Made by a program: the position numbers and the translations under genes. Shown here one piece after another: positions 1-64,000 of a stretch of DNA of 64,000 bases. Position 1 is the stretch's first letter, and each line of letters begins with the position of its first letter. This DNA comes from Bacteroidales bacterium (GTDB taxonomy: Bacteria; Bacteroidota; Bacteroidia; Bacteroidales; G3-4614). The notes under the pieces are model-generated. The model made no database searches. It worked only from the letters and a program-made list of their open reading frames with translations, and had not been told where the DNA came from. Where the stretch lies: NCBI GenBank assembly GCA_015061035.1, contig SUXK01000001.1, positions 124,001 through 188,000 on the forward strand. Reading direction: 5' to 3'.

Positions 1-1
1 A

Positions 2-1390
2 ACGCAAATTGTAGTTGTAGAGAATAATCAAAAAGAGGGTACAATAACATATAGAGTTTCCCCTGATACAAAATATAAAATTGATGCTGATAACCGATTA
101 ATAACCTATGGCGATAATTGGAGTGTGCATCCAGTAGCGGGAATAGCCTTTGATGGAAATACTGGTCATATTGTATATCAAACAAGCGATATAGCGGTAG
201 GAACTAACAATGTAGAGGAGATTGAGCCATATTTGATAAAAGCCCCATGGCAAAACGAAAAGTTAAAAGAGGGTACAATCATAGCGTTGCGTAACTATGC
301 CCGACCAACTCCGGGAATATTTATGAGTGGAAATAAGAATACTTTGCTCAATGCTGTTACAGTACACTATGCCGAAGGAATGGGACTATTGGCACAACTT
401 TGTGAGGATATAACGTTAAATGGATTCTCAGTATCAATACGAGAGGGAAGTGGCAGATATTTTACAACACAAGCCGATGCTACACACTTCTCGGCATGTA
501 AAGGAAAAATAACCTCAACTTATGGGTTATATGAGGGAATGATGGATGATGCTATAAATGTGCATGGAACATATCTGAGGGTAACCGAACAACTCTCGCC
601 AACTGAGATTGTGGGACAATATATGCACCCGCAAGCATACGGATTTTACTGGGGAGGTGAAGGTGATAGCGTTCAGTTTGTAAAATCCTCAACAATGGAG
701 TTAGTTTCGGGGAATGTTATTACAGATATTATCCCCTATGACAAAAAGACAATCTCAGGAGCAAAACTCTTTAAAATAACTTTGCGTGATGCAGTCAATG
801 ATGATATTGCATCGGGTGATTACGGAATAGAAAATCTTGAGTGGACTCCTGAGGTCTATTTTGCCGATAATACAATCCGCAACAATAGGGCAAGAGGAAC
901 ACTCTTTAGTACACCTAGGAATGTTGTGGTTGAACGAAATCTTTTTGACCACACCTCTGGAACAGCAATACTACTTTGTGGCGATTGTAACGGATGGTTT
1001 GAGACTGGTGCGTGTAGAAGTGTTGTTATTAGAAATAATCACTTTATAAATTCACTAACCAATATGTTCCAATTTACAAATGCCATAATCTCAATATATC
1101 CCGAGATACCTAATCTTGCAGCACAGAAAAAATATTTTCATGGCGAAGATGGTAAGGGTGTTGTGATAGAAAAGAATACTTTTGAAACTTTTGATCGTCC
1201 AATAGTTTATGCAAGATCTCTTAACGGATTACAGTTTAAAGAGAATACAATAATAGATAATAACGACTATCCTCCTTTCCATTGGAATACTCGCCGTTTT
1301 CTGTTTGAGAAAGTGATAAACGTAGAAATTGAGAACAATAGTTTTGGCAGTGGATTTGACAGGTCAAAAGATATAGAATTTCGTAATTAG
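2..1390 (+). CDS. Right-handed beta-helix protein, probable GH110-type alpha-1,3-galactosidase (5' truncated by window edge)
   Basis: Frame is open upstream of the listed GTG start at 125 to the window edge; parallel beta-helix-like repeats (NNHFINS, EKNTFETF, ENNSFGSGF) and VHYAEGMGLLAQLCEDITL segment. Confidence 0.65.
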   Translation, partial: TQIVVVENNQKEGTITYRVSPDTKYKIDADNRLITYGDNWSVHPVAGIAFDGNTGHIVYQTSDIAVGTNNVEEIEPYLIKAPWQNEKLKEGTIIALRNYARPTPGIFMSGNKNTLLNAVTVHYAEGMGLLAQLCEDITLNGFSVSIREGSGRYFTTQADATHFSACKGKITSTYGLYEGMMDDAINVHGTYLRVTEQLSPTEIVGQYMHPQAYGFYWGGEGDSVQFVKSSTMELVSGNVITDIIPYDKKTISGAKLFKITLRDAVNDDIASGDYGIENLEWTPEVYFADNTIRNNRARGTLFSTPRNVVVERNLFDHTSGTAILLCGDCNGWFETGACRSVVIRNNHFINSLTNMFQFTNAIISIYPEIPNLAAQKKYFHGEDGKGVVIEKNTFETFDRPIVYARSLNGLQFKENTIIDNNDYPPFHWNTRRFLFEKVINVEIENNSFGSGFDRSKDIEFRN

Positions 1391-1401
1391 TAATACAAAG
1401 A

Positions 1402-3024
1402 GTGATTCATAAATTCTCCAAAGATATATCAAAGGTATCTATACCTGCCGAGTTTAATAACCCTTTCCGTTACACGCCTCATCAGTTGTGCCTTATGGCA
1501 GCCGAAGAGGTGCGTAACTATATTAACAGCAGAAGCGAGTGGAGTGAGGAGTTAATGAAGGGTAAAATGTTTGGAGTTTTGGTAGTTTCAACACCCACAG
1601 GAGAAGTAGGTTATATCTCTGCATTTTCTGGGTTACTTGCAGGAGAAAACCGCCACCCATTCTTTGTTCCTCCAGTTTATGACCTTTTAAGTAAAGATTC
1701 CTATTTTCAGCAGGAGGAGGCGGAAATATCGCAGATAAATAGAGAGGTAGAACAGTTAAAAACCGATACCGATTACCTCCGACTCTTAAAAATATATAGT
1801 GAAAAAGAGAGGGAGATAAAGCAATATATTACCCAATATAGAGAGCAGATAAAACTTCATAAACAGGAGCGAGATAAAAAGCGGGAAGAGTTGACTCTTT
1901 CGCAATTGGAGCAGGAGTTGTTAATTCGTGAGAGTCAATTTGAGAAGGCAGAGTTAAAACGTACCTCTGACAGAGGAAAATCAGAACTTGCAAAAATAAG
2001 AGAGCAAATTGATGTTTACACAGATAAAATAGAGGCTTTAACTGAGGAGCGGCGCCAACGCTCTGCCGATTTGCAACTATGGTTATTTCGTCAATTTAGA
2101 TTACTTAATGCTAAAGGTGAAACAAAAGATTTAATTGAGATATTCTCTAAGTATGGTAATATCTTTCCCCCAGCAGGAGCAGGAGAGTGTGCGGCTCCTA
2201 AAATGTTGCAGTATGCATACCAAAATAACCTAAAACCTATACAGATGGCAGAGTTCTGGGTAGGTGCATCGCCAGTGGGAGAGGTACGTGTTGATGGTAA
2301 TTTCTACCCTTCGTGCAAAGGAAAATGTTTGTCAATACTAACTCACATGCTGCAAGGATTAAAAGTGAAAGAGATTAATCTTGAATATAGAAATACTGAT
2401 GCAGAGTTAAAGGTTATATATGAGGATGATTATCTTATAGCAATAGACAAACCTGCAGGAATGTTGTCTGTGCGAGGTAAAATAGGCGGTAAGTCTGTAG
2501 AGGAGATAATGCAAGAGAGTAACCCCAATATAAAAGTTATTCATCGTCTTGATATGGCAACATCAGGGGTGTTGCTTTTGGCTAAAGATATTGAAATGTA
2601 CAAGGCAATGCAAACACTCTTTGCAACCCGAGAAGTAAGAAAAACATATATCGCATTGATTGAGGGCGAACCTAAGCAATCAATGGGCGAAATATCATTG
2701 CCCCTCTCTGCCGACTACAACAATCGCCCTATGCAGAGGGTTGATTATGAAAATGGGAAAGAGGCAATAACTGAATATTTTGTATTGGCAACATATAACA
2801 GAGAGGGTAAAAAAATAACCAGATTATCGTTAAATCCCATAACTGGCAGAACTCATCAGTTGCGAGTACATTTGGCTCATCCAAAATCGTTGGGAATGCC
2901 CATTATAGGAGATGAGTTATACGGAAAACCTGCATCAAGGTTAATGCTTCATGCAATGGAACTTGTATTTAAACACCCTATAAAACAGACTGTAATAACT
3001 ATTACTGCAAATTGTCCATTTTAG
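1402..3024 (+). CDS. RluA-family pseudouridine synthase with N-terminal extension and coiled coil
   Basis: HRLDMATSGVLLLAKD catalytic motif, GRTHQLRVHLAHP motif. Confidence 0.88.
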   Translation: MIHKFSKDISKVSIPAEFNNPFRYTPHQLCLMAAEEVRNYINSRSEWSEELMKGKMFGVLVVSTPTGEVGYISAFSGLLAGENRHPFFVPPVYDLLSKDSYFQQEEAEISQINREVEQLKTDTDYLRLLKIYSEKEREIKQYITQYREQIKLHKQERDKKREELTLSQLEQELLIRESQFEKAELKRTSDRGKSELAKIREQIDVYTDKIEALTEERRQRSADLQLWLFRQFRLLNAKGETKDLIEIFSKYGNIFPPAGAGECAAPKMLQYAYQNNLKPIQMAEFWVGASPVGEVRVDGNFYPSCKGKCLSILTHMLQGLKVKEINLEYRNTDAELKVIYEDDYLIAIDKPAGMLSVRGKIGGKSVEEIMQESNPNIKVIHRLDMATSGVLLLAKDIEMYKAMQTLFATREVRKTYIALIEGEPKQSMGEISLPLSADYNNRPMQRVDYENGKEAITEYFVLATYNREGKKITRLSLNPITGRTHQLRVHLAHPKSLGMPIIGDELYGKPASRLMLHAMELVFKHPIKQTVITITANCPF

Positions 3025-3067
3025 TATTTCTGCAAAAAATATTATATTTACAAATAAAATCAAAAAG

Positions 3068-3889
3068 ATGAAACTAAACATACTTATATCAACGCACAAC
3101 CAAAAGATAGCAAACATTCCATTGCTATTACTTCCTGAGCGAGAGGATGTAAGTTATGTAGTATCATTTCAATATACCGATGACTCAATGTTGGCTCTCA
3201 TTCCTGAAGAGTTCAAACGGGAAGATATAAAATTTACCCCAGTACAAACAATAGGATTGTGTAAAAACAGAAACAATGCTTTGCTATATGCCGATGGAGA
3301 TATAGCCTTAATAGCCGATGATGATGTAAAATATACAAATGAATATATTGATACTATAATTGATACATTTGCCAATAATCCTAAAACCGATGTGGCTCTA
3401 TTTAAGATAAAGACTCGCGATGAAGATCCACCAATGAAGCGTTACCCAATATCTAAAGGAAGTTACAAAGTGGTAAAAGGTTACTACCCATCATCGGTTG
3501 AAATGGCTTTCCGTTTGTCAAGTATAAAGGATAAAGTATCGTTTGATGAGAGATTTGGACTTGGTTCAGAGTATCTGAATAGTGGTGAAGAGGAGGTCTT
3601 TATAAAGGATTGTATTGATAATTCGTTACAAGTAGATTTTTATCCATACTATATAGTTGAGCATCCTTATACTTCAACAGGGAAAAAATATCTGACACCA
3701 ACAAGCCTTCGTTCGCGAGGAGCAGTATCATCATATCTACACGGATTTTCGGCATATCTGAGAATGATAAAATTCTCAATGTTCACAGCACTCCGAGGAC
3801 GTTCAAATATCTTCACACTATTGAAAAATACGATGTGGGGAGTGGCATACGAACGAAGAACAAGAAAAGAGAGAACCAGTTATGAGTAA
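3068..3889 (+). CDS. Glycosyltransferase family 2-like protein
   Basis: ALIADDDVKY DxD-like motif, GT-A style N-terminus; clustered with two GT2 genes. Confidence 0.7.
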   Translation: MKLNILISTHNQKIANIPLLLLPEREDVSYVVSFQYTDDSMLALIPEEFKREDIKFTPVQTIGLCKNRNNALLYADGDIALIADDDVKYTNEYIDTIIDTFANNPKTDVALFKIKTRDEDPPMKRYPISKGSYKVVKGYYPSSVEMAFRLSSIKDKVSFDERFGLGSEYLNSGEEEVFIKDCIDNSLQVDFYPYYIVEHPYTSTGKKYLTPTSLRSRGAVSSYLHGFSAYLRMIKFSMFTALRGRSNIFTLLKNTMWGVAYERRTRKERTSYE

Positions 3890-4850
3890 GTTGTTTTCAA
3901 TAGTAATACCTGTACACAATAGAGAAAAGTATATAAAAGATACTTTGCGGTCGGTTGTGGGACAAGATTATCGGCCATTACAATTAATATTGGTTGATAA
4001 CAACTCAACAGATAACTCAATGCAACTGGCCAAACAATATCTCTCGTCATATGAAAGTGCCGATTTTAAAGTAATCTGCACGCAAGAGAAGAAAAAGGGA
4101 GCGTGTGCAGCACGAAACAAAGGTGTGACTTTGAGTGAAGCACCCTATATGATGTTTCTTGATGATGATGATATGCTCTCAACCTTTACAGCCATTTCAA
4201 AGATAGTAGAGCGTTTTGAACAAAGTGGGGCAGATGTTGTAGGTTTTAAGGCATATCACTACTACTCATACAAGAAAAAGAGAATACGACATTACTCTTT
4301 TATAAACGATATAAAAGAGCAAGTGTTACATTGTATGTTGTCAACACAATGTTATGCAATAAGAAGAGAGTTTTATGATACAACAAGAGGTTGGGATGAG
4401 CGTATAATGAGATGGCAAGATTGGAATCTTGGAATAAGAATAATGCTACTCAACCCCAAAATTGAATGGATAGAAGATAAACCTTTAGTAAATATAAGAG
4501 TTCACTCAAAGAGTATAACAGGCAACGGATATTTACATTCGGCCGAACATCTTTATCAAACAATAATGCTAACGGTAGAGTCCGTACAAAATAGTAATGT
4601 TGAAAACAAAAAAGAGATAGTATCCGCAATATACGCACGTTTGCCAATATTGGCAGCGCATTACCTAAGGGAGGGAGGAATAGACACCTCTCGCCAGACT
4701 CTTAAACTTTATAATAGTAAAGTACAACTCTCTATTTGGCAAAAAATAGTAGTAAATTTGTTATATCTATATACCGCTCTGGGAGGTAGAGGAGCAGGTA
4801 GAGTATTAAATAAATTAAAAATAGAACTTAAAGAGATAGATGAAAAGTAA
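3882..4850 (+). CDS. Glycosyltransferase family 2
   Basis: FSIVIPVHNREKYIKDTLRSV...LVDNNSTDNS...FLDDDD. Confidence 0.9.
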   Translation: MSKLFSIVIPVHNREKYIKDTLRSVVGQDYRPLQLILVDNNSTDNSMQLAKQYLSSYESADFKVICTQEKKKGACAARNKGVTLSEAPYMMFLDDDDMLSTFTAISKIVERFEQSGADVVGFKAYHYYSYKKKRIRHYSFINDIKEQVLHCMLSTQCYAIRREFYDTTRGWDERIMRWQDWNLGIRIMLLNPKIEWIEDKPLVNIRVHSKSITGNGYLHSAEHLYQTIMLTVESVQNSNVENKKEIVSAIYARLPILAAHYLREGGIDTSRQTLKLYNSKVQLSIWQKIVVNLLYLYTALGGRGAGRVLNKLKIELKEIDEK

Positions 4851-5868
4851 TATAGAACTATCCATAGTAATACCAGCATATAATGCAGAAAAATATATAA
4901 ATAGGTGTATCAGTAGTATAACTGAGGCAAATTTAAAGGAGGATATATATGAGATTATAGCCATTGATGATGCCTCAACAGACTCTACCTATACAATATT
5001 AAATGAGTTAAGCCAAGATATTCCTCAATTAAAGGTGTATCATCGCCAAAAGTCAGGTCCGGGAGGAGTGAGAAATTTGGGACTGAACTACTCAAAAGGC
5101 AGATACATAATGTTTGTAGATATAGATGACCATCTAAATACAAAGAACTTTAAACATTTTGTAGAGGTGTTACTCCCTATGTATAGTCACGATATAATAG
5201 GATTTGATTACTTGAAAGTTGATGAAGAGGGCAACGAATCTCAAGTAACAAAAAAAATATTTCCTTATTGTAGAGAGATGAGTGGGGCAGAGTATATGAA
5301 TATACAAGCACCTCAGAGTGTATTATGGGGATATGTTTATAGACGTAAATTCCTATTGGAGAATACACTAAAATTTATAGAGAAGAATATTCACGACAAT
5401 GAGTATTTTTTGATAAAGGCATTCTGTTTAGCAGAGAAGATAACATTTATACCCACACAACTCTACTATTATCACCATGCAATACCAACTTCGTTAACAA
5501 ATAAACCTGACACAACACATCAAGAGTTGTACGTAAACCAACTACTTAATGTAATAACAGAGTTGCAGAAATTTGGATTTTTGTTAGGTGACCCACTATC
5601 AGAAGAGGGCTTAAATCGTAAGTTAGATTTACTGTCAGCACGACTATTACGAAGATTAATTGCACTTGATTATAGCGTGGATTTCATAAAAGAGACATTG
5701 ATAAAATTAGAGAAAATGGATCTCTATCCACTTCGTGAGGCAAAGTATAGTTTGCGTTATCGTTTGTTGAGAAGAGCAACAAAAACCCCTAACAAACTAA
5801 TAGAGTGCAAGGGGTATAAAAACTCAAAAATTAAAAACAGACTTACTCAATATTTTTTAAGTTTGTAA
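4840..5868 (+). CDS. Glycosyltransferase family 2
   Basis: LSIVIPAYNAEKYINRCISS...AIDDASTDST...FVDIDD; overlaps upstream gene. Confidence 0.9.
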   Translation: MKSNIELSIVIPAYNAEKYINRCISSITEANLKEDIYEIIAIDDASTDSTYTILNELSQDIPQLKVYHRQKSGPGGVRNLGLNYSKGRYIMFVDIDDHLNTKNFKHFVEVLLPMYSHDIIGFDYLKVDEEGNESQVTKKIFPYCREMSGAEYMNIQAPQSVLWGYVYRRKFLLENTLKFIEKNIHDNEYFLIKAFCLAEKITFIPTQLYYYHHAIPTSLTNKPDTTHQELYVNQLLNVITELQKFGFLLGDPLSEEGLNRKLDLLSARLLRRLIALDYSVDFIKETLIKLEKMDLYPLREAKYSLRYRLLRRATKTPNKLIECKGYKNSKIKNRLTQYFLSL

Positions 5869-5870
5869 AA

Positions 5871-6959
5871 CTATATTTGTAGCCCGTCAAGCAACTTGAT
5901 GTAAAGTTCAATAGCCTCTCTAATTTCGCTATAATAAATAAACTCATCAGCAGTATGAGAGCGGGCAGAGTTGCCAGGCCCAATTTTTACTGACGTGTAT
6001 GGAATAAGAGCCTGATCCGATAGGGTAGGAGAACCAAAAGATTCAAGCCCTAACAAGTTACAACGTTGCATAAATGGATGGTTTGACTCTATGCTCGAGG
6101 AGTTTAATCTTGTAGAGCGAGGAGTAAACTCACATTCTGGGAATCTCTCTTTTAATATCTCCCAAATCTCAATATTTGAGTACATACCATTAGGCCTAAC
6201 GTCAATCATAAAAGCGCAAATATCAGGAATAACGTTGTGTTGAGTGCCAGCGTTAATGCCTGTAACGGTTAGTTTAACTTCACCTAAAAGAGGTGAAACT
6301 TTTTCAAACTTATATCGCTTAATGCCCTCAATAATCTCAATTGCTTTATATATAGCGTTAACACCCTCATTTCTTGCAGCATGTCCCGAAACACCCTTAA
6401 CAACACAATCCAAAACCATTAAACCCTTTTCGGTAGCGGCAGGTCTCATATTGGTAGGTTCTCCAACAATAGCAAATGAGATATTGGGGAGTTGTTTAAT
6501 TAAACACTCCATACCATTCTTGCCAGAGACCTCCTCCTCTGCCGAAGCAGCAAAGATAAGGTTGTATTTTTGTTTGCTATCAACCAATACTCTAAAAGCA
6601 GCCAATAGTGCAACAACCGAAGCCCCAGCATCGTTACTACCTAATCCAAATAATTTATCTTCCTCTTGCTGTGCAGAGTATGGGTTGCGATTCCATCCCT
6701 CAACGGGCTTTACGGTGTCAATGTGAGAGTTGAGTAGAATTGTTGGCTTTTCAGTGTCAAACTCTTTGCTTGTAACCCATACGTTGTTGCCAATACGATT
6801 AACTTTGCAAGAGCCAATCTTATTTTTAATATGCTCAACCAATAAATCGGCAACCTCACTTTCCTCTCTGCTATGAGAGGGAATTGAGATCATCTCTTTG
6901 AGAAGAGAAGTTGAGTCATATAAAATCTCATCAATAACTTCGCTATTCATATTTATCAA
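5871..6959 (-). CDS. M20 family metallopeptidase, ArgE/DapE-like deacylase
   Basis: LLNSHIDTVKPVEGW, GSNDAGASVVALLA, AASAEEEVSG motifs. Confidence 0.85.
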   Translation of the reverse strand: MINMNSEVIDEILYDSTSLLKEMISIPSHSREESEVADLLVEHIKNKIGSCKVNRIGNNVWVTSKEFDTEKPTILLNSHIDTVKPVEGWNRNPYSAQQEEDKLFGLGSNDAGASVVALLAAFRVLVDSKQKYNLIFAASAEEEVSGKNGMECLIKQLPNISFAIVGEPTNMRPAATEKGLMVLDCVVKGVSGHAARNEGVNAIYKAIEIIEGIKRYKFEKVSPLLGEVKLTVTGINAGTQHNVIPDICAFMIDVRPNGMYSNIEIWEILKERFPECEFTPRSTRLNSSSIESNHPFMQRCNLLGLESFGSPTLSDQALIPYTSVKIGPGNSARSHTADEFIYYSEIREAIELYIKLLDGLQI

Positions 6960-7038
6960 CTTAATAGTGCGAAAATAGTAAATAAATTTTGTTTAACCCC
7001 TACTTTTGGTTAACTTCGCACCACAAAATTAAGAAAAG

Positions 7039-7386
7039 ATGGAAGTTAAAGGAAAAGTTGTAACAGTATTGCCACTACAAAGTGGAACAAGTCAAGCAGG
7101 AAATCAATGGAAGAAACAGGAATTGGTAATTGAAACACACGATCAATTTCCTAAAAAAATATGTCTTACACTATTTGGAGATAGAGTAGATCAATATCCC
7201 GTTGCTCAAAACGATGAAATAGTTGCAAGCATAGATATAGAGAGTAGAGAGTATAACGGACGTTGGTACACAAATGTTAATGCGTGGAAAATAGAGAAGG
7301 CGACAGCCGAAGCAGCGCCTGCTCCACAACCAGCACCAATGCCAACTTTTGAACCACAATCAGAAGTTGATGAATTGCCTTTCTAA
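7039..7386 (+). CDS. DUF3127-type protein
   Basis: MEVKGKVVTVLPLQSGTSQAGNQWKKQELVIET ... EVDELPF C-terminal tail. Confidence 0.8.
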   Translation: MEVKGKVVTVLPLQSGTSQAGNQWKKQELVIETHDQFPKKICLTLFGDRVDQYPVAQNDEIVASIDIESREYNGRWYTNVNAWKIEKATAEAAPAPQPAPMPTFEPQSEVDELPF

Positions 7387-7422
7387 TATATAGAGATTGA
7401 TGGTTTACAACTAAATAAGAAA

Positions 7423-7448
7423 AAAGCAGAGTCATGTGACTCTGCTTT
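7423..7448. terminator. Bidirectional intrinsic terminator between convergent genes
   Basis: AAAGCAGAGTC-ATGT-GACTCTGCTTT, 11-bp stem flanked by A- and T-rich tracts. Confidence 0.8.
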
Positions 7449-7476
7449 CTTTGTAATATGTAGTAAAAATTTACTC

Positions 7477-8358
7477 TTATTTTACACCGCTAACCTCAAC
7501 AGTATTGTTAATCTTTGAAACCAATCCTTGAAGAACGTTACCGGGCCCAACCTCAGTGAATGAAGTAGCACCATCATTAATCATATTCATAACAGATTGA
7601 GTCCATCTAACTGGTGCAGTTAATTGAGCAACTAAGTTTTCTTTAATAATATCGGGATTTGTCTCTGCTTGAGCAGTAACATTTTGATATATAGGACATT
7701 TTGGTGTTTTAAACTCAGTCTTTTCAATAGCCGCAGCAAGTTCTGCTCTTGCAGGTTCCATTAATGGAGAGTGGAAAGCACCACCAACTTTAAGTTTAAG
7801 AGCGCGCTTAGCACCAGCCTCTAAAAGTTTTTGACAAGCAGCGTCAATAGCAGGTTCTTCTCCTGAAATAACAATTTGACCGGGACAGTTATAGTTTGCT
7901 GCAACAACAATACCATCTTTAATTTCGGCACAAATCTCTTCAACTGTTTCATCTGAAAGTTTAAGAACAGCAGCCATAGTAGAAGGAGTCATTTCGCAAG
8001 CCTTTTGCATAGCCGAAGCACGAGCAGCCACAAGTTTTAATCCCTCCTCAAACGATAAAGCACCAGCGGCAACCAAAGCCGAAAACTCTCCAAGAGAGTG
8101 ACCAGCAGTCATATCAGGGGCAAACTCCTCACCCATGCTTTTTGCTAATGCAACAGAGTATAGAAAAACGGCAGGTTGAGTAACTTTAGTTTGTCTAAGA
8201 TCCTCCTCTGTGCCATTAAACATAATATCAGCAATGTCAAAACCTAAAATCTCGTTTGCTTTATCAAACATTGCTTTAGCCTCGCTATTATTCTCGTAAA
8301 GTTCTTTACCCATACCAGGGAATTGTGAACCCTGTCCAGGAAATACGTATGCTTTCAT
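7477..8358 (-). CDS. fabD: Malonyl-CoA:ACP S-malonyltransferase
   Basis: FPGQGSQFPGMG, GHSLGEFSALVAAGAL, GGAFHSPLM motifs. Confidence 0.95.
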   Translation of the reverse strand: MKAYVFPGQGSQFPGMGKELYENNSEAKAMFDKANEILGFDIADIMFNGTEEDLRQTKVTQPAVFLYSVALAKSMGEEFAPDMTAGHSLGEFSALVAAGALSFEEGLKLVAARASAMQKACEMTPSTMAAVLKLSDETVEEICAEIKDGIVVAANYNCPGQIVISGEEPAIDAACQKLLEAGAKRALKLKVGGAFHSPLMEPARAELAAAIEKTEFKTPKCPIYQNVTAQAETNPDIIKENLVAQLTAPVRWTQSVMNMINDGATSFTEVGPGNVLQGLVSKINNTVEVSGVK

Positions 8359-8529
8359 ATAAGATATAATTAGTTTTTATAAGAAATTATAACACTTATC
8401 TCTATCACCTTACAAAAGTAACCAAAATATGTAACTTCCCCAAGTTTTAAAACTCTAATTTTAATGTATGAGATGAATTATAAGACATATTAAACGCAAA
8501 ATCAATTTGTATAAACCGATTAGAAAAGT

Positions 8530-8537
8530 TATTTTTG
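8530..8537 (+). promoter_or_regulatory. Bacteroidetes -7 element (TAnnTTTG)
   Basis: TATTTTTG, 28 nt upstream of ATG at 8566. Confidence 0.5.
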
Positions 8538-8565
8538 CATCCGAAAATGTATTAAAAAAAGAACT

Positions 8566-9540
8566 ATGAAAAGAGTATTTGCAGTAGGTCTTGCTCTAAT
8601 ATGTTTATCTGCAACACAAGTAGCATTTTCTCAATATATTGAGAAGTTGCCCTTTGGAGATATGGAGCAATGGCAAACACGAGTAATAAAGGAGTCGTTT
8701 TTATTGGGAGGTGATACAAAGAATTTGTACGATATAGCCCCCAAAGCCGAGATAAAGGGAGCAACTCCATACCGAAGAAATAATATTTCACCATGGGCGT
8801 CATCAAACGTATTGGCTTCTCCAGCAGGAATTGTTAAGACAAGTTGCTCGGTAAGACCAGAGAAGAGGGGAGACGGATATTGTGCAAGATTAGAGGTTGT
8901 AGAGGAGAGATGTAAAGCAATAGGAATAGTAAATATAGTGGTAGTGGCATCAGGTTCAGTATTTTTAGGAGGTATGGCAGAACCTGTAAAAACAGCAAAA
9001 GATCCAATGTCAAAATTGGATCAAGGAATACCATTTACAAAACGACCAGTTGCTCTGCAATTCGACTACAAGACAAAACGCGAAAAACAAGTATATAGAG
9101 CAACAGGAAGTCCCAAAATCTCAAAATTAGAAGGAACTGATAATGCAGAGGCAATGATGTTGTTAATCCACCGATGGGAGGATGAAGATGGAAATGTATA
9201 TGCAAAACGCGTAGGAACAGCAATAGAAAAATTTGGAAGTGATGTATTAGAGTGGGTAAACGATTATCAAATTCCAGTTCACTATGGCGATATAACAAAC
9301 GAACCATTCTATAAAAGTTATATGGGATTAATCAATACATCATCTCCAAACCCGTACTATACAACTAATAGCAAAGGAAAAATGGTGCCAGTGCAAGAGA
9401 TAGGATGGGCAGAGCCGGGAGTAGAACCAACACATATGATTCTAAAAATATCATCAAGTGACTTAGGGCCATACGTGGGAACTGTTGGTAGCGTCTTTTG
9501 GTTAGATAATGTGGAGTTGGTTTATGATAAGAAACCGTAA
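8566..9540 (+). CDS. Secreted PCMD-like (putative carbohydrate metabolism domain) protein
   Basis: Signal peptide; LPFGDMEQWQTRVIKES..., VFWLDNVELVY C-terminal motif. Confidence 0.65.
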   Translation: MKRVFAVGLALICLSATQVAFSQYIEKLPFGDMEQWQTRVIKESFLLGGDTKNLYDIAPKAEIKGATPYRRNNISPWASSNVLASPAGIVKTSCSVRPEKRGDGYCARLEVVEERCKAIGIVNIVVVASGSVFLGGMAEPVKTAKDPMSKLDQGIPFTKRPVALQFDYKTKREKQVYRATGSPKISKLEGTDNAEAMMLLIHRWEDEDGNVYAKRVGTAIEKFGSDVLEWVNDYQIPVHYGDITNEPFYKSYMGLINTSSPNPYYTTNSKGKMVPVQEIGWAEPGVEPTHMILKISSSDLGPYVGTVGSVFWLDNVELVYDKKP

Positions 9541-9559
9541 ACAAAGAGTAAATATAAAA

Positions 9560-9581
9560 AATAAGGGCAGCCGCCCTTATT
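9560..9581 (+). terminator. Intrinsic terminator
   Basis: AATAAGGGC-AGCC-GCCCTTATT followed by T8. Confidence 0.85.
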
Positions 9582-9851
9582 TTTTTTATATGGTTTGATA
9601 AAGAAACTAAATTGGGATAGTTAAACAGAAATATTATAATTCTATATAAATGTCAATAATATCGTACTATAAAGTGTAATTATATTCCTGAAAATACTTA
9701 CAACATTACATAAACTATACTTTAAAAATTAAAAAATGCTATAAAAATGTATATTATTAACAATTATTAACTATAATGTGAATAAAATATATAAACAACT
9801 ATATATATTTGTGGAAGTTTTTCATAGTATTAGATTTAAGGTTAAATTAAG

Positions 9852-9881
9852 AATGGCAGTCGTTGTGAAACGGCTGCCATT
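9852..9881. terminator. Hairpin, probable terminator of the minus-strand dipeptidase gene
   Basis: AATGGCAG...CTGCCATT stem-loop just 3' of the dipeptidase stop codon. Confidence 0.55.
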
Positions 9882-9913
9882 AACTTTATCAATATAAAAA
9901 ACCAGTAATGGGG

Positions 9914-11269
9914 TTATTTAAAGTTCTTGTGAAATTCAATAACTGCCTCAATACCTTTTCTGAAAATATCTAATCTAAAGTTTTCGTTAGGTGAGTGAAT
10001 AGCATCGCTCTCCAATCCAAATCCCATAAGAATGGTTTTGATACCTAAAATCTTCTCAAAGTCGCTAATGATAGGAATACTGCCACCTCGGCGAACAGCA
10101 AGAGGTTTCTTTCCGAATGCTTTTTCAAATCCAATTTCAGCAGCCTTGTAAGCAGGAAGAGATATTGGACAAACATAACCCTCGCCACCATGCGAAGGTG
10201 TAACTTTAACCTCAACGCAATCAGGAGCAATAGAGGTAAAGTACTCTTCAAACATTTTTGAAATTTTATTATGCTCTTGGTGAGCAACCAATCGGCACGA
10301 AACCTTAGCATATGCCTTAGAAGGTAATACAGTTTTACTACCCTCTTGGGTATAACCGCCCCAAATACCGCACACGTCAAACGAGGGGCGACAACTATTG
10401 CGTTCAAGAGTTGCATAGCCCTTCTCTCCACGAAGAGCCTTCACTCCGATAGCCTTTTTATAACTCTCCTCATCAAAAGGAATAGAGGCAATCATATCGC
10501 GTTCCTCTTTCGATAACTCCTCAACATCATCATAAAAACCGGGAATAGTTATTCTGCCATCCTCATCGGTCATTTTAGCAATCATTTCGCACAAAACATT
10601 AATAGGATTTGCAACAGCTCCGCCAAAGTGACCAGAGTGTAAATCTCTATTAGGACCTGTAACCTCTACTTGCCAATAAGCCAAACCACGTAAACCAGTA
10701 GTTAGTGAAGGTAATTCAGCACTCAACATACTTGTATCTGATACTAAAATAATATCAGCCTTTAAAAGTTCCTTATGCTCTTTTAAGAAGGCATTAAGAC
10801 TTGGAGAGCCAATCTCTTCCTCGCCTTCAAAAATAAACTTAATATTATTTTTAAGAAGATTGTTTTTTACAACATACTCAAAAGCCTTAACCTGAATCAT
10901 AGCCTGACCTTTATCATCATCTGCACCGCGAGCCCAAATTCTGTCGTCCTTAACAATAGGCTCAAAGGGGTTGCTGTTCCATAATTCCAAAGGCTCAGCA
11001 GGCATAACATCGTAATGGGAGTATATAAGAATAGTTTTAGCATTAGCATCAACAAACTTCTCGGCATAAACAAGCGGATTACCAGCCGAAGGCATAATCT
11101 CTGCTTTGTCAGCACCTGCCTCTAAAAGTAAAGTTTTCCATCTCTCGGCACAAGCAATCAAATCGCTTTTATGCTCTTTTTTTGCACTAATACTTGGAAT
11201 TCTAATCAACGAAAAAAGTTCCTCCAAGAATCTCTCTTCGTTCTCCTCAATATATTTTTTAACCTCCAT
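9914..11269 (-). CDS. M20 family dipeptidase
   Basis: LIYSHYDVMPAEPLELWNSNPFEP, ARGADDDKGQ, FEGEEEIGSP, DLHSGHFGGAVANP. Confidence 0.9.
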   Translation of the reverse strand: MEVKKYIEENEERFLEELFSLIRIPSISAKKEHKSDLIACAERWKTLLLEAGADKAEIMPSAGNPLVYAEKFVDANAKTILIYSHYDVMPAEPLELWNSNPFEPIVKDDRIWARGADDDKGQAMIQVKAFEYVVKNNLLKNNIKFIFEGEEEIGSPSLNAFLKEHKELLKADIILVSDTSMLSAELPSLTTGLRGLAYWQVEVTGPNRDLHSGHFGGAVANPINVLCEMIAKMTDEDGRITIPGFYDDVEELSKEERDMIASIPFDEESYKKAIGVKALRGEKGYATLERNSCRPSFDVCGIWGGYTQEGSKTVLPSKAYAKVSCRLVAHQEHNKISKMFEEYFTSIAPDCVEVKVTPSHGGEGYVCPISLPAYKAAEIGFEKAFGKKPLAVRRGGSIPIISDFEKILGIKTILMGFGLESDAIHSPNENFRLDIFRKGIEAVIEFHKNFK

Positions 11270-11375
11270 AATATGTTGTTTTGTTAATTGTTAAATCAAT
11301 ATCCTTGTCAAAGATACTAATAACAGAGTAAAATCGTATAAAGTTTACTTCAATATTTTTCACAGCGAGTGCATA

Positions 11376-11410
11376 TTGGACTAATTAGACTAATAGGACT
11401 AATGGGATTA
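11376..11410. repeat. 9-bp tandem iterons (ttggactaa ttagactaa taggactaa tgggattac)
   Basis: Four near-identical 9-mers. Confidence 0.8.
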
Positions 11411-11419
11411 CACAAAAAA

Positions 11420-11442
11420 AAGACTGCACATTGTGCAGTCTT
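11420..11442 (-). terminator. Hairpin with T-tract on the minus strand
   Basis: AAGACTGCAC-AAT-GTGCAGTCTT then TTTTTTT on the minus strand. Confidence 0.65.
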
Positions 11443-11456
11443 ATAGTGACCCCGGA

Positions 11457-11545
11457 GGCACGCAAGGCATTTGCAACGCAAATAGGATTGACTAAATGTC
11501 AATCCGTGCCACAGGGTGGGGAGCACAGTGCTATGTGCGACGGGG
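11457..11545 (-). repeat. Structured dispersed repeat, copy A
   Basis: P1 GGCACG/CGTGCC enclosing GGATTGAC-taaat-GTCAATCC and ATTTGC-aac-GCAAAT; outside hairpin GCACA/TGTGC; homologous to copy B and both CRISPR leaders. Confidence 0.75.
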
Positions 11546-11548
11546 GTA

Positions 11549-11600
11549 TACAAAGCATTTACGAAGTAAATAAAATTGACTAAATTTAAGCCCGTACGTT
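11549..11600 (-). repeat. Structured dispersed repeat, truncated/degenerate copy E
   Basis: aaagcATTTACgaaGTAAATaaaattgactaaatttaagcccgta aligns to copy A. Confidence 0.6.
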
Positions 11601-11688
11601 CGAAAAAATCGTTCTAACTAAATATATTTCAATAATTTTAAAGAACAATTTTAAATTTTAATGGGACAGTAGTGATGTTATATATAAA

Positions 11689-11730
11689 CAATTGTGAAGC
11701 AAATTCAACATAGTATTTGCCTCACAATTG
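11689..11730 (-). terminator. Hairpin at 3' end of FN3 lipoprotein gene
   Basis: CAATTGTGAAGCAAAT / ATTTGCCTCACAATTG, 15 of 16 paired. Confidence 0.6.
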
Positions 11731-11746
11731 ATTTTTAATGTAGAAA

Positions 11747-13042
11747 TTATCTTACGACTTTTACATATGAACTAAAATCACTATTTGCTATTCCTAAATA
11801 GCTCAGAGCTTTAGCTTTGACCTTGTAATAGGTCGTGCCTGATAGTGGGTTGCTATCAGTTAGGACATAACGCTTGCTTGCAGTGCTACCTCCAGAAGCT
11901 GAAATTTTTGTATAGCCCGATGAGGCTGACCTACTTCTATAGAGTTCATACTCATATGCCAAAGGAACTTCATCAACTGAAACCTGAACAAAATATGAAG
12001 ACGAATACGCTTCGATATTTTTAGGAGTTTCTAATTTGGATGGATTATCTCCACCTTGATCCCCTCCTGCACTATTAGATTTGTATGTACAATAAACTTT
12101 ACTAGATTTATCACTTTCTTCATAGTTGGAATTTAAGGCTTGAATCCAAAATTGATATGTTCCATCATCCATATAACGATCGAATACTGCCGTGGTTGTC
12201 GGGGCATAGACATTAGTAAAATTTTCTGTTCCATAAGGTGTACTGTACCATAAACGATAATAGTAAGTGTTCGCTACAGAATTCCAAGAAACAACTATTG
12301 ATTCTCCACTTTGAACTGCTTTTAATCCAGTCGGTACAGAAGGTTTCTGAGAGCCACTATTATCTGAGTACTTGCAATACGCATAGTCACTAAACTCACT
12401 CGTAGTTGATCCAATTGCTTTTACTTTATAGTAATTATTAGTAACCAAAACAACTTCATCTATATATCTATTATTTGTCCAATAACCGTAACTACTATAT
12501 GATCCATTTGCTGAACTTGCATGGAAAATTTCATATCTGGAAGCTCCATCTACCGCATCCCAAGTAAGTACAATTGTTTTGCCATTCTGAACCGCTCTGA
12601 CATTAGTAGGTGCTTTAATTTTGTTCTCATTTTCGCCTCCGGGATTGTTGTTGCCACTAACGTATTGGATGTATATTGGAGTAGATGCTGGACTTTGTAT
12701 ATTTAGGGATTTACATGCATAGATGAAATAATAATTATTCCCATCTAATGGATTAGTATCAATGACATTATTATTGTAGATATAGCCACCATCGCCAATG
12801 TAAGATAACATTACTTTTGAACCATTAAGTGAACTTGCGCGGCAAATCATATAGAACTTCGCATCATCTACGGTATTCCAAGATAGTCTAATGCCATTAG
12901 ATACGACGCTTCCAGACACCCCTGTTGGGGCAGTTAATCTAGAGTAATCGGGATAAGGATCTTCTTCACAAGAGGTTAATGTGAATATAATGAACAATGA
13001 AAACAGGATACCCCATAAAACAGATTTATTCATTTTTATCAT
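11747..13042 (-). CDS. Lipoprotein with repeated fibronectin type III domains
   Basis: Lipobox LTSC; four FN3-like units (P-TGVSGSVVSNGIRLSWNTV, APTNVRAVQNGKTIVLTWDAV, etc.). Confidence 0.85.
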   Translation of the reverse strand: MIKMNKSVLWGILFSLFIIFTLTSCEEDPYPDYSRLTAPTGVSGSVVSNGIRLSWNTVDDAKFYMICRASSLNGSKVMLSYIGDGGYIYNNNVIDTNPLDGNNYYFIYACKSLNIQSPASTPIYIQYVSGNNNPGGENENKIKAPTNVRAVQNGKTIVLTWDAVDGASRYEIFHASSANGSYSSYGYWTNNRYIDEVVLVTNNYYKVKAIGSTTSEFSDYAYCKYSDNSGSQKPSVPTGLKAVQSGESIVVSWNSVANTYYYRLWYSTPYGTENFTNVYAPTTTAVFDRYMDDGTYQFWIQALNSNYEESDKSSKVYCTYKSNSAGGDQGGDNPSKLETPKNIEAYSSSYFVQVSVDEVPLAYEYELYRSRSASSGYTKISASGGSTASKRYVLTDSNPLSGTTYYKVKAKALSYLGIANSDFSSYVKVVR

Positions 13043-13083
13043 TTTTATTATTGTTATGTGTTAATACAAAAAAAGTCCTAAGA

Positions 13084-13240
13084 GAGTAAAGTCACAAAAA
13101 AAGCGCGGACAAACTCGGTTTATCTGTATCTGAGGTCTTCGACTACCTACCATCCATCTAAACGAGTAAAGCCCACGCCTATGACGTGAGCATTTTCGCT
13201 TTACTCTTGGATGGTTTGAAATTGTCGAAGTTTCAGATAC
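13084..13240 (-). promoter_or_regulatory. Candidate structured 5' leader / attenuator-like RNA upstream of the FN3 lipoprotein
   Basis: Nested arms GTATCTGA/TCAGATAC, CTTCGAC/GTCGAAG, ACCATCCA/TGGATGGT, GAGTAAAGC/GCTTTACTC; additional downstream GAGTAAAG copy at 13084-13091. Confidence 0.5.
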
Positions 13241-13623
13241 CAGATTATGCAAAAACGCTTTTTCCTATTCTATGGTGCTTAACTTGATAATTAGTCTTTA
13301 TTTCATTAGCATTTGGTGTTAGTTTATAGAGCAAAGGTACAAACTTATTTTGAGATACACAACTTTTACTTTTTTCGTAGAAAAATATAGCATAGAATTC
13401 TGGCGAAGATAAGTGCGATGATTGCAACCGCTGTGCCGTCAGACGAATTATAAAGGTGCTACGAGGCGGTGCTTAGCCGTTAGATAAATCAGATCAGTGT
13501 GCCACGGGGTTAAAGAAACGCACCGCCACCGATTAGTCTGTGTCTTTATTCTTTGAATTTTGACACAGCCTCTTATAGTGACCCCAGAGAAAGGACTCTA
13601 ATTTTTGTGCAACAAAAATCAAC

Positions 13624-13710
13624 GCATTTTAAGGTATTAGCGAAGCAAATAGGATTAACTAAATGTTAATCCGTGCTTTAAAATGGGGAGCATAGTGCTC
13701 TATGCGACGG
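13624..13710 (-). repeat. Structured dispersed repeat, copy B
   Basis: P1 CATTTTAA/TTAAAATG enclosing GGATTAAC-taaat-GTTAATCC and ATTAGC-gaa-GCAAAT; hairpin GCATA/TATGC. Confidence 0.75.
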
Positions 13711-13821
13711 AGTAAAGACGTAGAAAGTGCAAAGCCTTTCGACCGCTATCTGTTAGAGAGTTAACTTTTCAGTGAGAGTCCCGACTACAAAAAAAGAGCA
13801 ACCATTTGGTTGCTCTGTAAG

Positions 13822-13894
13822 TGACCCCGGAGGGACTCGAACCCTCGGCCCAATGATTAAGAGTCATTTGCTCTACCAACTGAGCTACGGAGTC
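13822..13894 (-). tRNA. tRNA-Lys (CTT)
   Basis: Acceptor GACTCCG/CGGGGTC, T-arm GGTTCGAGTCC, anticodon loop CTCTTAA. Confidence 0.95.
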
Positions 13895-13966
13895 ATCTTA
13901 ATCGCCTATTTGCGGGTGCAAAGGTAACAAGATTGCTTGTAACTCGCAAACAAAAATCAATAAAAA

Positions 13967-14770
13967 TTAATCTAAAATATATAATTCTGATGCTTTGTCT
14001 CGTTTAAGGGCGTGAATATTAACCACTTCGCCAACTTTAATGCCAGCATTTAAAAGTGCATCGGTAGTAGTTCTTAAAGCAAGTTCTGGAGTATTATTCT
14101 CGTTACTTAAGTGGCAAAGGAAAATATTTTTCCAGTTGCATTCAGTAAAACTATCTGCTAAAAAGTTAGCACAAACATTGTTGCAAAGGTGTCCGTTTTC
14201 GCCTAAAATTCTACGTTTAAGAAAGTATGAGTATTTTCCATTGCGTAACATTTCGGCATCGTAGTTCGATTCAATAACCAAATGTTTTGCTTTGGAGATA
14301 AAGCGTTTAACTGTTGGAGTAATTCTTCCCAAGTCGGTAGCAAAAGCCATACACCAATCTCCTCTCTTTATTAAGAACCCTACATTGTCGTGTCCATCGT
14401 GAGGAACTTCAAAGGGTGTAATCTCAAATCCTGCAAGAGAGAAACTAATCTCTTTAAAAATAAACCTATGAGCAGTATAAATCTTCTCGGTCATTCTCCA
14501 GTTTCTGTTCATCCCCTCTAAGGTAGTTTTGGTAACATAGATAGGTTTTCCCATACGTTCTCCCAAATACCCAGCGGCGGCAATATGGTCGGCGTGGTCG
14601 TGCGATATACAAACGCCCTTAATCATTGCCATATCAATGCCATGTTCTGCAAGAGATTTCTTTATCCTTCTGGCACTAATACCAGCATCAATAAGAAAGC
14701 CCTCTTCTTCTGTTCCAATATAGTAACAGTTACCGCTACTTCCACTCGAAAGACTTAAAAATTTAATGCC
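13967..14770 (-). CDS. MBL-fold metallohydrolase (YycJ/WalJ-like)
   Basis: SLSSGSSGNCYYIG...LIDAGIS...ISHDHADHI; more likely start MGIKFLS inside the listed ORF. Confidence 0.88.
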   Translation of the reverse strand, partial: GIKFLSLSSGSSGNCYYIGTEEEGFLIDAGISARRIKKSLAEHGIDMAMIKGVCISHDHADHIAAAGYLGERMGKPIYVTKTTLEGMNRNWRMTEKIYTAHRFIFKEISFSLAGFEITPFEVPHDGHDNVGFLIKRGDWCMAFATDLGRITPTVKRFISKAKHLVIESNYDAEMLRNGKYSYFLKRRILGENGHLCNNVCANFLADSFTECNWKNIFLCHLSNENNTPELALRTTTDALLNAGIKVGEVVNIHALKRDKASELYILD

Positions 14771-14836
14771 CATTTCCTTTAAAAAAGAACGGCAACAAAA
14801 TGCTGCCGTTCCCAAAATATGTTATAAGTTAATCAA

Positions 14837-16819
14837 TTACTTAACAATAACTCTCTCAACTTTGCTGTTGTTGCCGATAGTAACCTTAACAATGTATATA
14901 CCGTTGTTAATATCTATTGACTCATTTCCGTAGCAAACAGTAGAGTTAATTAATGCACCACCCATATTGAATATATCAACATTAGCAGTCTCGTTGCAGT
15001 TGATAACAATAGCACCGCTCTTAGCGAAGATTGTTACCTCATCCATTGTACTCTCCTCAATACCTGTAGGAGTAATATCTAATGAGTAACTTACGCTTGT
15101 CTCTAAGTAATCGCCCCAAGCCTCTTGAGTTGCAGTAACAGTTATTGAACCAATGCTCAAGAATGTAACAACACCAGTTGTTGCATCAATTGTAGCAAAC
15201 TCTTCGCCACTTGTAATTGCGTATGTGATAGTACCCTCTGAGTTAGTTGAAGAAGCAGTGTTAGAGAATGTACCATTGTCAATATCGCTATACTCAATAT
15301 CGGTTATCTCAAATGCAAGGTCGCTGATTGTTTTTGCTGCAAAGTTTGCAGTGTAAGTAATATCCTCAGTTATGCTTTCTATTGTGTAAACAGCCTCGGT
15401 GCTTACATTTACTCTACCATTCTTCCATGCAGAGAATCTGTAACCCTCGTTAGGAATTGCTGTTATTGTTATAGATGAACCCTCTTCAACAGCAACTGAA
15501 GTTTGTCCTTCTGTCTCAATATATACTGTTCCGTATGCACTATTGTTTGCACTTACTGTTACAGTGTAAACTTTAACGAAGTTAGCAACTAAGTTTGTAT
15601 TCTCGTTAGCAGTAACAGTGTATGTAGCGTCAGTGCTTACAACTGTACCGTTATTAGTCCAATTCTTGAACATATATCCGCTATTAGCAACAGCAGTAAC
15701 AGTAGTTGAAGTGCCTTGAGTGATTGTGGCAGAAGTAGTACCAACTGTACCTACGTATGCACTACCCATAGTGTTGTTTGCTGATGCAACATTAACTGTA
15801 ACTTTAGGTACGGCAAAGTTGATTGTATATGTGTGGTAGTTTCCTGAGTTAACGCTAATGTCACCACCCTTAACAACAACAGTAGCACAATAGTTTGCTG
15901 CATCAATACTTGTAGTATAAGTAGCAGAAACACCATCAACAGTAGCAGTTACGTTAGTAGGCATTGTACCGTTAGGCATCTCAACGTCATAATATATATA
16001 TGTATTCTTGTTGAATCCTGAAAAGTTTACACCATTGAAACTAACTGAGTTCGCTTTTGAGTTATAAATCATCTCAGCATCATCAACATACAATGCATCG
16101 TTTTCATTACCTTCTCCCGGGGTTGCATTTGTAGTATATGAAACAAGAATGTACGCAGGAGTTTTGTTGCCCTCATAAGTGAAAGGAACAGAAATTCTTT
16201 GCCATCCTTTGTCAGAAGTTGCATAGAAGTTGTGTTGTGCTCTTGCAACTATATTGGTATAAGTTGTTGCTTCTGGGTCTTGATAACGAGAGTTCTCGTG
16301 AATAACAGCACTTACACGTGCCATTTGCGATGTGCTTTTTGGCACAAACTTTAACCAAGTAACAATAGAGTCGGGTTTACCTGCAAATGAGTGTTTGTAT
16401 GCTGCATCAGATGAAGGATCTGAGAAGTTGTAGTTTCCACTTGCATCGGTAGCAGACAAACTACCTCCATAAATTCTACCAGTAGTAAGGTTACCATTAG
16501 CAACAACTCCTAATACTGAAGTTGACCATATTTTTGCAGATTTACTTCCTGTTGTTCCTGGGCGAACGTCAGTTGATGGTTCACATTTCTCATCAATAGC
16601 ACTTGCAAAAGTTGAACTCTTTACTTGAGCAGTAACAAATGAGTTCCATTGAGTAGGCTCATCACCCGATATTGTTCCTCCAAACAATCCAGGTTTCTTT
16701 TGGCTTACACCCTCCCAATTCTCAAAACCAGAGTTTGTAAGTTGGTATTGGGCAAAAATTAAATTCGTTGTGAACAAAAACGCTATAATAAGCGAAAAAT
16801 TGAGTAATAATTTTTTCAT
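14837..16819 (-). CDS. Secreted PCMD-like/divergent InlB-repeat protein with T9SS-type C-terminal sorting domain
   Basis: Signal peptide; NSGYMFKNWTNNGTVVSTDATYTVTANENTNLVANF repeats; C-terminus IFNMGGALINS...GIYIVKVTIGNNSKVERVIVK. Confidence 0.8.
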   Translation of the reverse strand: MKKLLLNFSLIIAFLFTTNLIFAQYQLTNSGFENWEGVSQKKPGLFGGTISGDEPTQWNSFVTAQVKSSTFASAIDEKCEPSTDVRPGTTGSKSAKIWSTSVLGVVANGNLTTGRIYGGSLSATDASGNYNFSDPSSDAAYKHSFAGKPDSIVTWLKFVPKSTSQMARVSAVIHENSRYQDPEATTYTNIVARAQHNFYATSDKGWQRISVPFTYEGNKTPAYILVSYTTNATPGEGNENDALYVDDAEMIYNSKANSVSFNGVNFSGFNKNTYIYYDVEMPNGTMPTNVTATVDGVSATYTTSIDAANYCATVVVKGGDISVNSGNYHTYTINFAVPKVTVNVASANNTMGSAYVGTVGTTSATITQGTSTTVTAVANSGYMFKNWTNNGTVVSTDATYTVTANENTNLVANFVKVYTVTVSANNSAYGTVYIETEGQTSVAVEEGSSITITAIPNEGYRFSAWKNGRVNVSTEAVYTIESITEDITYTANFAAKTISDLAFEITDIEYSDIDNGTFSNTASSTNSEGTITYAITSGEEFATIDATTGVVTFLSIGSITVTATQEAWGDYLETSVSYSLDITPTGIEESTMDEVTIFAKSGAIVINCNETANVDIFNMGGALINSTVCYGNESIDINNGIYIVKVTIGNNSKVERVIVK

Positions 16820-17046
16820 ATAATGTAATTTAAAATTTCGGGTGCAAAGATACTCAAAATATTACAGACTACCTAAAAATATAGATACTTTAACTCTTTT
16901 GAAATTATATAAACATTTGATTATTAGTGTATAGTCTAATTTTAATAAGGCAAATTTAACAAATAAGAGAGTTGCGTATATATTAAAAAATAAATTTTTT
17001 AGTGTTAAAAATGTAAACTCTACATTGCAAAACAAAAACTTTGTAC

Positions 17047-17054
17047 TAAATTTG
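17047..17054 (+). promoter_or_regulatory. Bacteroidetes -7 element
   Basis: TAAATTTG 39 nt upstream of the 17093 ORF. Confidence 0.4.
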
Positions 17055-17092
17055 TAATTTAGAATTGTACGGAAGAAACGAAAGAGAGGACT

Positions 17093-18277
17093 ATGCTACC
17101 AATGGAACTGTTTTATAAAACGCACGAGTATCTTGTCGAGCATGTAAATTCGCCCGTCGAGCGAGAACTTATGCGAGAAATAGATTGGAGTCATCGCCTT
17201 ATAGGAATTAAAGGAAGTAGGGGTGTAGGTAAAACAACTTTCCTTTTAAAATATGCCAAAGAGAAGTTTGGTACATCTCGAGAGTGTCTGTATATAAACC
17301 TCAATCACCTCTGTTTTACCGATAAAACATTAGCACAATTTGCTCAAGAGTTTGCTGCCCAAGGAGGTAAAACATTGTTGATTGACCAAGTATTCAAATA
17401 TCCCAACTGGAGCGAAGAGTTGCGATATTGCTACGATAATATACCTCAATTAAATATAGTATTCACAGGCTCATCGGTAATGCGATTGAAAGAGGATAAT
17501 CCCTATCTTGCCGATGTAGTACACTCATATAACCTTAGAGGATTCTCATTTAGAGAGTATCTTAATCTGTTTACAAATGCCAATATTAAGGCGTTGACGC
17601 TTGAAGAGTTGCTTAAGAATCATCAGCAGATAGCCGAAGAGATAACTCAAAAAATAAATCCTTTTGACTATTTTGATGCCTATTTACAACATGGGTTCTA
17701 CCCATTCTTCTTAGAGAAAAGAAACTTCTCGGAGAATCTGCTCAAGACAATGAATATGATGATGGAGGTAGATATATTGCTTATTAAGCAGATAGAGCCT
17801 GCATATCTGACTAAAATACGCAAACTGCTCTATATGTTGGTAAAAGATGCACCATGCACTCCCAATGTGAGTAAATTGAGTCAGGCAATATCAACCTCAC
17901 GAGCAACCGTTGTAAATTATATAAAATACCTATCAGATGCAAGGTTGATAAATGTTCTATACGAAGAGGGAGAGTCTTTCCCCAAGAAACCAGCAAAGGT
18001 ATATATGCACAACCCGAATTTGATGCAGGTGGTAGGTGAAGAGAATCTTAATTCGCAATCGTTGGCAGAAACATTCTTCTGTAACGCTTTGTTTAAAGAC
18101 CATACCGTAACCAAAGGCGAGAAAGGAGTACATTTCGTAATAGATGGAGAGTATTCATTTAAGGTAGGAACAATAAAATACAGAAAAAAAGAGACAAACA
18201 TTATTTATGCAGAGGATAATATAATGATAGGTCGAGAAAATGTTGTACCTTTGTGGATGTTTGGACTTCTCTATTAA
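17093..18277 (+). CDS. AAA ATPase with DUF4143-like C-terminus
   Basis: Walker A GSRGVGKTTFLL, IVFTGSSVMRL, LRGFSFREYL. Confidence 0.88.
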   Translation: MLPMELFYKTHEYLVEHVNSPVERELMREIDWSHRLIGIKGSRGVGKTTFLLKYAKEKFGTSRECLYINLNHLCFTDKTLAQFAQEFAAQGGKTLLIDQVFKYPNWSEELRYCYDNIPQLNIVFTGSSVMRLKEDNPYLADVVHSYNLRGFSFREYLNLFTNANIKALTLEELLKNHQQIAEEITQKINPFDYFDAYLQHGFYPFFLEKRNFSENLLKTMNMMMEVDILLIKQIEPAYLTKIRKLLYMLVKDAPCTPNVSKLSQAISTSRATVVNYIKYLSDARLINVLYEEGESFPKKPAKVYMHNPNLMQVVGEENLNSQSLAETFFCNALFKDHTVTKGEKGVHFVIDGEYSFKVGTIKYRKKETNIIYAEDNIMIGRENVVPLWMFGLLY

Positions 18278-18353
18278 TGAGAGTGAGAATAAACAATAAT
18301 AAAACATAGTAAAAGACTATATAAATTACTAATACTAAATAAATTAAACGAAC

Positions 18354-21300
18354 ATGAAACAAAAGAAAATGTTGACATGTGATGGAAACCAAGCGGCAGC
18401 GCACATATCTTATATGTTTAGCGAGGTAGCCGCAATTTATCCCATCACCCCATCGTCACCAATGGCAGAGTACGTTGATGAGTGGGCAGCCGCAGGACGT
18501 AAAAACATCTTCGGCGAAGTAGTATCAGTTCAAGAGATGCAATCAGAGGGAGGTGCCGCAGGAACCCTTCACGGATCACTACAAGCAGGAGCCTTAACTA
18601 CAACCTATACAGCATCGCAAGGATTGTTGTTGATGATACCTAATATGTACAAAATAGCAGGAGAGTTATTACCATGCGTATTCCACGTATCTGCACGTAC
18701 ATTGGCATCACACGCACTATCAATCTTTGGCGACCACCAAGACGTTATGGCATGTCGCCAAACAGGATTTGCAATGTTGGCAGAGGGCTCAGTTCAAGAG
18801 GTTATGGACCTATCAGGAGTAGCACACTTGGCAACAATCAAATCACGCGTACCATTTGTAAACTTCTTTGACGGATTCCGTACATCACACGAGATTCAAA
18901 AAATTGAGATGATTGAGGAGTCTGATTTAGTTCCATTGTTAGACCAAGAGGCACTTGCAGAGTTCCGCGAAAGAGCATTAAATCCAGAATCTCCTGTAAT
19001 GCGTGGTATGGCAGAGAACCCTGAGACATTCTTCCAACACCGCGAATCATGTAACCGTTACTATGAGGCAGTACCTGAGATAGTACGCGGATATATGAAA
19101 GAGATTTCAAAAATCACAGGACGCAACTACGATCTATTCACATATTACGGAGCAGAAGATGCTGATCGCGTAATCATAGCAATGGGATCAGTAACTGAGG
19201 CTGCACGTGAGGCAATTGATTATCTAACAGCAAAAGGCGAGAAAGTAGGTTTGGTAACAGTACACCTATATCGTCCATTCTCAGCAAAAGACTTTATTGC
19301 AGCAGTACCAGCAACAGCAAAACGCATTGCAGTATTAGATCGCACTAAAGAGCCAGGAGCAACAGGAGAGCCTCTATACCTTGACGTAAAAGATTGTTTC
19401 TACGGAAAAGAGAACGCTCCCGTTATCGTAGGTGGACGTTATGGATTATCATCAAAAGACACTACACCTGCACAAATCCTTGCAGTATATGAGAACTTAG
19501 CATTACCAATGCCTAAAAACCAATTCACAATAGGTATAAACGATGATGTAAACTACACATCACTACCAGTTGGCGAGGAGATAGCAATGGGCGATGCTGA
19601 CGCATTTGAAGGAAAATTCTTTGGATTAGGAGCAGACGGAACAGTAGGCGCAAACAAAAACTCAGTAAAAATCATCGGAGAGAACACAGACAAATATTGT
19701 CAGGCATACTTCTCATACGACTCTAAAAAATCGGGAGGATTTACTTGTTCTCACCTACGTTTCGGAGACAAACCAATCCGTTCAACATATTTGGTAAACA
19801 CTCCAAGTTTTGTGGCATGTCACGTACAAGCATACTTGAAAATGTATGATGTATTACGTGGAATCCGTCAAAACGGAACATTCCTATTGAATACTATCTG
19901 GAACGAAGAGGAGTTGGTAGCAAATATGCCAGCAAACGTAAAACGTACATTAGCACAAAAGAACATCACTCTATACACAATCAATGCAACAAAAATTGCA
20001 CAAGAGATTGGTTTAGGTAATCGTACCAATACAATCTTGCAATCAGCATTTTTCCGTATAACAGAGGTAATCCCTGTTGATTTGGCAATTGAGCAAATGA
20101 AAAAATTCATTGTTAAATCATACGGTAAAAAAGGAGAAGATGTTGTTAATAAAAACTACGCAGCGGTAGATCGCGGAGGTGAGTATGTAAAAGTAGCAGT
20201 AGATCCCGCATGGGCAACACTTGCTGATGATGTAAAAGCAGAAAGCAAAGCACCTGAGTTCTTCCAAAAAGTAGTAGCACCAATCAATGCACAATTAGGA
20301 GATGACCTTCCTGTATCAACATTTGTTGGATTAGAGGACGGAACATGGCCAGCAGGAACAGCAAAATACGAAAAACGCGGAGTATCAGCATTTGTTCCTG
20401 AGTGGACAGCAGAGAACTGTATCCAATGTAACAAATGTGCATACGTTTGTCCTCACGCTTCAATACGTCCATTCGTATTAACAGCCGATGAGCAAGCAGG
20501 AAAAGAGTTCAAAACAATCAAAGCAGTAGGAAAATCATTCGAGGGAATGACATTCCGTATGCAAGTAGATGTAATGGACTGCTTAGGATGTTCAAACTGT
20601 GTTGACGTATGTCCCGGAAACAAAAACGGAAAAGCACTTGCAATGAAACCATTGCAAACACAATTAGCAGAGGCAGAGAACTGGGATTACTGCGTAGAGA
20701 ACGTATCATCAAAACAAGCACTTGTTGACGTTAAAGCAAACGTTAAGAACTCACAATTTGCAACACCATTGTTTGAGTTCTCAGGAGCATGTTCAGGTTG
20801 TGGTGAGACTCCATACGTTAAACTAATCACTCAACTATTTGGTGAGCGTCAAATGGTAGCAAATGCAACAGGATGTTCATCAATCTACTCAGGCTCAATA
20901 CCTTCAACACCATATACAACTGCTAAAAACGGACGTGGACCAGCATGGGCAAACTCACTATTCGAGGACTTCTGTGAGTTCGGATTAGGAATGTTCATTG
21001 CAGTAGATAAGATGCGTGTACGTTTGGCTGAGTTGATGACAAAAGCACAAGATTGCGATAAATGTCCAGCAGAACTTAAATCACTATTTGCTGAGTGGGT
21101 TGAGAATAAAGAGAATGCCGATAAGACAGTAGAGTTAGAGGCACAAATCACACCACTTGTAAAAGCAAATGTTGACGCATGTCCTTACTGTAAAGAGATA
21201 GCGCCATTGTGCAAATTCATCATCAAAAAATCACAATGGATTATTGGAGGTGACGGAGCATCATACGATATTGGCTTTGGTGGATTAGACCACGTATTAG

Positions 21301-21899
21301 CATCAGGAAAGAATGTAAATATCTTGGTACTTGATACAGAGGTTTACTCAAACACAGGAGGTCAAGCATCAAAATCAACACCAGTTGGAGCGATAGCAAA
21401 ATTTGCTGCTGCAGGAAAACGCATCCGCAAAAAAGACCTTGGATTGATAGCATCAACATACGGATATGTATATTGCGCACAAATAGCAATGGGAGCCGAC
21501 CAAGCACAAGCACTAAAAGCAATTCGCGAGGCAGAGGCATACGATGGACCATCAATCATCATTGCTTACGCACCATGTATCAACCACGGAATTAAGAAAG
21601 GAATGGGAACAGCACAAGCAGAGCAAGCAGCCGCAGTTGAATGTGGATACTGGCACTTGTGGCGTTACAACCCACAATTAGAAGAAGAGGGCAAAAACCC
21701 ATTCTCTTTGGATAGCAAAGAGCCACAATGGGATAAATTCCAAGACTTCTTAAAAGGCGAAGTCCGTTTCGCATCATTGTGGAAACAATTCCCCGACCAA
21801 GCAGCAGAGTTGTTTGAGGCAGCACAAGCAAACGCAACATGGCGTTACAACAACTACAAACGCTTGTCAAAACAACAATGGGGCGTTGATGCAGAGTAA
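18354..21899 (+). CDS. nifJ: Pyruvate:ferredoxin (flavodoxin) oxidoreductase
   Basis: 1181 aa; YPITPSSPMAEYVDEW; two CxxCxxC ferredoxin clusters; GDGASYDIGFGGLDHVLASG TPP-binding region. Confidence 0.97.
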   Translation: MKQKKMLTCDGNQAAAHISYMFSEVAAIYPITPSSPMAEYVDEWAAAGRKNIFGEVVSVQEMQSEGGAAGTLHGSLQAGALTTTYTASQGLLLMIPNMYKIAGELLPCVFHVSARTLASHALSIFGDHQDVMACRQTGFAMLAEGSVQEVMDLSGVAHLATIKSRVPFVNFFDGFRTSHEIQKIEMIEESDLVPLLDQEALAEFRERALNPESPVMRGMAENPETFFQHRESCNRYYEAVPEIVRGYMKEISKITGRNYDLFTYYGAEDADRVIIAMGSVTEAAREAIDYLTAKGEKVGLVTVHLYRPFSAKDFIAAVPATAKRIAVLDRTKEPGATGEPLYLDVKDCFYGKENAPVIVGGRYGLSSKDTTPAQILAVYENLALPMPKNQFTIGINDDVNYTSLPVGEEIAMGDADAFEGKFFGLGADGTVGANKNSVKIIGENTDKYCQAYFSYDSKKSGGFTCSHLRFGDKPIRSTYLVNTPSFVACHVQAYLKMYDVLRGIRQNGTFLLNTIWNEEELVANMPANVKRTLAQKNITLYTINATKIAQEIGLGNRTNTILQSAFFRITEVIPVDLAIEQMKKFIVKSYGKKGEDVVNKNYAAVDRGGEYVKVAVDPAWATLADDVKAESKAPEFFQKVVAPINAQLGDDLPVSTFVGLEDGTWPAGTAKYEKRGVSAFVPEWTAENCIQCNKCAYVCPHASIRPFVLTADEQAGKEFKTIKAVGKSFEGMTFRMQVDVMDCLGCSNCVDVCPGNKNGKALAMKPLQTQLAEAENWDYCVENVSSKQALVDVKANVKNSQFATPLFEFSGACSGCGETPYVKLITQLFGERQMVANATGCSSIYSGSIPSTPYTTAKNGRGPAWANSLFEDFCEFGLGMFIAVDKMRVRLAELMTKAQDCDKCPAELKSLFAEWVENKENADKTVELEAQITPLVKANVDACPYCKEIAPLCKFIIKKSQWIIGGDGASYDIGFGGLDHVLASGKNVNILVLDTEVYSNTGGQASKSTPVGAIAKFAAAGKRIRKKDLGLIASTYGYVYCAQIAMGADQAQALKAIREAEAYDGPSIIIAYAPCINHGIKKGMGTAQAEQAAAVECGYWHLWRYNPQLEEEGKNPFSLDSKEPQWDKFQDFLKGEVRFASLWKQFPDQAAELFEAAQANATWRYNNYKRLSKQQWGVDAE

Positions 21900-21981
21900 A
21901 AAGATTTGTTAGTTTTTAGTTTTCGGCTTCGCCGCCCCTACCGGGTAGTTGTTAGCAGAATAAAAACACAATAATTAATGT

Positions 21982-22009
21982 AGGAGGTTGTTCGGTAGAG
22001 CAACCTCCT
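21982..22009 (+). terminator. Intrinsic terminator after nifJ
   Basis: AGGAGGTTG-TTCGGTAGAG-CAACCTCCT then ATTGTTT. Confidence 0.75.
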
Positions 22010-22149
22010 ATTGTTTAAATCGTACCCAAAATTTTGCAAAACTATAATAAATGCGTAAATTCGCATCTGTTAGAGAATAAGAATATATTTATTATATAAG
22101 ATAATTCCTAATTGTGGCGTTAGCCACTCTCATTTCTAATTGAGAAAGA

Positions 22150-22223
22150 GGCCTCGTAGCTTAGCTGAATAGAGCGTCAGATTCCGGTTCTGAAGGTCAA
22201 GGGTTTGAATCCCTTCGAGGTCA
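22150..22223 (+). tRNA. tRNA-Arg (CCG)
   Basis: Acceptor GGCCTCG/CGAGGTC, anticodon stem-loop TCAGA-TTCCGGT-TCTGA, T-arm GGGTTTGAATCCC. Confidence 0.93.
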
Positions 22224-22337
22224 CATTATAAAAAAATAGATAGTAATTAGTAGTAAGTAGATAGTAGTTATCATAAAATGTCTGTCACGTCCGCAAGAGC
22301 GTAGTTTGAAGGAGGAGAAACTAACTAATTATTCCAA

Positions 22338-22364
22338 TTAGACTAATAAGACTAATTGGTCTGA
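22338..22364. repeat. 9-bp tandem iterons (ttagactaa taagactaa ttggtctga)
   Basis: Same 9-mer family as 11376-11410. Confidence 0.65.
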
Positions 22365-22389
22365 TAATCAACTAACAACTAAAGAAATT

Positions 22390-23052
22390 ATGAATGTAAA
22401 AATAGAAGAGAGTTGGCAACAACGCTTACAAGAAGAGTTTGATAAACCATATTTTGAGATATTGACCAACTTTGTGCGTAACGAATATGCCACAAGTACC
22501 GTATATCCACCTGCAAAATTGATATTCAATGCCTTTGACTCATGTCCATTTGATAAAGTAAAGGTGGTAATCTTGGGGCAAGATCCCTACCATGAGCCGG
22601 GGCAAGCACATGGTTTATGCTTCTCGGTAAACGATGGAGTAGCGTTTCCTCCATCTCTACGCAATATCTTTAAAGAGATAGAGGGAGACTTAGGTATTCC
22701 CCAACCACAAAGCGGAAACTTGCAACGATGGGCGGAGCAAGGAGTGTTGTTATTGAATGCCACCCTAACCGTAAGAGCGCAACAGGCAGGTTCGCACCAA
22801 AACAAAGGGTGGGAAGAGTTTACCGATGCAGTGATAAACAAGTTGGCAACCGAGCGAGAGAACTTAGTATTTATTCTTTGGGGCTCGTATGCACAGCAAA
22901 AAGGAAAATACATTGACCGCAAACGACACTTGGTATTAACATCGGTGCATCCCTCGCCACTGTCGGCACATCGCGGATTTTTTGGTAATAAGCACTTCAG
23001 TAAAACAAATACCTATCTGAAAAACAACGGGATAGAACCCATAAATTGGTAG
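22390..23052 (+). CDS. ung: Uracil-DNA glycosylase
   Basis: [43 protein letters not shown]. Confidence 0.97.
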
Positions 23053-23055
23053 ATT

Positions 23056-23532
23056 ATGAAAGAGAAAATAGATGTAGAGGCAAGAGCAGAGTTAGCACGT
23101 AATCTGTTTAAAAGCGGGTATAACTGCTCGCAATCAGTATTTATGGCGTATGCCGATGTATATAATATAGATAAAGACTTTGCTGCACGACTTGCTGCTC
23201 CTCTTGGTGGCGGAATGGGCAGACTGCGTGAGGTGTGCGGAGCCGTAAGTGGAGCATTCCTTGTAGCAGGGCAGGAGTTCTCGGCCGAAAATCCCAAAGA
23301 CAGAGAAGCCAAAACACAAAACTATGCAGTAGTACAAGAACTTGCCGAGCAGTTTAAAAAAGAGAATGGCTCAATAATATGTCGTGAACTCTTGGGACTA
23401 ACCCCCGATGTAAAAGAGACGCATGTGCCATCGGAACGTACTGCCGAATATTACAAACGCCGCCCTTGTGCCGAGTATGTGGCAATAGCCGCAAGAGTAG
23501 TAGGGGAGAGAATAAACAAGAACAGAGAATAG
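23056..23532 (+). CDS. C-GCAxxG-C-C family protein
   Basis: SGYNCSQSVFMAYAD, PLGGGMGRLREVCGAVSGAFLVAG. Confidence 0.88.
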   Translation: MKEKIDVEARAELARNLFKSGYNCSQSVFMAYADVYNIDKDFAARLAAPLGGGMGRLREVCGAVSGAFLVAGQEFSAENPKDREAKTQNYAVVQELAEQFKKENGSIICRELLGLTPDVKETHVPSERTAEYYKRRPCAEYVAIAARVVGERINKNRE

Positions 23533-23554
23533 GGACCTATTCTCTGTTCTTGTT
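23515..23554 (+). terminator. Intrinsic terminator overlapping the 3' end of the CDS
   Basis: Perfect 19-bp inverted repeat AACAAGAACAGAGAATAGG/CCTATTCTCTGTTCTTGTT containing the stop codon. Confidence 0.8.
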
Positions 23555-23600
23555 GTTTATAAGTTATTAGATACTTTAGTCTTTTATTATAAGTTTACTT

Positions 23601-23628
23601 AAAATGGTTTGTTTCAACAAACCATTTT
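23601..23628 (+). terminator. Second strong hairpin + T-tract
   Basis: AAAATGGTTTGTT-TC-AACAAACCATTTT followed by more T. Confidence 0.75.
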
Positions 23629-23671
23629 TTTTGTTTATTATCTTCTCTCTGTTAATAATCCCTTTCTATAA

Positions 23672-23924
23672 ATGTCTGAAAGATAGTAATCTCTTTCAAA
23701 TAAATTTTAAATAAACTTTTTGACCGCAAAAAGTTACTTGCCCTCCGTAGTGCAGGGTGCTACACTTCCCATTTTAATATACGGATTAACATTTAGTTAA
23801 TTTTAATAACCTCGTAATTACCTTAAAATGCCCGTCACCCGTATAAAACAGTCATTCACCTTTTTGTTCGGGAGATTTCACTCTGTTTTATAATGGTGCG
23901 GTATTATTTAAAAAATTAGTACTT
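23672..23924 (+). promoter_or_regulatory. CRISPR leader copy 1
   Basis: Homologous to 24308-24558 and immediately precedes repeat 1 of array 1. Confidence 0.75.
23741..23830 (+). repeat. Structured dispersed repeat inside leader 1 (copy L1)
   Basis: P1 CATTTTAA/TTAAAATG enclosing ATTAAC-attta-GTTAAT and TAATAAC-ctc-GTAATTA. Confidence 0.7.
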
Positions 23925-24091
23925 GTTGTTCTACCCCTTCAAATAAGGGGCTTTTACAACGAAAATTTAAGAATTAAAGAATAATAGTTAGTTGTTCTAC
24001 CCCTTCAAATATGGGGCTTCTACAACGAAACTTCCGATTTGTATAAAGAATTAAAGTTGTTCTGCCATTTCAAGAAAATGGTTTCCACAAC
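23925..24091 (+). CRISPR. CRISPR array 1 (short, decayed): 3 repeats, 2 spacers
   Basis: 36-nt repeats at 23925-23960, 23991-24026, 24056-24091; spacers of 30 and 29 nt; third repeat strongly diverged but stem-compensated. Confidence 0.88.
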
Positions 24092-24307
24092 ACTTCTTCC
24101 AAAACATTACCTTCCAATTTATTAATATAATTCATTCCATATAATATGGAATTTCAGTAGCAAAAGTAATAAAGATATATGAATCTTTAAAGATATGCTT
24201 CTGTAAAATACTCTTCATATAGTAATTCCCTTAGCGCATAATCCTTTAAAACTTATCCTATCAAGTAGGGACGTGGCCTGCCACGTCCGCCATTATCATA
24301 AGAGAAA

Positions 24308-24558
24308 ATGTCTGAAAGACTATAATCTCTTTTAAATAAATTTTTAATAAACTTTTTGACCGCAAAAAGTTACTTGCCCTATGTCGCACAGAGTACTGTG
24401 CTTCTCGTTTTAAGGCACAAACTAACATTAGTTAATTTTAATTACCTTGTAATTACCTTAAAATGCCCGTCACCCGTATAAAACAGTCATTCACCTTTTT
24501 GTTCGGGAGTTTTCACTCTGTTTTATAATGGTGCGGTATTATTTGAAAGTTAGTTCAT
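24308..24558 (+). promoter_or_regulatory. CRISPR leader copy 2
   Basis: Homologous to leader 1, including the TATAAAACAG...CTGTTTTATA inverted repeat (24477-24486/24518-24527). Confidence 0.8.
24380..24465 (+). repeat. Structured dispersed repeat inside leader 2 (copy L2)
   Basis: Hairpin GCACA/TGTGC; P1 CGTTTTAAGG/CCTTAAAATG; hairpin TAATTAC-ctt-GTAATTA. Confidence 0.7.
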
Positions 24559-24988
24559 GTTGTTCTACCTCTTCAAACAAGGGGCTTCTACAACTCAAGA
24601 TGAAAGGCGATGCTTCGGCAGAGGTTGTCATACCCCATCAAATAAGGGGCTTCTACAACCACAGCGCATGGGTGTATTGCTACAACGTGTTGTTCTACCC
24701 CATCAAATAAGGGGCTTCTACAACCTTCCAGAGGAAGAGAAATTAGCATATATAGTTGTTCTACCCCTTCAAATAAGGGGCTTCTACAACATAAAGCAGG
24801 AATAGAAGTTCAACAAATTCGTTGTTCTACCCCATCAAATAAGAGGCTTCTACAACTGGAGAAGTTGTACGAAAGTTTGGGAGTAAGTTGTCATACCCCT
24901 TCAAATAAGGGGCTTCTACAACAAAAAAAGCGTAGCAGTAAGTCTTTATTAAGTTGTCATACCCCTTCAAATAAGGGGCTTCTACAAC
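24559..24988 (+). CRISPR. CRISPR array 2: 7 repeats (36 nt, consensus GTTGTTCTACCCCTTCAAATAAGGGGCTTCTACAAC), 6 spacers of 29-30 nt; type VI-B-like
   Basis: Repeats at 24559, 24624, 24689, 24755, 24821, 24887, 24953; GTTG...CAAC ends as in Cas13b direct repeats. Confidence 0.98.
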
Positions 24989-25001
24989 GTGGTGTTAATA
25001 G

Positions 25002-25020
25002 AATATTGTTAATCAATATT
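25002..25020 (+). terminator. AT-rich hairpin just after array 2, possible array terminator
   Basis: AATATTG-TTAAT-CAATATT. Confidence 0.35.
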
Positions 25021-25057
25021 TTATGATGTAATTTGCTTTAAAAATACTATTTATATT

Positions 25058-28000
25058 CTAATTTGTTAGTTTCTTTGACTCTTTTTCTAATATATCTTTA
25101 AGTGATTCTGCTACTTCGGGCATATTGTCGTAGTTAACATCTTTTATTGTTGGGTAGTAGTTATGCGAGAAGGCATTTCTTATTAATCGTAAAATCTTTT
25201 TTTCTCCCTCTTCCATTTTAATGACATTTAATACATCCCCAAAGGTTATATGTTCAAGGTCTTTTAATTCTTTGTGCTTTTCTACAACTATTTTTTCAAT
25301 CATAAGAAGAGTTTCAAATACTTTGGGTCGAGAGCCATCGTAGTTGCTTAACTCATCTTCAAGAATATTCCTGTCAATTTCAACTTTTGTTCCATTGCTA
25401 AGCAACGAATCAATACGTAGGTCAAATATAAATTTTAAGAAATCGCCGTAGTTCTTTATCTTCAAATATTGTTGTTTAATGGTAAATTTCTTTCCCTCTT
25501 TTAGTGTTATTGTTGTCTTAAATTCTGGCATCTTATAATCAAAGAAGTTACTATTCTTGCCGTCAGTAATCATACTGAGTTTATAGCCAAAATCTTCTCT
25601 CATAATACCTTTTATAATGTCACATGCGAGTAGATACAAAAGCATATCTTGTACTTTGTAGCGTCTTAATATGCGTTCGTTATTATCCATTTTGCGATAT
25701 AGTGAGTTGAATTTCTCTTCAGTATCTCTATCCTTTATGGTATTTTTATTCTCGCCTTTATTATATCTCCTATTTCCTCTTCTATTCTCATTCTCTTTTT
25801 CCCTCTCTCTCTTCTTGAAACTATTGAGGGCATCGCTCTTGGCGATTGCTTCGCGTTCTGTTAGTGATAAATATTTATCTTTTTCGCTTAAACAAGAGTA
25901 GTGGCGTGGTAAACTATAAAATTGTTGACTATCATCTTTGAGAACATCTTGCATATATCTTGCAATAAGATATGTAACATTGCATTGCTCTTGTGCTATA
26001 ACATCTTCTAATATTGATTTACTTTTTAGATACTCTTTTATTGCTCTATCATATAATCCTCTTGGTAACTCAATGGGTTGGGTGGCATATCTTTGGGCAA
26101 GTTCTTTAAAGAACTTCTCATCTCTCTTTTCCCAGCGTTTGCGTTCAGTGTGTATAAAGGGGATAGTGGCTAAATCCATCTTCTTTATACATTTATCCAA
26201 ATATTCTCCTCTCAACTCAAGGTATATTTTATAAAAGGCAATAATATCTTTAGGCTCTTCTCCTAATACATATTCAAGGAATGGATGATTGTCTGATTCA
26301 TTTTTCCAATAACAAGCCTTTATGTTATCAAACATGTCATCCACCTCATCTAATGTTGAGCCTGATTCACTGCCGTTAAATGTTGCAAGTAGTGCTTGCA
26401 TTACATTATAGTTTTTGCTTGTTGGTTTATATTTTGCCTTGGGCATAAACATAACAATATCTTTTGCTAAGTACTGAGCCAACTCTCCTGTTCTTATCTC
26501 GGTATAGTCGCGTTTGCCATATTTAACTTCGCCATCTTCAATCTTTTTAAGTTTGCTATTAAACTGCTCCAAGCGTATTCTGTTCTCCTCTATCATCTCT
26601 CTGATTTGGGCTTTGGCATATTGCTCAATACCATCTCTCTCTGTTCCATTAAAGTAATCTTGTAGTTCGCGTGGGATGTCGCTCTTTTCAATGCCATACT
26701 CTTTGCTTATCATCTCAAAGTCACTTGTGGCATTGCCTGTTCTTGCAACTTTGCCTTCAGCAATGTCGTTAAATAGTTTTTTGTATCTCTCAACGCAATC
26801 TATTATAATCTTTTCGGTAAGACTCTTTTTCTCATCTTTAGTTAAAATGTGGTGGAAAATAAGAGCGGGTAACTCATAATTACTAATCCAGCAAATTGGT
26901 TGAATACAGTGTGCTCCACTCTCAATATCGGGGATGTATGCTCCATTGCGCATTGCTTTGCCGTGTGCTGAGTTAAAATATATACCTATTCTATTTCCGT
27001 TAAACAGATATTGGGGGTATTGATCGGTAATGTAGGGTTTTGTCTCTGCAGTATCAATCTTGGCATCTTCAAATTTTCTTATTAGTCCTCCCCACTTCTC
27101 CTCTTTTAATAACTCAATCTCGTTAATTCTTCCAAAACCGTTTAACTCCTTCTGTAAAATTCTTACGTGGGTATCTCCGTCAACACAGGTTTTGTCATAG
27201 AATTTATATCTGTATTTACCTAACGATAGTTGAAAACGAATCTTCTCAAAAACTTTTCTGTTGTCGATGTATTGTAGTGCAAGAGTTGCAAATCGGTCGC
27301 TATGTCTCATTAGTAAAACCTCCTCGCCAGTTGTCTCTGATTTAGTTCTAAATCTTTTTTGCTCCTCTTTAGAGATGATTTCAAAAAGTTCTTTTGGGCA
27401 TTTTCCTAACTCGTTGAACATATCCATAGCAATAGTTATCTCGTTGCGTTCAACATCCATACGTCCACGAGGCAGTACTATTCTGTGGGCGCTAAATACC
27501 TCTCTAATGTATTTGCATTGTGCAGGAGTGAAGTCAAAATAGATATCTCTTCCCATGTAGCCTTGTTGGTCGAACAGCATAGATGCATATTTTTTCTCAA
27601 TAAGTTGGCATGCCAAAAATATCAATCCCATTTTGTTTAATCTTTCATTCTTGTCTTGAAGTGAGTATATGAAATTGGGATTTAATTTGGTACTCCTCTT
27701 GCCATCTATAGTCTGTGTGCGATACCTACCTTTGGTTAAGAATTCTAACTCGGTGGATAATCCAAAACGCTCTTTAATAACACGAGCCGATGCTGTGAAT
27801 ATTTGGTTAAGGTCATTCGCAACACTCATCTCTGCGTTTAGAAACTCCTTGTTTTCGTGTCGTTTGTCAATAAATACGTAATGGGTAAACTTGTCACGAT
27901 AGTAGGTAATAACTTTGGCCCAATTTTTAATAACCTTTGCCAATAACTCTGGGCTCTTTACGTTCTCTTTGCTCTTCTTACGCAAATCCTCAACGGCAGG

Positions 28001-28231
28001 TCTAAAAAGGGGTAAATGCTTATATATGAGTTTTTCAATACGAATCTTCTCCTCGGGATGACCTTTTGTAGTTAATACCCTAAGGAGTTGCATGTCTTCT
28101 ATTTTGCTCTCTTTGTTGTCTTCTCCCTCTTGAATTCCAGAGATTTTTGAGATGTAACATAGCGTTTCGTACATGTTGTGGCGAGCCATATTGTAGTACG
28201 CCGCAAAGTGTGATTGTTCTTTAATTGTCAT
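25058..28231 (-). CDS. cas13b: Cas13b-like type VI-B CRISPR RNA-guided RNase (1057 aa)
   Basis: RxxxxH HEPN motifs near both termini (YYRDKFTHY at R112-H117; IRNAFSHNYYP at R1018-H1023); large single effector next to a VI-B-like array. Confidence 0.93.
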   Translation of the reverse strand: MTIKEQSHFAAYYNMARHNMYETLCYISKISGIQEGEDNKESKIEDMQLLRVLTTKGHPEEKIRIEKLIYKHLPLFRPAVEDLRKKSKENVKSPELLAKVIKNWAKVITYYRDKFTHYVFIDKRHENKEFLNAEMSVANDLNQIFTASARVIKERFGLSTELEFLTKGRYRTQTIDGKRSTKLNPNFIYSLQDKNERLNKMGLIFLACQLIEKKYASMLFDQQGYMGRDIYFDFTPAQCKYIREVFSAHRIVLPRGRMDVERNEITIAMDMFNELGKCPKELFEIISKEEQKRFRTKSETTGEEVLLMRHSDRFATLALQYIDNRKVFEKIRFQLSLGKYRYKFYDKTCVDGDTHVRILQKELNGFGRINEIELLKEEKWGGLIRKFEDAKIDTAETKPYITDQYPQYLFNGNRIGIYFNSAHGKAMRNGAYIPDIESGAHCIQPICWISNYELPALIFHHILTKDEKKSLTEKIIIDCVERYKKLFNDIAEGKVARTGNATSDFEMISKEYGIEKSDIPRELQDYFNGTERDGIEQYAKAQIREMIEENRIRLEQFNSKLKKIEDGEVKYGKRDYTEIRTGELAQYLAKDIVMFMPKAKYKPTSKNYNVMQALLATFNGSESGSTLDEVDDMFDNIKACYWKNESDNHPFLEYVLGEEPKDIIAFYKIYLELRGEYLDKCIKKMDLATIPFIHTERKRWEKRDEKFFKELAQRYATQPIELPRGLYDRAIKEYLKSKSILEDVIAQEQCNVTYLIARYMQDVLKDDSQQFYSLPRHYSCLSEKDKYLSLTEREAIAKSDALNSFKKREREKENENRRGNRRYNKGENKNTIKDRDTEEKFNSLYRKMDNNERILRRYKVQDMLLYLLACDIIKGIMREDFGYKLSMITDGKNSNFFDYKMPEFKTTITLKEGKKFTIKQQYLKIKNYGDFLKFIFDLRIDSLLSNGTKVEIDRNILEDELSNYDGSRPKVFETLLMIEKIVVEKHKELKDLEHITFGDVLNVIKMEEGEKKILRLIRNAFSHNYYPTIKDVNYDNMPEVAESLKDILEKESKKLTN

Positions 28232-28310
28232 AATGTGATATTTTAATTAATAATTATTTTAACTGTTTATGTATGGGTAATAGTATAACTATCCTTTTCT
28301 ATATTTTTTT

Positions 28311-28339
28311 CTTCTACAACTTATTGATAAGTTGCAATT
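28311..28339. promoter_or_regulatory. Direct-repeat-like 10-mer plus palindrome in cas13b upstream region
   Basis: CTTCTACAAC (identical to DR 3' end) overlapping palindrome CAACTTAT-TG-ATAAGTTG. Confidence 0.4.
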
Positions 28340-28386
28340 TAACTCATCTCTAAATTTATTAAAGTAGTGAAGGTGAGGAGATGATT

Positions 28387-29655
28387 CTAATTTACGGAAA
28401 GACATCTTCCTGTTCCAATCAAACGGTCGTAACGTTCGCCAGGAACACGATGGTAAACATTTACCCTATACTCGTTTTGAGTCTCATATCTGTTACCTTC
28501 AATAACAGATGCTTTACCAACGCTTTCGCCTTTGGGTACGAATAGGTATTGGTAGTTGTATGCACCCTGTTTTAATAGCATAAACTTCTCAAACATCCCT
28601 GTTTGAGGGTTGCGTAACATGCGGTTGTTGTCGCTAAAACGATATTCGCTTAACTCTCCGTCAATATATATATCACCTTCAGGGAGTAGCATCTCGCTTG
28701 CATCAAGTGTGAAGTGTACAACAAAATAGTCTGCCTGAATATGGCTATCCTCTTCAAAGTCTGTTTCACGAATAACATATCGCCCGTGCTGAGTCTCATC
28801 GTAAGAGTAAACTCGGCTCTCTCTTGGGTAGTCACGCTCTAATATGGCGTGGTAGTAGGGATCGTAGTGGGTGAGCACATCAACCCCCATACCCTTATAT
28901 TCGGTGCTGACCATCTCAAAACGGCGATACTCATTCCCTGCATCAAAAATCAAATCTTTGTTATGTTCATAAACAATCTCATTCTTATTAAAGTATTGTG
29001 GAGATTGAACAAACGCCATATTGTCGAGGCGATTGTTCTGCATAACATAAATTTTTAAGTCGTTAACGGGGTTAACAATATTGTAGTCGCTACGGTCAAT
29101 CCTGAACGATACCTGTTGGTAGTTATCGGCAAACCCTTTATCTGTTCTTGAACTTGCCGAGCAGTTTACCTTAACAGCCTCTTCGCTTACCATAAAACAT
29201 GCATAAAGAATAGGTCGTTCCCTTTGGTTTTGCGGATATACCACAACTGCATAATTACCCGACACTTTGAACTGAACATCATCGTTTGGCAGAGTAATGT
29301 TGTAGTTTACATAGTTTTGGAAAGTATTAAATGATAAATCCCAATCATAAACCTCTTGAATGTCAAAGCCATCGATATACTCAATGGTTGATAGCATAGA
29401 GGGTTGCCAGTTTGCGTTACAATGAACAATGCTATAACTTAAATCTTGATGTTCGTCTTCAAACAAATCAAACGAAATGTTTATATAATCATCAGAGTTA
29501 AGGCGTATAACGGTAGGGTACATAAACCCGTTGCCCGATTCAACCTTAAGCGAGTGGACTCTGCTATCTAAACTTGCAGTTCTGTATGGTTTGTTTTGAG
29601 CAACTGCAACGTTGCATACAATCCAAAAACTAAATATTATATATAAGTATCTCAT
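28387..29655 (-). CDS. DUF5103-type (T9SS plug-like) secreted protein
   Basis: Signal peptide; SLKVESGNGFMYPTVIRLNSDDYINISFDLFEDEHQDLSYSIVHCNANW. Confidence 0.75.
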   Translation of the reverse strand: MRYLYIIFSFWIVCNVAVAQNKPYRTASLDSRVHSLKVESGNGFMYPTVIRLNSDDYINISFDLFEDEHQDLSYSIVHCNANWQPSMLSTIEYIDGFDIQEVYDWDLSFNTFQNYVNYNITLPNDDVQFKVSGNYAVVVYPQNQRERPILYACFMVSEEAVKVNCSASSRTDKGFADNYQQVSFRIDRSDYNIVNPVNDLKIYVMQNNRLDNMAFVQSPQYFNKNEIVYEHNKDLIFDAGNEYRRFEMVSTEYKGMGVDVLTHYDPYYHAILERDYPRESRVYSYDETQHGRYVIRETDFEEDSHIQADYFVVHFTLDASEMLLPEGDIYIDGELSEYRFSDNNRMLRNPQTGMFEKFMLLKQGAYNYQYLFVPKGESVGKASVIEGNRYETQNEYRVNVYHRVPGERYDRLIGTGRCLSVN

Positions 29656-29680
29656 TTCTTTTTATTAAACAAACAAACCT

Positions 29681-29846
29681 GCGGGTAAGTGAATACAATA
29701 CTAAATTATTAGAGTATTGTTGAGCAGATTAATAAATGAATGCTTGTTAACTAACAAAGTTGCGAGTAAGCGAATACATTACCAAACTTGTTTGAGTATT
29801 GTTGAGCGAGAGCAAGTTCAACAAGCGAATGCTTGTTAACTAACAA
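29681..29846. repeat. Imperfect tandem duplication (~77 and ~85 bp)
   Basis: gcgRgtaagYgaatacaWtac...gagtattgttgagc...gaatgcttgttaactaacaa occurs twice. Confidence 0.8.
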
Positions 29847-29851
29847 CTCCC

Positions 29852-30205
29852 TTACCATTTTACCATGACCGAAGCACCAGTAACGTTGCCTGAGATTGGA
29901 GGCTTAACCTTTATTATTTCAACCTCTCCGCCCTCTATTGAGGTGAAGTTTGCTTTAATGGCATTCATTATTCTATATGCTACGCACTCTAACAAGTTTG
30001 ATGGAGTACTCATTTCACACTTTACAACATCGTAAATGTCAGCATAGTTTATAGTGTCGCTAACTGAGTCGCTTTCGGCGGCTTTTGATATATCAAATTT
30101 AACCTTAATTCTTACAATATAGTCGTTACCAACTCTTCGCTCTTGCTTACAAACGCCGTGGTAAGCATGAATCCTTATCTCTTTAAGTTCAATATAACTC
30201 TCCAT
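29852..30205 (-). CDS. folB: Dihydroneopterin aldolase
   Basis: IELKEIRIHAYHGVCKQERRVGNDYIVRIKV; VKPPISGNVTGASVMVKW. Confidence 0.9.
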   Translation of the reverse strand: MESYIELKEIRIHAYHGVCKQERRVGNDYIVRIKVKFDISKAAESDSVSDTINYADIYDVVKCEMSTPSNLLECVAYRIMNAIKANFTSIEGGEVEIIKVKPPISGNVTGASVMVKW

Positions 30206-30557
30206 ACTTGGTAATTATCAATCACTTTCACAAACTTACTAAATAAATTCAATACTTCAAATATAGTATATAGGTAAAAAAGAATATTTTTTTTGTTTTG
30301 ATTAACTAAAAATCTAAAGGTTTAAGATTAAAAAATAGTAGTTGGGAAGTTTGAATATCAAAATGTATATAAAACGAACAATAAATTATCATTATGATAC
30401 CTCTCATTCTATTTTTGTAGAAAACCGATTTTTGCGCAATTTCTGAAAAATGAGTAGAATGTACTTCGTTTGTTAATCGCAAACGTACGAAAATCAATTA
30501 ATTACAATATTAAAGATTTTTTTCTTTAATTATTATATATAATATAACAAAAAGTTG

Positions 30558-30565
30558 TAACTTTG
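30558..30565 (+). promoter_or_regulatory. Bacteroidetes -7 element of the nqr operon
   Basis: TAACTTTG 28 nt upstream of nqrA. Confidence 0.6.
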
Positions 30566-30592
30566 CACTCGGTAAAAAATCCGTTGTAGAAA

Positions 30593-31942
30593 ATGGCAGA
30601 TTTAGTAAAAATAAAAAGAGGATTGGATATTCCATTGGTTGGAGAGGCTGAGAAAACCATACAAGAGGCACCTAAAGCCGAAATGTATGCAATTATCCCT
30701 GATGACTTTCATGGAGTAGTTCCAAAAATATTAGTTAAGAGTGGTGATGCTGTAAAGGCGGGAACACCACTTATGTGCGATAAAAATCGCCCAGAGGTAA
30801 ACTTTGTATCTCCTGTTAGTGGAACAGTTGAGGCAGTAAATCGTGGCGAGCGTCGTAAAGTGTTGGAAATAGTAGTAAAATCGGATGGCAAGTTTGAGAG
30901 TGTAGAGTTTGAGAAACTTGATGCAAAGAAAATGGATGCTCAAGCAATCAAAGAGACTCTATTGCAAAGCGGACTATTTGCATTTATCAAGCAACGTCCA
31001 TACGATGTAATTGCAAATCCCGAGGTGGCACCTCGCGATATATTTGTAACAGCGTTTGATTCGGCACCATTAGCACCCGAGTTCGAATTTGTTGCAAAAG
31101 ATGAGGAGGCTGCACTACAAGCAGGAGTTGATGTGCTTGCAAAACTAACAAACGGAAAAGTGTATGTTGGTGTAAACGCAACAAGTCAGATAAAACTCAA
31201 TGGATGTGAGGTAGTGAAATTCCAAGGCGCTCACCCTGCAGGAAACGTAGGTGTGCAAATAGCAAACATTGCACCAATAAGCAAAGGTGAGGTGGTTTGG
31301 ACAATCTCTGCATTTGATTTGCTTTTGATTGGACGTTTGTTTACAACAGGTAAACTCGATTTTACTCGCATTATTACCCTTGCTGGTTCAGAGGTTGAGG
31401 CTCCTAAATATGTTAAAACTACAATGGGAGCATCAATAGCGTCAGTAATCACTGGTAACGTTAAGAAAGCGGACCACAACCAACGTATAATATCAGGTAA
31501 CGTTCTTACTGGAACAAAAGTTTCGGCACAAGATTACCTTCGTGCTTATTCTTCTCAAATAACAATAATTCCAGAGGGAGATGATTGCAACGAGTTTGTT
31601 GGATGGGCAACTCCCGGATGCGGAAAATTCAGTGTAAGTCGCACATTTGGCTCATGGTTGTTTGGTAAGAATAAAAAATATAACATTGATGCACGTCTTC
31701 GCGGAGGAGAGCGTGGTATTATAATGTCGGGTGAGTACGATAGTGTATTCCCAATGGATATACTTCCCGAGTTCTTGGTAAAAGCAGTAATAGCATTCGA
31801 TATAGATAAGATGGAGAATCTTGGAATCTACGAGGTTGCTCCCGAAGATTTTGCTCTATGTGAGTTTGTTGATACATCAAAACTCCCATTGCAACAAATA
31901 ATTCGTAACGGATTGGATGCTCTAATGAAAGAGATGAACTAA
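30593..31942 (+). CDS. nqrA: Na+-translocating NADH:quinone reductase subunit A
   Basis: IKRGLDIPLVGEAEKTI; first gene of NQR operon. Confidence 0.96.
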   Translation: MADLVKIKRGLDIPLVGEAEKTIQEAPKAEMYAIIPDDFHGVVPKILVKSGDAVKAGTPLMCDKNRPEVNFVSPVSGTVEAVNRGERRKVLEIVVKSDGKFESVEFEKLDAKKMDAQAIKETLLQSGLFAFIKQRPYDVIANPEVAPRDIFVTAFDSAPLAPEFEFVAKDEEAALQAGVDVLAKLTNGKVYVGVNATSQIKLNGCEVVKFQGAHPAGNVGVQIANIAPISKGEVVWTISAFDLLLIGRLFTTGKLDFTRIITLAGSEVEAPKYVKTTMGASIASVITGNVKKADHNQRIISGNVLTGTKVSAQDYLRAYSSQITIIPEGDDCNEFVGWATPGCGKFSVSRTFGSWLFGKNKKYNIDARLRGGERGIIMSGEYDSVFPMDILPEFLVKAVIAFDIDKMENLGIYEVAPEDFALCEFVDTSKLPLQQIIRNGLDALMKEMN

Positions 31943-31966
31943 TAAGGAAAATTATTTGCACAGAGT

Positions 31967-33190
31967 ATGGAGAAATTAAGAAAATATATCGACAAGATTA
32001 AACCAAATTTCGAGCCAGGCGGAAAATATGCAAAACTTCGCTCAGTGTTCGAGGGGTTTGAGACATTCCTGTTTGTACCAAATACAACATCAAAATCAGG
32101 AGTGCATATTCACGACTCAATCGATAGCAAGAGAACAATGACAGTTGTTATTCTTGCATTGTTGCCAGCGCTATTGTTTGGTATGTATAATGTTGGATAC
32201 CAACACTATTTGGCAATAGGAGAGTTGGCAGCAACAAGTTTCTTTACAATCTTCTTGTACGGATTCTTGGCAGTGTTGCCTAAAATTGTGGTATCGTATG
32301 TAGTTGGATTGGGAATTGAGTTTATCTCGGCTCAACTTCGTGGACACGAGATACAAGAGGGATTCTTGGTATCGGGTATGCTAATACCAATGATTGTTCC
32401 AGTAGATACTCCATTATGGATGATTGCAGTAGCAACAGCATTTGCTGTAATATTCGCAAAAGAGATTTTCGGTGGAACAGGTATGAACATCTTTAACGTT
32501 GCACTTATTACACGTGCATTCTTATTCTTTGCATACCCATCAAAAATGTCGGGAGATAGCGTATTTGTCCGCACCTCAGATACATTTGGAATGGGAGCAG
32601 GAAACGTAGTTGAAGGTTTCTCAGGAGCAACACCTCTTGGTCAGTTGGCAACTCAAACATCTGAGAATATAACTTTGACAACAACAGTAGGAGAGCCTAT
32701 TTCAACATGGGATATGTTCTTAGGATTAATACCCGGTTCAATTGGAGAGACTTCAACACTTGCAATCCTAATTGGTGCCGCAATATTGTTGTTCACAGGA
32801 ATAGCAAGTTGGAGAATTATGTTGTCAGTATTTGTGGGAGGAATATCAATGGCATTATTGGCAAACGCTTTTGCATCTCCAACATATCCCGGCTCGTTGC
32901 TAACTCCATTTGATCACATCTGTTTAGGTGGATTTGCCTTTGCAGCAGTCTTTATGGCAACTGACCCTGTAACAGGAGCAAGAACAAATGTTGGAAAATA
33001 TATCTACGGATTCTTAATTGGTGCAATAACAATCATTATTCGTCTATACAACAATGGTTACCCCGAAGGTGCAATGTTGGCAGTTCTATTAATGAATGTG
33101 TTTGCTCCATTAATTGACTACTTTGTAGTTGAGAGCAATGTTAAACGCCGTTTGAAACGAGCAAAGAAAGGAGGAACTACAAATGAATAA
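31967..33190 (+). CDS. nqrB: NQR subunit B
   Basis: EGFLVSGMLIPMIVPVDTPLW, NVALITRAFLFFAYPSKMSGD. Confidence 0.96.
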   Translation: MEKLRKYIDKIKPNFEPGGKYAKLRSVFEGFETFLFVPNTTSKSGVHIHDSIDSKRTMTVVILALLPALLFGMYNVGYQHYLAIGELAATSFFTIFLYGFLAVLPKIVVSYVVGLGIEFISAQLRGHEIQEGFLVSGMLIPMIVPVDTPLWMIAVATAFAVIFAKEIFGGTGMNIFNVALITRAFLFFAYPSKMSGDSVFVRTSDTFGMGAGNVVEGFSGATPLGQLATQTSENITLTTTVGEPISTWDMFLGLIPGSIGETSTLAILIGAAILLFTGIASWRIMLSVFVGGISMALLANAFASPTYPGSLLTPFDHICLGGFAFAAVFMATDPVTGARTNVGKYIYGFLIGAITIIIRLYNNGYPEGAMLAVLLMNVFAPLIDYFVVESNVKRRLKRAKKGGTTNE

Positions 33191-33896
33191 GCAATCAAAC
33201 GTATATACAGTTATATATGCCTCTGTAATGGTAATAGTGGTTGCAGCAGTGTTGGCCTTTGTTGCAATGAGTCTTGCCCCAAAACAAGAGGAGAATATTC
33301 AAGTTGATAAGATGAAGCAAATCCTCTCGTCAATTGGAGTAGAAACAACAGCCAATAATGTTCAGGCAGAATATAAAAAATATATTACATCATCGTTTGT
33401 TTTAAACTCAAACGGAGATAAGGTAGAGGGCGAAGCATTTAATATAAATGTAGCAGCGCAAGTAAAACTGCCCGATGCTGAACGTAAATTACCCGTATTT
33501 GTAGCGCAAGTTGATGGCAATGCAACAAAATACATTATTCCAATGTATGGTGCAGGATTGTGGGGGCCAATATGGGGATATATCTCATTGGATGAAAACG
33601 GAAGCACTGTATATGGAGCATACTTTGCACATCAAGGAGAGACTCCGGGATTAGGTGCTGAGATAGATAAACCTGCATTCTGTGACCAATTTATAGGTAA
33701 AAACTTCTTCAAAGACGGAGAGTTTAAATCGATAAAAGTTGAGAAGGTTGGACAAAAACCTATGAACGGAGCAGACTATGTAGATGCAATCACAGGTGGA
33801 ACAATCACAAGTCAAGGAGTATCGGCAATGATTGGAAACTCGTTTGCACCTTATGAGACATTCTTCAAATCATTAACAAATAATCAGGGAGAATAA
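33183..33896 (+). CDS. nqrC: NQR subunit C
   Basis: [34 protein letters not shown] attachment motif. Confidence 0.95.
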
Positions 33897-33900
33897 GAGT

Positions 33901-34524
33901 ATGTTATCAAAAAAGACAAAAGAGGCATTATTAGGTCCTCTATCAAAAAATAACCCTGTGTTAATACAGGTACTTGGTATATGTTCGGCACTTGCAGTAA
34001 CCGCTAAATTAGAACCTGCATTTGTAATGGCTATATCGGTAACAGCAGTATTGGCTTTTGCCAATGTTATAATATCGTTGTTGCGTAATACAATACCTAA
34101 CAGTATTCGTATCATAGTGCAATTGGTTGTGGTAGCAGCCTTGGTAATCATTGTTGATCAAGTATTAAAAGCGTTTGTTTACGATGTAAGTAAACAGTTG
34201 TCAGTATTTATCGGATTAATCATTACAAACTGTATTATTATGGGACGCCTTGAGGCATTTGCAATGGGTAATGGTCCATGGGAATCGTTCTTGGACGGCG
34301 TTGGAAACGGACTTGGTTACGGTTTGGTATTGATAATAATAGCGTTCTTTCGTGAGTTGTTAGGCTCAGGAACACTATTCGGTTATCAAGTAATACCCGA
34401 TTGTATATATGAGATTGGGTATGCAAACAATGGTTTGATGATTTTGCCTCCTATGGCATTGATAGTTGCAGGATGTATAATCTGGGCGCATCGTTCAATG
34501 AATAAAGATTTACAAGAAAAATAA
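33901..34524 (+). CDS. nqrD: NQR subunit D
   Basis: [25 protein letters not shown]-type N-terminus, operon position. Confidence 0.95.
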
Positions 34525-34545
34525 TAACTATAAAGATTAGAAAAA

Positions 34546-35160
34546 ATGGAAACACTAAATCTCTTTATTAAGTCTATCTTTATAGACAATATGGTATTTG
34601 CCTACTTCTTGGGAATGTGTTCATATTTGGCAGTATCAAAGAATGTGAAAACATCAATGGGATTAGGTATTGCAGTAACTTTTGTACTTACTATTACCTT
34701 GCCAGTAAACTATTTGCTTGAGAACTATATCCTAAAAGCAGGAGCATTGCAATGGTTGGGTGAAGAGTATGCTCAAGTCAATTTAAGTTTCTTATCGTTG
34801 ATACTATTCATAGCAGTAGTAGCATCAATGGTGCAATTACTTGAAATGATAATTGAGAAATATTCACCATCGTTATATAATCAACTTGGAATATTCTTGC
34901 CACTAATAGCCGTAAACTGTGCAATATTAGGAGGCTCTTTGTTTATGCAACAAAGAGAGTTTGCATCTGCAGGTGAGGCTACAGTATTTGGATTAGGTTC
35001 AGGAATAGGATGGTTGTTGGCAATAGTAGGAATTGCGGCAATACGCGAGAAATTATCATACTCAAATATCCCAGCACCACTTCGCGGAATAGGTATTACT
35101 TTCATCGTAACAGGTTTGATGGGAATAGCATTTATGAGTTTCTTGGGAATAAAACTTTAA
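34546..35160 (+). CDS. nqrE: NQR subunit E
   Basis: [28 protein letters not shown]. Confidence 0.95.
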
Positions 35161-35186
35161 TAACGAACAAATAAAATATTATATAT

Positions 35187-36431
35187 ATGCAGTTGACAAT
35201 TTTTTCAGCAGTTATAATATTCTTGATAATCATTCTTTTGTTGGTAGCAATACTATTAATTGCTAAGGCAAAATTGGTGCAATCAGGAGATGTTACAGTA
35301 AATATAAATTCCGAGAGAAAAGTAGTAACTTCAGCAGGTTCAAGTTTGCTTAATGTAATGGCAGAGGATAAAATCTTTTTGCCATCGGCATGTGGAGGAC
35401 AAGGAAACTGCGGTATGTGTAAGTGCCAAGTTGAAGAGGGTGGAGGCGAAATACTTCCAACCGAAGTTGGTTTCTTTAACCGCAAACAGATAAAAGAGAA
35501 CTATCGTTTGGCTTGTCAGGTTAAAGTTAAAAACGATATGGAGGTAAAAATACCTCAAGAGGTACTCGGAATTAAGAAGTGGGAGTGCGAGGTTGTTTCG
35601 AACAACAACGTGGCATCATTCATCAAAGAGTTTGTTGTTAAACTACCCGAAGGAGAAACACTCGATTTCAAATCAGGAAGTTATATCCAAATTGATGTGC
35701 CTAAATATGAGGCTAAATTTGCCGATATGGACATAGATGAAAAATTCCGTGATGAGTGGGATAAGTTCAAAATGTGGGGACTTGTTTCTAAAAATACTGA
35801 AGAGACATACCGTGCATACTCAATGGCTAACCACCCAGCAGAAGGAAACATTGTTATGTTGAACATTCGTATAGCAACACCTCCATTTGATCGTGCAACA
35901 GGAACATGGGCTGCAGGAATCAATCCGGGTATCTGTTCATCATACATCTTCTCACGTAAACCGGGCGATAAAGTTACTGTATCAGGACCTTACGGAGATT
36001 TCCATATCTTGGATACTAAACGCGAAATGTTATATATTGGTGGTGGAGCAGGTATGGCACCATTACGTTCACACCTATTACATCTATTCCATACATTAAA
36101 AACAACTGATCGTAAAATATCATACTGGTATGGAGCGCGTTCACGCCGTGAGATATTCTACGAAGAGGATTTCCGTGCAATAGAGCGTGAATTCCCTAAC
36201 TTCTCATTCCATATAGCATTATCTGATCCACAACCAGAGGATAACTGGACAGGTTACACAGGATTTATTCACCAAGTAATCTACGACAACTATCTTAAGA
36301 CACACGATGCTCCAGAAGACATTGAGTACTACATGTGTGGTCCTGGTCCTATGGCTAATGCTGTTAAGAAAATGCTTTGGGATTTAGGAGTTCCTCGCGA
36401 AATGTTGATGTTCGATGACTTTGGAGGATAG
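35187..36431 (+). CDS. nqrF: NQR subunit F
   Basis: 2Fe-2S motif CGGQGNCGMCKC; FAD/NAD binding YIGGGAGMAPLRSH. Confidence 0.96.
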   Translation: MQLTIFSAVIIFLIIILLLVAILLIAKAKLVQSGDVTVNINSERKVVTSAGSSLLNVMAEDKIFLPSACGGQGNCGMCKCQVEEGGGEILPTEVGFFNRKQIKENYRLACQVKVKNDMEVKIPQEVLGIKKWECEVVSNNNVASFIKEFVVKLPEGETLDFKSGSYIQIDVPKYEAKFADMDIDEKFRDEWDKFKMWGLVSKNTEETYRAYSMANHPAEGNIVMLNIRIATPPFDRATGTWAAGINPGICSSYIFSRKPGDKVTVSGPYGDFHILDTKREMLYIGGGAGMAPLRSHLLHLFHTLKTTDRKISYWYGARSRREIFYEEDFRAIEREFPNFSFHIALSDPQPEDNWTGYTGFIHQVIYDNYLKTHDAPEDIEYYMCGPGPMANAVKKMLWDLGVPREMLMFDDFGG

Positions 36432-36566
36432 ATAAATCTTTAATTAGAAATTAGAAATGAGGAATTAGGAATTTAAAATACTAACTCCTCATTTTTATAT
36501 ATGAGAGAGTTTTTTAGTTGTACGGTGCGTTGCCCCTTTTTGTAAGAAACTAATATCAAAATATAC

Positions 36567-36594
36567 AGCAGGTTGTTCAAACAGTCAACCTGCT
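36567..36594 (+). terminator. Terminator-like hairpin downstream of nqrF
   Basis: AGCAGGTTG-TTCAAACAGT-CAACCTGCT then TTTTGCTTTA. Confidence 0.7.
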
Positions 36595-36721
36595 TTTGCT
36601 TTATATTGCAATAAGATTAATAAGTAGTATTAAGTATGGTGTAAAATATATTTACGCTGTTTTTTTGATATTTTTTAAATATTTGCAGAATTTAGCATTT
36701 ATTCTATAAAATATCAGAAAA

Positions 36722-38236
36722 ATGAAACATTTAAAATCTATTTTGGTAACATTGGCTGTGTTGTTTATATTGCCATTAATAACAGGTTGTAATAATAATG
36801 ATGACGATGACTCAGGTTTGTTGCCTGAAAATCCATATAACGGACACGAATATGTTGATTTGGGATTGAGCGTAAAATGGGCAACTTGTAACATAGGAGC
36901 AACCAAACCAGAAGGTTATGGAGATTACTTTGCGTGGGGCGAGACCTTAAGCAAAACAACCTACGAATGGAGTAACTATAAATGGTGTAATGGCACAGGT
37001 GACCTAATGACCAAATACTGTTTAAGTTCAGAATATGGTCAGGTTGATAATAAAGAGAGCATTGAACTATCAGATGATGCAGCACGAACAAGTTGGGGAG
37101 GAGACTGGCGAATACCCACCGAAACAGAGTTAGAAGAGTTAAGAGTAAAGTGTACATGGGAGTGGACAACTAAAAACGGAGTAAACGGATATAAGGTAAC
37201 AAGTAAGATAAACGGGAACTCAATCTTTTTACCAGCCGCAGGATACTCTTCAAATGAAAATCTACTTGAGGTGGGAGTCTCTGGAAATTATTGGTCAAAC
37301 AAACTCATTGCTATCAATAGTCGTATGGCATCATACGTTTATCTACAATCAGCACAAACAAAAATGAATGAGGGAGTTCGCAGATGCGGACAATCAATAC
37401 GAGCAGTATGCGGAGAAGAAAACACAAATGCTCTATATTGTCAAATATCAGTGACCACAACAGAGGGTGGTAAAGCCACTGTATCAGATGATAATGTAGC
37501 ATTTGGAGCAGAGGTAACACTAGAAGCCGCACCTGAAGCAGGATACCAGTTTGTTAATTGGACAGTTGATGGAAAAGAGGTTTCAAAAGAAAATCCCTAT
37601 ACAGTAACAGCAAATGAGTCAACCATATATAAAGCCAATTTTAAAAAGAACGACCTGTTAAACGGCCATGAATATGTTGATTTGGGCTTAAGTGTAAAAT
37701 GGGCAACCTGCAATGTGGGAGCAACCACTCCAGAAGAGTCTGGCGATTACTTTGCGTGGGGTGAAACCGTAACCAAAACAACATACGAATGGAGTAACTA
37801 TAAGTATGGTAATGGGGAAGAAGGTTTGTTTACAAAATATTGTACTGATTCAAAATATGGAACAGTAGATAACAAGACCACTCTCGAACTATCTGATGAT
37901 GCAGCAAGAGTAAATTGGGGAAAAGGTTGGAGAATGCCCACAAAAGCCGAACTTGATGAGTTGCAAACAGAGTGTTTGTGGTATTGGTCAAATAAAAATG
38001 GAGTAAAGGGATTTCAAGTAAAAAGTAAAATAAATGGGAACTCTATATTTCTTCCAGTCACGGGCTTTTACTATATCAATAGAATTGTATTGGAGGAAGA
38101 GGGGGCTTATTTCTCAAGTAATCTAAGTATAACAAATAGTTGCTATGCTTACTATAATGGCTTTCAATCTAACACGACTTATGTGGGCTCTCTTAAACGA
38201 TATTATGGACAACCTGTTCGTGCGGTGTGCGAGTAG
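36722..38236 (+). CDS. FISUMP-like lipoprotein, copy 1 (two domains plus InlB-like linker)
   Basis: Lipobox ITGC; NGHEYVDLGLSVKWATCN(I/V)GAT twice; AGYQFVNWTVDGKEVSKENPYTVTAN linker. Confidence 0.85.
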   Translation: MKHLKSILVTLAVLFILPLITGCNNNDDDDSGLLPENPYNGHEYVDLGLSVKWATCNIGATKPEGYGDYFAWGETLSKTTYEWSNYKWCNGTGDLMTKYCLSSEYGQVDNKESIELSDDAARTSWGGDWRIPTETELEELRVKCTWEWTTKNGVNGYKVTSKINGNSIFLPAAGYSSNENLLEVGVSGNYWSNKLIAINSRMASYVYLQSAQTKMNEGVRRCGQSIRAVCGEENTNALYCQISVTTTEGGKATVSDDNVAFGAEVTLEAAPEAGYQFVNWTVDGKEVSKENPYTVTANESTIYKANFKKNDLLNGHEYVDLGLSVKWATCNVGATTPEESGDYFAWGETVTKTTYEWSNYKYGNGEEGLFTKYCTDSKYGTVDNKTTLELSDDAARVNWGKGWRMPTKAELDELQTECLWYWSNKNGVKGFQVKSKINGNSIFLPVTGFYYINRIVLEEEGAYFSSNLSITNSCYAYYNGFQSNTTYVGSLKRYYGQPVRAVCE

Positions 38237-38271
38237 TCTAAGAATGAAATAAATTAAAAATTATCAAATAC

Positions 38272-39786
38272 ATGAAAAAGTTTAAATATCTTTTGCTAAT
38301 ATTGGCGGTGTTGTTTATATTGCCAATAATAACAGGTTGTAATAATAATGATGACGATGACTCAGGTTTGTTGCCTGAAAATCCATATAACGGACACGAA
38401 TATGTTGATTTGGGATTGAGTGTAAAATGGGCAACTTGTAACATAGGAGCAACCAAACCCGAAGGTTACGGAGATTACTTTGCGTGGGGCGAGACCTTAA
38501 GCAAAACAACCTACGAATGGAGTAACTATAAATGGTGTAATGGTACAGATGACGTAATGACCAAGTACTGTTTAAGTTCAGAATATGGTCAGGTAGATAA
38601 TAAAGAGAGCATTGAACTATCAGATGATGTAGCACGAGCAAGTTGGGGAGGCGATTGGCGAATACCCACCGAAACAGAGTTGGAAGAGTTAAGAATAAAG
38701 TGTACATGGGAGTGGACAACTAAAAACGGAGTAAACGGATATAAGGTAACAAGTAAGATAAACGGGAAATCAATCTTTTTACCAGCCGCAGGATACTCTT
38801 CAAATGAAAATCTACTTGAGGTGGGAGTCTCAGGAAATTATTGGTCAAACAAACTTATACCCACAAATAGCCGTATGGCATCATACGTTTATCTACAATC
38901 AGCACAAACAAAAATGAATGAGGGCGTTCGCAGATGCGGACAATCAATACGAGCAGTATGCGGAGAAGAAAACACAAATGCTCTATATTGTCAAATATCA
39001 GTGACCACAACAGAGGGTGGTAAAGCCACTGTATCAGATGATAATGTAGCGTTTGAAGCAGATGTAACACTTGAAGCCACACCTAATGCTGGATACCAGT
39101 TTGTTAATTGGACCGTTAATGGAAAAGAGGTTTCAAAAGAAAATCCCTATACCGTAACAGCAATGGTGTCAACCAAATATACAGCCAACTTTAAAAAGAA
39201 TGACTTATTAAACGGACATGAATATGTTGATTTGGGCTTAAGTGTAAAATGGGCAACTTGCAATGTAGGAGCAACCACTCCAGAAGATTACGGTGATTAC
39301 TTTGCGTGGGGTGAAACATCTCCAAAAACAGAATATAATTGGGGAACCTATAAATATCGTTCAGTAAATAAACTAACCAAATACTGTTTTGCTACAGCAT
39401 CAGGAATAGTAGATAATAAGACTACTCTTGAACTATCAGATGATGCAGCCTATGTAAATTGGGGAAAAGGTTGGCGAACACCAACAATCAAGGAGATTGA
39501 AGAACTGAGGAATGAATGTGAGTGGTATAAAACTTCGCTAAACGGAGTAGATGGATGTATTGTAAAAAGTAATAAGAATGGGAACTCGATATTTGTTCCT
39601 TATGCAGGGTATTGTTCTGGTGCAGACTTTATTGACGGTAAGATGACATTAACTTGGTGGTCATCATCTTTAAGTGCAGATGATTCTGCTCAAGCATATA
39701 TGTTCTACTTCTCTGCCAGTTCTTCTAATGCTATAATGGATGATGGCCGTTTTTATGGACAAAGTATCCGTGCAGTGTGCGAGTAG
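38272..39786 (+). CDS. FISUMP-like lipoprotein, copy 2
   Basis: Near-identical to copy 1 over the N-terminal domain and linker; divergent second domain. Confidence 0.85.
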   Translation: MKKFKYLLLILAVLFILPIITGCNNNDDDDSGLLPENPYNGHEYVDLGLSVKWATCNIGATKPEGYGDYFAWGETLSKTTYEWSNYKWCNGTDDVMTKYCLSSEYGQVDNKESIELSDDVARASWGGDWRIPTETELEELRIKCTWEWTTKNGVNGYKVTSKINGKSIFLPAAGYSSNENLLEVGVSGNYWSNKLIPTNSRMASYVYLQSAQTKMNEGVRRCGQSIRAVCGEENTNALYCQISVTTTEGGKATVSDDNVAFEADVTLEATPNAGYQFVNWTVNGKEVSKENPYTVTAMVSTKYTANFKKNDLLNGHEYVDLGLSVKWATCNVGATTPEDYGDYFAWGETSPKTEYNWGTYKYRSVNKLTKYCFATASGIVDNKTTLELSDDAAYVNWGKGWRTPTIKEIEELRNECEWYKTSLNGVDGCIVKSNKNGNSIFVPYAGYCSGADFIDGKMTLTWWSSSLSADDSAQAYMFYFSASSSNAIMDDGRFYGQSIRAVCE

Positions 39787-39881
39787 AAATTAAGCGTGCG
39801 TTTAATTTCGGTTGTTAGTATTTAGTTCTCTCCTTCGTTCTCCCTTAGGGGTAGTTGATAGAAAGTAATATTCAAATATAT

Positions 39882-39909
39882 AGCAGGTTGTTCAAAAGAG
39901 CAACTTGCT
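39882..39909 (+). terminator. Terminator-like hairpin
   Basis: AGCAGGTTG-TTCAAAAGAG-CAACTTGCT then GTTGCTTTA. Confidence 0.7.
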
Positions 39910-39942
39910 GTTGCTTTATACTGTTAATATTAACAACGCTAA

Positions 39943-39969
39943 TTAGCCTAATTAGTCTAATTGGACTAA
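39943..39969. repeat. 9-bp tandem iterons (ttagcctaa ttagtctaa ttggactaa)
   Basis: Same family as 11376 and 22338. Confidence 0.75.
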
Positions 39970-40065
39970 TAACCAAAGACTATTTTTTAGTTAAAATATA
40001 CAAATCAATTAACAAAATAATGGTAAAATTATTATCTTCGCAAAAAACAATAAAACAAGATACAT

Positions 40066-41976
40066 ATGAAGACAAAGATAATTATACTTTTTTTGCTCAT
40101 AACATTGCCTCTGTCGGCACAAATATTAGAACCAGTAAAGTGGAATATAACAGAGCAAAAGGTTGATGAGAGTACTTTAGAACTCCATTTTAAAGCAACA
40201 ATAGAGGAGGGGTGGCATCTCTATTCAAACCAGTTACCAGATGGTGGTCCATTAGCAACAGAGGTAACATATACAACTCTCGAAGGGGTTGAACTATCGG
40301 GAGAGTTAGCATCTAACAAAAAGAGCGAAGAAGAGTATGTTGAACTCTTTTCAATGGTACTCAACTTTTTTGAGAAAGAGGTAACATTTGTGCAACGATT
40401 AAAAATATTGTCGCCTGACTATAAAATTGAGGGAGCAATAAGATATATGGGTTGCAACAATCTAACATGTCTGACGCCAACTACTGAAGAGTTTGATTTT
40501 TCATCATTGCAGGGTGGGGTAGTTGAGAGTGTCACATCTCCCGTATCTGTTACATCTTCTTTCTCGTGGACACCTGTCGTAGATGAACTAAGAGAGATGG
40601 AGAGCGAAGAGCAAGAGGACAGGTCGTTACTCTATATCTTTATAGCAGGATTCATTGGCGGACTATTAGCACTTTTAACCCCATGCGTATGGCCTATGAT
40701 ACCAATGACTGTAAGTTTCTTTTTAAAGCATAGCGGTAATCGCAAAAAGGCAATAAAGAGTGCAGGAATGTATGGTTTTGCCATAGTTATAATATATTTG
40801 ATGTTAGGGTTGTTGATAACAACCATATTTGGAGCAAGTGCGTTGAATGATCTCTCAACAAATGCATGGTTTAATATATTCTTCTTTCTGTTGCTGGTTC
40901 TATTTGCAGCATCGTTCTTTGGAGCGTTTGAGTTAACGCTGCCAGCATCGTGGACAACAAAGCTTGATGCAAAAGCCGACTCAACAACAGGATTTGTAAG
41001 TATTCTGCTAATGGCATTTACTCTTGCATTGGTATCATTCTCATGCACAGGACCAATAATTGGTACTCTCCTTGTTGAAGCAGCATCATCGGGTATCACA
41101 TTAAGCCCTGTTCTTGGAATGTTGGGATTTGCAATAGCCTTGGCAATACCCTTTGTATTGTTTGCCATATTTCCAACAATTATAAAATCGTTACCTAAGT
41201 CGGGCGGTTGGCTTAATAATGTAAAAGTGGTATTAGCATTCATTGAGTTGGCATTAGCACTAAAATTTTTATCAGTTGCCGATTTAGCATATGGTTGGAA
41301 CATTCTACCTCGCGAAACATTCTTAACTCTATGGATAGTAATATTCTTTCTGTTAGGTTTGTATCTGTTGGGTGTAATTCAATTTAAACATGATAGTAAA
41401 CCTAAATATCTTTCGGTTACGCGTCTGTTTCTTGCTATAATTCCATTGGCATTCGCAATATATATGATACCGGGATTATGGGGAGCCCCGTTAAAGGCAA
41501 TATCTGCGTTTGCTCCACCTATGAGTACCCAAACATTTAATGTTTTACCTCATAGCACAGGAGTACAATTTGATGATTACGATCAAGCAAAAGCATACGC
41601 AAAAGAACAAAACAAACCAATGTTTGTTGATTTTACAGGATATGGATGCGTAAATTGTCGCAAGATGGAGGCGGCGGTATTGGCTGATGATAAGGTAAAA
41701 GATATATTGGAAAAAGAGTATGTAATGGTAACCTTACATGTTGATGATAAAACTCCTCTTGCAACACCCATTGAGGTTGAAGAGTATGGAAAAAAAGTAA
41801 CCTTAAAAACATACGGAGATAAGTGGAGTTATTTGCAACGATATAAGTTTGGAGCAAATGCCCAGCCTTATTATTTGCTTGTTTCGCCTAAAGGAAAACC
41901 TCTTGCGTCACCATATGGTTATAACGAGGATATAGATAAATTTATCAAATTCTTAGAAAAAGGAATAAATAATTAA
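40066..41976 (+). CDS. dsbD: Thiol:disulfide interchange protein DsbD-like
   Basis: N-terminal DsbD domain, GGLLALLTPCVWPMIPMTVSFF, C-terminal thioredoxin motif GCVNCRKME. Confidence 0.93.
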   Translation: MKTKIIILFLLITLPLSAQILEPVKWNITEQKVDESTLELHFKATIEEGWHLYSNQLPDGGPLATEVTYTTLEGVELSGELASNKKSEEEYVELFSMVLNFFEKEVTFVQRLKILSPDYKIEGAIRYMGCNNLTCLTPTTEEFDFSSLQGGVVESVTSPVSVTSSFSWTPVVDELREMESEEQEDRSLLYIFIAGFIGGLLALLTPCVWPMIPMTVSFFLKHSGNRKKAIKSAGMYGFAIVIIYLMLGLLITTIFGASALNDLSTNAWFNIFFFLLLVLFAASFFGAFELTLPASWTTKLDAKADSTTGFVSILLMAFTLALVSFSCTGPIIGTLLVEAASSGITLSPVLGMLGFAIALAIPFVLFAIFPTIIKSLPKSGGWLNNVKVVLAFIELALALKFLSVADLAYGWNILPRETFLTLWIVIFFLLGLYLLGVIQFKHDSKPKYLSVTRLFLAIIPLAFAIYMIPGLWGAPLKAISAFAPPMSTQTFNVLPHSTGVQFDDYDQAKAYAKEQNKPMFVDFTGYGCVNCRKMEAAVLADDKVKDILEKEYVMVTLHVDDKTPLATPIEVEEYGKKVTLKTYGDKWSYLQRYKFGANAQPYYLLVSPKGKPLASPYGYNEDIDKFIKFLEKGINN

Positions 41977-42038
41977 CAATAATAAAAATCGTAAGTTAAA
42001 AATTTAGTTTTAAATTTTGGAAGTTACGATTAATACAC

Positions 42039-42046
42039 TATATTTG
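42039..42046 (+). promoter_or_regulatory. Bacteroidetes -7 element
   Basis: TATATTTG, 20 nt upstream of ATG 42066. Confidence 0.5.
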
Positions 42047-42065
42047 TGTAGTTATTTAGGAAACT

Positions 42066-42383
42066 ATGTCAGAAGATAGAACGGCTAATATTATTAAAAG
42101 ATTGCAAAATAGTGTAAGACTATTGAAGGAGAATTATCTTCAAGCCGTTGAAGCCAAGACTCTTGCTGAAACAGAATTAGAAACATTAAGAAGTGAAGTT
42201 GAATCACTAAAAAAAGAGTTAGCAGAGTCAAAGGCACAACTAAACGACATAAAAACCGAAAAACAAAGACTAATCACAGCTCGAGGATTTGTTGCCGATG
42301 AGGGCGATATTAAGAGTGCCAGATTAAGGGTAAGTAGGTTAGTGCGGGAAATAGACAAATGCATCTCATTACTTAATCAATAG
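42066..42383 (+). CDS. Small coiled-coil protein upstream of zapA
   Basis: Heptad-rich ORF with promoter, 12 nt before zapA. Confidence 0.75.
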   Translation: MSEDRTANIIKRLQNSVRLLKENYLQAVEAKTLAETELETLRSEVESLKKELAESKAQLNDIKTEKQRLITARGFVADEGDIKSARLRVSRLVREIDKCISLLNQ

Positions 42384-42395
42384 TTCTTAGATGCT

Positions 42396-42683
42396 ATGGA
42401 AGATAAATTACGTATAACAATAACTGTTGCAGGAAAACGATTCTCAATGATTGTCCCTCGAAAAAACGAGGAGATGTATCGTAGAGCGGCTGAACAACTA
42501 TCTAAAAAAATAGAGGAGTATACTCGCCGTTCTCCTGAAATGGAAGAGTCGGATATATTAGCACAAGCAGCCTTTTATATGTCGCTTCATCTTCAGTTCT
42601 TAAAAGAGTCACACTCTCAAGAGATGAAGATGATAACAGATATATGTGAAGATATAGAAGCGATATTGCCTTCGCAAGAATAA
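42396..42683 (+). CDS. zapA: Cell division protein ZapA
   Basis: LRITITVAGKRFSMIVPRKNEEMYRRAAEQLSKKIEEY; precedes rny. Confidence 0.85.
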   Translation: MEDKLRITITVAGKRFSMIVPRKNEEMYRRAAEQLSKKIEEYTRRSPEMEESDILAQAAFYMSLHLQFLKESHSQEMKMITDICEDIEAILPSQE

Positions 42684-42708
42684 TAGAAACGTAAAATACA
42701 AACATATA

Positions 42709-42757
42709 CCGCACTACGCCATGGCAAGAGATTGTCATTGGGTGGTGCGTTTTTTTA
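42709..42757 (+). terminator. Long imperfect hairpin + T-tract between zapA and rny
   Basis: CGCACTAC...GTGGTGCG with inner TGGCAA/TTGTCA, followed by T7. Confidence 0.6.
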
Positions 42758-42778
42758 TTAACATTTAAAAAATATAAT

Positions 42779-44317
42779 ATGGATAGCAGTATTATTATAA
42801 TGACAGCAGTAGGAGTGATTGCGGGAGCAGTGTTGATGCTGTTTATAACAAAAGTCCTTCTTCGCTCAAGAGCAAAGAGAATTTTGGAGGAGGCACGCCG
42901 TGAGGCCGATGCTCATAAACGTGGGCAAATGTTAGAGGTGAAAGAGAAGTGTATTCAAATGAAGTCAGAGATGGAGCAACAGATAAATGCTCGTTACTCA
43001 AAACTTCAATCGGCTGAGTCAAAAGCACAACAACGTGAATCACAAATTAATCAACAACAACAAGAACTACAACGTAAGAAAACTGAATTAGAGAGTCAAA
43101 AAGCGAACTTGGAAACTCAATTAAATCAGGTAGAGAAGAAAAAAGTTGAGGTTGATAAAATATATAAAGCTCAAGTAGAGAAGCTCGAGAAACTATCGGG
43201 ATTATCAGCTGAAGAGGCAAAGGAGCGTTTGGTTGAGACACTCAAAGATGAGGCTAAAACTCAAGCAGCATCATACATAAATGATATTATGGATGAGGCA
43301 AAACTAACAGCAAATAAAGAGGCAAAACGAATAGTAATTCAAACAATACAAAGAGTTGCAACTGAAACTACAATAGAGAATGCTGTAACAGTGTTCCATA
43401 TTGAGTCTGATGAGATGAAAGGAAGAATCATCGGACGTGAAGGTCGTAACATACGTGCCTTAGAAGCAGCAACAGGTATAGAGATAATTGTTGATGATAC
43501 CCCTGAGGCAATAGTATTGTCAGGATTTGATCCAGTTCGTAGGGAGATTGCACGTTTGGCTCTACACCAATTAGTAACTGACGGTCGTATCCACCCCGCA
43601 AGAATTGAAGAGGTGGTTGCTAAAGTTCGTAAACAAATTGAGGATGAAATAATTGAAACAGGAAAACGTACTGCAATAGATTTGGGAATACACGGATTAC
43701 ACCCTGAGTTGATAAGAATGGTAGGAAAGATGAAATATCGTTCATCATACGGACAAAACCTATTGCAACACTCACGCGAAACAGCAAACTTATGTGCTGT
43801 CATGGCAAGCGAGTTGGGATTGAATCCTAAGAAGGCAAAACGTGCAGGATTGTTACACGATATCGGTAAAGTACCCGATGATGAGCCAGAATTGCCACAC
43901 GCACTATTAGGAATGAAACTCCTTGAAAAATATAAAGAGACTCCCGATATATGTAATGCAGTAGGAGCGCACCACGATGAGGTAGAGATGACATCTTTAT
44001 TAGCACCAATAGTTCAGGTGTGTGATGCTATATCAGGAGCAAGACCAGGAGCAAGACGTGAGATTGTAGAGGCATACATTAAACGTCTAAACGATTTGGA
44101 GCAATTAGCATTATCATATCCCGGAGTAACCAAAACATATGCAATACAAGCAGGTCGCGAGTTGCGTGTAGTTGTTGGAGCAGATAAGATAAACGATGTT
44201 GAGACCGAAAACTTGTCGGTAGAGATAGCAAAACGCATTCAAGATGAAATGACCTATCCGGGACAAGTTAAGATTACTGTAATTCGAGAGACACGTGCAG
44301 TAAGTTATGCGAAGTAA
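42779..44317 (+). CDS. rny: Ribonuclease Y
   Basis: N-terminal TM + coiled coil, [35 protein letters not shown]. Confidence 0.96.
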
Positions 44318-44350
44318 TCAATAATATTTTCACCTATTGTAATTACTTAA

Positions 44351-45511
44351 ATGGACAACAATCAAGAAAACAGTATAAAAGATAACGATTCTCCTGTTGT
44401 CTGCAATAAAAGATACGGTCGAAATAAATTAGAGACATTTGATTGGCTCAGCGATGTACCTGCGGTGGGAACAAAGCAGTGTAACTTAGTTGAAGTGCAA
44501 TTTAAAAATACTCGAAAAGGATATTACTTAAACTCTCTTAATCTTGACCTCTCAAAAGGCGATATGGTTGCTGTTGAGAGTAATCCAGGTCATGATATTG
44601 GAGAGGTAACTTTAACAGGTCCATTGGTAATATGCCAAATGAAAAAGGTTGGATTTAAATCTGACCAAGAGATTAAACGAGTATATCGAAAGGCGAAAGA
44701 GACCGATTTGCAGAAGTGGCAAGAGGCAAAATCGTTAGAACACTCAACAATGCTTAGGGCAAGAAAAATTGCCGAAGACTTAAATCTTAACATGAAGATT
44801 GGAGATGTTGAGTACCAAGGTGATGGTGCAAAGGCCATATTTTACTACATTGCCGATGACAGAGTGGATTTCCGACAACTTATAAAGGTGTTGGCTGATG
44901 CCTTTAAGGTGAGGATAGAGATGAAGCAAATTGGTGCGCGACAAGAGGCTGGACGAATAGGAGGAATAGGCCCTTGTGGACGACAACTATGCTGCTCAGC
45001 ATGGATGTCAAGTTTTATCTCAGTATCAACAAGTGCGGCACGTTATCAGGACATTTCTCTTAACCCTCAAAAGTTAGCAGGACAGTGTGCAAAACTAAAA
45101 TGTTGTATAAACTATGAGATTGACGCATACGTTGAGGGAACAAAAAGAATGCCTTCGCGAGAGATAGTATTGCAGACTATTGATGGAGATTATTTCCATT
45201 TTAAATCAGATATATTTAAACGCGAAATAACTTACTCAACAAGTAAAGAGATGCCTGCAAACTTGGTTACAATATCGGCATCACGAGCATTTGAAGTAAT
45301 ATCGATGAACAAGCGAGGAGTGAAACCTGAAGCATTAGATAACACAATGTCGCAAAAAGAGGAGAGAAAAGAGTTCTCGGATGTAGTTGGGCAAGATAGT
45401 CTTACACGCTTTGATAAAGGAGCAAAAAAGAAAGGTAATAAGAGCGGGAAATTCCGCAAACCTAACAAATATCATTCAAAAGAAAAACCAAAGAATGGAC
45501 AAAAAGAGTAA
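44351..45511 (+). CDS. ricT: PSP1/RicT (YaaT) family regulatory iron-sulfur protein
   Basis: GGIGPCGRQLCCSAW, QCAKLKCCINYE. Confidence 0.88.
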   Translation: MDNNQENSIKDNDSPVVCNKRYGRNKLETFDWLSDVPAVGTKQCNLVEVQFKNTRKGYYLNSLNLDLSKGDMVAVESNPGHDIGEVTLTGPLVICQMKKVGFKSDQEIKRVYRKAKETDLQKWQEAKSLEHSTMLRARKIAEDLNLNMKIGDVEYQGDGAKAIFYYIADDRVDFRQLIKVLADAFKVRIEMKQIGARQEAGRIGGIGPCGRQLCCSAWMSSFISVSTSAARYQDISLNPQKLAGQCAKLKCCINYEIDAYVEGTKRMPSREIVLQTIDGDYFHFKSDIFKREITYSTSKEMPANLVTISASRAFEVISMNKRGVKPEALDNTMSQKEERKEFSDVVGQDSLTRFDKGAKKKGNKSGKFRKPNKYHSKEKPKNGQKE

Positions 45512-45986
45512 GTCTATAATATTAGGCATAGCAACACTACTTGTGTTGCTATGTTATTCTTGTACCCAATCATCAGTAGCGCATATTTATAATAGTGTGT
45601 CAAGGGATGGTTGGGACAGAGATTCTCTGTTGAACTACAACATTCAAATAGATTCGTTAAGTCAAGAGTGCAATATTGACATTGAACTGACTTATAACAA
45701 CAACTATCCATACAGCAATCTGTATCTCTTGGTATCTGTTATAGATAGTGTGGCAAATATAGTATCATCAGACACCCTGCAGTTACTTCTTGCCGATGAA
45801 TATGGCGAGTGGAAAGGCAATGGGTGGGGAACAACCTATCAGCAACGAGAAGAGTATAAACGTGACTTTAAATTTCCTTCATCTGGTAAATATAACATAA
45901 CAATAACGCAAGGGATGAGAGGAGAACCTATTAAGGGAATAGAGAGAGTGGGAGTGAAGGTTGATAAAGTGGAAAAAGAGAGGTAA
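45495..45986 (+). CDS. gldH: Gliding motility lipoprotein GldH
   Basis: Likely start MDKKSKSIILGIATLLVLLCYSC (not the upstream ORF start); GldH-like body; overlaps ricT by 17 nt. Confidence 0.8.
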   Translation: MDKKSKSIILGIATLLVLLCYSCTQSSVAHIYNSVSRDGWDRDSLLNYNIQIDSLSQECNIDIELTYNNNYPYSNLYLLVSVIDSVANIVSSDTLQLLLADEYGEWKGNGWGTTYQQREEYKRDFKFPSSGKYNITITQGMRGEPIKGIERVGVKVDKVEKER

Positions 45987-46012
45987 TAGTACCTTGCAAT
46001 ATAGATAGAGAT

Positions 46013-46687
46013 ATGGCAACTGAGGTAAAAATATCGGAATTAGCAAAAACTCTCTTTGCAGAGTACTCTGCTGGTGTAATATGGGCAGATGTAGATAATA
46101 CTAAATACAGCCCTGAATTGTGGAGTGAGATTGATGAATTGACCGCAAAAATAAGAACTAATTATACTGTTGCCTCTATCAAACAACTATCTGCAATCCA
46201 CGCAACACGCAATGCCTATAAAATAGCAGGTAAAGACCCTAATCGTTACCGCCCGTCAGCAGAGGCACTAATGCGTAGGTTGATTAATGGTAACGACCTG
46301 TATAAAATCTCAACTCTTGTTGATTTAATAAATCTTGTTTCGCTTAAAACGGGATACTCAATAGGAGGTTTTGATAATGACAAGATAGTAGGAGTACCTA
46401 CACTTGGAGTGGGAGAGAAAGATGAACAATTTGAGGGAATAGGCCGAGGTCTGCTCAATATAGAGGGCTTGCCCGTTTATCGCGATGAAATGGGAGGAAT
46501 AGGAACTCCCACAAGTGACGAGATTAGGACATCAATAACCGATTCTACTAAACGAATCTTTGTAATAATAAATGCATACTCAGGAATTGAGGGATTGCAA
46601 GAAGCAATCAATTTTACCGAAAGTTTGCTAAAGAAGTATGCGAATGCAAAAGATGTAGAATCTGCAATATTTACGGCAAATCCGTAA
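46013..46687 (+). CDS. B3/B4 tRNA-binding domain protein
   Basis: YKIAGKDPNRYRPSAEALMRRLINGNDLYKISTLVDLINLVSLKTGYSIGGFD. Confidence 0.88.
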   Translation: MATEVKISELAKTLFAEYSAGVIWADVDNTKYSPELWSEIDELTAKIRTNYTVASIKQLSAIHATRNAYKIAGKDPNRYRPSAEALMRRLINGNDLYKISTLVDLINLVSLKTGYSIGGFDNDKIVGVPTLGVGEKDEQFEGIGRGLLNIEGLPVYRDEMGGIGTPTSDEIRTSITDSTKRIFVIINAYSGIEGLQEAINFTESLLKKYANAKDVESAIFTANP

Positions 46688-46694
46688 AAGCGAG

Positions 46695-47231
46695 TTACTC
46701 TTTTACAAATATCGAAAAGTTTACGCTGCCATAAACCCTATGCTCAGAGAAGTATGGAAGCGATGAAAAGTCAAAATTTCTTGGATGCTCCATAATAAAC
46801 ACTGCCCCATCATTAAGAATATCACTCTCAAGAATTAACGATGGAATAGTATCAAAATTCTTCATGTCGTAAGGGGGGTCGGCAAAAATAATATCAAACT
46901 TCTCGCTACACGATGGGACAAATTTAAATACATCACCTCTTATCACTTCAATTTCGTTTGCCCCTAAAGTTTCGGCAACCTTTTTTATAAATTTGAATTG
47001 AACAGGGTAGTTCTCAACCGATACTACTCTGCTGCAACCTCGTGATGCAAACTCAAAACTAACAGCTCCAGTACCGGCAAATAGGTCGAGTGCTTTCAAA
47101 CCCTCAAACTCTATATTGTTTGAGAGAACATTAAAAATATTTTCACGAGCAAAATCAGTAGTTGGTCGAGCCTTGATATTAGAGGGGACATCAAATCTCC
47201 TCTTTCCGTATTTACCGCTTATGATACGCAT
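46695..47231 (-). CDS. rsmD: 16S rRNA (guanine(966)-N(2))-methyltransferase
   Basis: MRIISGKYGKRRFDVPSNIKARPTTDFARENIFNVL, DLFAGTGAVSFEFASRG, FADPPYD. Confidence 0.95.
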   Translation of the reverse strand: MRIISGKYGKRRFDVPSNIKARPTTDFARENIFNVLSNNIEFEGLKALDLFAGTGAVSFEFASRGCSRVVSVENYPVQFKFIKKVAETLGANEIEVIRGDVFKFVPSCSEKFDIIFADPPYDMKNFDTIPSLILESDILNDGAVFIMEHPRNFDFSSLPYFSEHRVYGSVNFSIFVKE

Positions 47232-47387
47232 AAAAAATCAATCTAAAATTTAGCATAAAATTAGTAAAGAGTTTTCATTAAAAAAACATTTAAGGTAAAA
47301 GATATTTTCTTGTAACAACAATTCCTTTATCTAAGATAAAATCTTAATAAAAATAGTTATCTTCGCATTGCTATATAAAATATACTG

Positions 47388-48800
47388 ATGAAAGAGAAAT
47401 TTATAAAAAGCCTCTCGCAAAACTTGCCATATACGCCTACTCAAGATCAAGCAATAGTAATGGCAAAACTTGTAACCTTTGTTTTTAGAGCAGTAGGTCG
47501 CGAGGTGTTTCTGTTAAAAGGATATGCAGGAACGGGAAAGAGTTCGCTTGTGGGGGCATTAGTAAAAACACTCTCTCAGTATTCAATGAAAAGTGTGCTG
47601 TTGGCACCAACAGGGCGTGCTGCAAAAGTATTTGGATTGTATGCAAATACCCCAGCATATACTATACATAAGAAGATATATCGACAAAAGAGTTTCTCGC
47701 CAGATATGACGGGTTTTACCTTAACAGATAATAGACATAAACAAACGCTATTTATTGTTGATGAGGCATCAATGATAGCATCCTCTTCCGATGCATCATC
47801 AGACTTGTTGAGCGACTTAATAGAGTATGTCTATTCCTCGCCAGGGTGTAAACTTGTACTGATTGGAGATACAGCACAACTACCACCAGTAGGTCAGCCC
47901 AATACTCCTGCCTTGGAGCCAAAGGTATTAGAGGATTATCTTTTAAAAGTAACAGAGGTAACACTTACAGAGGTTATACGTCAGAGTTTAACATCAGGTA
48001 TTCTTTACAATGCAACTCAACTGCGAAAGATGATGCAAGATGATTTTCTTTCTACACCTAAGTTAGAGGTTCAACACTTTCCTGATATTAAAAATATTAC
48101 AGGTTATGACCTTATAGAGGAACTTGAGAGTGCCTATACTCGTGACGGAAAAGACCAAACCATAATAGTAACCCGTTCCAATAAACGTGCAAATATATTT
48201 AACGAAGGTGTAAGAAACAGAATACTCTACCGAGAGGAGGAGTTAGAGTCGGGAGATTTGCTGATGATAGCAAAGAATAACTATTTTTGGGGAGAGAAGA
48301 TAGATGAGATAGATTTTATAGCCAACGGAGATGTTGCGCAGGTGTTAAGGGTTAGGGGGTATAACGAGATGTATGGCTTCCGTTTTGCAGATGTAACGCT
48401 ACGCCTGCTTGATTATGATGTAGATATAGATGCAAAGATAATACTTGATACTTTGCATTTGGAGTATCCATCTCTTACTCCTGAACTCAACAATCAACTC
48501 TTTACAAAGGTAATGGAAGATTATTCCGATGTGAGAACTAAAAGGGAGAGAGTGAAACGGGTAAAACTTGATAAATGGTTTAATGCACTGCAAGTAAAAT
48601 ATGCATATGCTGTAACATGTCATAAGGCACAAGGAGGTCAATGGCAGAACGTGTTTATTGATATGGGTAATATCTCGGAGGATGCAGTAAATCTTGATTT
48701 TTTCAGATGGCTATATACAGCCTTCACTCGTGCAACAGATAAACTCTATTTGATAAATACTCCAAAACACTTCTTAAAAGATAGTGATGCTGAGTTATAA
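47388..48800 (+). CDS. RecD/Pif1-like ATP-dependent helicase (AAA_30)
   Basis: LLKGYAGTGKSSLVGAL, DEASMI, GDTAQLPPVGQ, AYAVTCHKAQGGQW. Confidence 0.92.
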   Translation: MKEKFIKSLSQNLPYTPTQDQAIVMAKLVTFVFRAVGREVFLLKGYAGTGKSSLVGALVKTLSQYSMKSVLLAPTGRAAKVFGLYANTPAYTIHKKIYRQKSFSPDMTGFTLTDNRHKQTLFIVDEASMIASSSDASSDLLSDLIEYVYSSPGCKLVLIGDTAQLPPVGQPNTPALEPKVLEDYLLKVTEVTLTEVIRQSLTSGILYNATQLRKMMQDDFLSTPKLEVQHFPDIKNITGYDLIEELESAYTRDGKDQTIIVTRSNKRANIFNEGVRNRILYREEELESGDLLMIAKNNYFWGEKIDEIDFIANGDVAQVLRVRGYNEMYGFRFADVTLRLLDYDVDIDAKIILDTLHLEYPSLTPELNNQLFTKVMEDYSDVRTKRERVKRVKLDKWFNALQVKYAYAVTCHKAQGGQWQNVFIDMGNISEDAVNLDFFRWLYTAFTRATDKLYLINTPKHFLKDSDAEL

Positions 48801-50252
48801 AATAGGACTGAAAAGCCGTGCAACAGATTCAGCAATCTTGGAGAATATACTACGTCTGTTCCAACTCTTAATAGATACCCTTCTACACTCTTTCAAATCT
48901 TGCATAAAAATAGCGGCATATCTACTATTAAACTCTTTGTCATATATAAAGGCATTAATCTCAAAATTCTGCTCAAAACTTCTTGAATCAAAGTTTGTTG
49001 AACCAATACTTGTAATCTCGTCATCAACAAGAATGGTCTTTGCATGTAAGAATCCTTTATTGTAAAAGTATATCTTAACGTTTGATTTCAGCATCTCTGT
49101 AATATATGAATTACTTGCCTTTTGTAAAAGTTTAGAGTCTGAATGATAGGGAATCATAATTCTGACATCAACCCCCGAAAGAGCTGCAATCTTAAGAGCA
49201 TTAATAGCGGCACTATTGGGTAAAAAGTATGGAGTTTGAATAAATACCCTTTCTTTTGCATTACTGATAATTTTAGAGAACATTAAAAAAATAGATTTAT
49301 GTTCATCTAAAGGACCGCTTGTCAATAGTTGAATGGTTGCCCCATTTGAAAAGTTTTCAGTTTTTGGGAAATAACTACTATCAGACAGTAACTCTTTAGT
49401 AGTAAAGTTCCAATCAACCATGAAAATTGCTTGAAGTTCTTTTACGGCTTCACCCTCAATTCTTATATGAGTATCTCTCCATTCGCCCCATTTATCTCCA
49501 GTAACATATCTATCGGCAACATTCATACCTCCCACGTAGCCAATAGTACCATCAATAATTGCAACTTTTCTGTGATTTCTATAATTGAGTTTGTTGGCAA
49601 GTTGGGGAAACGTAACCTTAAAGAATGGTTTGGCATCAATACCTGCCGAAATCATACTATCAAAAAAATCTTTCTCTCGCAAATTCCAACAACCCACGTC
49701 ATCGTATAAAACTCTTACTTCAACACCTTCTGATGCTTTTTGTATTAGCACTCTTTTAAGTTCATTGCCAAGATTGTCATTCTCTATAATGTAATATTGA
49801 AGATGAATAAAACTTTTAGCATTTTTTATATCATTAAAAAGAATATAATATTTATCTTTACCGCAAGTAAAAATATCAATCTTATTATTGATGGTTACAA
49901 AAGCACGAGTAAGTTTATTACCAAGAATAATAAGTTGTTGAGTTGCATCTTTGAAATTAGGAATATTGCTGTCGCTTACCGAAATACTATTGTTAACCAA
50001 ACGCTCTAATTTGCGTTTGCTTCGGCGCGAAATCATACGCTGAGAACGTTGGTCTCTACCAAAAAATAGGTAGAATACAAACCCAACAATAGGTAAAAGA
50101 GTTAATACAGATAGCCATGCAATAGTTTTTACAGGGTTTCTGTTTTCCGATATTATAAGAATTATAAATATAATATTAAGCAGAATAATGGTGAGGTAGA
50201 TAAAATTATATATCCACTCCCCAGCATTACTGATTGATAATAATAGATTCAT
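48795..50252 (-). CDS. cls: Cardiolipin synthase
   Basis: Two PLD HKD motifs (YRNHRKVAIIDG; GFLHAKTILVDD), N-terminal PLDc_N TM region. Confidence 0.95.
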   Translation of the reverse strand: MNLLLSISNAGEWIYNFIYLTIILLNIIFIILIISENRNPVKTIAWLSVLTLLPIVGFVFYLFFGRDQRSQRMISRRSKRKLERLVNNSISVSDSNIPNFKDATQQLIILGNKLTRAFVTINNKIDIFTCGKDKYYILFNDIKNAKSFIHLQYYIIENDNLGNELKRVLIQKASEGVEVRVLYDDVGCWNLREKDFFDSMISAGIDAKPFFKVTFPQLANKLNYRNHRKVAIIDGTIGYVGGMNVADRYVTGDKWGEWRDTHIRIEGEAVKELQAIFMVDWNFTTKELLSDSSYFPKTENFSNGATIQLLTSGPLDEHKSIFLMFSKIISNAKERVFIQTPYFLPNSAAINALKIAALSGVDVRIMIPYHSDSKLLQKASNSYITEMLKSNVKIYFYNKGFLHAKTILVDDEITSIGSTNFDSRSFEQNFEINAFIYDKEFNSRYAAIFMQDLKECRRVSIKSWNRRSIFSKIAESVARLFSPIL

Positions 50253-50340
50253 AAGTAATAAAATAAGGTCAATACAAACTTACTAAAAAACATATAAATA
50301 AAAAACAGATATAGAGAATATTAATTAAAAACAAATTATT

Positions 50341-50724
50341 ATGAAAAAGATTTTATTACTATTTGTTGTTACAATTATTAGCATGACAACAATGTCGTTA
50401 TCCGCAAAAGAGATAACGCAAGCAACAGATCAAACGTTTGCATCAGAGATAAAAGAAGGGTATGTGTTAGTTGATTTTTGGGCAACTTGGTGTCCTCCTT
50501 GTAGAGCTTTAGCCCCAATATTTGCTGAACTATCACAAGAGTTCTCGGGAGAGGTGAAATTTGTAAAATTGGATGTAGATAGAGCAGGTAAAACAGCAAC
50601 ACAATATGGAATAAGATCTATTCCAACGTTGATCCTATTCAAAGATGGTAAGCAAATTGAGAAATGGATTGGAGGAAGAAGTAAAGAAGATTTAAGAATA
50701 CTTATAAAAGAGGCGATAAGGTAA
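50341..50724 (+). CDS. Exported thioredoxin
   Basis: Signal peptide; VDFWATWCPPCRALAP, SIPTLILFKDGK. Confidence 0.93.
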   Translation: MKKILLLFVVTIISMTTMSLSAKEITQATDQTFASEIKEGYVLVDFWATWCPPCRALAPIFAELSQEFSGEVKFVKLDVDRAGKTATQYGIRSIPTLILFKDGKQIEKWIGGRSKEDLRILIKEAIR

Positions 50725-50768
50725 ATGTAAAATAAAGTTAAAAATTTTATTCTTCCATAAATAAGTAT

Positions 50769-50776
50769 TACTTTTG
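50769..50776 (+). promoter_or_regulatory. Bacteroidetes -7 element
   Basis: TACTTTTG, 31 nt upstream of 50807 ORF. Confidence 0.55.
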
Positions 50777-50806
50777 CACTCGTAAAATTTTAAAACTAAG
50801 AAAAAG

Positions 50807-51040
50807 ATGAAAGCATTAACATTTTCAATTGGTGAGAATGCAGGAAAACTTTGGCACGTTTTAGAGGCTAATACTGAAATGAATGTAACTCAATTAAAAG
50901 AGAAAACAGGTCTTAAAACAGCAGATTTGTATGCTGCAATAGGATGGTTGGCTCGTGAAGGTAAAATATATTGCCGCGAGGAGAAATCAACTCTATATTT
51001 CAGCAACAAATTTATTGAAGGTTTCTTTGTATTCGGATAA
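50807..51040 (+). CDS. Winged helix-turn-helix (DUF2582-like) protein
   Basis: GENAGKLWHVLEANTEMNVTQLKEKTGLKTADLYAAIGWLAREGKIY. Confidence 0.88.
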   Translation: MKALTFSIGENAGKLWHVLEANTEMNVTQLKEKTGLKTADLYAAIGWLAREGKIYCREEKSTLYFSNKFIEGFFVFG

Positions 51041-51062
51041 TCTTAATTATCTGACAATAACA

Positions 51063-51098
51063 AATAAGAGGTGTATTCATTGAATAACACCTCTTATT
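51063..51098 (+). terminator. Intrinsic terminator
   Basis: AATAAGAGGTGT-attcattgaata-ACACCTCTTATT then TTATT. Confidence 0.75.
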
Positions 51099-51200
51099 TT
51101 ATTATGTATATGTATATCTATATATAAAATCTTTTTTATAAAGTAAGGATAGCGTCTAACTAATAACTCCTCCCCGCTGGGAAGGGACAATTAATACTCC

Positions 51201-53297
51201 TTATCCTACTAAACCGAAGTTTACTATACGTTTAAATAGTTTATCGAGTCTTATCTTTAAAATAAGATGTTCTGGTTGAGATAAGTCGGGGTCAATGTCT
51301 AATACTCTACTTGCACAATCTCTTGCCAACTGCAAAATTTGAGCATCGCGAGTTATATTTGCAATCTTCAGGTCAAATGCCATACCGCTCTGCTGGGTTC
51401 CTTCCATATCACCAGGACCTCTCAATTTAAGATCGGCCTCAGCAATCTCAAAGCCATCGTTAGTCTTACACATAATATCTAAACGTTTGCGAGAGTTCTC
51501 GCTAAGTTTATGTGTAGTCTTAAGAATACAATATGATTGTTCAGCACCTCTGCCAACCCTCCCTCTAAGTTGATGTAGTTGAGCAAGACCAAATCTCTCG
51601 GCATTCTCAATAACCATAACTGAAGCATTAGGAACGTCAACGCCAACTTCAATAACGGTTGTTGCAACCATAATTTTAGCCCTGCCAGAAGCGAATTTCT
51701 GCATCTCCTCCTCCTTTTCAGAACTCTTCATCTTGCCATGCACCATGCAAACCTCATACTCTTTAAATAGGTTTTTGACATAGTTATAACCCTCTTCAAG
51801 ATTCTTTAAGTCACTTTTTTCGCTCTCCTTAATTAATGGATAAACAATATAAATCTGTCGTCCTGCCTCAATCTGTTTTCTTATGCCGTTATACATCTTA
51901 TCAGCACCCGAATCAAATCTAAGAATAGTAGAGATGGGTTTTCTGCCAGGAGGAAGTTCGTCAATAACCGAGACATCTAAATCTCCATACAACGTCATTG
52001 CCAAGGTGCGAGGAATAGGGGTAGCGGTCATTACTAAAACATGAGGAGGTTGATTATTTTTCTTCCAAAGTTTTGATCTTTGAACAACTCCAAAGCGGTG
52101 TTGCTCATCAACTATAACTAAACCAAGATTTTTAAAAATTACATTATCCTCAATAAGAGCGTGTGTACCAACAATAAAATTAATAGTACCATCTTTCAGT
52201 CCCTTATCAATAGCATCCCTTTCACTCTTTTTTGTTGAACCCGTTAGTAGAGCAATATTAATATTTAATCCCGAGAGAAGTCGTTTGATATTTTCATAAT
52301 GTTGAGTAGCGAGAATCTCAGTTGGAGCCATAATACATGCCTGAAAATCATTGTCAGAGGCAATCAACATACTCATAATCGCTACAAGCGTTTTACCACT
52401 ACCAACATCTCCTTGTAAGAGCCTGTTCATCTGCTTGCCGCTACCCATATCATATCTAATTTCCTTGATAACCCTCTTTTGGGCATTTGTAAGTTCAAAG
52501 GGGAGATTGTACTTGTAAAAATTGTTTACGTTATCTCCAATACGTTTAAACTTAAAACCATTTAAACTTCTCTCTCTCAACTTCATGTATCGTAAAATAT
52601 TAAGTTGAATATAGAAAAGTTCTTCAAATTTAAGTCTAAAAGTTGCCTTTTGTAGTTCTTCGTTTGATTTTGGGAAGTGGATGTTTCTTAACGCATCGTT
52701 AATATTAATAAGGTTACACTCTTTAGCAACATCTATTGAGATGGTCTCAAAAATAGGAACTTTCAAACTTCTGAAGATACTCTCAATAAGTTTTGAAATA
52801 GTCTTAGAATTTATAAATTTCTTTTTCATCTCTTCAGTGGTACTGTAATATCCTTGAAGAGTATGTTTGCGTTCGGTAAAAGGTTCTACTTTATCTATTT
52901 CAGGATGAGCAATTGAGATTTTGGAACCATATTGAGCAGGTTTTCCAAATACTGTATATTTGGTTCTAAGTCGGTAATTGTCTTTTATATATTTAGCACC
53001 TTTAAACCATACTAATTCAATTGTCCCTGTGCCATCCGAGAAAGTAGCACTAAGGCGTTTTGCTCTACCTGTTCCTACCTCTTCGTATGAGATGATTTCT
53101 CCTTCAATCTGAATGTATGGGAAATTACCATCTATCTCGTTTATTTTGAAAATTTTACTGCGGTCAATATATTTATAAGGGAAGTAGTACAACAAATCTT
53201 CGTATGTTGCAACACCAATCTCTTTTTTTAGAATCTCGGCGCGTTTAGGGCCAACTCCTGCAAGAAATTTAATATCGATTTTAGAAAATTCTGACAT
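51201..53297 (-). CDS. recG: ATP-dependent DNA helicase RecG
   Basis: LLQGDVGSGKTLVA, VDEQHRFGVVQR, HQLRGRVGRG. Confidence 0.97.
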   Translation of the reverse strand: MSEFSKIDIKFLAGVGPKRAEILKKEIGVATYEDLLYYFPYKYIDRSKIFKINEIDGNFPYIQIEGEIISYEEVGTGRAKRLSATFSDGTGTIELVWFKGAKYIKDNYRLRTKYTVFGKPAQYGSKISIAHPEIDKVEPFTERKHTLQGYYSTTEEMKKKFINSKTISKLIESIFRSLKVPIFETISIDVAKECNLININDALRNIHFPKSNEELQKATFRLKFEELFYIQLNILRYMKLRERSLNGFKFKRIGDNVNNFYKYNLPFELTNAQKRVIKEIRYDMGSGKQMNRLLQGDVGSGKTLVAIMSMLIASDNDFQACIMAPTEILATQHYENIKRLLSGLNINIALLTGSTKKSERDAIDKGLKDGTINFIVGTHALIEDNVIFKNLGLVIVDEQHRFGVVQRSKLWKKNNQPPHVLVMTATPIPRTLAMTLYGDLDVSVIDELPPGRKPISTILRFDSGADKMYNGIRKQIEAGRQIYIVYPLIKESEKSDLKNLEEGYNYVKNLFKEYEVCMVHGKMKSSEKEEEMQKFASGRAKIMVATTVIEVGVDVPNASVMVIENAERFGLAQLHQLRGRVGRGAEQSYCILKTTHKLSENSRKRLDIMCKTNDGFEIAEADLKLRGPGDMEGTQQSGMAFDLKIANITRDAQILQLARDCASRVLDIDPDLSQPEHLILKIRLDKLFKRIVNFGLVG

Positions 53298-53964
53298 TGT
53301 TTACTAATAACTCAGCAATAGCAAGATCTTTTGCCGATGTAATTTTAATATTAGTATCTTCTCCCTCTATAATGTTAACTTGAGTACCATATCTTTCAAT
53401 AACAGAAGCATCATCGGTAAAGCACTCCTCAAATGGTAACTCGTATGCCTCCTTAACAATATCGCTTTTAAAAACTTGAGGTGTTTGTATGGCTCTATAA
53501 ACCTCTCTATTAACAGAGCGACTCTTACCATCCTCTTCGTTTACAATTCTTAATGAATCTGTAACCTTAATGGCAGGGATAACGGCAGAGAGAGTCTCTG
53601 CATTTGAGTAGAGTCTGTCAATCAGTTGTTTTGATATTAATGGCCTAACGCCATCGTGAATACCAACAATAGAATCATTGTCAATTTCAGATAAACCATT
53701 CTTTACCGATTCCCATCGAGTAGCCCCTCCCTTAACTATCTTATGAGGGGTGTTAAAATTATATTTTTTGCATAACTCTTTCCAAAAAGGGAAATGGTTT
53801 TCAGGTATAACAACAACAATATCAAAAGAGTTGTCGCTACTAAAAAAAGCATCAATAGTATGCATTAAGACGGGTTTGTTATTCAAAAGCAAAAACTGTT
53901 TTGGAATATCACTCCCAAAACGAGTGCCTTTGCCTCCTGCAACAATAACAACACACCTTTTCAT
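53281..53964 (-). CDS. ispD: 2-C-methyl-D-erythritol 4-phosphate cytidylyltransferase
   Basis: VIVAGGKGTRFGSDIPKQFL, GIHDGVRPL, AIQTPQVF, FTDDASVIE. Confidence 0.95.
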   Translation of the reverse strand: MKRCVVIVAGGKGTRFGSDIPKQFLLLNNKPVLMHTIDAFFSSDNSFDIVVVIPENHFPFWKELCKKYNFNTPHKIVKGGATRWESVKNGLSEIDNDSIVGIHDGVRPLISKQLIDRLYSNAETLSAVIPAIKVTDSLRIVNEEDGKSRSVNREVYRAIQTPQVFKSDIVKEAYELPFEECFTDDASVIERYGTQVNIIEGEDTNIKITSAKDLAIAELLVNNVRIF

Positions 53965-53967
53965 CCT

Positions 53968-55917
53968 CTATTTATATAAATTCTTTTTAACGTCTTTAAT
54001 ACTATTGTATTTGTTTTCAACAATAATATTTTGGTTTTTATCCATAGCCCCCCATTTGCCATCTTTCTTAAAGATGAATACCTTGTCGTCAAAACATAAA
54101 ATCTCAAAGACATCAACAGTTACAGCATCATCGCCGTTGTATGAGTTAACAATATTAACCTCAACCAATTTATCGTTAAAAGCGTAAATATTCTGGTATT
54201 CAAAAGGAATAATCTCGTTGCCTTCGTAATCAATGTATCCATATCTACCACCATATTTTACTTTGGCCATACCGTTGCAGAACTCTGATACCTCATTATA
54301 TTTGAAGGCAATTTTAGTCTCTCCATTTTTGTTTATGTAGCCCCACTTGCCAGTGAATTTAGCAATAGCCAAACTATCAACAAAATTGCCTAAGGTATCG
54401 TATTTGGCAGGAGCAATATCCATTCCGTATGCGTCAATATAACCCCATTTAACATTAAGTTTAACAGGAGTTCTTAATTCGTTATCAGGTTTGCCCAAGT
54501 TAACATACATGCAAGGAACAATCTCCTCTCCATTTGTATTAACGTATCCCCACATACCCATAGAGTTGACTTTTACCATACCATTTTCAATATCTTTGGT
54601 ATCATCGTAGTTACAAGCAATAACCTCTTTGCCGGTTTTGTCTATGAAACCATACTTGTCGTTTAAACTGACTCTTGCATAGTCGCCAACAAACGATTCA
54701 ATTTGTTGGTATTTGGGAGCAACAATTATAGTACCATTTTTCTTAATCAAGCCCCATTTCAAGCCCTCTCTGATTTTGGCAATATTGTTTTCGTCAAACT
54801 CAGATATGACTGTGTATTTAGTGGGAATAACCTCTTTGCCAGTTTTGTCAATATATCCCCATTTACCATTCTTTTTAACCTTTGCAATACCGTCTTTAAA
54901 ATCTCCAGCCTCCTGGAATTCAAAGTAAGTTACAGTGTTGCAATCAATGTTGATGTAGCCCCATGACCATCCATGCTTAACTCTCGCAATTCCTTCGCTG
55001 AAAGGCATTGCGTAATCATAATGGGCCTCAATAATTTTCTTGCCGGTATTATCGATATAACCGTATTTACTATATTCTTTGTATGGTGCTCTTCCTTGAA
55101 CAAAATTTCCTAATTGCTCAAATGCGCTATTTGATACTTTCTTCCCGCTTTTATTAATAACGTACCATGAAGTACCCTCCGATATAGTAGCAATGCCATC
55201 ACAGAAAGGGGTGGCATTATCGTATTTTACCTTGACAACTTCATCACCAAGAGTATTGATATATCCCTTTTTGCCGCCTGATATAACACCTCTTTTATTA
55301 GGTGTTCCGCCAATATTAACAATAGCCATTCCATCGCAAAAATCCGATGCGTCATCATATTTAATATCGGTTATGTTTTCGCCTCTATAATCAATATAAC
55401 CAAATTTGTTATTCATCTTAACTTTAAGAATACCAACCTCCGAAGTAAAGATGATTTCATCATAAATAGGGGGAACAACCTCTTCGCCTTTATCATCTAT
55501 AAGCCCATATTTACCACCTCTAAGTTTGTAAATTTGTTGCATAGTTGGTTCATAGACATATGCCGTTGTGGTAGTATTATCATATACCCAAATTTTTTCA
55601 AAATTTCGCTCTTTTTCTGTGTCACTTACACCCTTTGGAGTAGCAGTCTTAACCCATTTTGCACCCATATTAACAACGGCGAAACCATTGTTAAAGTCCC
55701 ATATTGCATCGTATGCAGGAGCGGTGATTTCATTGCCATCAGCATCGCATACGCCCCATTTTAAATTATTCCAAACTTTGAAATAACCATTCTTGTAGTT
55801 GTCAAATTGAGAGAATCCGTATCTTGCATTTACAGATTTTTCAACAGTAGATGCCTCTGTAACAAATGCAATAACAAGCGAAAATAATACAAATAGAGAG
55901 AATTTTTTTAAGTTCAT
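53968..55917 (-). CDS. WG-repeat protein, secreted
   Basis: Many tandem WGYI(D/N)..G.E(V/I)(I/V)P.KY repeats after a signal peptide. Confidence 0.93.
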   Translation of the reverse strand: MNLKKFSLFVLFSLVIAFVTEASTVEKSVNARYGFSQFDNYKNGYFKVWNNLKWGVCDADGNEITAPAYDAIWDFNNGFAVVNMGAKWVKTATPKGVSDTEKERNFEKIWVYDNTTTTAYVYEPTMQQIYKLRGGKYGLIDDKGEEVVPPIYDEIIFTSEVGILKVKMNNKFGYIDYRGENITDIKYDDASDFCDGMAIVNIGGTPNKRGVISGGKKGYINTLGDEVVKVKYDNATPFCDGIATISEGTSWYVINKSGKKVSNSAFEQLGNFVQGRAPYKEYSKYGYIDNTGKKIIEAHYDYAMPFSEGIARVKHGWSWGYINIDCNTVTYFEFQEAGDFKDGIAKVKKNGKWGYIDKTGKEVIPTKYTVISEFDENNIAKIREGLKWGLIKKNGTIIVAPKYQQIESFVGDYARVSLNDKYGFIDKTGKEVIACNYDDTKDIENGMVKVNSMGMWGYVNTNGEEIVPCMYVNLGKPDNELRTPVKLNVKWGYIDAYGMDIAPAKYDTLGNFVDSLAIAKFTGKWGYINKNGETKIAFKYNEVSEFCNGMAKVKYGGRYGYIDYEGNEIIPFEYQNIYAFNDKLVEVNIVNSYNGDDAVTVDVFEILCFDDKVFIFKKDGKWGAMDKNQNIIVENKYNSIKDVKKNLYK

Positions 55918-55996
55918 GATAAATGTTCTTTTTTTATTACAAATGCAAATATATGCAAAAAAGAGTTTTATGCAACTTTTTTTTTATACAATTCTC

Positions 55997-58900
55997 CTAT
56001 TTTAAATATATTTTTTGCATTTTTATTCCATTGCTGTCTTTTACTCTTACAATGTAAATACCTTTGTTGTATTTGCCAATGTTTACTGTCAAAGAACTGT
56101 TATTGCAGGTAGAGTTGTGAATACACATACCCGAAACATTATAAATCCATATTTGGGCATTGCCCTCTATGCCATTAATTGTTAATACCTCGCCATTAAC
56201 AATGGTAAATAATGGTTCTTCAATATTTTCACTCTCTTCAATGCCAGTAGCAGTGTTAGGGATAAGAGTAAAGGGACAATCCCACGAAAGGAATGGCTCA
56301 AACTTTTGAGTAATATTTGCATTTAAGTTAACCTTATAATCAAATGGAGGGATTTCGTTCAATGATATAGTAAATACCTTTATTGCCTCTTCATCAACAT
56401 TCAAAGCGTTAAGATTAACGCTATTTGTTACGATTGTTATATATTCATCATCACTTGAAAGAGTTATGGTACTTCTTGCTTGTTGGTCATATTTACCATC
56501 GTTAATAAAGGTAATCTCTATCTCATTTTCTCCAATTGCCATAGTTTCGTTATAGGCAACAGATTTTATTGCAATATTGTAGTCGGCTTTCTTTGTTGTA
56601 GCATAAACCCAATCAGATAACTCAGATTCGCTGCCATTGTAAACCGAACTAATCTTATAGTAATATTCAGTATTAGGTTTAAGGTTTGTATTGGTAAATT
56701 GGGTTACTCCATTAACAGTTGTAATAAGTTCTCCATCGCTGTTATATATGTTGTAACTTTGAACATTTGCAACAGCATCCCACGAAAGCATAATACTCTT
56801 ATCGTCAATAGCCGTAGCCGTAATATTTGAAGGCGCAGGGATAGGATCAGATTTTACCTTAACAGAGAAGTAACTGTAATTATTATATTTAAAGTTGTCT
56901 GAGATGTCAATAACGCTCTCAAACTTGGCATCATCTACAAGCAAAAGATATAGATCAAATCCATTACTAAGCAGTTGCCACTCTTGTTCGGTAAAGAAGT
57001 TTCTAATAGCAACATAAATATCTTTACCGTCATATTCGCTTAAATCAATGGTGTATTCTTGCCACTCGGAGCCACTTATGTCATTAATAATCCACTCCTG
57101 AATGGTGGTAAAACAATCGGCAGAGTTGTTCTCTGATTCAGAAATAGCAACGCCAAAATGTTGTCCCTTATAGAAAATATTATCAGTTCTTATTCTGAAA
57201 CTAAATTTACTATCTTTTGTAGCTCTTATTTTTGGTGAAACTAAATAGTTGTCAACAGGAACGCTATATTCAATTAATGATGCTTGGCAGTAAGTTTCAC
57301 TTATTAAACAACTTTTGCCTGAAAAAACATCACCTATGCTCTCAACATGATGACTGACATAATTTGATGAGTGCCACCAAGGATGATCTCTGCTGTCATC
57401 GCTGGCATCAAAAGTGGTCCAGCCACATAAACCATCATCGTAATAACCATACTCATTCTTTTCTGTCTCAAATTCATAGATAATATCTTTTACATGAGTA
57501 AAGTTATTAGGAGTAGTGTATATATCAAAATTTACTGTGGCGTTGTCGGTAATAGATTTGTCAATATTAACACCAAAACTAACACTCTCTTTGCCTCCTA
57601 CCTCTATGGCGTTAATCTCATTGATATTTTTAATGAAATTAACGTATGGCGAAGTAGAACTTATTGTAACCGATGACTTATCGGTTGTGGCAATGGTTCC
57701 GTTATTAATCAACTCTACGTCAAACCAAACATCTTCTCCAGCCTCAATAGTCTCAATAGATTTTGAATTGAAAACAATCTTAGGCTCAGCATCAATCTTG
57801 ATAACTATTTCATCGTTCCAAACAAGTTCTTCGTCAGTAGTGGTTAGTTTCAAGAATAAATTATGTCCATTGGGAGTGGCAGAACTAATATTTAATGAGA
57901 AGATAATCTCTTTCTCTTCATTGCTGTTTATTATGCCCAAACTCTTGGTAGCATCATTAATGGTAATGTAGTTATCATCGGTTGAGAGAGTTGCTGTTGT
58001 ACTCTCGCCACTATTGCCCTTTCCAAAGTTTTTGATAGTCAAACAAACATCTAATGCTCCCTGATTTGCTTTGGCGGGAGTAAACTCTGTAAGTTTAACA
58101 AAAGGTTTCTCAATAGAATTCTCAATACCATTAATAGCATTTAAGGCATCAATACGACCAGAACCTGTAAGGTTGTTTTTTTTATCTGATAATTTAATAG
58201 CAGTATTCTCAATTATTTCGCAAATTTCGGAAGGAGTTAGGTTGGGGTTTTTCTCCAACATAAGAGCCATAACACCAGCAACGCAAGGGGTAGCCTGTGA
58301 TGTGCCTGAGTTAAACTTATATTTATTGTTAGTATCGTGTTTAAGTGAGTAAATCATATTACCGGGGGCAACAATGTCGGGGCGTATAAGTCCTATGTTA
58401 TTATCGTCAAAGGGATAATCATTCCATTCACTGCCTTGCCAAGTTGATGGTCCTTGAGAAGAGAAAGATGCATAGTCGTCATTGCTGTCAACTGCACCAA
58501 CGCAAACAATGCTCGAAACGCCGCCGCTATTCTCCATTTGGTCTTCGTGAATATATGGAGGAGGACAACTTGCAGGAATATCAATATTATTAGGTACTCC
58601 TGAATTATTGCCGTCATTACCTGCTGCCGCACAAACAATAACACCAGCCTCAAGGACGTTCTCAAATGTTTTACGCAGAGATGCTTTAGCAGCATCGCCA
58701 ATCTGATGGTTCTTAAATCCTAACGACATACTCAATATATCAGCGCCATTCTCTACTGCAAACTCAACACCTCTAATCATCTGCTCTGGGGTTCCGCCTC
58801 CGCTTCTGTTTACAATTTTTAAAGTCATCAACGATGCATCTGGAGCAATACCCGTTGTATTCCCCGATGAACCATCTCCACAAACAATTCCCGCACAATG

Positions 58901-59632
58901 TGTGCCGTGTCCGTAGTCATCTCTAATATTGCTATTACCAGCAATGTCATTAGTTGCAAAGTTCCATCCGTGAATAATATCGTTAGCATCACCATCACCA
59001 TCGCAGTCGGCATATCCGCACCATAAATGGTCACTTAAATCATAATGTTCAAAGTTGGTACCCGAATCTAAAACTGCAACAACAACATTCTTTCCTGTGT
59101 AGCCTAACTTCCAAACATCGTCAGCATTAACTTGTAGGACGTGAGGTGTGGCATTGGAGTTGTTTGCGAGAGTTTCAGTCAAACCCTCATCCTCAAAATT
59201 GTCGCATATAAGGGTTACTTCTTTGTTTAATCCAATAATTTCAATCTCTTCAATTAAAGAGAGAGCCTCAATAACTTCTTTTTTTGCATCGCAACATATT
59301 GAGTTAGAAAGCCAATGACAACTGATGTTCGCTACGCGATTTATCTTCTCTTCGCTTTTGAGTAGTTCAAGAATGTTCCGTTGCGACTTTTGTGAATGAT
59401 TTTTAAGTTCGCTAATAATAACATTCTTTTTTATTTCGGCATTTTTAATGAGTAGAGTTTTAGATTTTAACCCTTTTTTATCTATTTGCGATTTAAAAAC
59501 GATATTAATGCTTATCATATCGTTGCTACTTTGCATCATTATTTGTTGGAGTTCTTGCTCAATCTTAGGTTGGGCTACAATAATAGAAGATAAAAATAGC
59601 GAAAACGCTATTATAAAAACATGCTTTTTCAT
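55997..59632 (-). CDS. Subtilisin-like S8 serine peptidase with FN3 domain and T9SS-type sorting domain
   Basis: VAVLDSGTNFEH, DDYGHGTHCAGIV, SGTSQATPCVAGVMA; C-terminus WIYNVSGMCIHNS...GKYNKGIYIVRVKDSNGIKMQKIYLK. Confidence 0.93.
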   Translation of the reverse strand: MKKHVFIIAFSLFLSSIIVAQPKIEQELQQIMMQSSNDMISINIVFKSQIDKKGLKSKTLLIKNAEIKKNVIISELKNHSQKSQRNILELLKSEEKINRVANISCHWLSNSICCDAKKEVIEALSLIEEIEIIGLNKEVTLICDNFEDEGLTETLANNSNATPHVLQVNADDVWKLGYTGKNVVVAVLDSGTNFEHYDLSDHLWCGYADCDGDGDANDIIHGWNFATNDIAGNSNIRDDYGHGTHCAGIVCGDGSSGNTTGIAPDASLMTLKIVNRSGGGTPEQMIRGVEFAVENGADILSMSLGFKNHQIGDAAKASLRKTFENVLEAGVIVCAAAGNDGNNSGVPNNIDIPASCPPPYIHEDQMENSGGVSSIVCVGAVDSNDDYASFSSQGPSTWQGSEWNDYPFDDNNIGLIRPDIVAPGNMIYSLKHDTNNKYKFNSGTSQATPCVAGVMALMLEKNPNLTPSEICEIIENTAIKLSDKKNNLTGSGRIDALNAINGIENSIEKPFVKLTEFTPAKANQGALDVCLTIKNFGKGNSGESTTATLSTDDNYITINDATKSLGIINSNEEKEIIFSLNISSATPNGHNLFLKLTTTDEELVWNDEIVIKIDAEPKIVFNSKSIETIEAGEDVWFDVELINNGTIATTDKSSVTISSTSPYVNFIKNINEINAIEVGGKESVSFGVNIDKSITDNATVNFDIYTTPNNFTHVKDIIYEFETEKNEYGYYDDGLCGWTTFDASDDSRDHPWWHSSNYVSHHVESIGDVFSGKSCLISETYCQASLIEYSVPVDNYLVSPKIRATKDSKFSFRIRTDNIFYKGQHFGVAISESENNSADCFTTIQEWIINDISGSEWQEYTIDLSEYDGKDIYVAIRNFFTEQEWQLLSNGFDLYLLLVDDAKFESVIDISDNFKYNNYSYFSVKVKSDPIPAPSNITATAIDDKSIMLSWDAVANVQSYNIYNSDGELITTVNGVTQFTNTNLKPNTEYYYKISSVYNGSESELSDWVYATTKKADYNIAIKSVAYNETMAIGENEIEITFINDGKYDQQARSTITLSSDDEYITIVTNSVNLNALNVDEEAIKVFTISLNEIPPFDYKVNLNANITQKFEPFLSWDCPFTLIPNTATGIEESENIEEPLFTIVNGEVLTINGIEGNAQIWIYNVSGMCIHNSTCNNSSLTVNIGKYNKGIYIVRVKDSNGIKMQKIYLK

Positions 59633-59762
59633 AGTGATTATATTTGGGTAGCGAAGTTACTTAAAAAAAAGCAAAAAGGCAATTTTGTAGAGGAAAATAG
59701 AAATTAACAATTTTAAAATAAATATTTCATTTGGTTAACAAAAATAGAAGATAATTTTTAAT

Positions 59763-59770
59763 TATTTTTG
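59763..59770 (+). promoter_or_regulatory. Bacteroidetes -7 element
   Basis: TATTTTTG upstream of 59832 ORF. Confidence 0.4.
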
Positions 59771-59831
59771 TGCATTAAACAAATCCATAAGGATAAGCGT
59801 TTTTAGTTTGTGATATTTAAAATAAAACAAT

Positions 59832-60467
59832 ATGAAAAGATTAACAACCCTATTAATGATGATGGTCGTGTTTCTCTCTCTAACAATCACATCTTGTCAG
59901 AAAGATCCCGACTTTGATGAACTCTCAACAGAGTTTGTGACCTATACCGATTACGATAAGTCAGTCAATTTTTCATCGTTTTCAACCTTTTATATATCAG
60001 ACACAATAAAGGTTTTGTCGGGAAAAGTTGCGAATTGGTATGATGAAAATGCCCAAACATTAATAAATACATTTGCCAGCAACATGAAGGATAGAGGGTA
60101 TGTGCAGTTGAGTAAAGCCGACAGAGAGAGTGCCGATTTGGGTATCCAATTAAGTTATGTTGAGAGTTCATACTACTTTACCGATTACTATTCGCCTTAT
60201 TATTGGTATGATTGGTGGTGGGGATATAACTATTGGCCAGGATGGGGACCAATGTATCCATATCCAGCATACGCAGTGACATATCGTTATGATATAGGAT
60301 CACTATTGGGTGAGATGATTTGGATAAACAGAGAGAAAGAGAAACTGCACCAAATATGGAGTATGTGTGTAGGAGGAACAATGAGTGGTTCAACTCGTTC
60401 AGATATAAACAATGCTAAACGTGGAATAAATCAGGCATTTACACAATCTCCTTATATTAAAAAGTAG
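59832..60467 (+). CDS. DUF4136-like lipoprotein
   Basis: Lipobox ITSC; DYDKSVNFSSFSTFYISD; WWWGYNYWPGWGP. Confidence 0.8.
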   Translation: MKRLTTLLMMMVVFLSLTITSCQKDPDFDELSTEFVTYTDYDKSVNFSSFSTFYISDTIKVLSGKVANWYDENAQTLINTFASNMKDRGYVQLSKADRESADLGIQLSYVESSYYFTDYYSPYYWYDWWWGYNYWPGWGPMYPYPAYAVTYRYDIGSLLGEMIWINREKEKLHQIWSMCVGGTMSGSTRSDINNAKRGINQAFTQSPYIKK

Positions 60468-60489
60468 AACAATATAAAATAGAACTATT

Positions 60490-61119
60490 ATGAAAATCAT
60501 AAATAAAATAATAATATCTGCACTACTATTGGTATCGATGCTATTTGTTTCTCCAACAGCAAAAGCACAAATAACAGATAATGGTTATCTTGATATAGAT
60601 TGGCAGTTTAATATTCCTATAAATACAAACTTTGCCGATAAGGCAGCAGGTTGGGGTATGTCTTTAGATGGAGGTTACTATTTGACTGACAATGTTGGAA
60701 TAGGAGCCTTTATGACATATAGTACAAATAATCAATATATTGAAAGACAGACTTTAATGTTGAATGAGACTTCGGCTCTTACAACCGATCAGCAGCACTC
60801 AATATTTCAATTACCATTTGGAGTGTCGGTGCGTTATCGTTTTATCCCCGATGCAATAGTAAAACCCTATTTGGCTGTAAAATTAGGCCCAGAATTTTCA
60901 AAAGTTTCATCGTACTACAACTCATTTACATCAAGAGATAAAAGTTGGGGATTTTATGTGTGTCCTGAAGTTGGAACAACCATCTACTTTACCTCAAGTC
61001 AGACAGTGGGATTGCATGTTGCACTCTATTATAGTTACGCAACCAACAAATCAGATGTCTTGATATATAGTGTAAAAGGACTAAATAATGCAGGATTTAG
61101 ATTAGGATTGTCGTTCTAA
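60490..61119 (+). CDS. Outer membrane beta-barrel protein
   Basis: Signal peptide; GWGMSLDGGYYLTDNVGIGAFMTYS; terminal GFRLGLSF. Confidence 0.75.
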   Translation: MKIINKIIISALLLVSMLFVSPTAKAQITDNGYLDIDWQFNIPINTNFADKAAGWGMSLDGGYYLTDNVGIGAFMTYSTNNQYIERQTLMLNETSALTTDQQHSIFQLPFGVSVRYRFIPDAIVKPYLAVKLGPEFSKVSSYYNSFTSRDKSWGFYVCPEVGTTIYFTSSQTVGLHVALYYSYATNKSDVLIYSVKGLNNAGFRLGLSF

Positions 61120-61230
61120 ATTTCGTGAATATAAACTTGAATATGCCATTTGATTTTCTTTCAGACTCTCGAATGGCATATTTTTTAAAAGTTTTTTACA
61201 TCTTCTCTTGCATAAGAGAAAAATAATGAC

Positions 61231-61238
61231 TACCTTTG
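61231..61238 (+). promoter_or_regulatory. Bacteroidetes -7 element of tRNA-Met
   Basis: TACCTTTG 16 nt upstream of tRNA. Confidence 0.6.
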
Positions 61239-61254
61239 CAACCGCAAAAAGGAT

Positions 61255-61328
61255 GGCGGGATAGCTCAGTTGGTTAGAGCGTCGGATTCATAACCCGGAG
61301 GTCACGAGTTCAATTCTCGTTCCCGCTA
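61255..61328 (+). tRNA. tRNA-Met (CAT)
   Basis: Acceptor GGCGGGA/TCCCGCT, anticodon loop with CAT, T-arm AGTTCAATTCT. Confidence 0.95.
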
Positions 61329-61380
61329 CAGAGGAAAGGTTGTCATTTGGCAACCTTTTTTTTTATTTCTCTAAAAATGT

Positions 61381-61388
61381 TATATTTG
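61381..61388 (+). promoter_or_regulatory. Bacteroidetes -7 element
   Basis: TATATTTG upstream of 61439 ORF. Confidence 0.5.
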
Positions 61389-61438
61389 CACATAAATAAC
61401 GCACGGTAATAAGCAGGTGCTAAAGTTTAACAATAAAT

Positions 61439-62086
61439 ATGAAAAAGAAGATAATAATATCGCTACTGCTAATAACTCTAACCTTTTTGCCTATCTCGGC
61501 AAAAACATTCTCGTTTGGAGTAAAAGGCGGAGTGACACTATCAACGTTGTCGTTTAAAGGTGACTTTGCCGATAACTTTACATCAGACAATAGAGCAGGA
61601 TTCTTTGTAGGTCCTATGCTTAATGCAAAGTTGCCTTTGGGATTTAATATCGATGCCGCAGTGATGTATGCACGAGAAACAGTAAACTACGACAATGAAC
61701 AAGGAGGAACCTCAGACAACCGCAATCTTATAGATGTGCCTCTGAATTTAAGATGGCAAGTGTCTTTGGCAAATGTGATTGGAATATATCTTTCGGCAGG
61801 TCCCGACTTCTCTTTTAACGTAGGAGATATAGATAATATTGAAAATTTTATAAAGGGTTCGTTAGATCAACAAGGCGTAGATTCATCCTCTTTAGAGTCG
61901 CAAACTAAAACGCTCTCTATGGGAGTAGGTGTGGGAGCAGGAGTAGTTTTGTTTAATCATTTGAATATAGGATTTAACTATATTATTCCTCTTGATTATA
62001 CTTATAAATATGTTTTAGAAGACAAGGGAATGGAGTTCTCGTCAAAAGCAAAACGTTGGCAAATATCAGCAGCATATATATTTTAA
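61439..62086 (+). CDS. Porin-family/PorT-like outer membrane beta-barrel protein
   Basis: Signal peptide; FSFGVKGGVTLSTLSFKGDF; terminal RWQISAAYIF. Confidence 0.8.
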   Translation: MKKKIIISLLLITLTFLPISAKTFSFGVKGGVTLSTLSFKGDFADNFTSDNRAGFFVGPMLNAKLPLGFNIDAAVMYARETVNYDNEQGGTSDNRNLIDVPLNLRWQVSLANVIGIYLSAGPDFSFNVGDIDNIENFIKGSLDQQGVDSSSLESQTKTLSMGVGVGAGVVLFNHLNIGFNYIIPLDYTYKYVLEDKGMEFSSKAKRWQISAAYIF

Positions 62087-62099
62087 TAGATAATGGATT

Positions 62100-62594
62100 A
62101 TGAAAAAAATAGTTTTAGCAATAATTGTGGCAGTGGTAGGGTTGAGTATCTTTTCTTCGTGTGGTGACTCCGATGATAACTCAAATATGTATAATTGGAA
62201 AGACGTATGGTATGCCTTTGATATGGTAGAGGATGCAACCTCTCTAAAAGGACTACATGTTGATATAACTTACGTTGACAGAGTTGCCCTTGAGCGTCAA
62301 TATGATTATAAAGGTTTTGGCCAATGGGATACAATATTTACACGCCTACCATGGGGATTTATACCCCGAATGAAGGCAACAATAATTCAACCCGAAGATG
62401 TAGTATTTACAGAGAGCGATTTTCCTGCAGTAATTCATCTTAAGATGGGAATATCAGAAGGGGATCAACTTCCAGTCCGTTTAGAGGTAACTGAGGAGTT
62501 TGAAACACTTTCAGATTTTACAAAATATATAAACGATAAGGCGAAGAAAACCTATAAGATATATCCAGCCTCTACTGAGATTGAAAAAGAGTAA
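62100..62594 (+). CDS. Hypothetical lipoprotein
   Basis: Signal peptide with lipobox FSSCGDSDD. Confidence 0.7.
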   Translation: MKKIVLAIIVAVVGLSIFSSCGDSDDNSNMYNWKDVWYAFDMVEDATSLKGLHVDITYVDRVALERQYDYKGFGQWDTIFTRLPWGFIPRMKATIIQPEDVVFTESDFPAVIHLKMGISEGDQLPVRLEVTEEFETLSDFTKYINDKAKKTYKIYPASTEIEKE

Positions 62595-62610
62595 TTCTTT
62601 AATTATATGT

Positions 62611-62647
62611 AAAAATACGGATTGTCTTTAAAACAATCCGTATTTTT
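62611..62647 (+). terminator. Intrinsic terminator
   Basis: AAAAATACGGATTGT-ctttaaa-ACAATCCGTATTTTT. Confidence 0.85.
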
Positions 62648-62712
62648 TTATATCTGTTTTAAAACCTGTTGAAATTGTTCAGACTTTAAAATAAGTCTTT
62701 TAATATTGATCT

Positions 62713-63546
62713 CTATTGTTGCCCATTATTAATGGCGTCAAGTTTAAGTTGGGCTTTTTGAAGACCTTTTTCGGCAGCCTTACCATACCACTCTTTAGCC
62801 TTCTCAATATCACCTTTGGTAACGGCACTCTCTCCTAAATAGAACTGGGCATCAACGCAACCATCTTCGGCGGCTTTGTTAATCCATATCATAGCCGAGT
62901 CGGCATTTTGGGTAATGCCACCCCTGCCAATCATATACATTTGTCCCAAATAGAATTCAGCATTAGGATAACCTAAGGCAGCGGCTTTTCTCCAAAGTTC
63001 AGCCGTCTTTAAAGTATTTGTTTGAACACCTTGTCCTCTGCTATTATACATACCTCCAAGGAAGAACATTGCTTTGGCATCGTTTTGCTCTACAGCCATT
63101 TCGAACCATTTTGCCGCTTTAGTATAGTCGCGTGGAATACCTTTGCCTCTGTAATACATCTCTCCAAGATCTGATTGAGCAGTAGCGTAGCCATTGTTTG
63201 CCGATTTCTCATACCAAGCAGCCGCTTCGGGGTAACTCTTGTGAACACCTCTTCCCGAGTAGTATAGTGAACCAATAATATATTGAGCCTCTGCGCTATT
63301 GTTATTTGCGGCTTCGGTGTAGCACTCCAATGCTTTGGCAAAATCGGCGTGAGTCATACCCAAACCATCAAGATACATATCTCCTAAAAGAATCTTTGCA
63401 TTGTTGCAATCGGGTAGTTGTTGAGCAATAGTTAATGCGGTTTTGTAGTCGCCACTATCAAATGCACTTTTTGCCTCTTCGTAAGTTTGGGCATAACCAT
63501 TAACAGCAGTCAATAACAGGATTGACATCAAAATAAAAATTTTCAT
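62713..63546 (-). CDS. Sel1-repeat (SEL1-like TPR) protein
   Basis: Repeated AKALECYTEAANNNSAEAQYIIGSLYYSGRGV units. Confidence 0.92.
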   Translation of the reverse strand: MKIFILMSILLLTAVNGYAQTYEEAKSAFDSGDYKTALTIAQQLPDCNNAKILLGDMYLDGLGMTHADFAKALECYTEAANNNSAEAQYIIGSLYYSGRGVHKSYPEAAAWYEKSANNGYATAQSDLGEMYYRGKGIPRDYTKAAKWFEMAVEQNDAKAMFFLGGMYNSRGQGVQTNTLKTAELWRKAAALGYPNAEFYLGQMYMIGRGGITQNADSAMIWINKAAEDGCVDAQFYLGESAVTKGDIEKAKEWYGKAAEKGLQKAQLKLDAINNGQQ

Positions 63547-63557
63547 AATCAGTCTCT

Positions 63558-64000
63558 TTAAAAATATTCAGCATCAATAAACTTAATACCATGCTTATCT
63601 TTTTCCGACATAATAATATTCATGCCCTCAATTGGCCATTCAATACCTAAATCCTTGTCATCAAAAGAGATAGTAATCTCTTCTTTAGGGGCATAAACAT
63701 TGTCAACCTTGTAAGCAAAGGTTGCACTCTCCGAAACAACTAAAAAACCATGAGCAAAACCACGAGGGATGAACAGCATCTTTTTGTTTTCATCCGATAG
63801 TTCTACCATAACATGTTTTCCAAAGGTTGGAGACTCTTTTCTTAAATCAACGGCTACATCAATAACCTTACCTGATAATACCCAAACCATTTTTGCTTGA
63901 GAATAATCTCCTTTCTGGTAGTGCAGACCTCTTAAAACTCCTCTTGACGATAGTGATTGATTGTCCTGAATAAAATCAACCGTTCCAATCTCTTTGTCGA
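63558..64000 (-). CDS. rfbC: dTDP-4-dehydrorhamnose 3,5-epimerase (5' end beyond window)
   Basis: SSRGVLRGLHYQKGDYSQAKMVWVLSGKVIDVAVDLRKESPTFG, FIPRGFAHGFLVVSE; frame open to window edge. Confidence 0.93.
   Translation of the reverse strand, partial: DKEIGTVDFIQDNQSLSSRGVLRGLHYQKGDYSQAKMVWVLSGKVIDVAVDLRKESPTFGKHVMVELSDENKKMLFIPRGFAHGFLVVSESATFAYKVDNVYAPKEEITISFDDKDLGIEWPIEGMNIIMSEKDKHGIKFIDAEYF

Follow-up and report, generated by a model that had tools for sequence, protein, structure and literature searches.

Two CRISPR arrays beside a Cas13b gene carry the same hairpin-rich element in their leaders, which raises the question of whether that element is a working part of the CRISPR system or something that has settled there from elsewhere. 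The locus lies in a window of 64,000 nt (C4:124001-188000 of G000, an uncultured Bacteroidales genome of 1.92 Mb), 'the window' being the whole stretch of DNA that was analysed. A sequence-only reading of the window had described four segments and a truncated copy, proposed that they were either a structured RNA or hairpin-mobilised DNA, and tied them to CRISPR transcription, processing or mobility. The element is an 89-nt unit with three hairpins and belongs to a hitherto undescribed family of short hairpin repeats scattered through the genomes of gut Bacteroidales. It is probably a non-autonomous mobile DNA of the REP/BIME kind, carried as a passenger in the Cas13b leaders.

Anatomy, number and range of the unit

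Four copies and one truncated copy lie in the window:

23743 to 23831, + strand: unit copy in the leader of CRISPR array 1, decayed, HP1 of GTGCA subtype; 86.5 bits, E 6e-19; RNA fold z -0.62
24379 to 24466, + strand: unit copy in the leader of CRISPR array 2, HP1 of GCACA subtype; 89.3 bits, E 1e-19; RNA fold z -4.19
13624 to 13712, - strand: unit copy downstream of tRNA-Lys, the best preserved in the window; 105.4 bits, E 1.5e-23; site empty in G004 and G006
11458 to 11545, - strand: unit copy with P1 subtype CACCC/GCGTG, beside a duplicate of the tRNA-Lys 3' end with terminator; 80.0 bits, E 2e-17; same layout by tRNA-Lys in G005
11552 to 11600, - strand: truncated unit copy without HP1; 18.4 bits over positions 34-82; a fuller copy at this place in G005

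Scores come from a covariance model (R1) of 19 copies, which include 23743-23831 and 13624-13712, so that the scores of these two are not independent. The unit reads CTCCGTCG..AAATGC and opens with a CGTC-tagged hairpin, HP1, of 6 bp with a 4-nt loop (GCACAG-AGCA-CTGTGC). The HP1 stem begins with G-C followed by C-G or T-A, its loop is AGCA or GGCA in most copies, and its unpaired foot (C4 G5 T6 C7) is kept in at least 90% of 51 copies gathered without requiring CGTC. A TCCCC tail after HP1 runs into stem P1, which encloses hairpins H2, with a loop (CATTTAG) conserved across copies, and H3.

This is the architecture that the sequence-only reading had drawn, a 5' hairpin followed by P1 around two hairpins, and the model recovers its four copies (E 2e-17 to 1e-23) as well as its fragment. 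For the 11.5-kb copy, however, the P1 it gave (GGCACG/CGTGCC) is a subtype-specific alternative pairing, and CACCC/GCGTG is what aligns with the P1 of the family. The dispersal it saw is real, but a count of four was far too low: blastn with one copy as query finds 19 places in G000, and the covariance model, a step which that reading had itself proposed, gives 25 matches at E<1e-4 there. At E<=1 the same model finds 11-24 matches per carrier congener (15 in G001, 24 in G003, 17 in G004, 11 in G005 and 23 in G006), and in this search the unit is absent from G002 and G007, both of which are 99% complete.

Beyond the genus the picture depends on the stringency of the pattern. A strict HP1 pattern in 395 sampled genomes of the order hits this genus only, in 4 genomes; a degenerate one, applied to one genome per GTDB species, finds 75 stretches, all in uncultured Bacteroidales MAGs and mostly from ruminant hindgut. 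In other genera HP1 and H2 are unchanged, P1 is different and there is little or no H3 (e.g. CCGTCGCACAGAGCACTGTGCTCCCC-TCGCTACGGCACGAATTGACATTTAGTCAATTCTC..GGCCTTGCTACGCC). The viral contigs, phages and plasmid records searched hold no unit copies, so carriage by phage or plasmid is not supported. In the parts of the literature consulted, with structured-RNA candidates from the human microbiome (PMC8040213) left aside, there was no Bacteroidales REP, BIME or MITE of this kind.

Insertion sites, stem covariation and the search for an enzyme

Evidence that the unit moves comes firstly from identical copies in different surroundings. Two copies 794 bp apart on C3 of G000 are identical over 89 nt and have unrelated flanks (30/65 and 30/62); one lies inside a GTAG-tagged palindrome, the other inside a second dispersed repeat, R245, of about 245 nt. 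Some other identical copies, which share their flanks, may be segmental duplications. Secondly, insertion is polymorphic between relatives. The 3' end of yebC is filled in G004 and empty in G001, G002, G003, G005, G006 and G007, the insertion turning the protein end E-D-stop into E-A-F-stop with the stop codon inside the unit. The 13624-13712 copy, downstream of tRNA-Lys, occupies its site in G000 and G001; in G004 and G006 that site is empty, with CTCCGTTAGTTC abutting GTTGATTTTTG. G007 has no unit copies downstream of tRNA-Lys.

Thirdly, units lie inside other palindromes. GTAG-tagged palindromes are filled by the unit at L004, L014, L015 and L037; at L004 empty tandem copies of the same palindrome stand alongside the filled one, and in the fold of L014 the flanking arms pair around the unit. 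A unit can also sit inside the HP1 of another unit (L002, L006, L010, L038, L043, L051 and L053). Across the genus the complementarity of the flanks averages 5.32 against 4.76 when permuted, above 200 of 200 permutations, for loci that are not fully independent, and 9.2% of sites score at least 8, compared with 1.9% of random positions. Other genera, in which the end points are not reliably defined, give no such excess (4.48 vs 4.60). Clearly palindromic sites make up only about a third. Filled and empty sites reveal no consistent target duplication; at the left edge 5-8 nt are replaced at the R245 and tRNA-Lys sites. Identical copies in unrelated flanks, empty sites in relatives and nesting in palindromes together support hairpin-mobilised DNA, the second of the two options that the sequence-only reading had left side by side. 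Two features of the window belong here:

24265 to 24290, no strand: GTAG-tagged palindrome GTAGGGACGTGGCCTGCCACGTCCGC, empty here but often targeted by the unit elsewhere (filled examples L004, L014, L015, L037)
13821 to 13894, - strand: tRNA-Lys(CTT); duplicates of its 3' end and terminator surround unit copies

Downstream of this tRNA gene (11430-13894; orthologous L218-L223) lie one or more duplicates of its 3' end and terminator, separated by units, a layout that repeated integration at the tRNA could have produced. Insertions at the 3' ends of genes provide a new stop codon (..GCA TTT TAA or GGC ATT TAA) and alter the last residues, as in L211 (yebC), L035 (a surface-antigen-like gene) and L039 (a Mg-chelatase-like gene).

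Naive ORF calls place none of 65 distinct genus sites inside an ORF. By the same calls, sites with both neighbours called are convergent in 22 cases, tandem in 18 and divergent in 3, figures that stand without a genome-wide baseline, and the orientation of the unit equals that of the adjacent gene in 15 of 35, so that neither orientation is preferred. As copies lie mostly 3' of genes, many are probably transcribed by read-through.

The stems of the unit covary. In an alignment of 19 sequences 96.8% of stem cells pair and 12 of 31 pairs show double changes; no shuffle of the alignment attains this pairing, and slid controls reach at most 44% with at most 2 double-change pairs. An R-scape-like test was run on 54 distinct genus copies aligned to the model, with a FastTree tree and 40 null alignments in which the inferred substitutions were re-placed on the tree. 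Seven structure pairs reach E<=0.05 and represent all four helices (HP1 9-22 and 10-21; P1 30-86; H2 41-61 and 46-56; H3 64-76 and 67-73), against two non-structure pairs, both between neighbouring HP1 columns. P1 subtypes swap wholesale (CATTT/AAATG, CATAC/GTATG, CACGC/GCGTG, CAGAC/GTCTG, CAATC/GATTG). The covarying stems proposed from four copies are thus borne out by the family, with one correction: P1 covaries across the family but not between the two leaders, since their P1 3' arms are identical.

Covariation alone cannot tell selection on DNA from selection on RNA. The unit might instead be a structured RNA, either an sRNA or a 3'-UTR or leader element, whose copies act on transcripts in trans or in cis. 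The four significantly covarying helices, the conserved H2 loop, the read-through transcription expected of many copies downstream of genes and the predicted RNA folds of intact copies, far better than those of shuffles (z about -4), are all consistent with such a role. Wobble pairs, however, are rare and nearly symmetric, with G-T in 24 of 1362 stem cells (1.8%) and A-C in 11 of 1362 (0.8%), which would fit hairpin DNA better than a dedicated RNA. The random orientation to adjacent genes, the identical units in unrelated contexts and the complete absence of the unit from two of the eight congeners also count against an RNA role. A described structured RNA was rejected because the Rfam 15 comparison, which the sequence-only reading had likewise suggested, gave the unit no match above gathering score; the window and five loci with diverse copies were compared, and the relaxed threshold gave none either. 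A structured RNA is accordingly unlikely. A separate stretch of the window, 9811-9890 (+), matches BTncRNA_FopS (RF04319), a Bacteroidetes family of paralogous sRNAs, at 60.4 bits and is unrelated to the unit.

The search for an enzyme that moves the unit found none linked to it. A Y1_Tnp gene occurs in one of eight congeners, unlinked to the unit (the MAGs are incomplete), and in 9 of 19 other carriers; no Y1_Tnp gene found in either set has a unit copy in its flanks, and a Y1 transposase as linked mobiliser was rejected on that ground. The only Y1 gene in the genus, L045 (G006:C1:4541-4882), has the IS200-like Y...NQKEHH motif of TnpA subclass 1.2, and its contig region holds no repeat units. 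TnpA_REP was not found in the genus. Subclass-2.6-like TnpA_REP genes (NHLH, YIH[QN]NP) are present in four other carrier genomes and are not flanked by the unit. Mobilisation by a RAYT, as in REPs and REPINs, was dismissed both for want of a unit-flanked TnpA_REP and on the foot of HP1, which is CGTC rather than GTAG or GGAG (GTAG marks the target palindromes). The IS110 transposase (PF02371) is absent from all eight congeners, with control genomes positive, which speaks against an IS110-derived element.

These searches bear on another proposed origin: the unit could be a classical DDE transposon's MITE, or else have arisen by deletion from IS200/IS605 or IS110. It is dispersed, small, non-coding and mobile, as MITEs of Porphyromonas and other Bacteroidales are small non-coding interspersed repeats, and the absence of target duplication would fit IS200/IS605 and IS110. 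A classical MITE was nonetheless set aside, as the unit lacks terminal inverted repeats (its ends, CTCCGTCG and AAATGC, are not complementary) and makes no consistent target duplication. With IS110 missing and the single Y1 gene IS200-like and without copies nearby, this origin is most improbable.

Non-autonomous mobile DNA thus remains the preferred account. The unit would act as DNA, its single-stranded or cruciform-extruded form most likely being recognised through the hairpins, and would reach new intergenic sites by copying or pasting, in many cases at the centre of another palindrome and with no consistent target duplication. Selection on the shape of the hairpins, for mobilisation or persistence, would then account for the compensatory changes, and the mobilising enzyme may be supplied in trans or may since have been lost. 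It is possible, if on the doubtful side, that the unit is the first well-delimited multi-hairpin CGTC-tagged mobile DNA, inserting whole into hairpin centres by a single-strand mechanism with an enzyme that is neither Y1/HUH nor IS110, and that such insertions and recombination give rise to new regulatory spacers, with CRISPR leaders and gene stop codons as examples.

The Cas13b leaders

The features of the locus are as follows:

25058 to 28231, - strand: cas13b, type VI-B effector (NF038190, 627 bits; PDB PspCas13b match)
23925 to 24091, + strand: CRISPR array 1, three repeats, the last degenerate
24559 to 24989, + strand: CRISPR array 2, 36-bp repeats GTTGTTCTACCCCTTCAAATAAGGGGCTTCTACAAC
23712 to 23737, + strand: R245 left end hosting the unit, leader 1; 100% match to R245 positions 1-26
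23825 to 23912, + strand: R245 remainder, leader 1, near array 1; about 110 nt are missing between TTCGGG direct repeats
24348 to 24373, + strand: R245 left end, leader 2
24460 to 24555, + strand: R245 remainder, leader 2, directly against array 2; internal deletion as in leader 1

Both arrays have 36-bp repeats. The Cas13b profile match continues about 7 codons beyond the TAG stop of the ORF (25037-25060, -), which suggests a slightly shortened Cas13b C-terminus.

The sequence upstream of both arrays is R245. It makes up most of both leaders (23712-23912 and 24348-24555), to about 20 nt before the first repeat, and has a long stem of its own (CCG.CACC..TATAAAACAG/CTGTTTTATAA..GGTG.CGG). Full or nearly full R245 lies at C3:24.1, 37.6 and 45.0 kb, C4:262.3 kb, C7:29.8 kb and C9:289.6 kb (L170-L175). 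Full and partial matches number 15 in G000 and 23 in G003, with others in G005 and G006; no Cas13b turned up in G003, G005 or G006. At C3:37.1 kb R245 carries the unit with no CRISPR. In both leaders R245 has the identical loss of about 110 nt between TTCGGG repeats and holds the unit at the same point, so the leaders are two copies of one assemblage. The 45 nt upstream hardly differ between them, and identity is 94% over the R245 part against 63% over the 5' half of the unit; this low value, together with the different HP1 subtypes, suggests recombination with other copies. A unit copy would have inserted into R245, and the assemblage, upstream of an array, would have been duplicated with it, so that the unit is most simply taken as a passenger in the leaders.

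Nor does the wider distribution of the unit follow CRISPR. About 23 of the 25 copies in G000 lie outside the leaders, and the seven congeners, five of them carriers of the unit, yielded no Cas13b; every copy in those five lies away from Cas13b. The link to CRISPR transcription, processing or mobility drawn from the presence of the unit in both leaders therefore finds no support: the leaders are one duplicated assemblage that is also found without CRISPR, and the leader copies show decay. A working role for the unit within the Cas13b leader, in crRNA transcription, processing or spacer acquisition, is hardly credible: both leaders do carry it, with matching orientation and about 95 nt before the first repeat, and Cas13b arrays are known to be regulated by leader-repeat RNA hairpins (Migur et al. 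2026, PMC13187072), yet that common position is explained by duplication, the unit's 5' half is the most divergent part, the array-1 copy folds no better than shuffles, and in minimum-energy folds, the only ones considered, the first repeat of both arrays pairs with itself and not with the unit. The described hairpin shares with the unit a place in the leader of a type VI-B array, but it pairs the leader with the first repeat, whereas the unit folds on itself. Its place beside the two Cas13b arrays looks accidental, a warning that covariation and a CRISPR-adjacent position can together mimic a leader RNA element.

Comparison with known systems

As mobile DNA, the unit invites comparison with BIME and REPIN mosaics, which are likewise hairpin mosaics copied round the genome, nested and recombining. 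In Bacteroidetes, TnpA_REP genes of subclass 2.6 are flanked by 'atypical secondary structures' (PMC6006769), so multi-hairpin repeats have a precedent in one subclass there. Those mosaics differ in being driven by a RAYT/TnpA_REP, a gene not found in this genus.

The CGTC-tagged REPs offer a further comparison (Di Nocera et al. 2013, PMC3733652): Bacteroidetes are among the groups that have them, they have no known transposase of their own, and some are located within palindromes. They share with the unit CGTC directly 5' of a short hairpin, a 4-nt loop (the families CGTC-1 to 4 allow loops of 4-5 nt, and TGTC or CCTC as well at the unpaired foot), the lack of a linked transposase and the same intergenic distribution, with REPs rarely found in divergent spaces. 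The four families, however, have stems of 8-9 bp starting with AT, a CCA tail and mainly head-to-head dimers, whereas the unit has a 6-bp stem starting with GC or GT, a TCCCC tail and a fixed length of 89 nt in which one CGTC hairpin is joined to P1, H2 and H3. On stem length, AT start, tail and dimer arrangement it is therefore not filed in any of them. The REP literature leaves open how CGTC-tagged palindromes spread (PMC3733652), and a family delimited to the base, polymorphic between close relatives, with empty sites and confined to a few related lineages, makes that question testable. The nearest known kind is REP/BIME: the unit works like the CGTC REPs, but is a larger, three-hairpin form.
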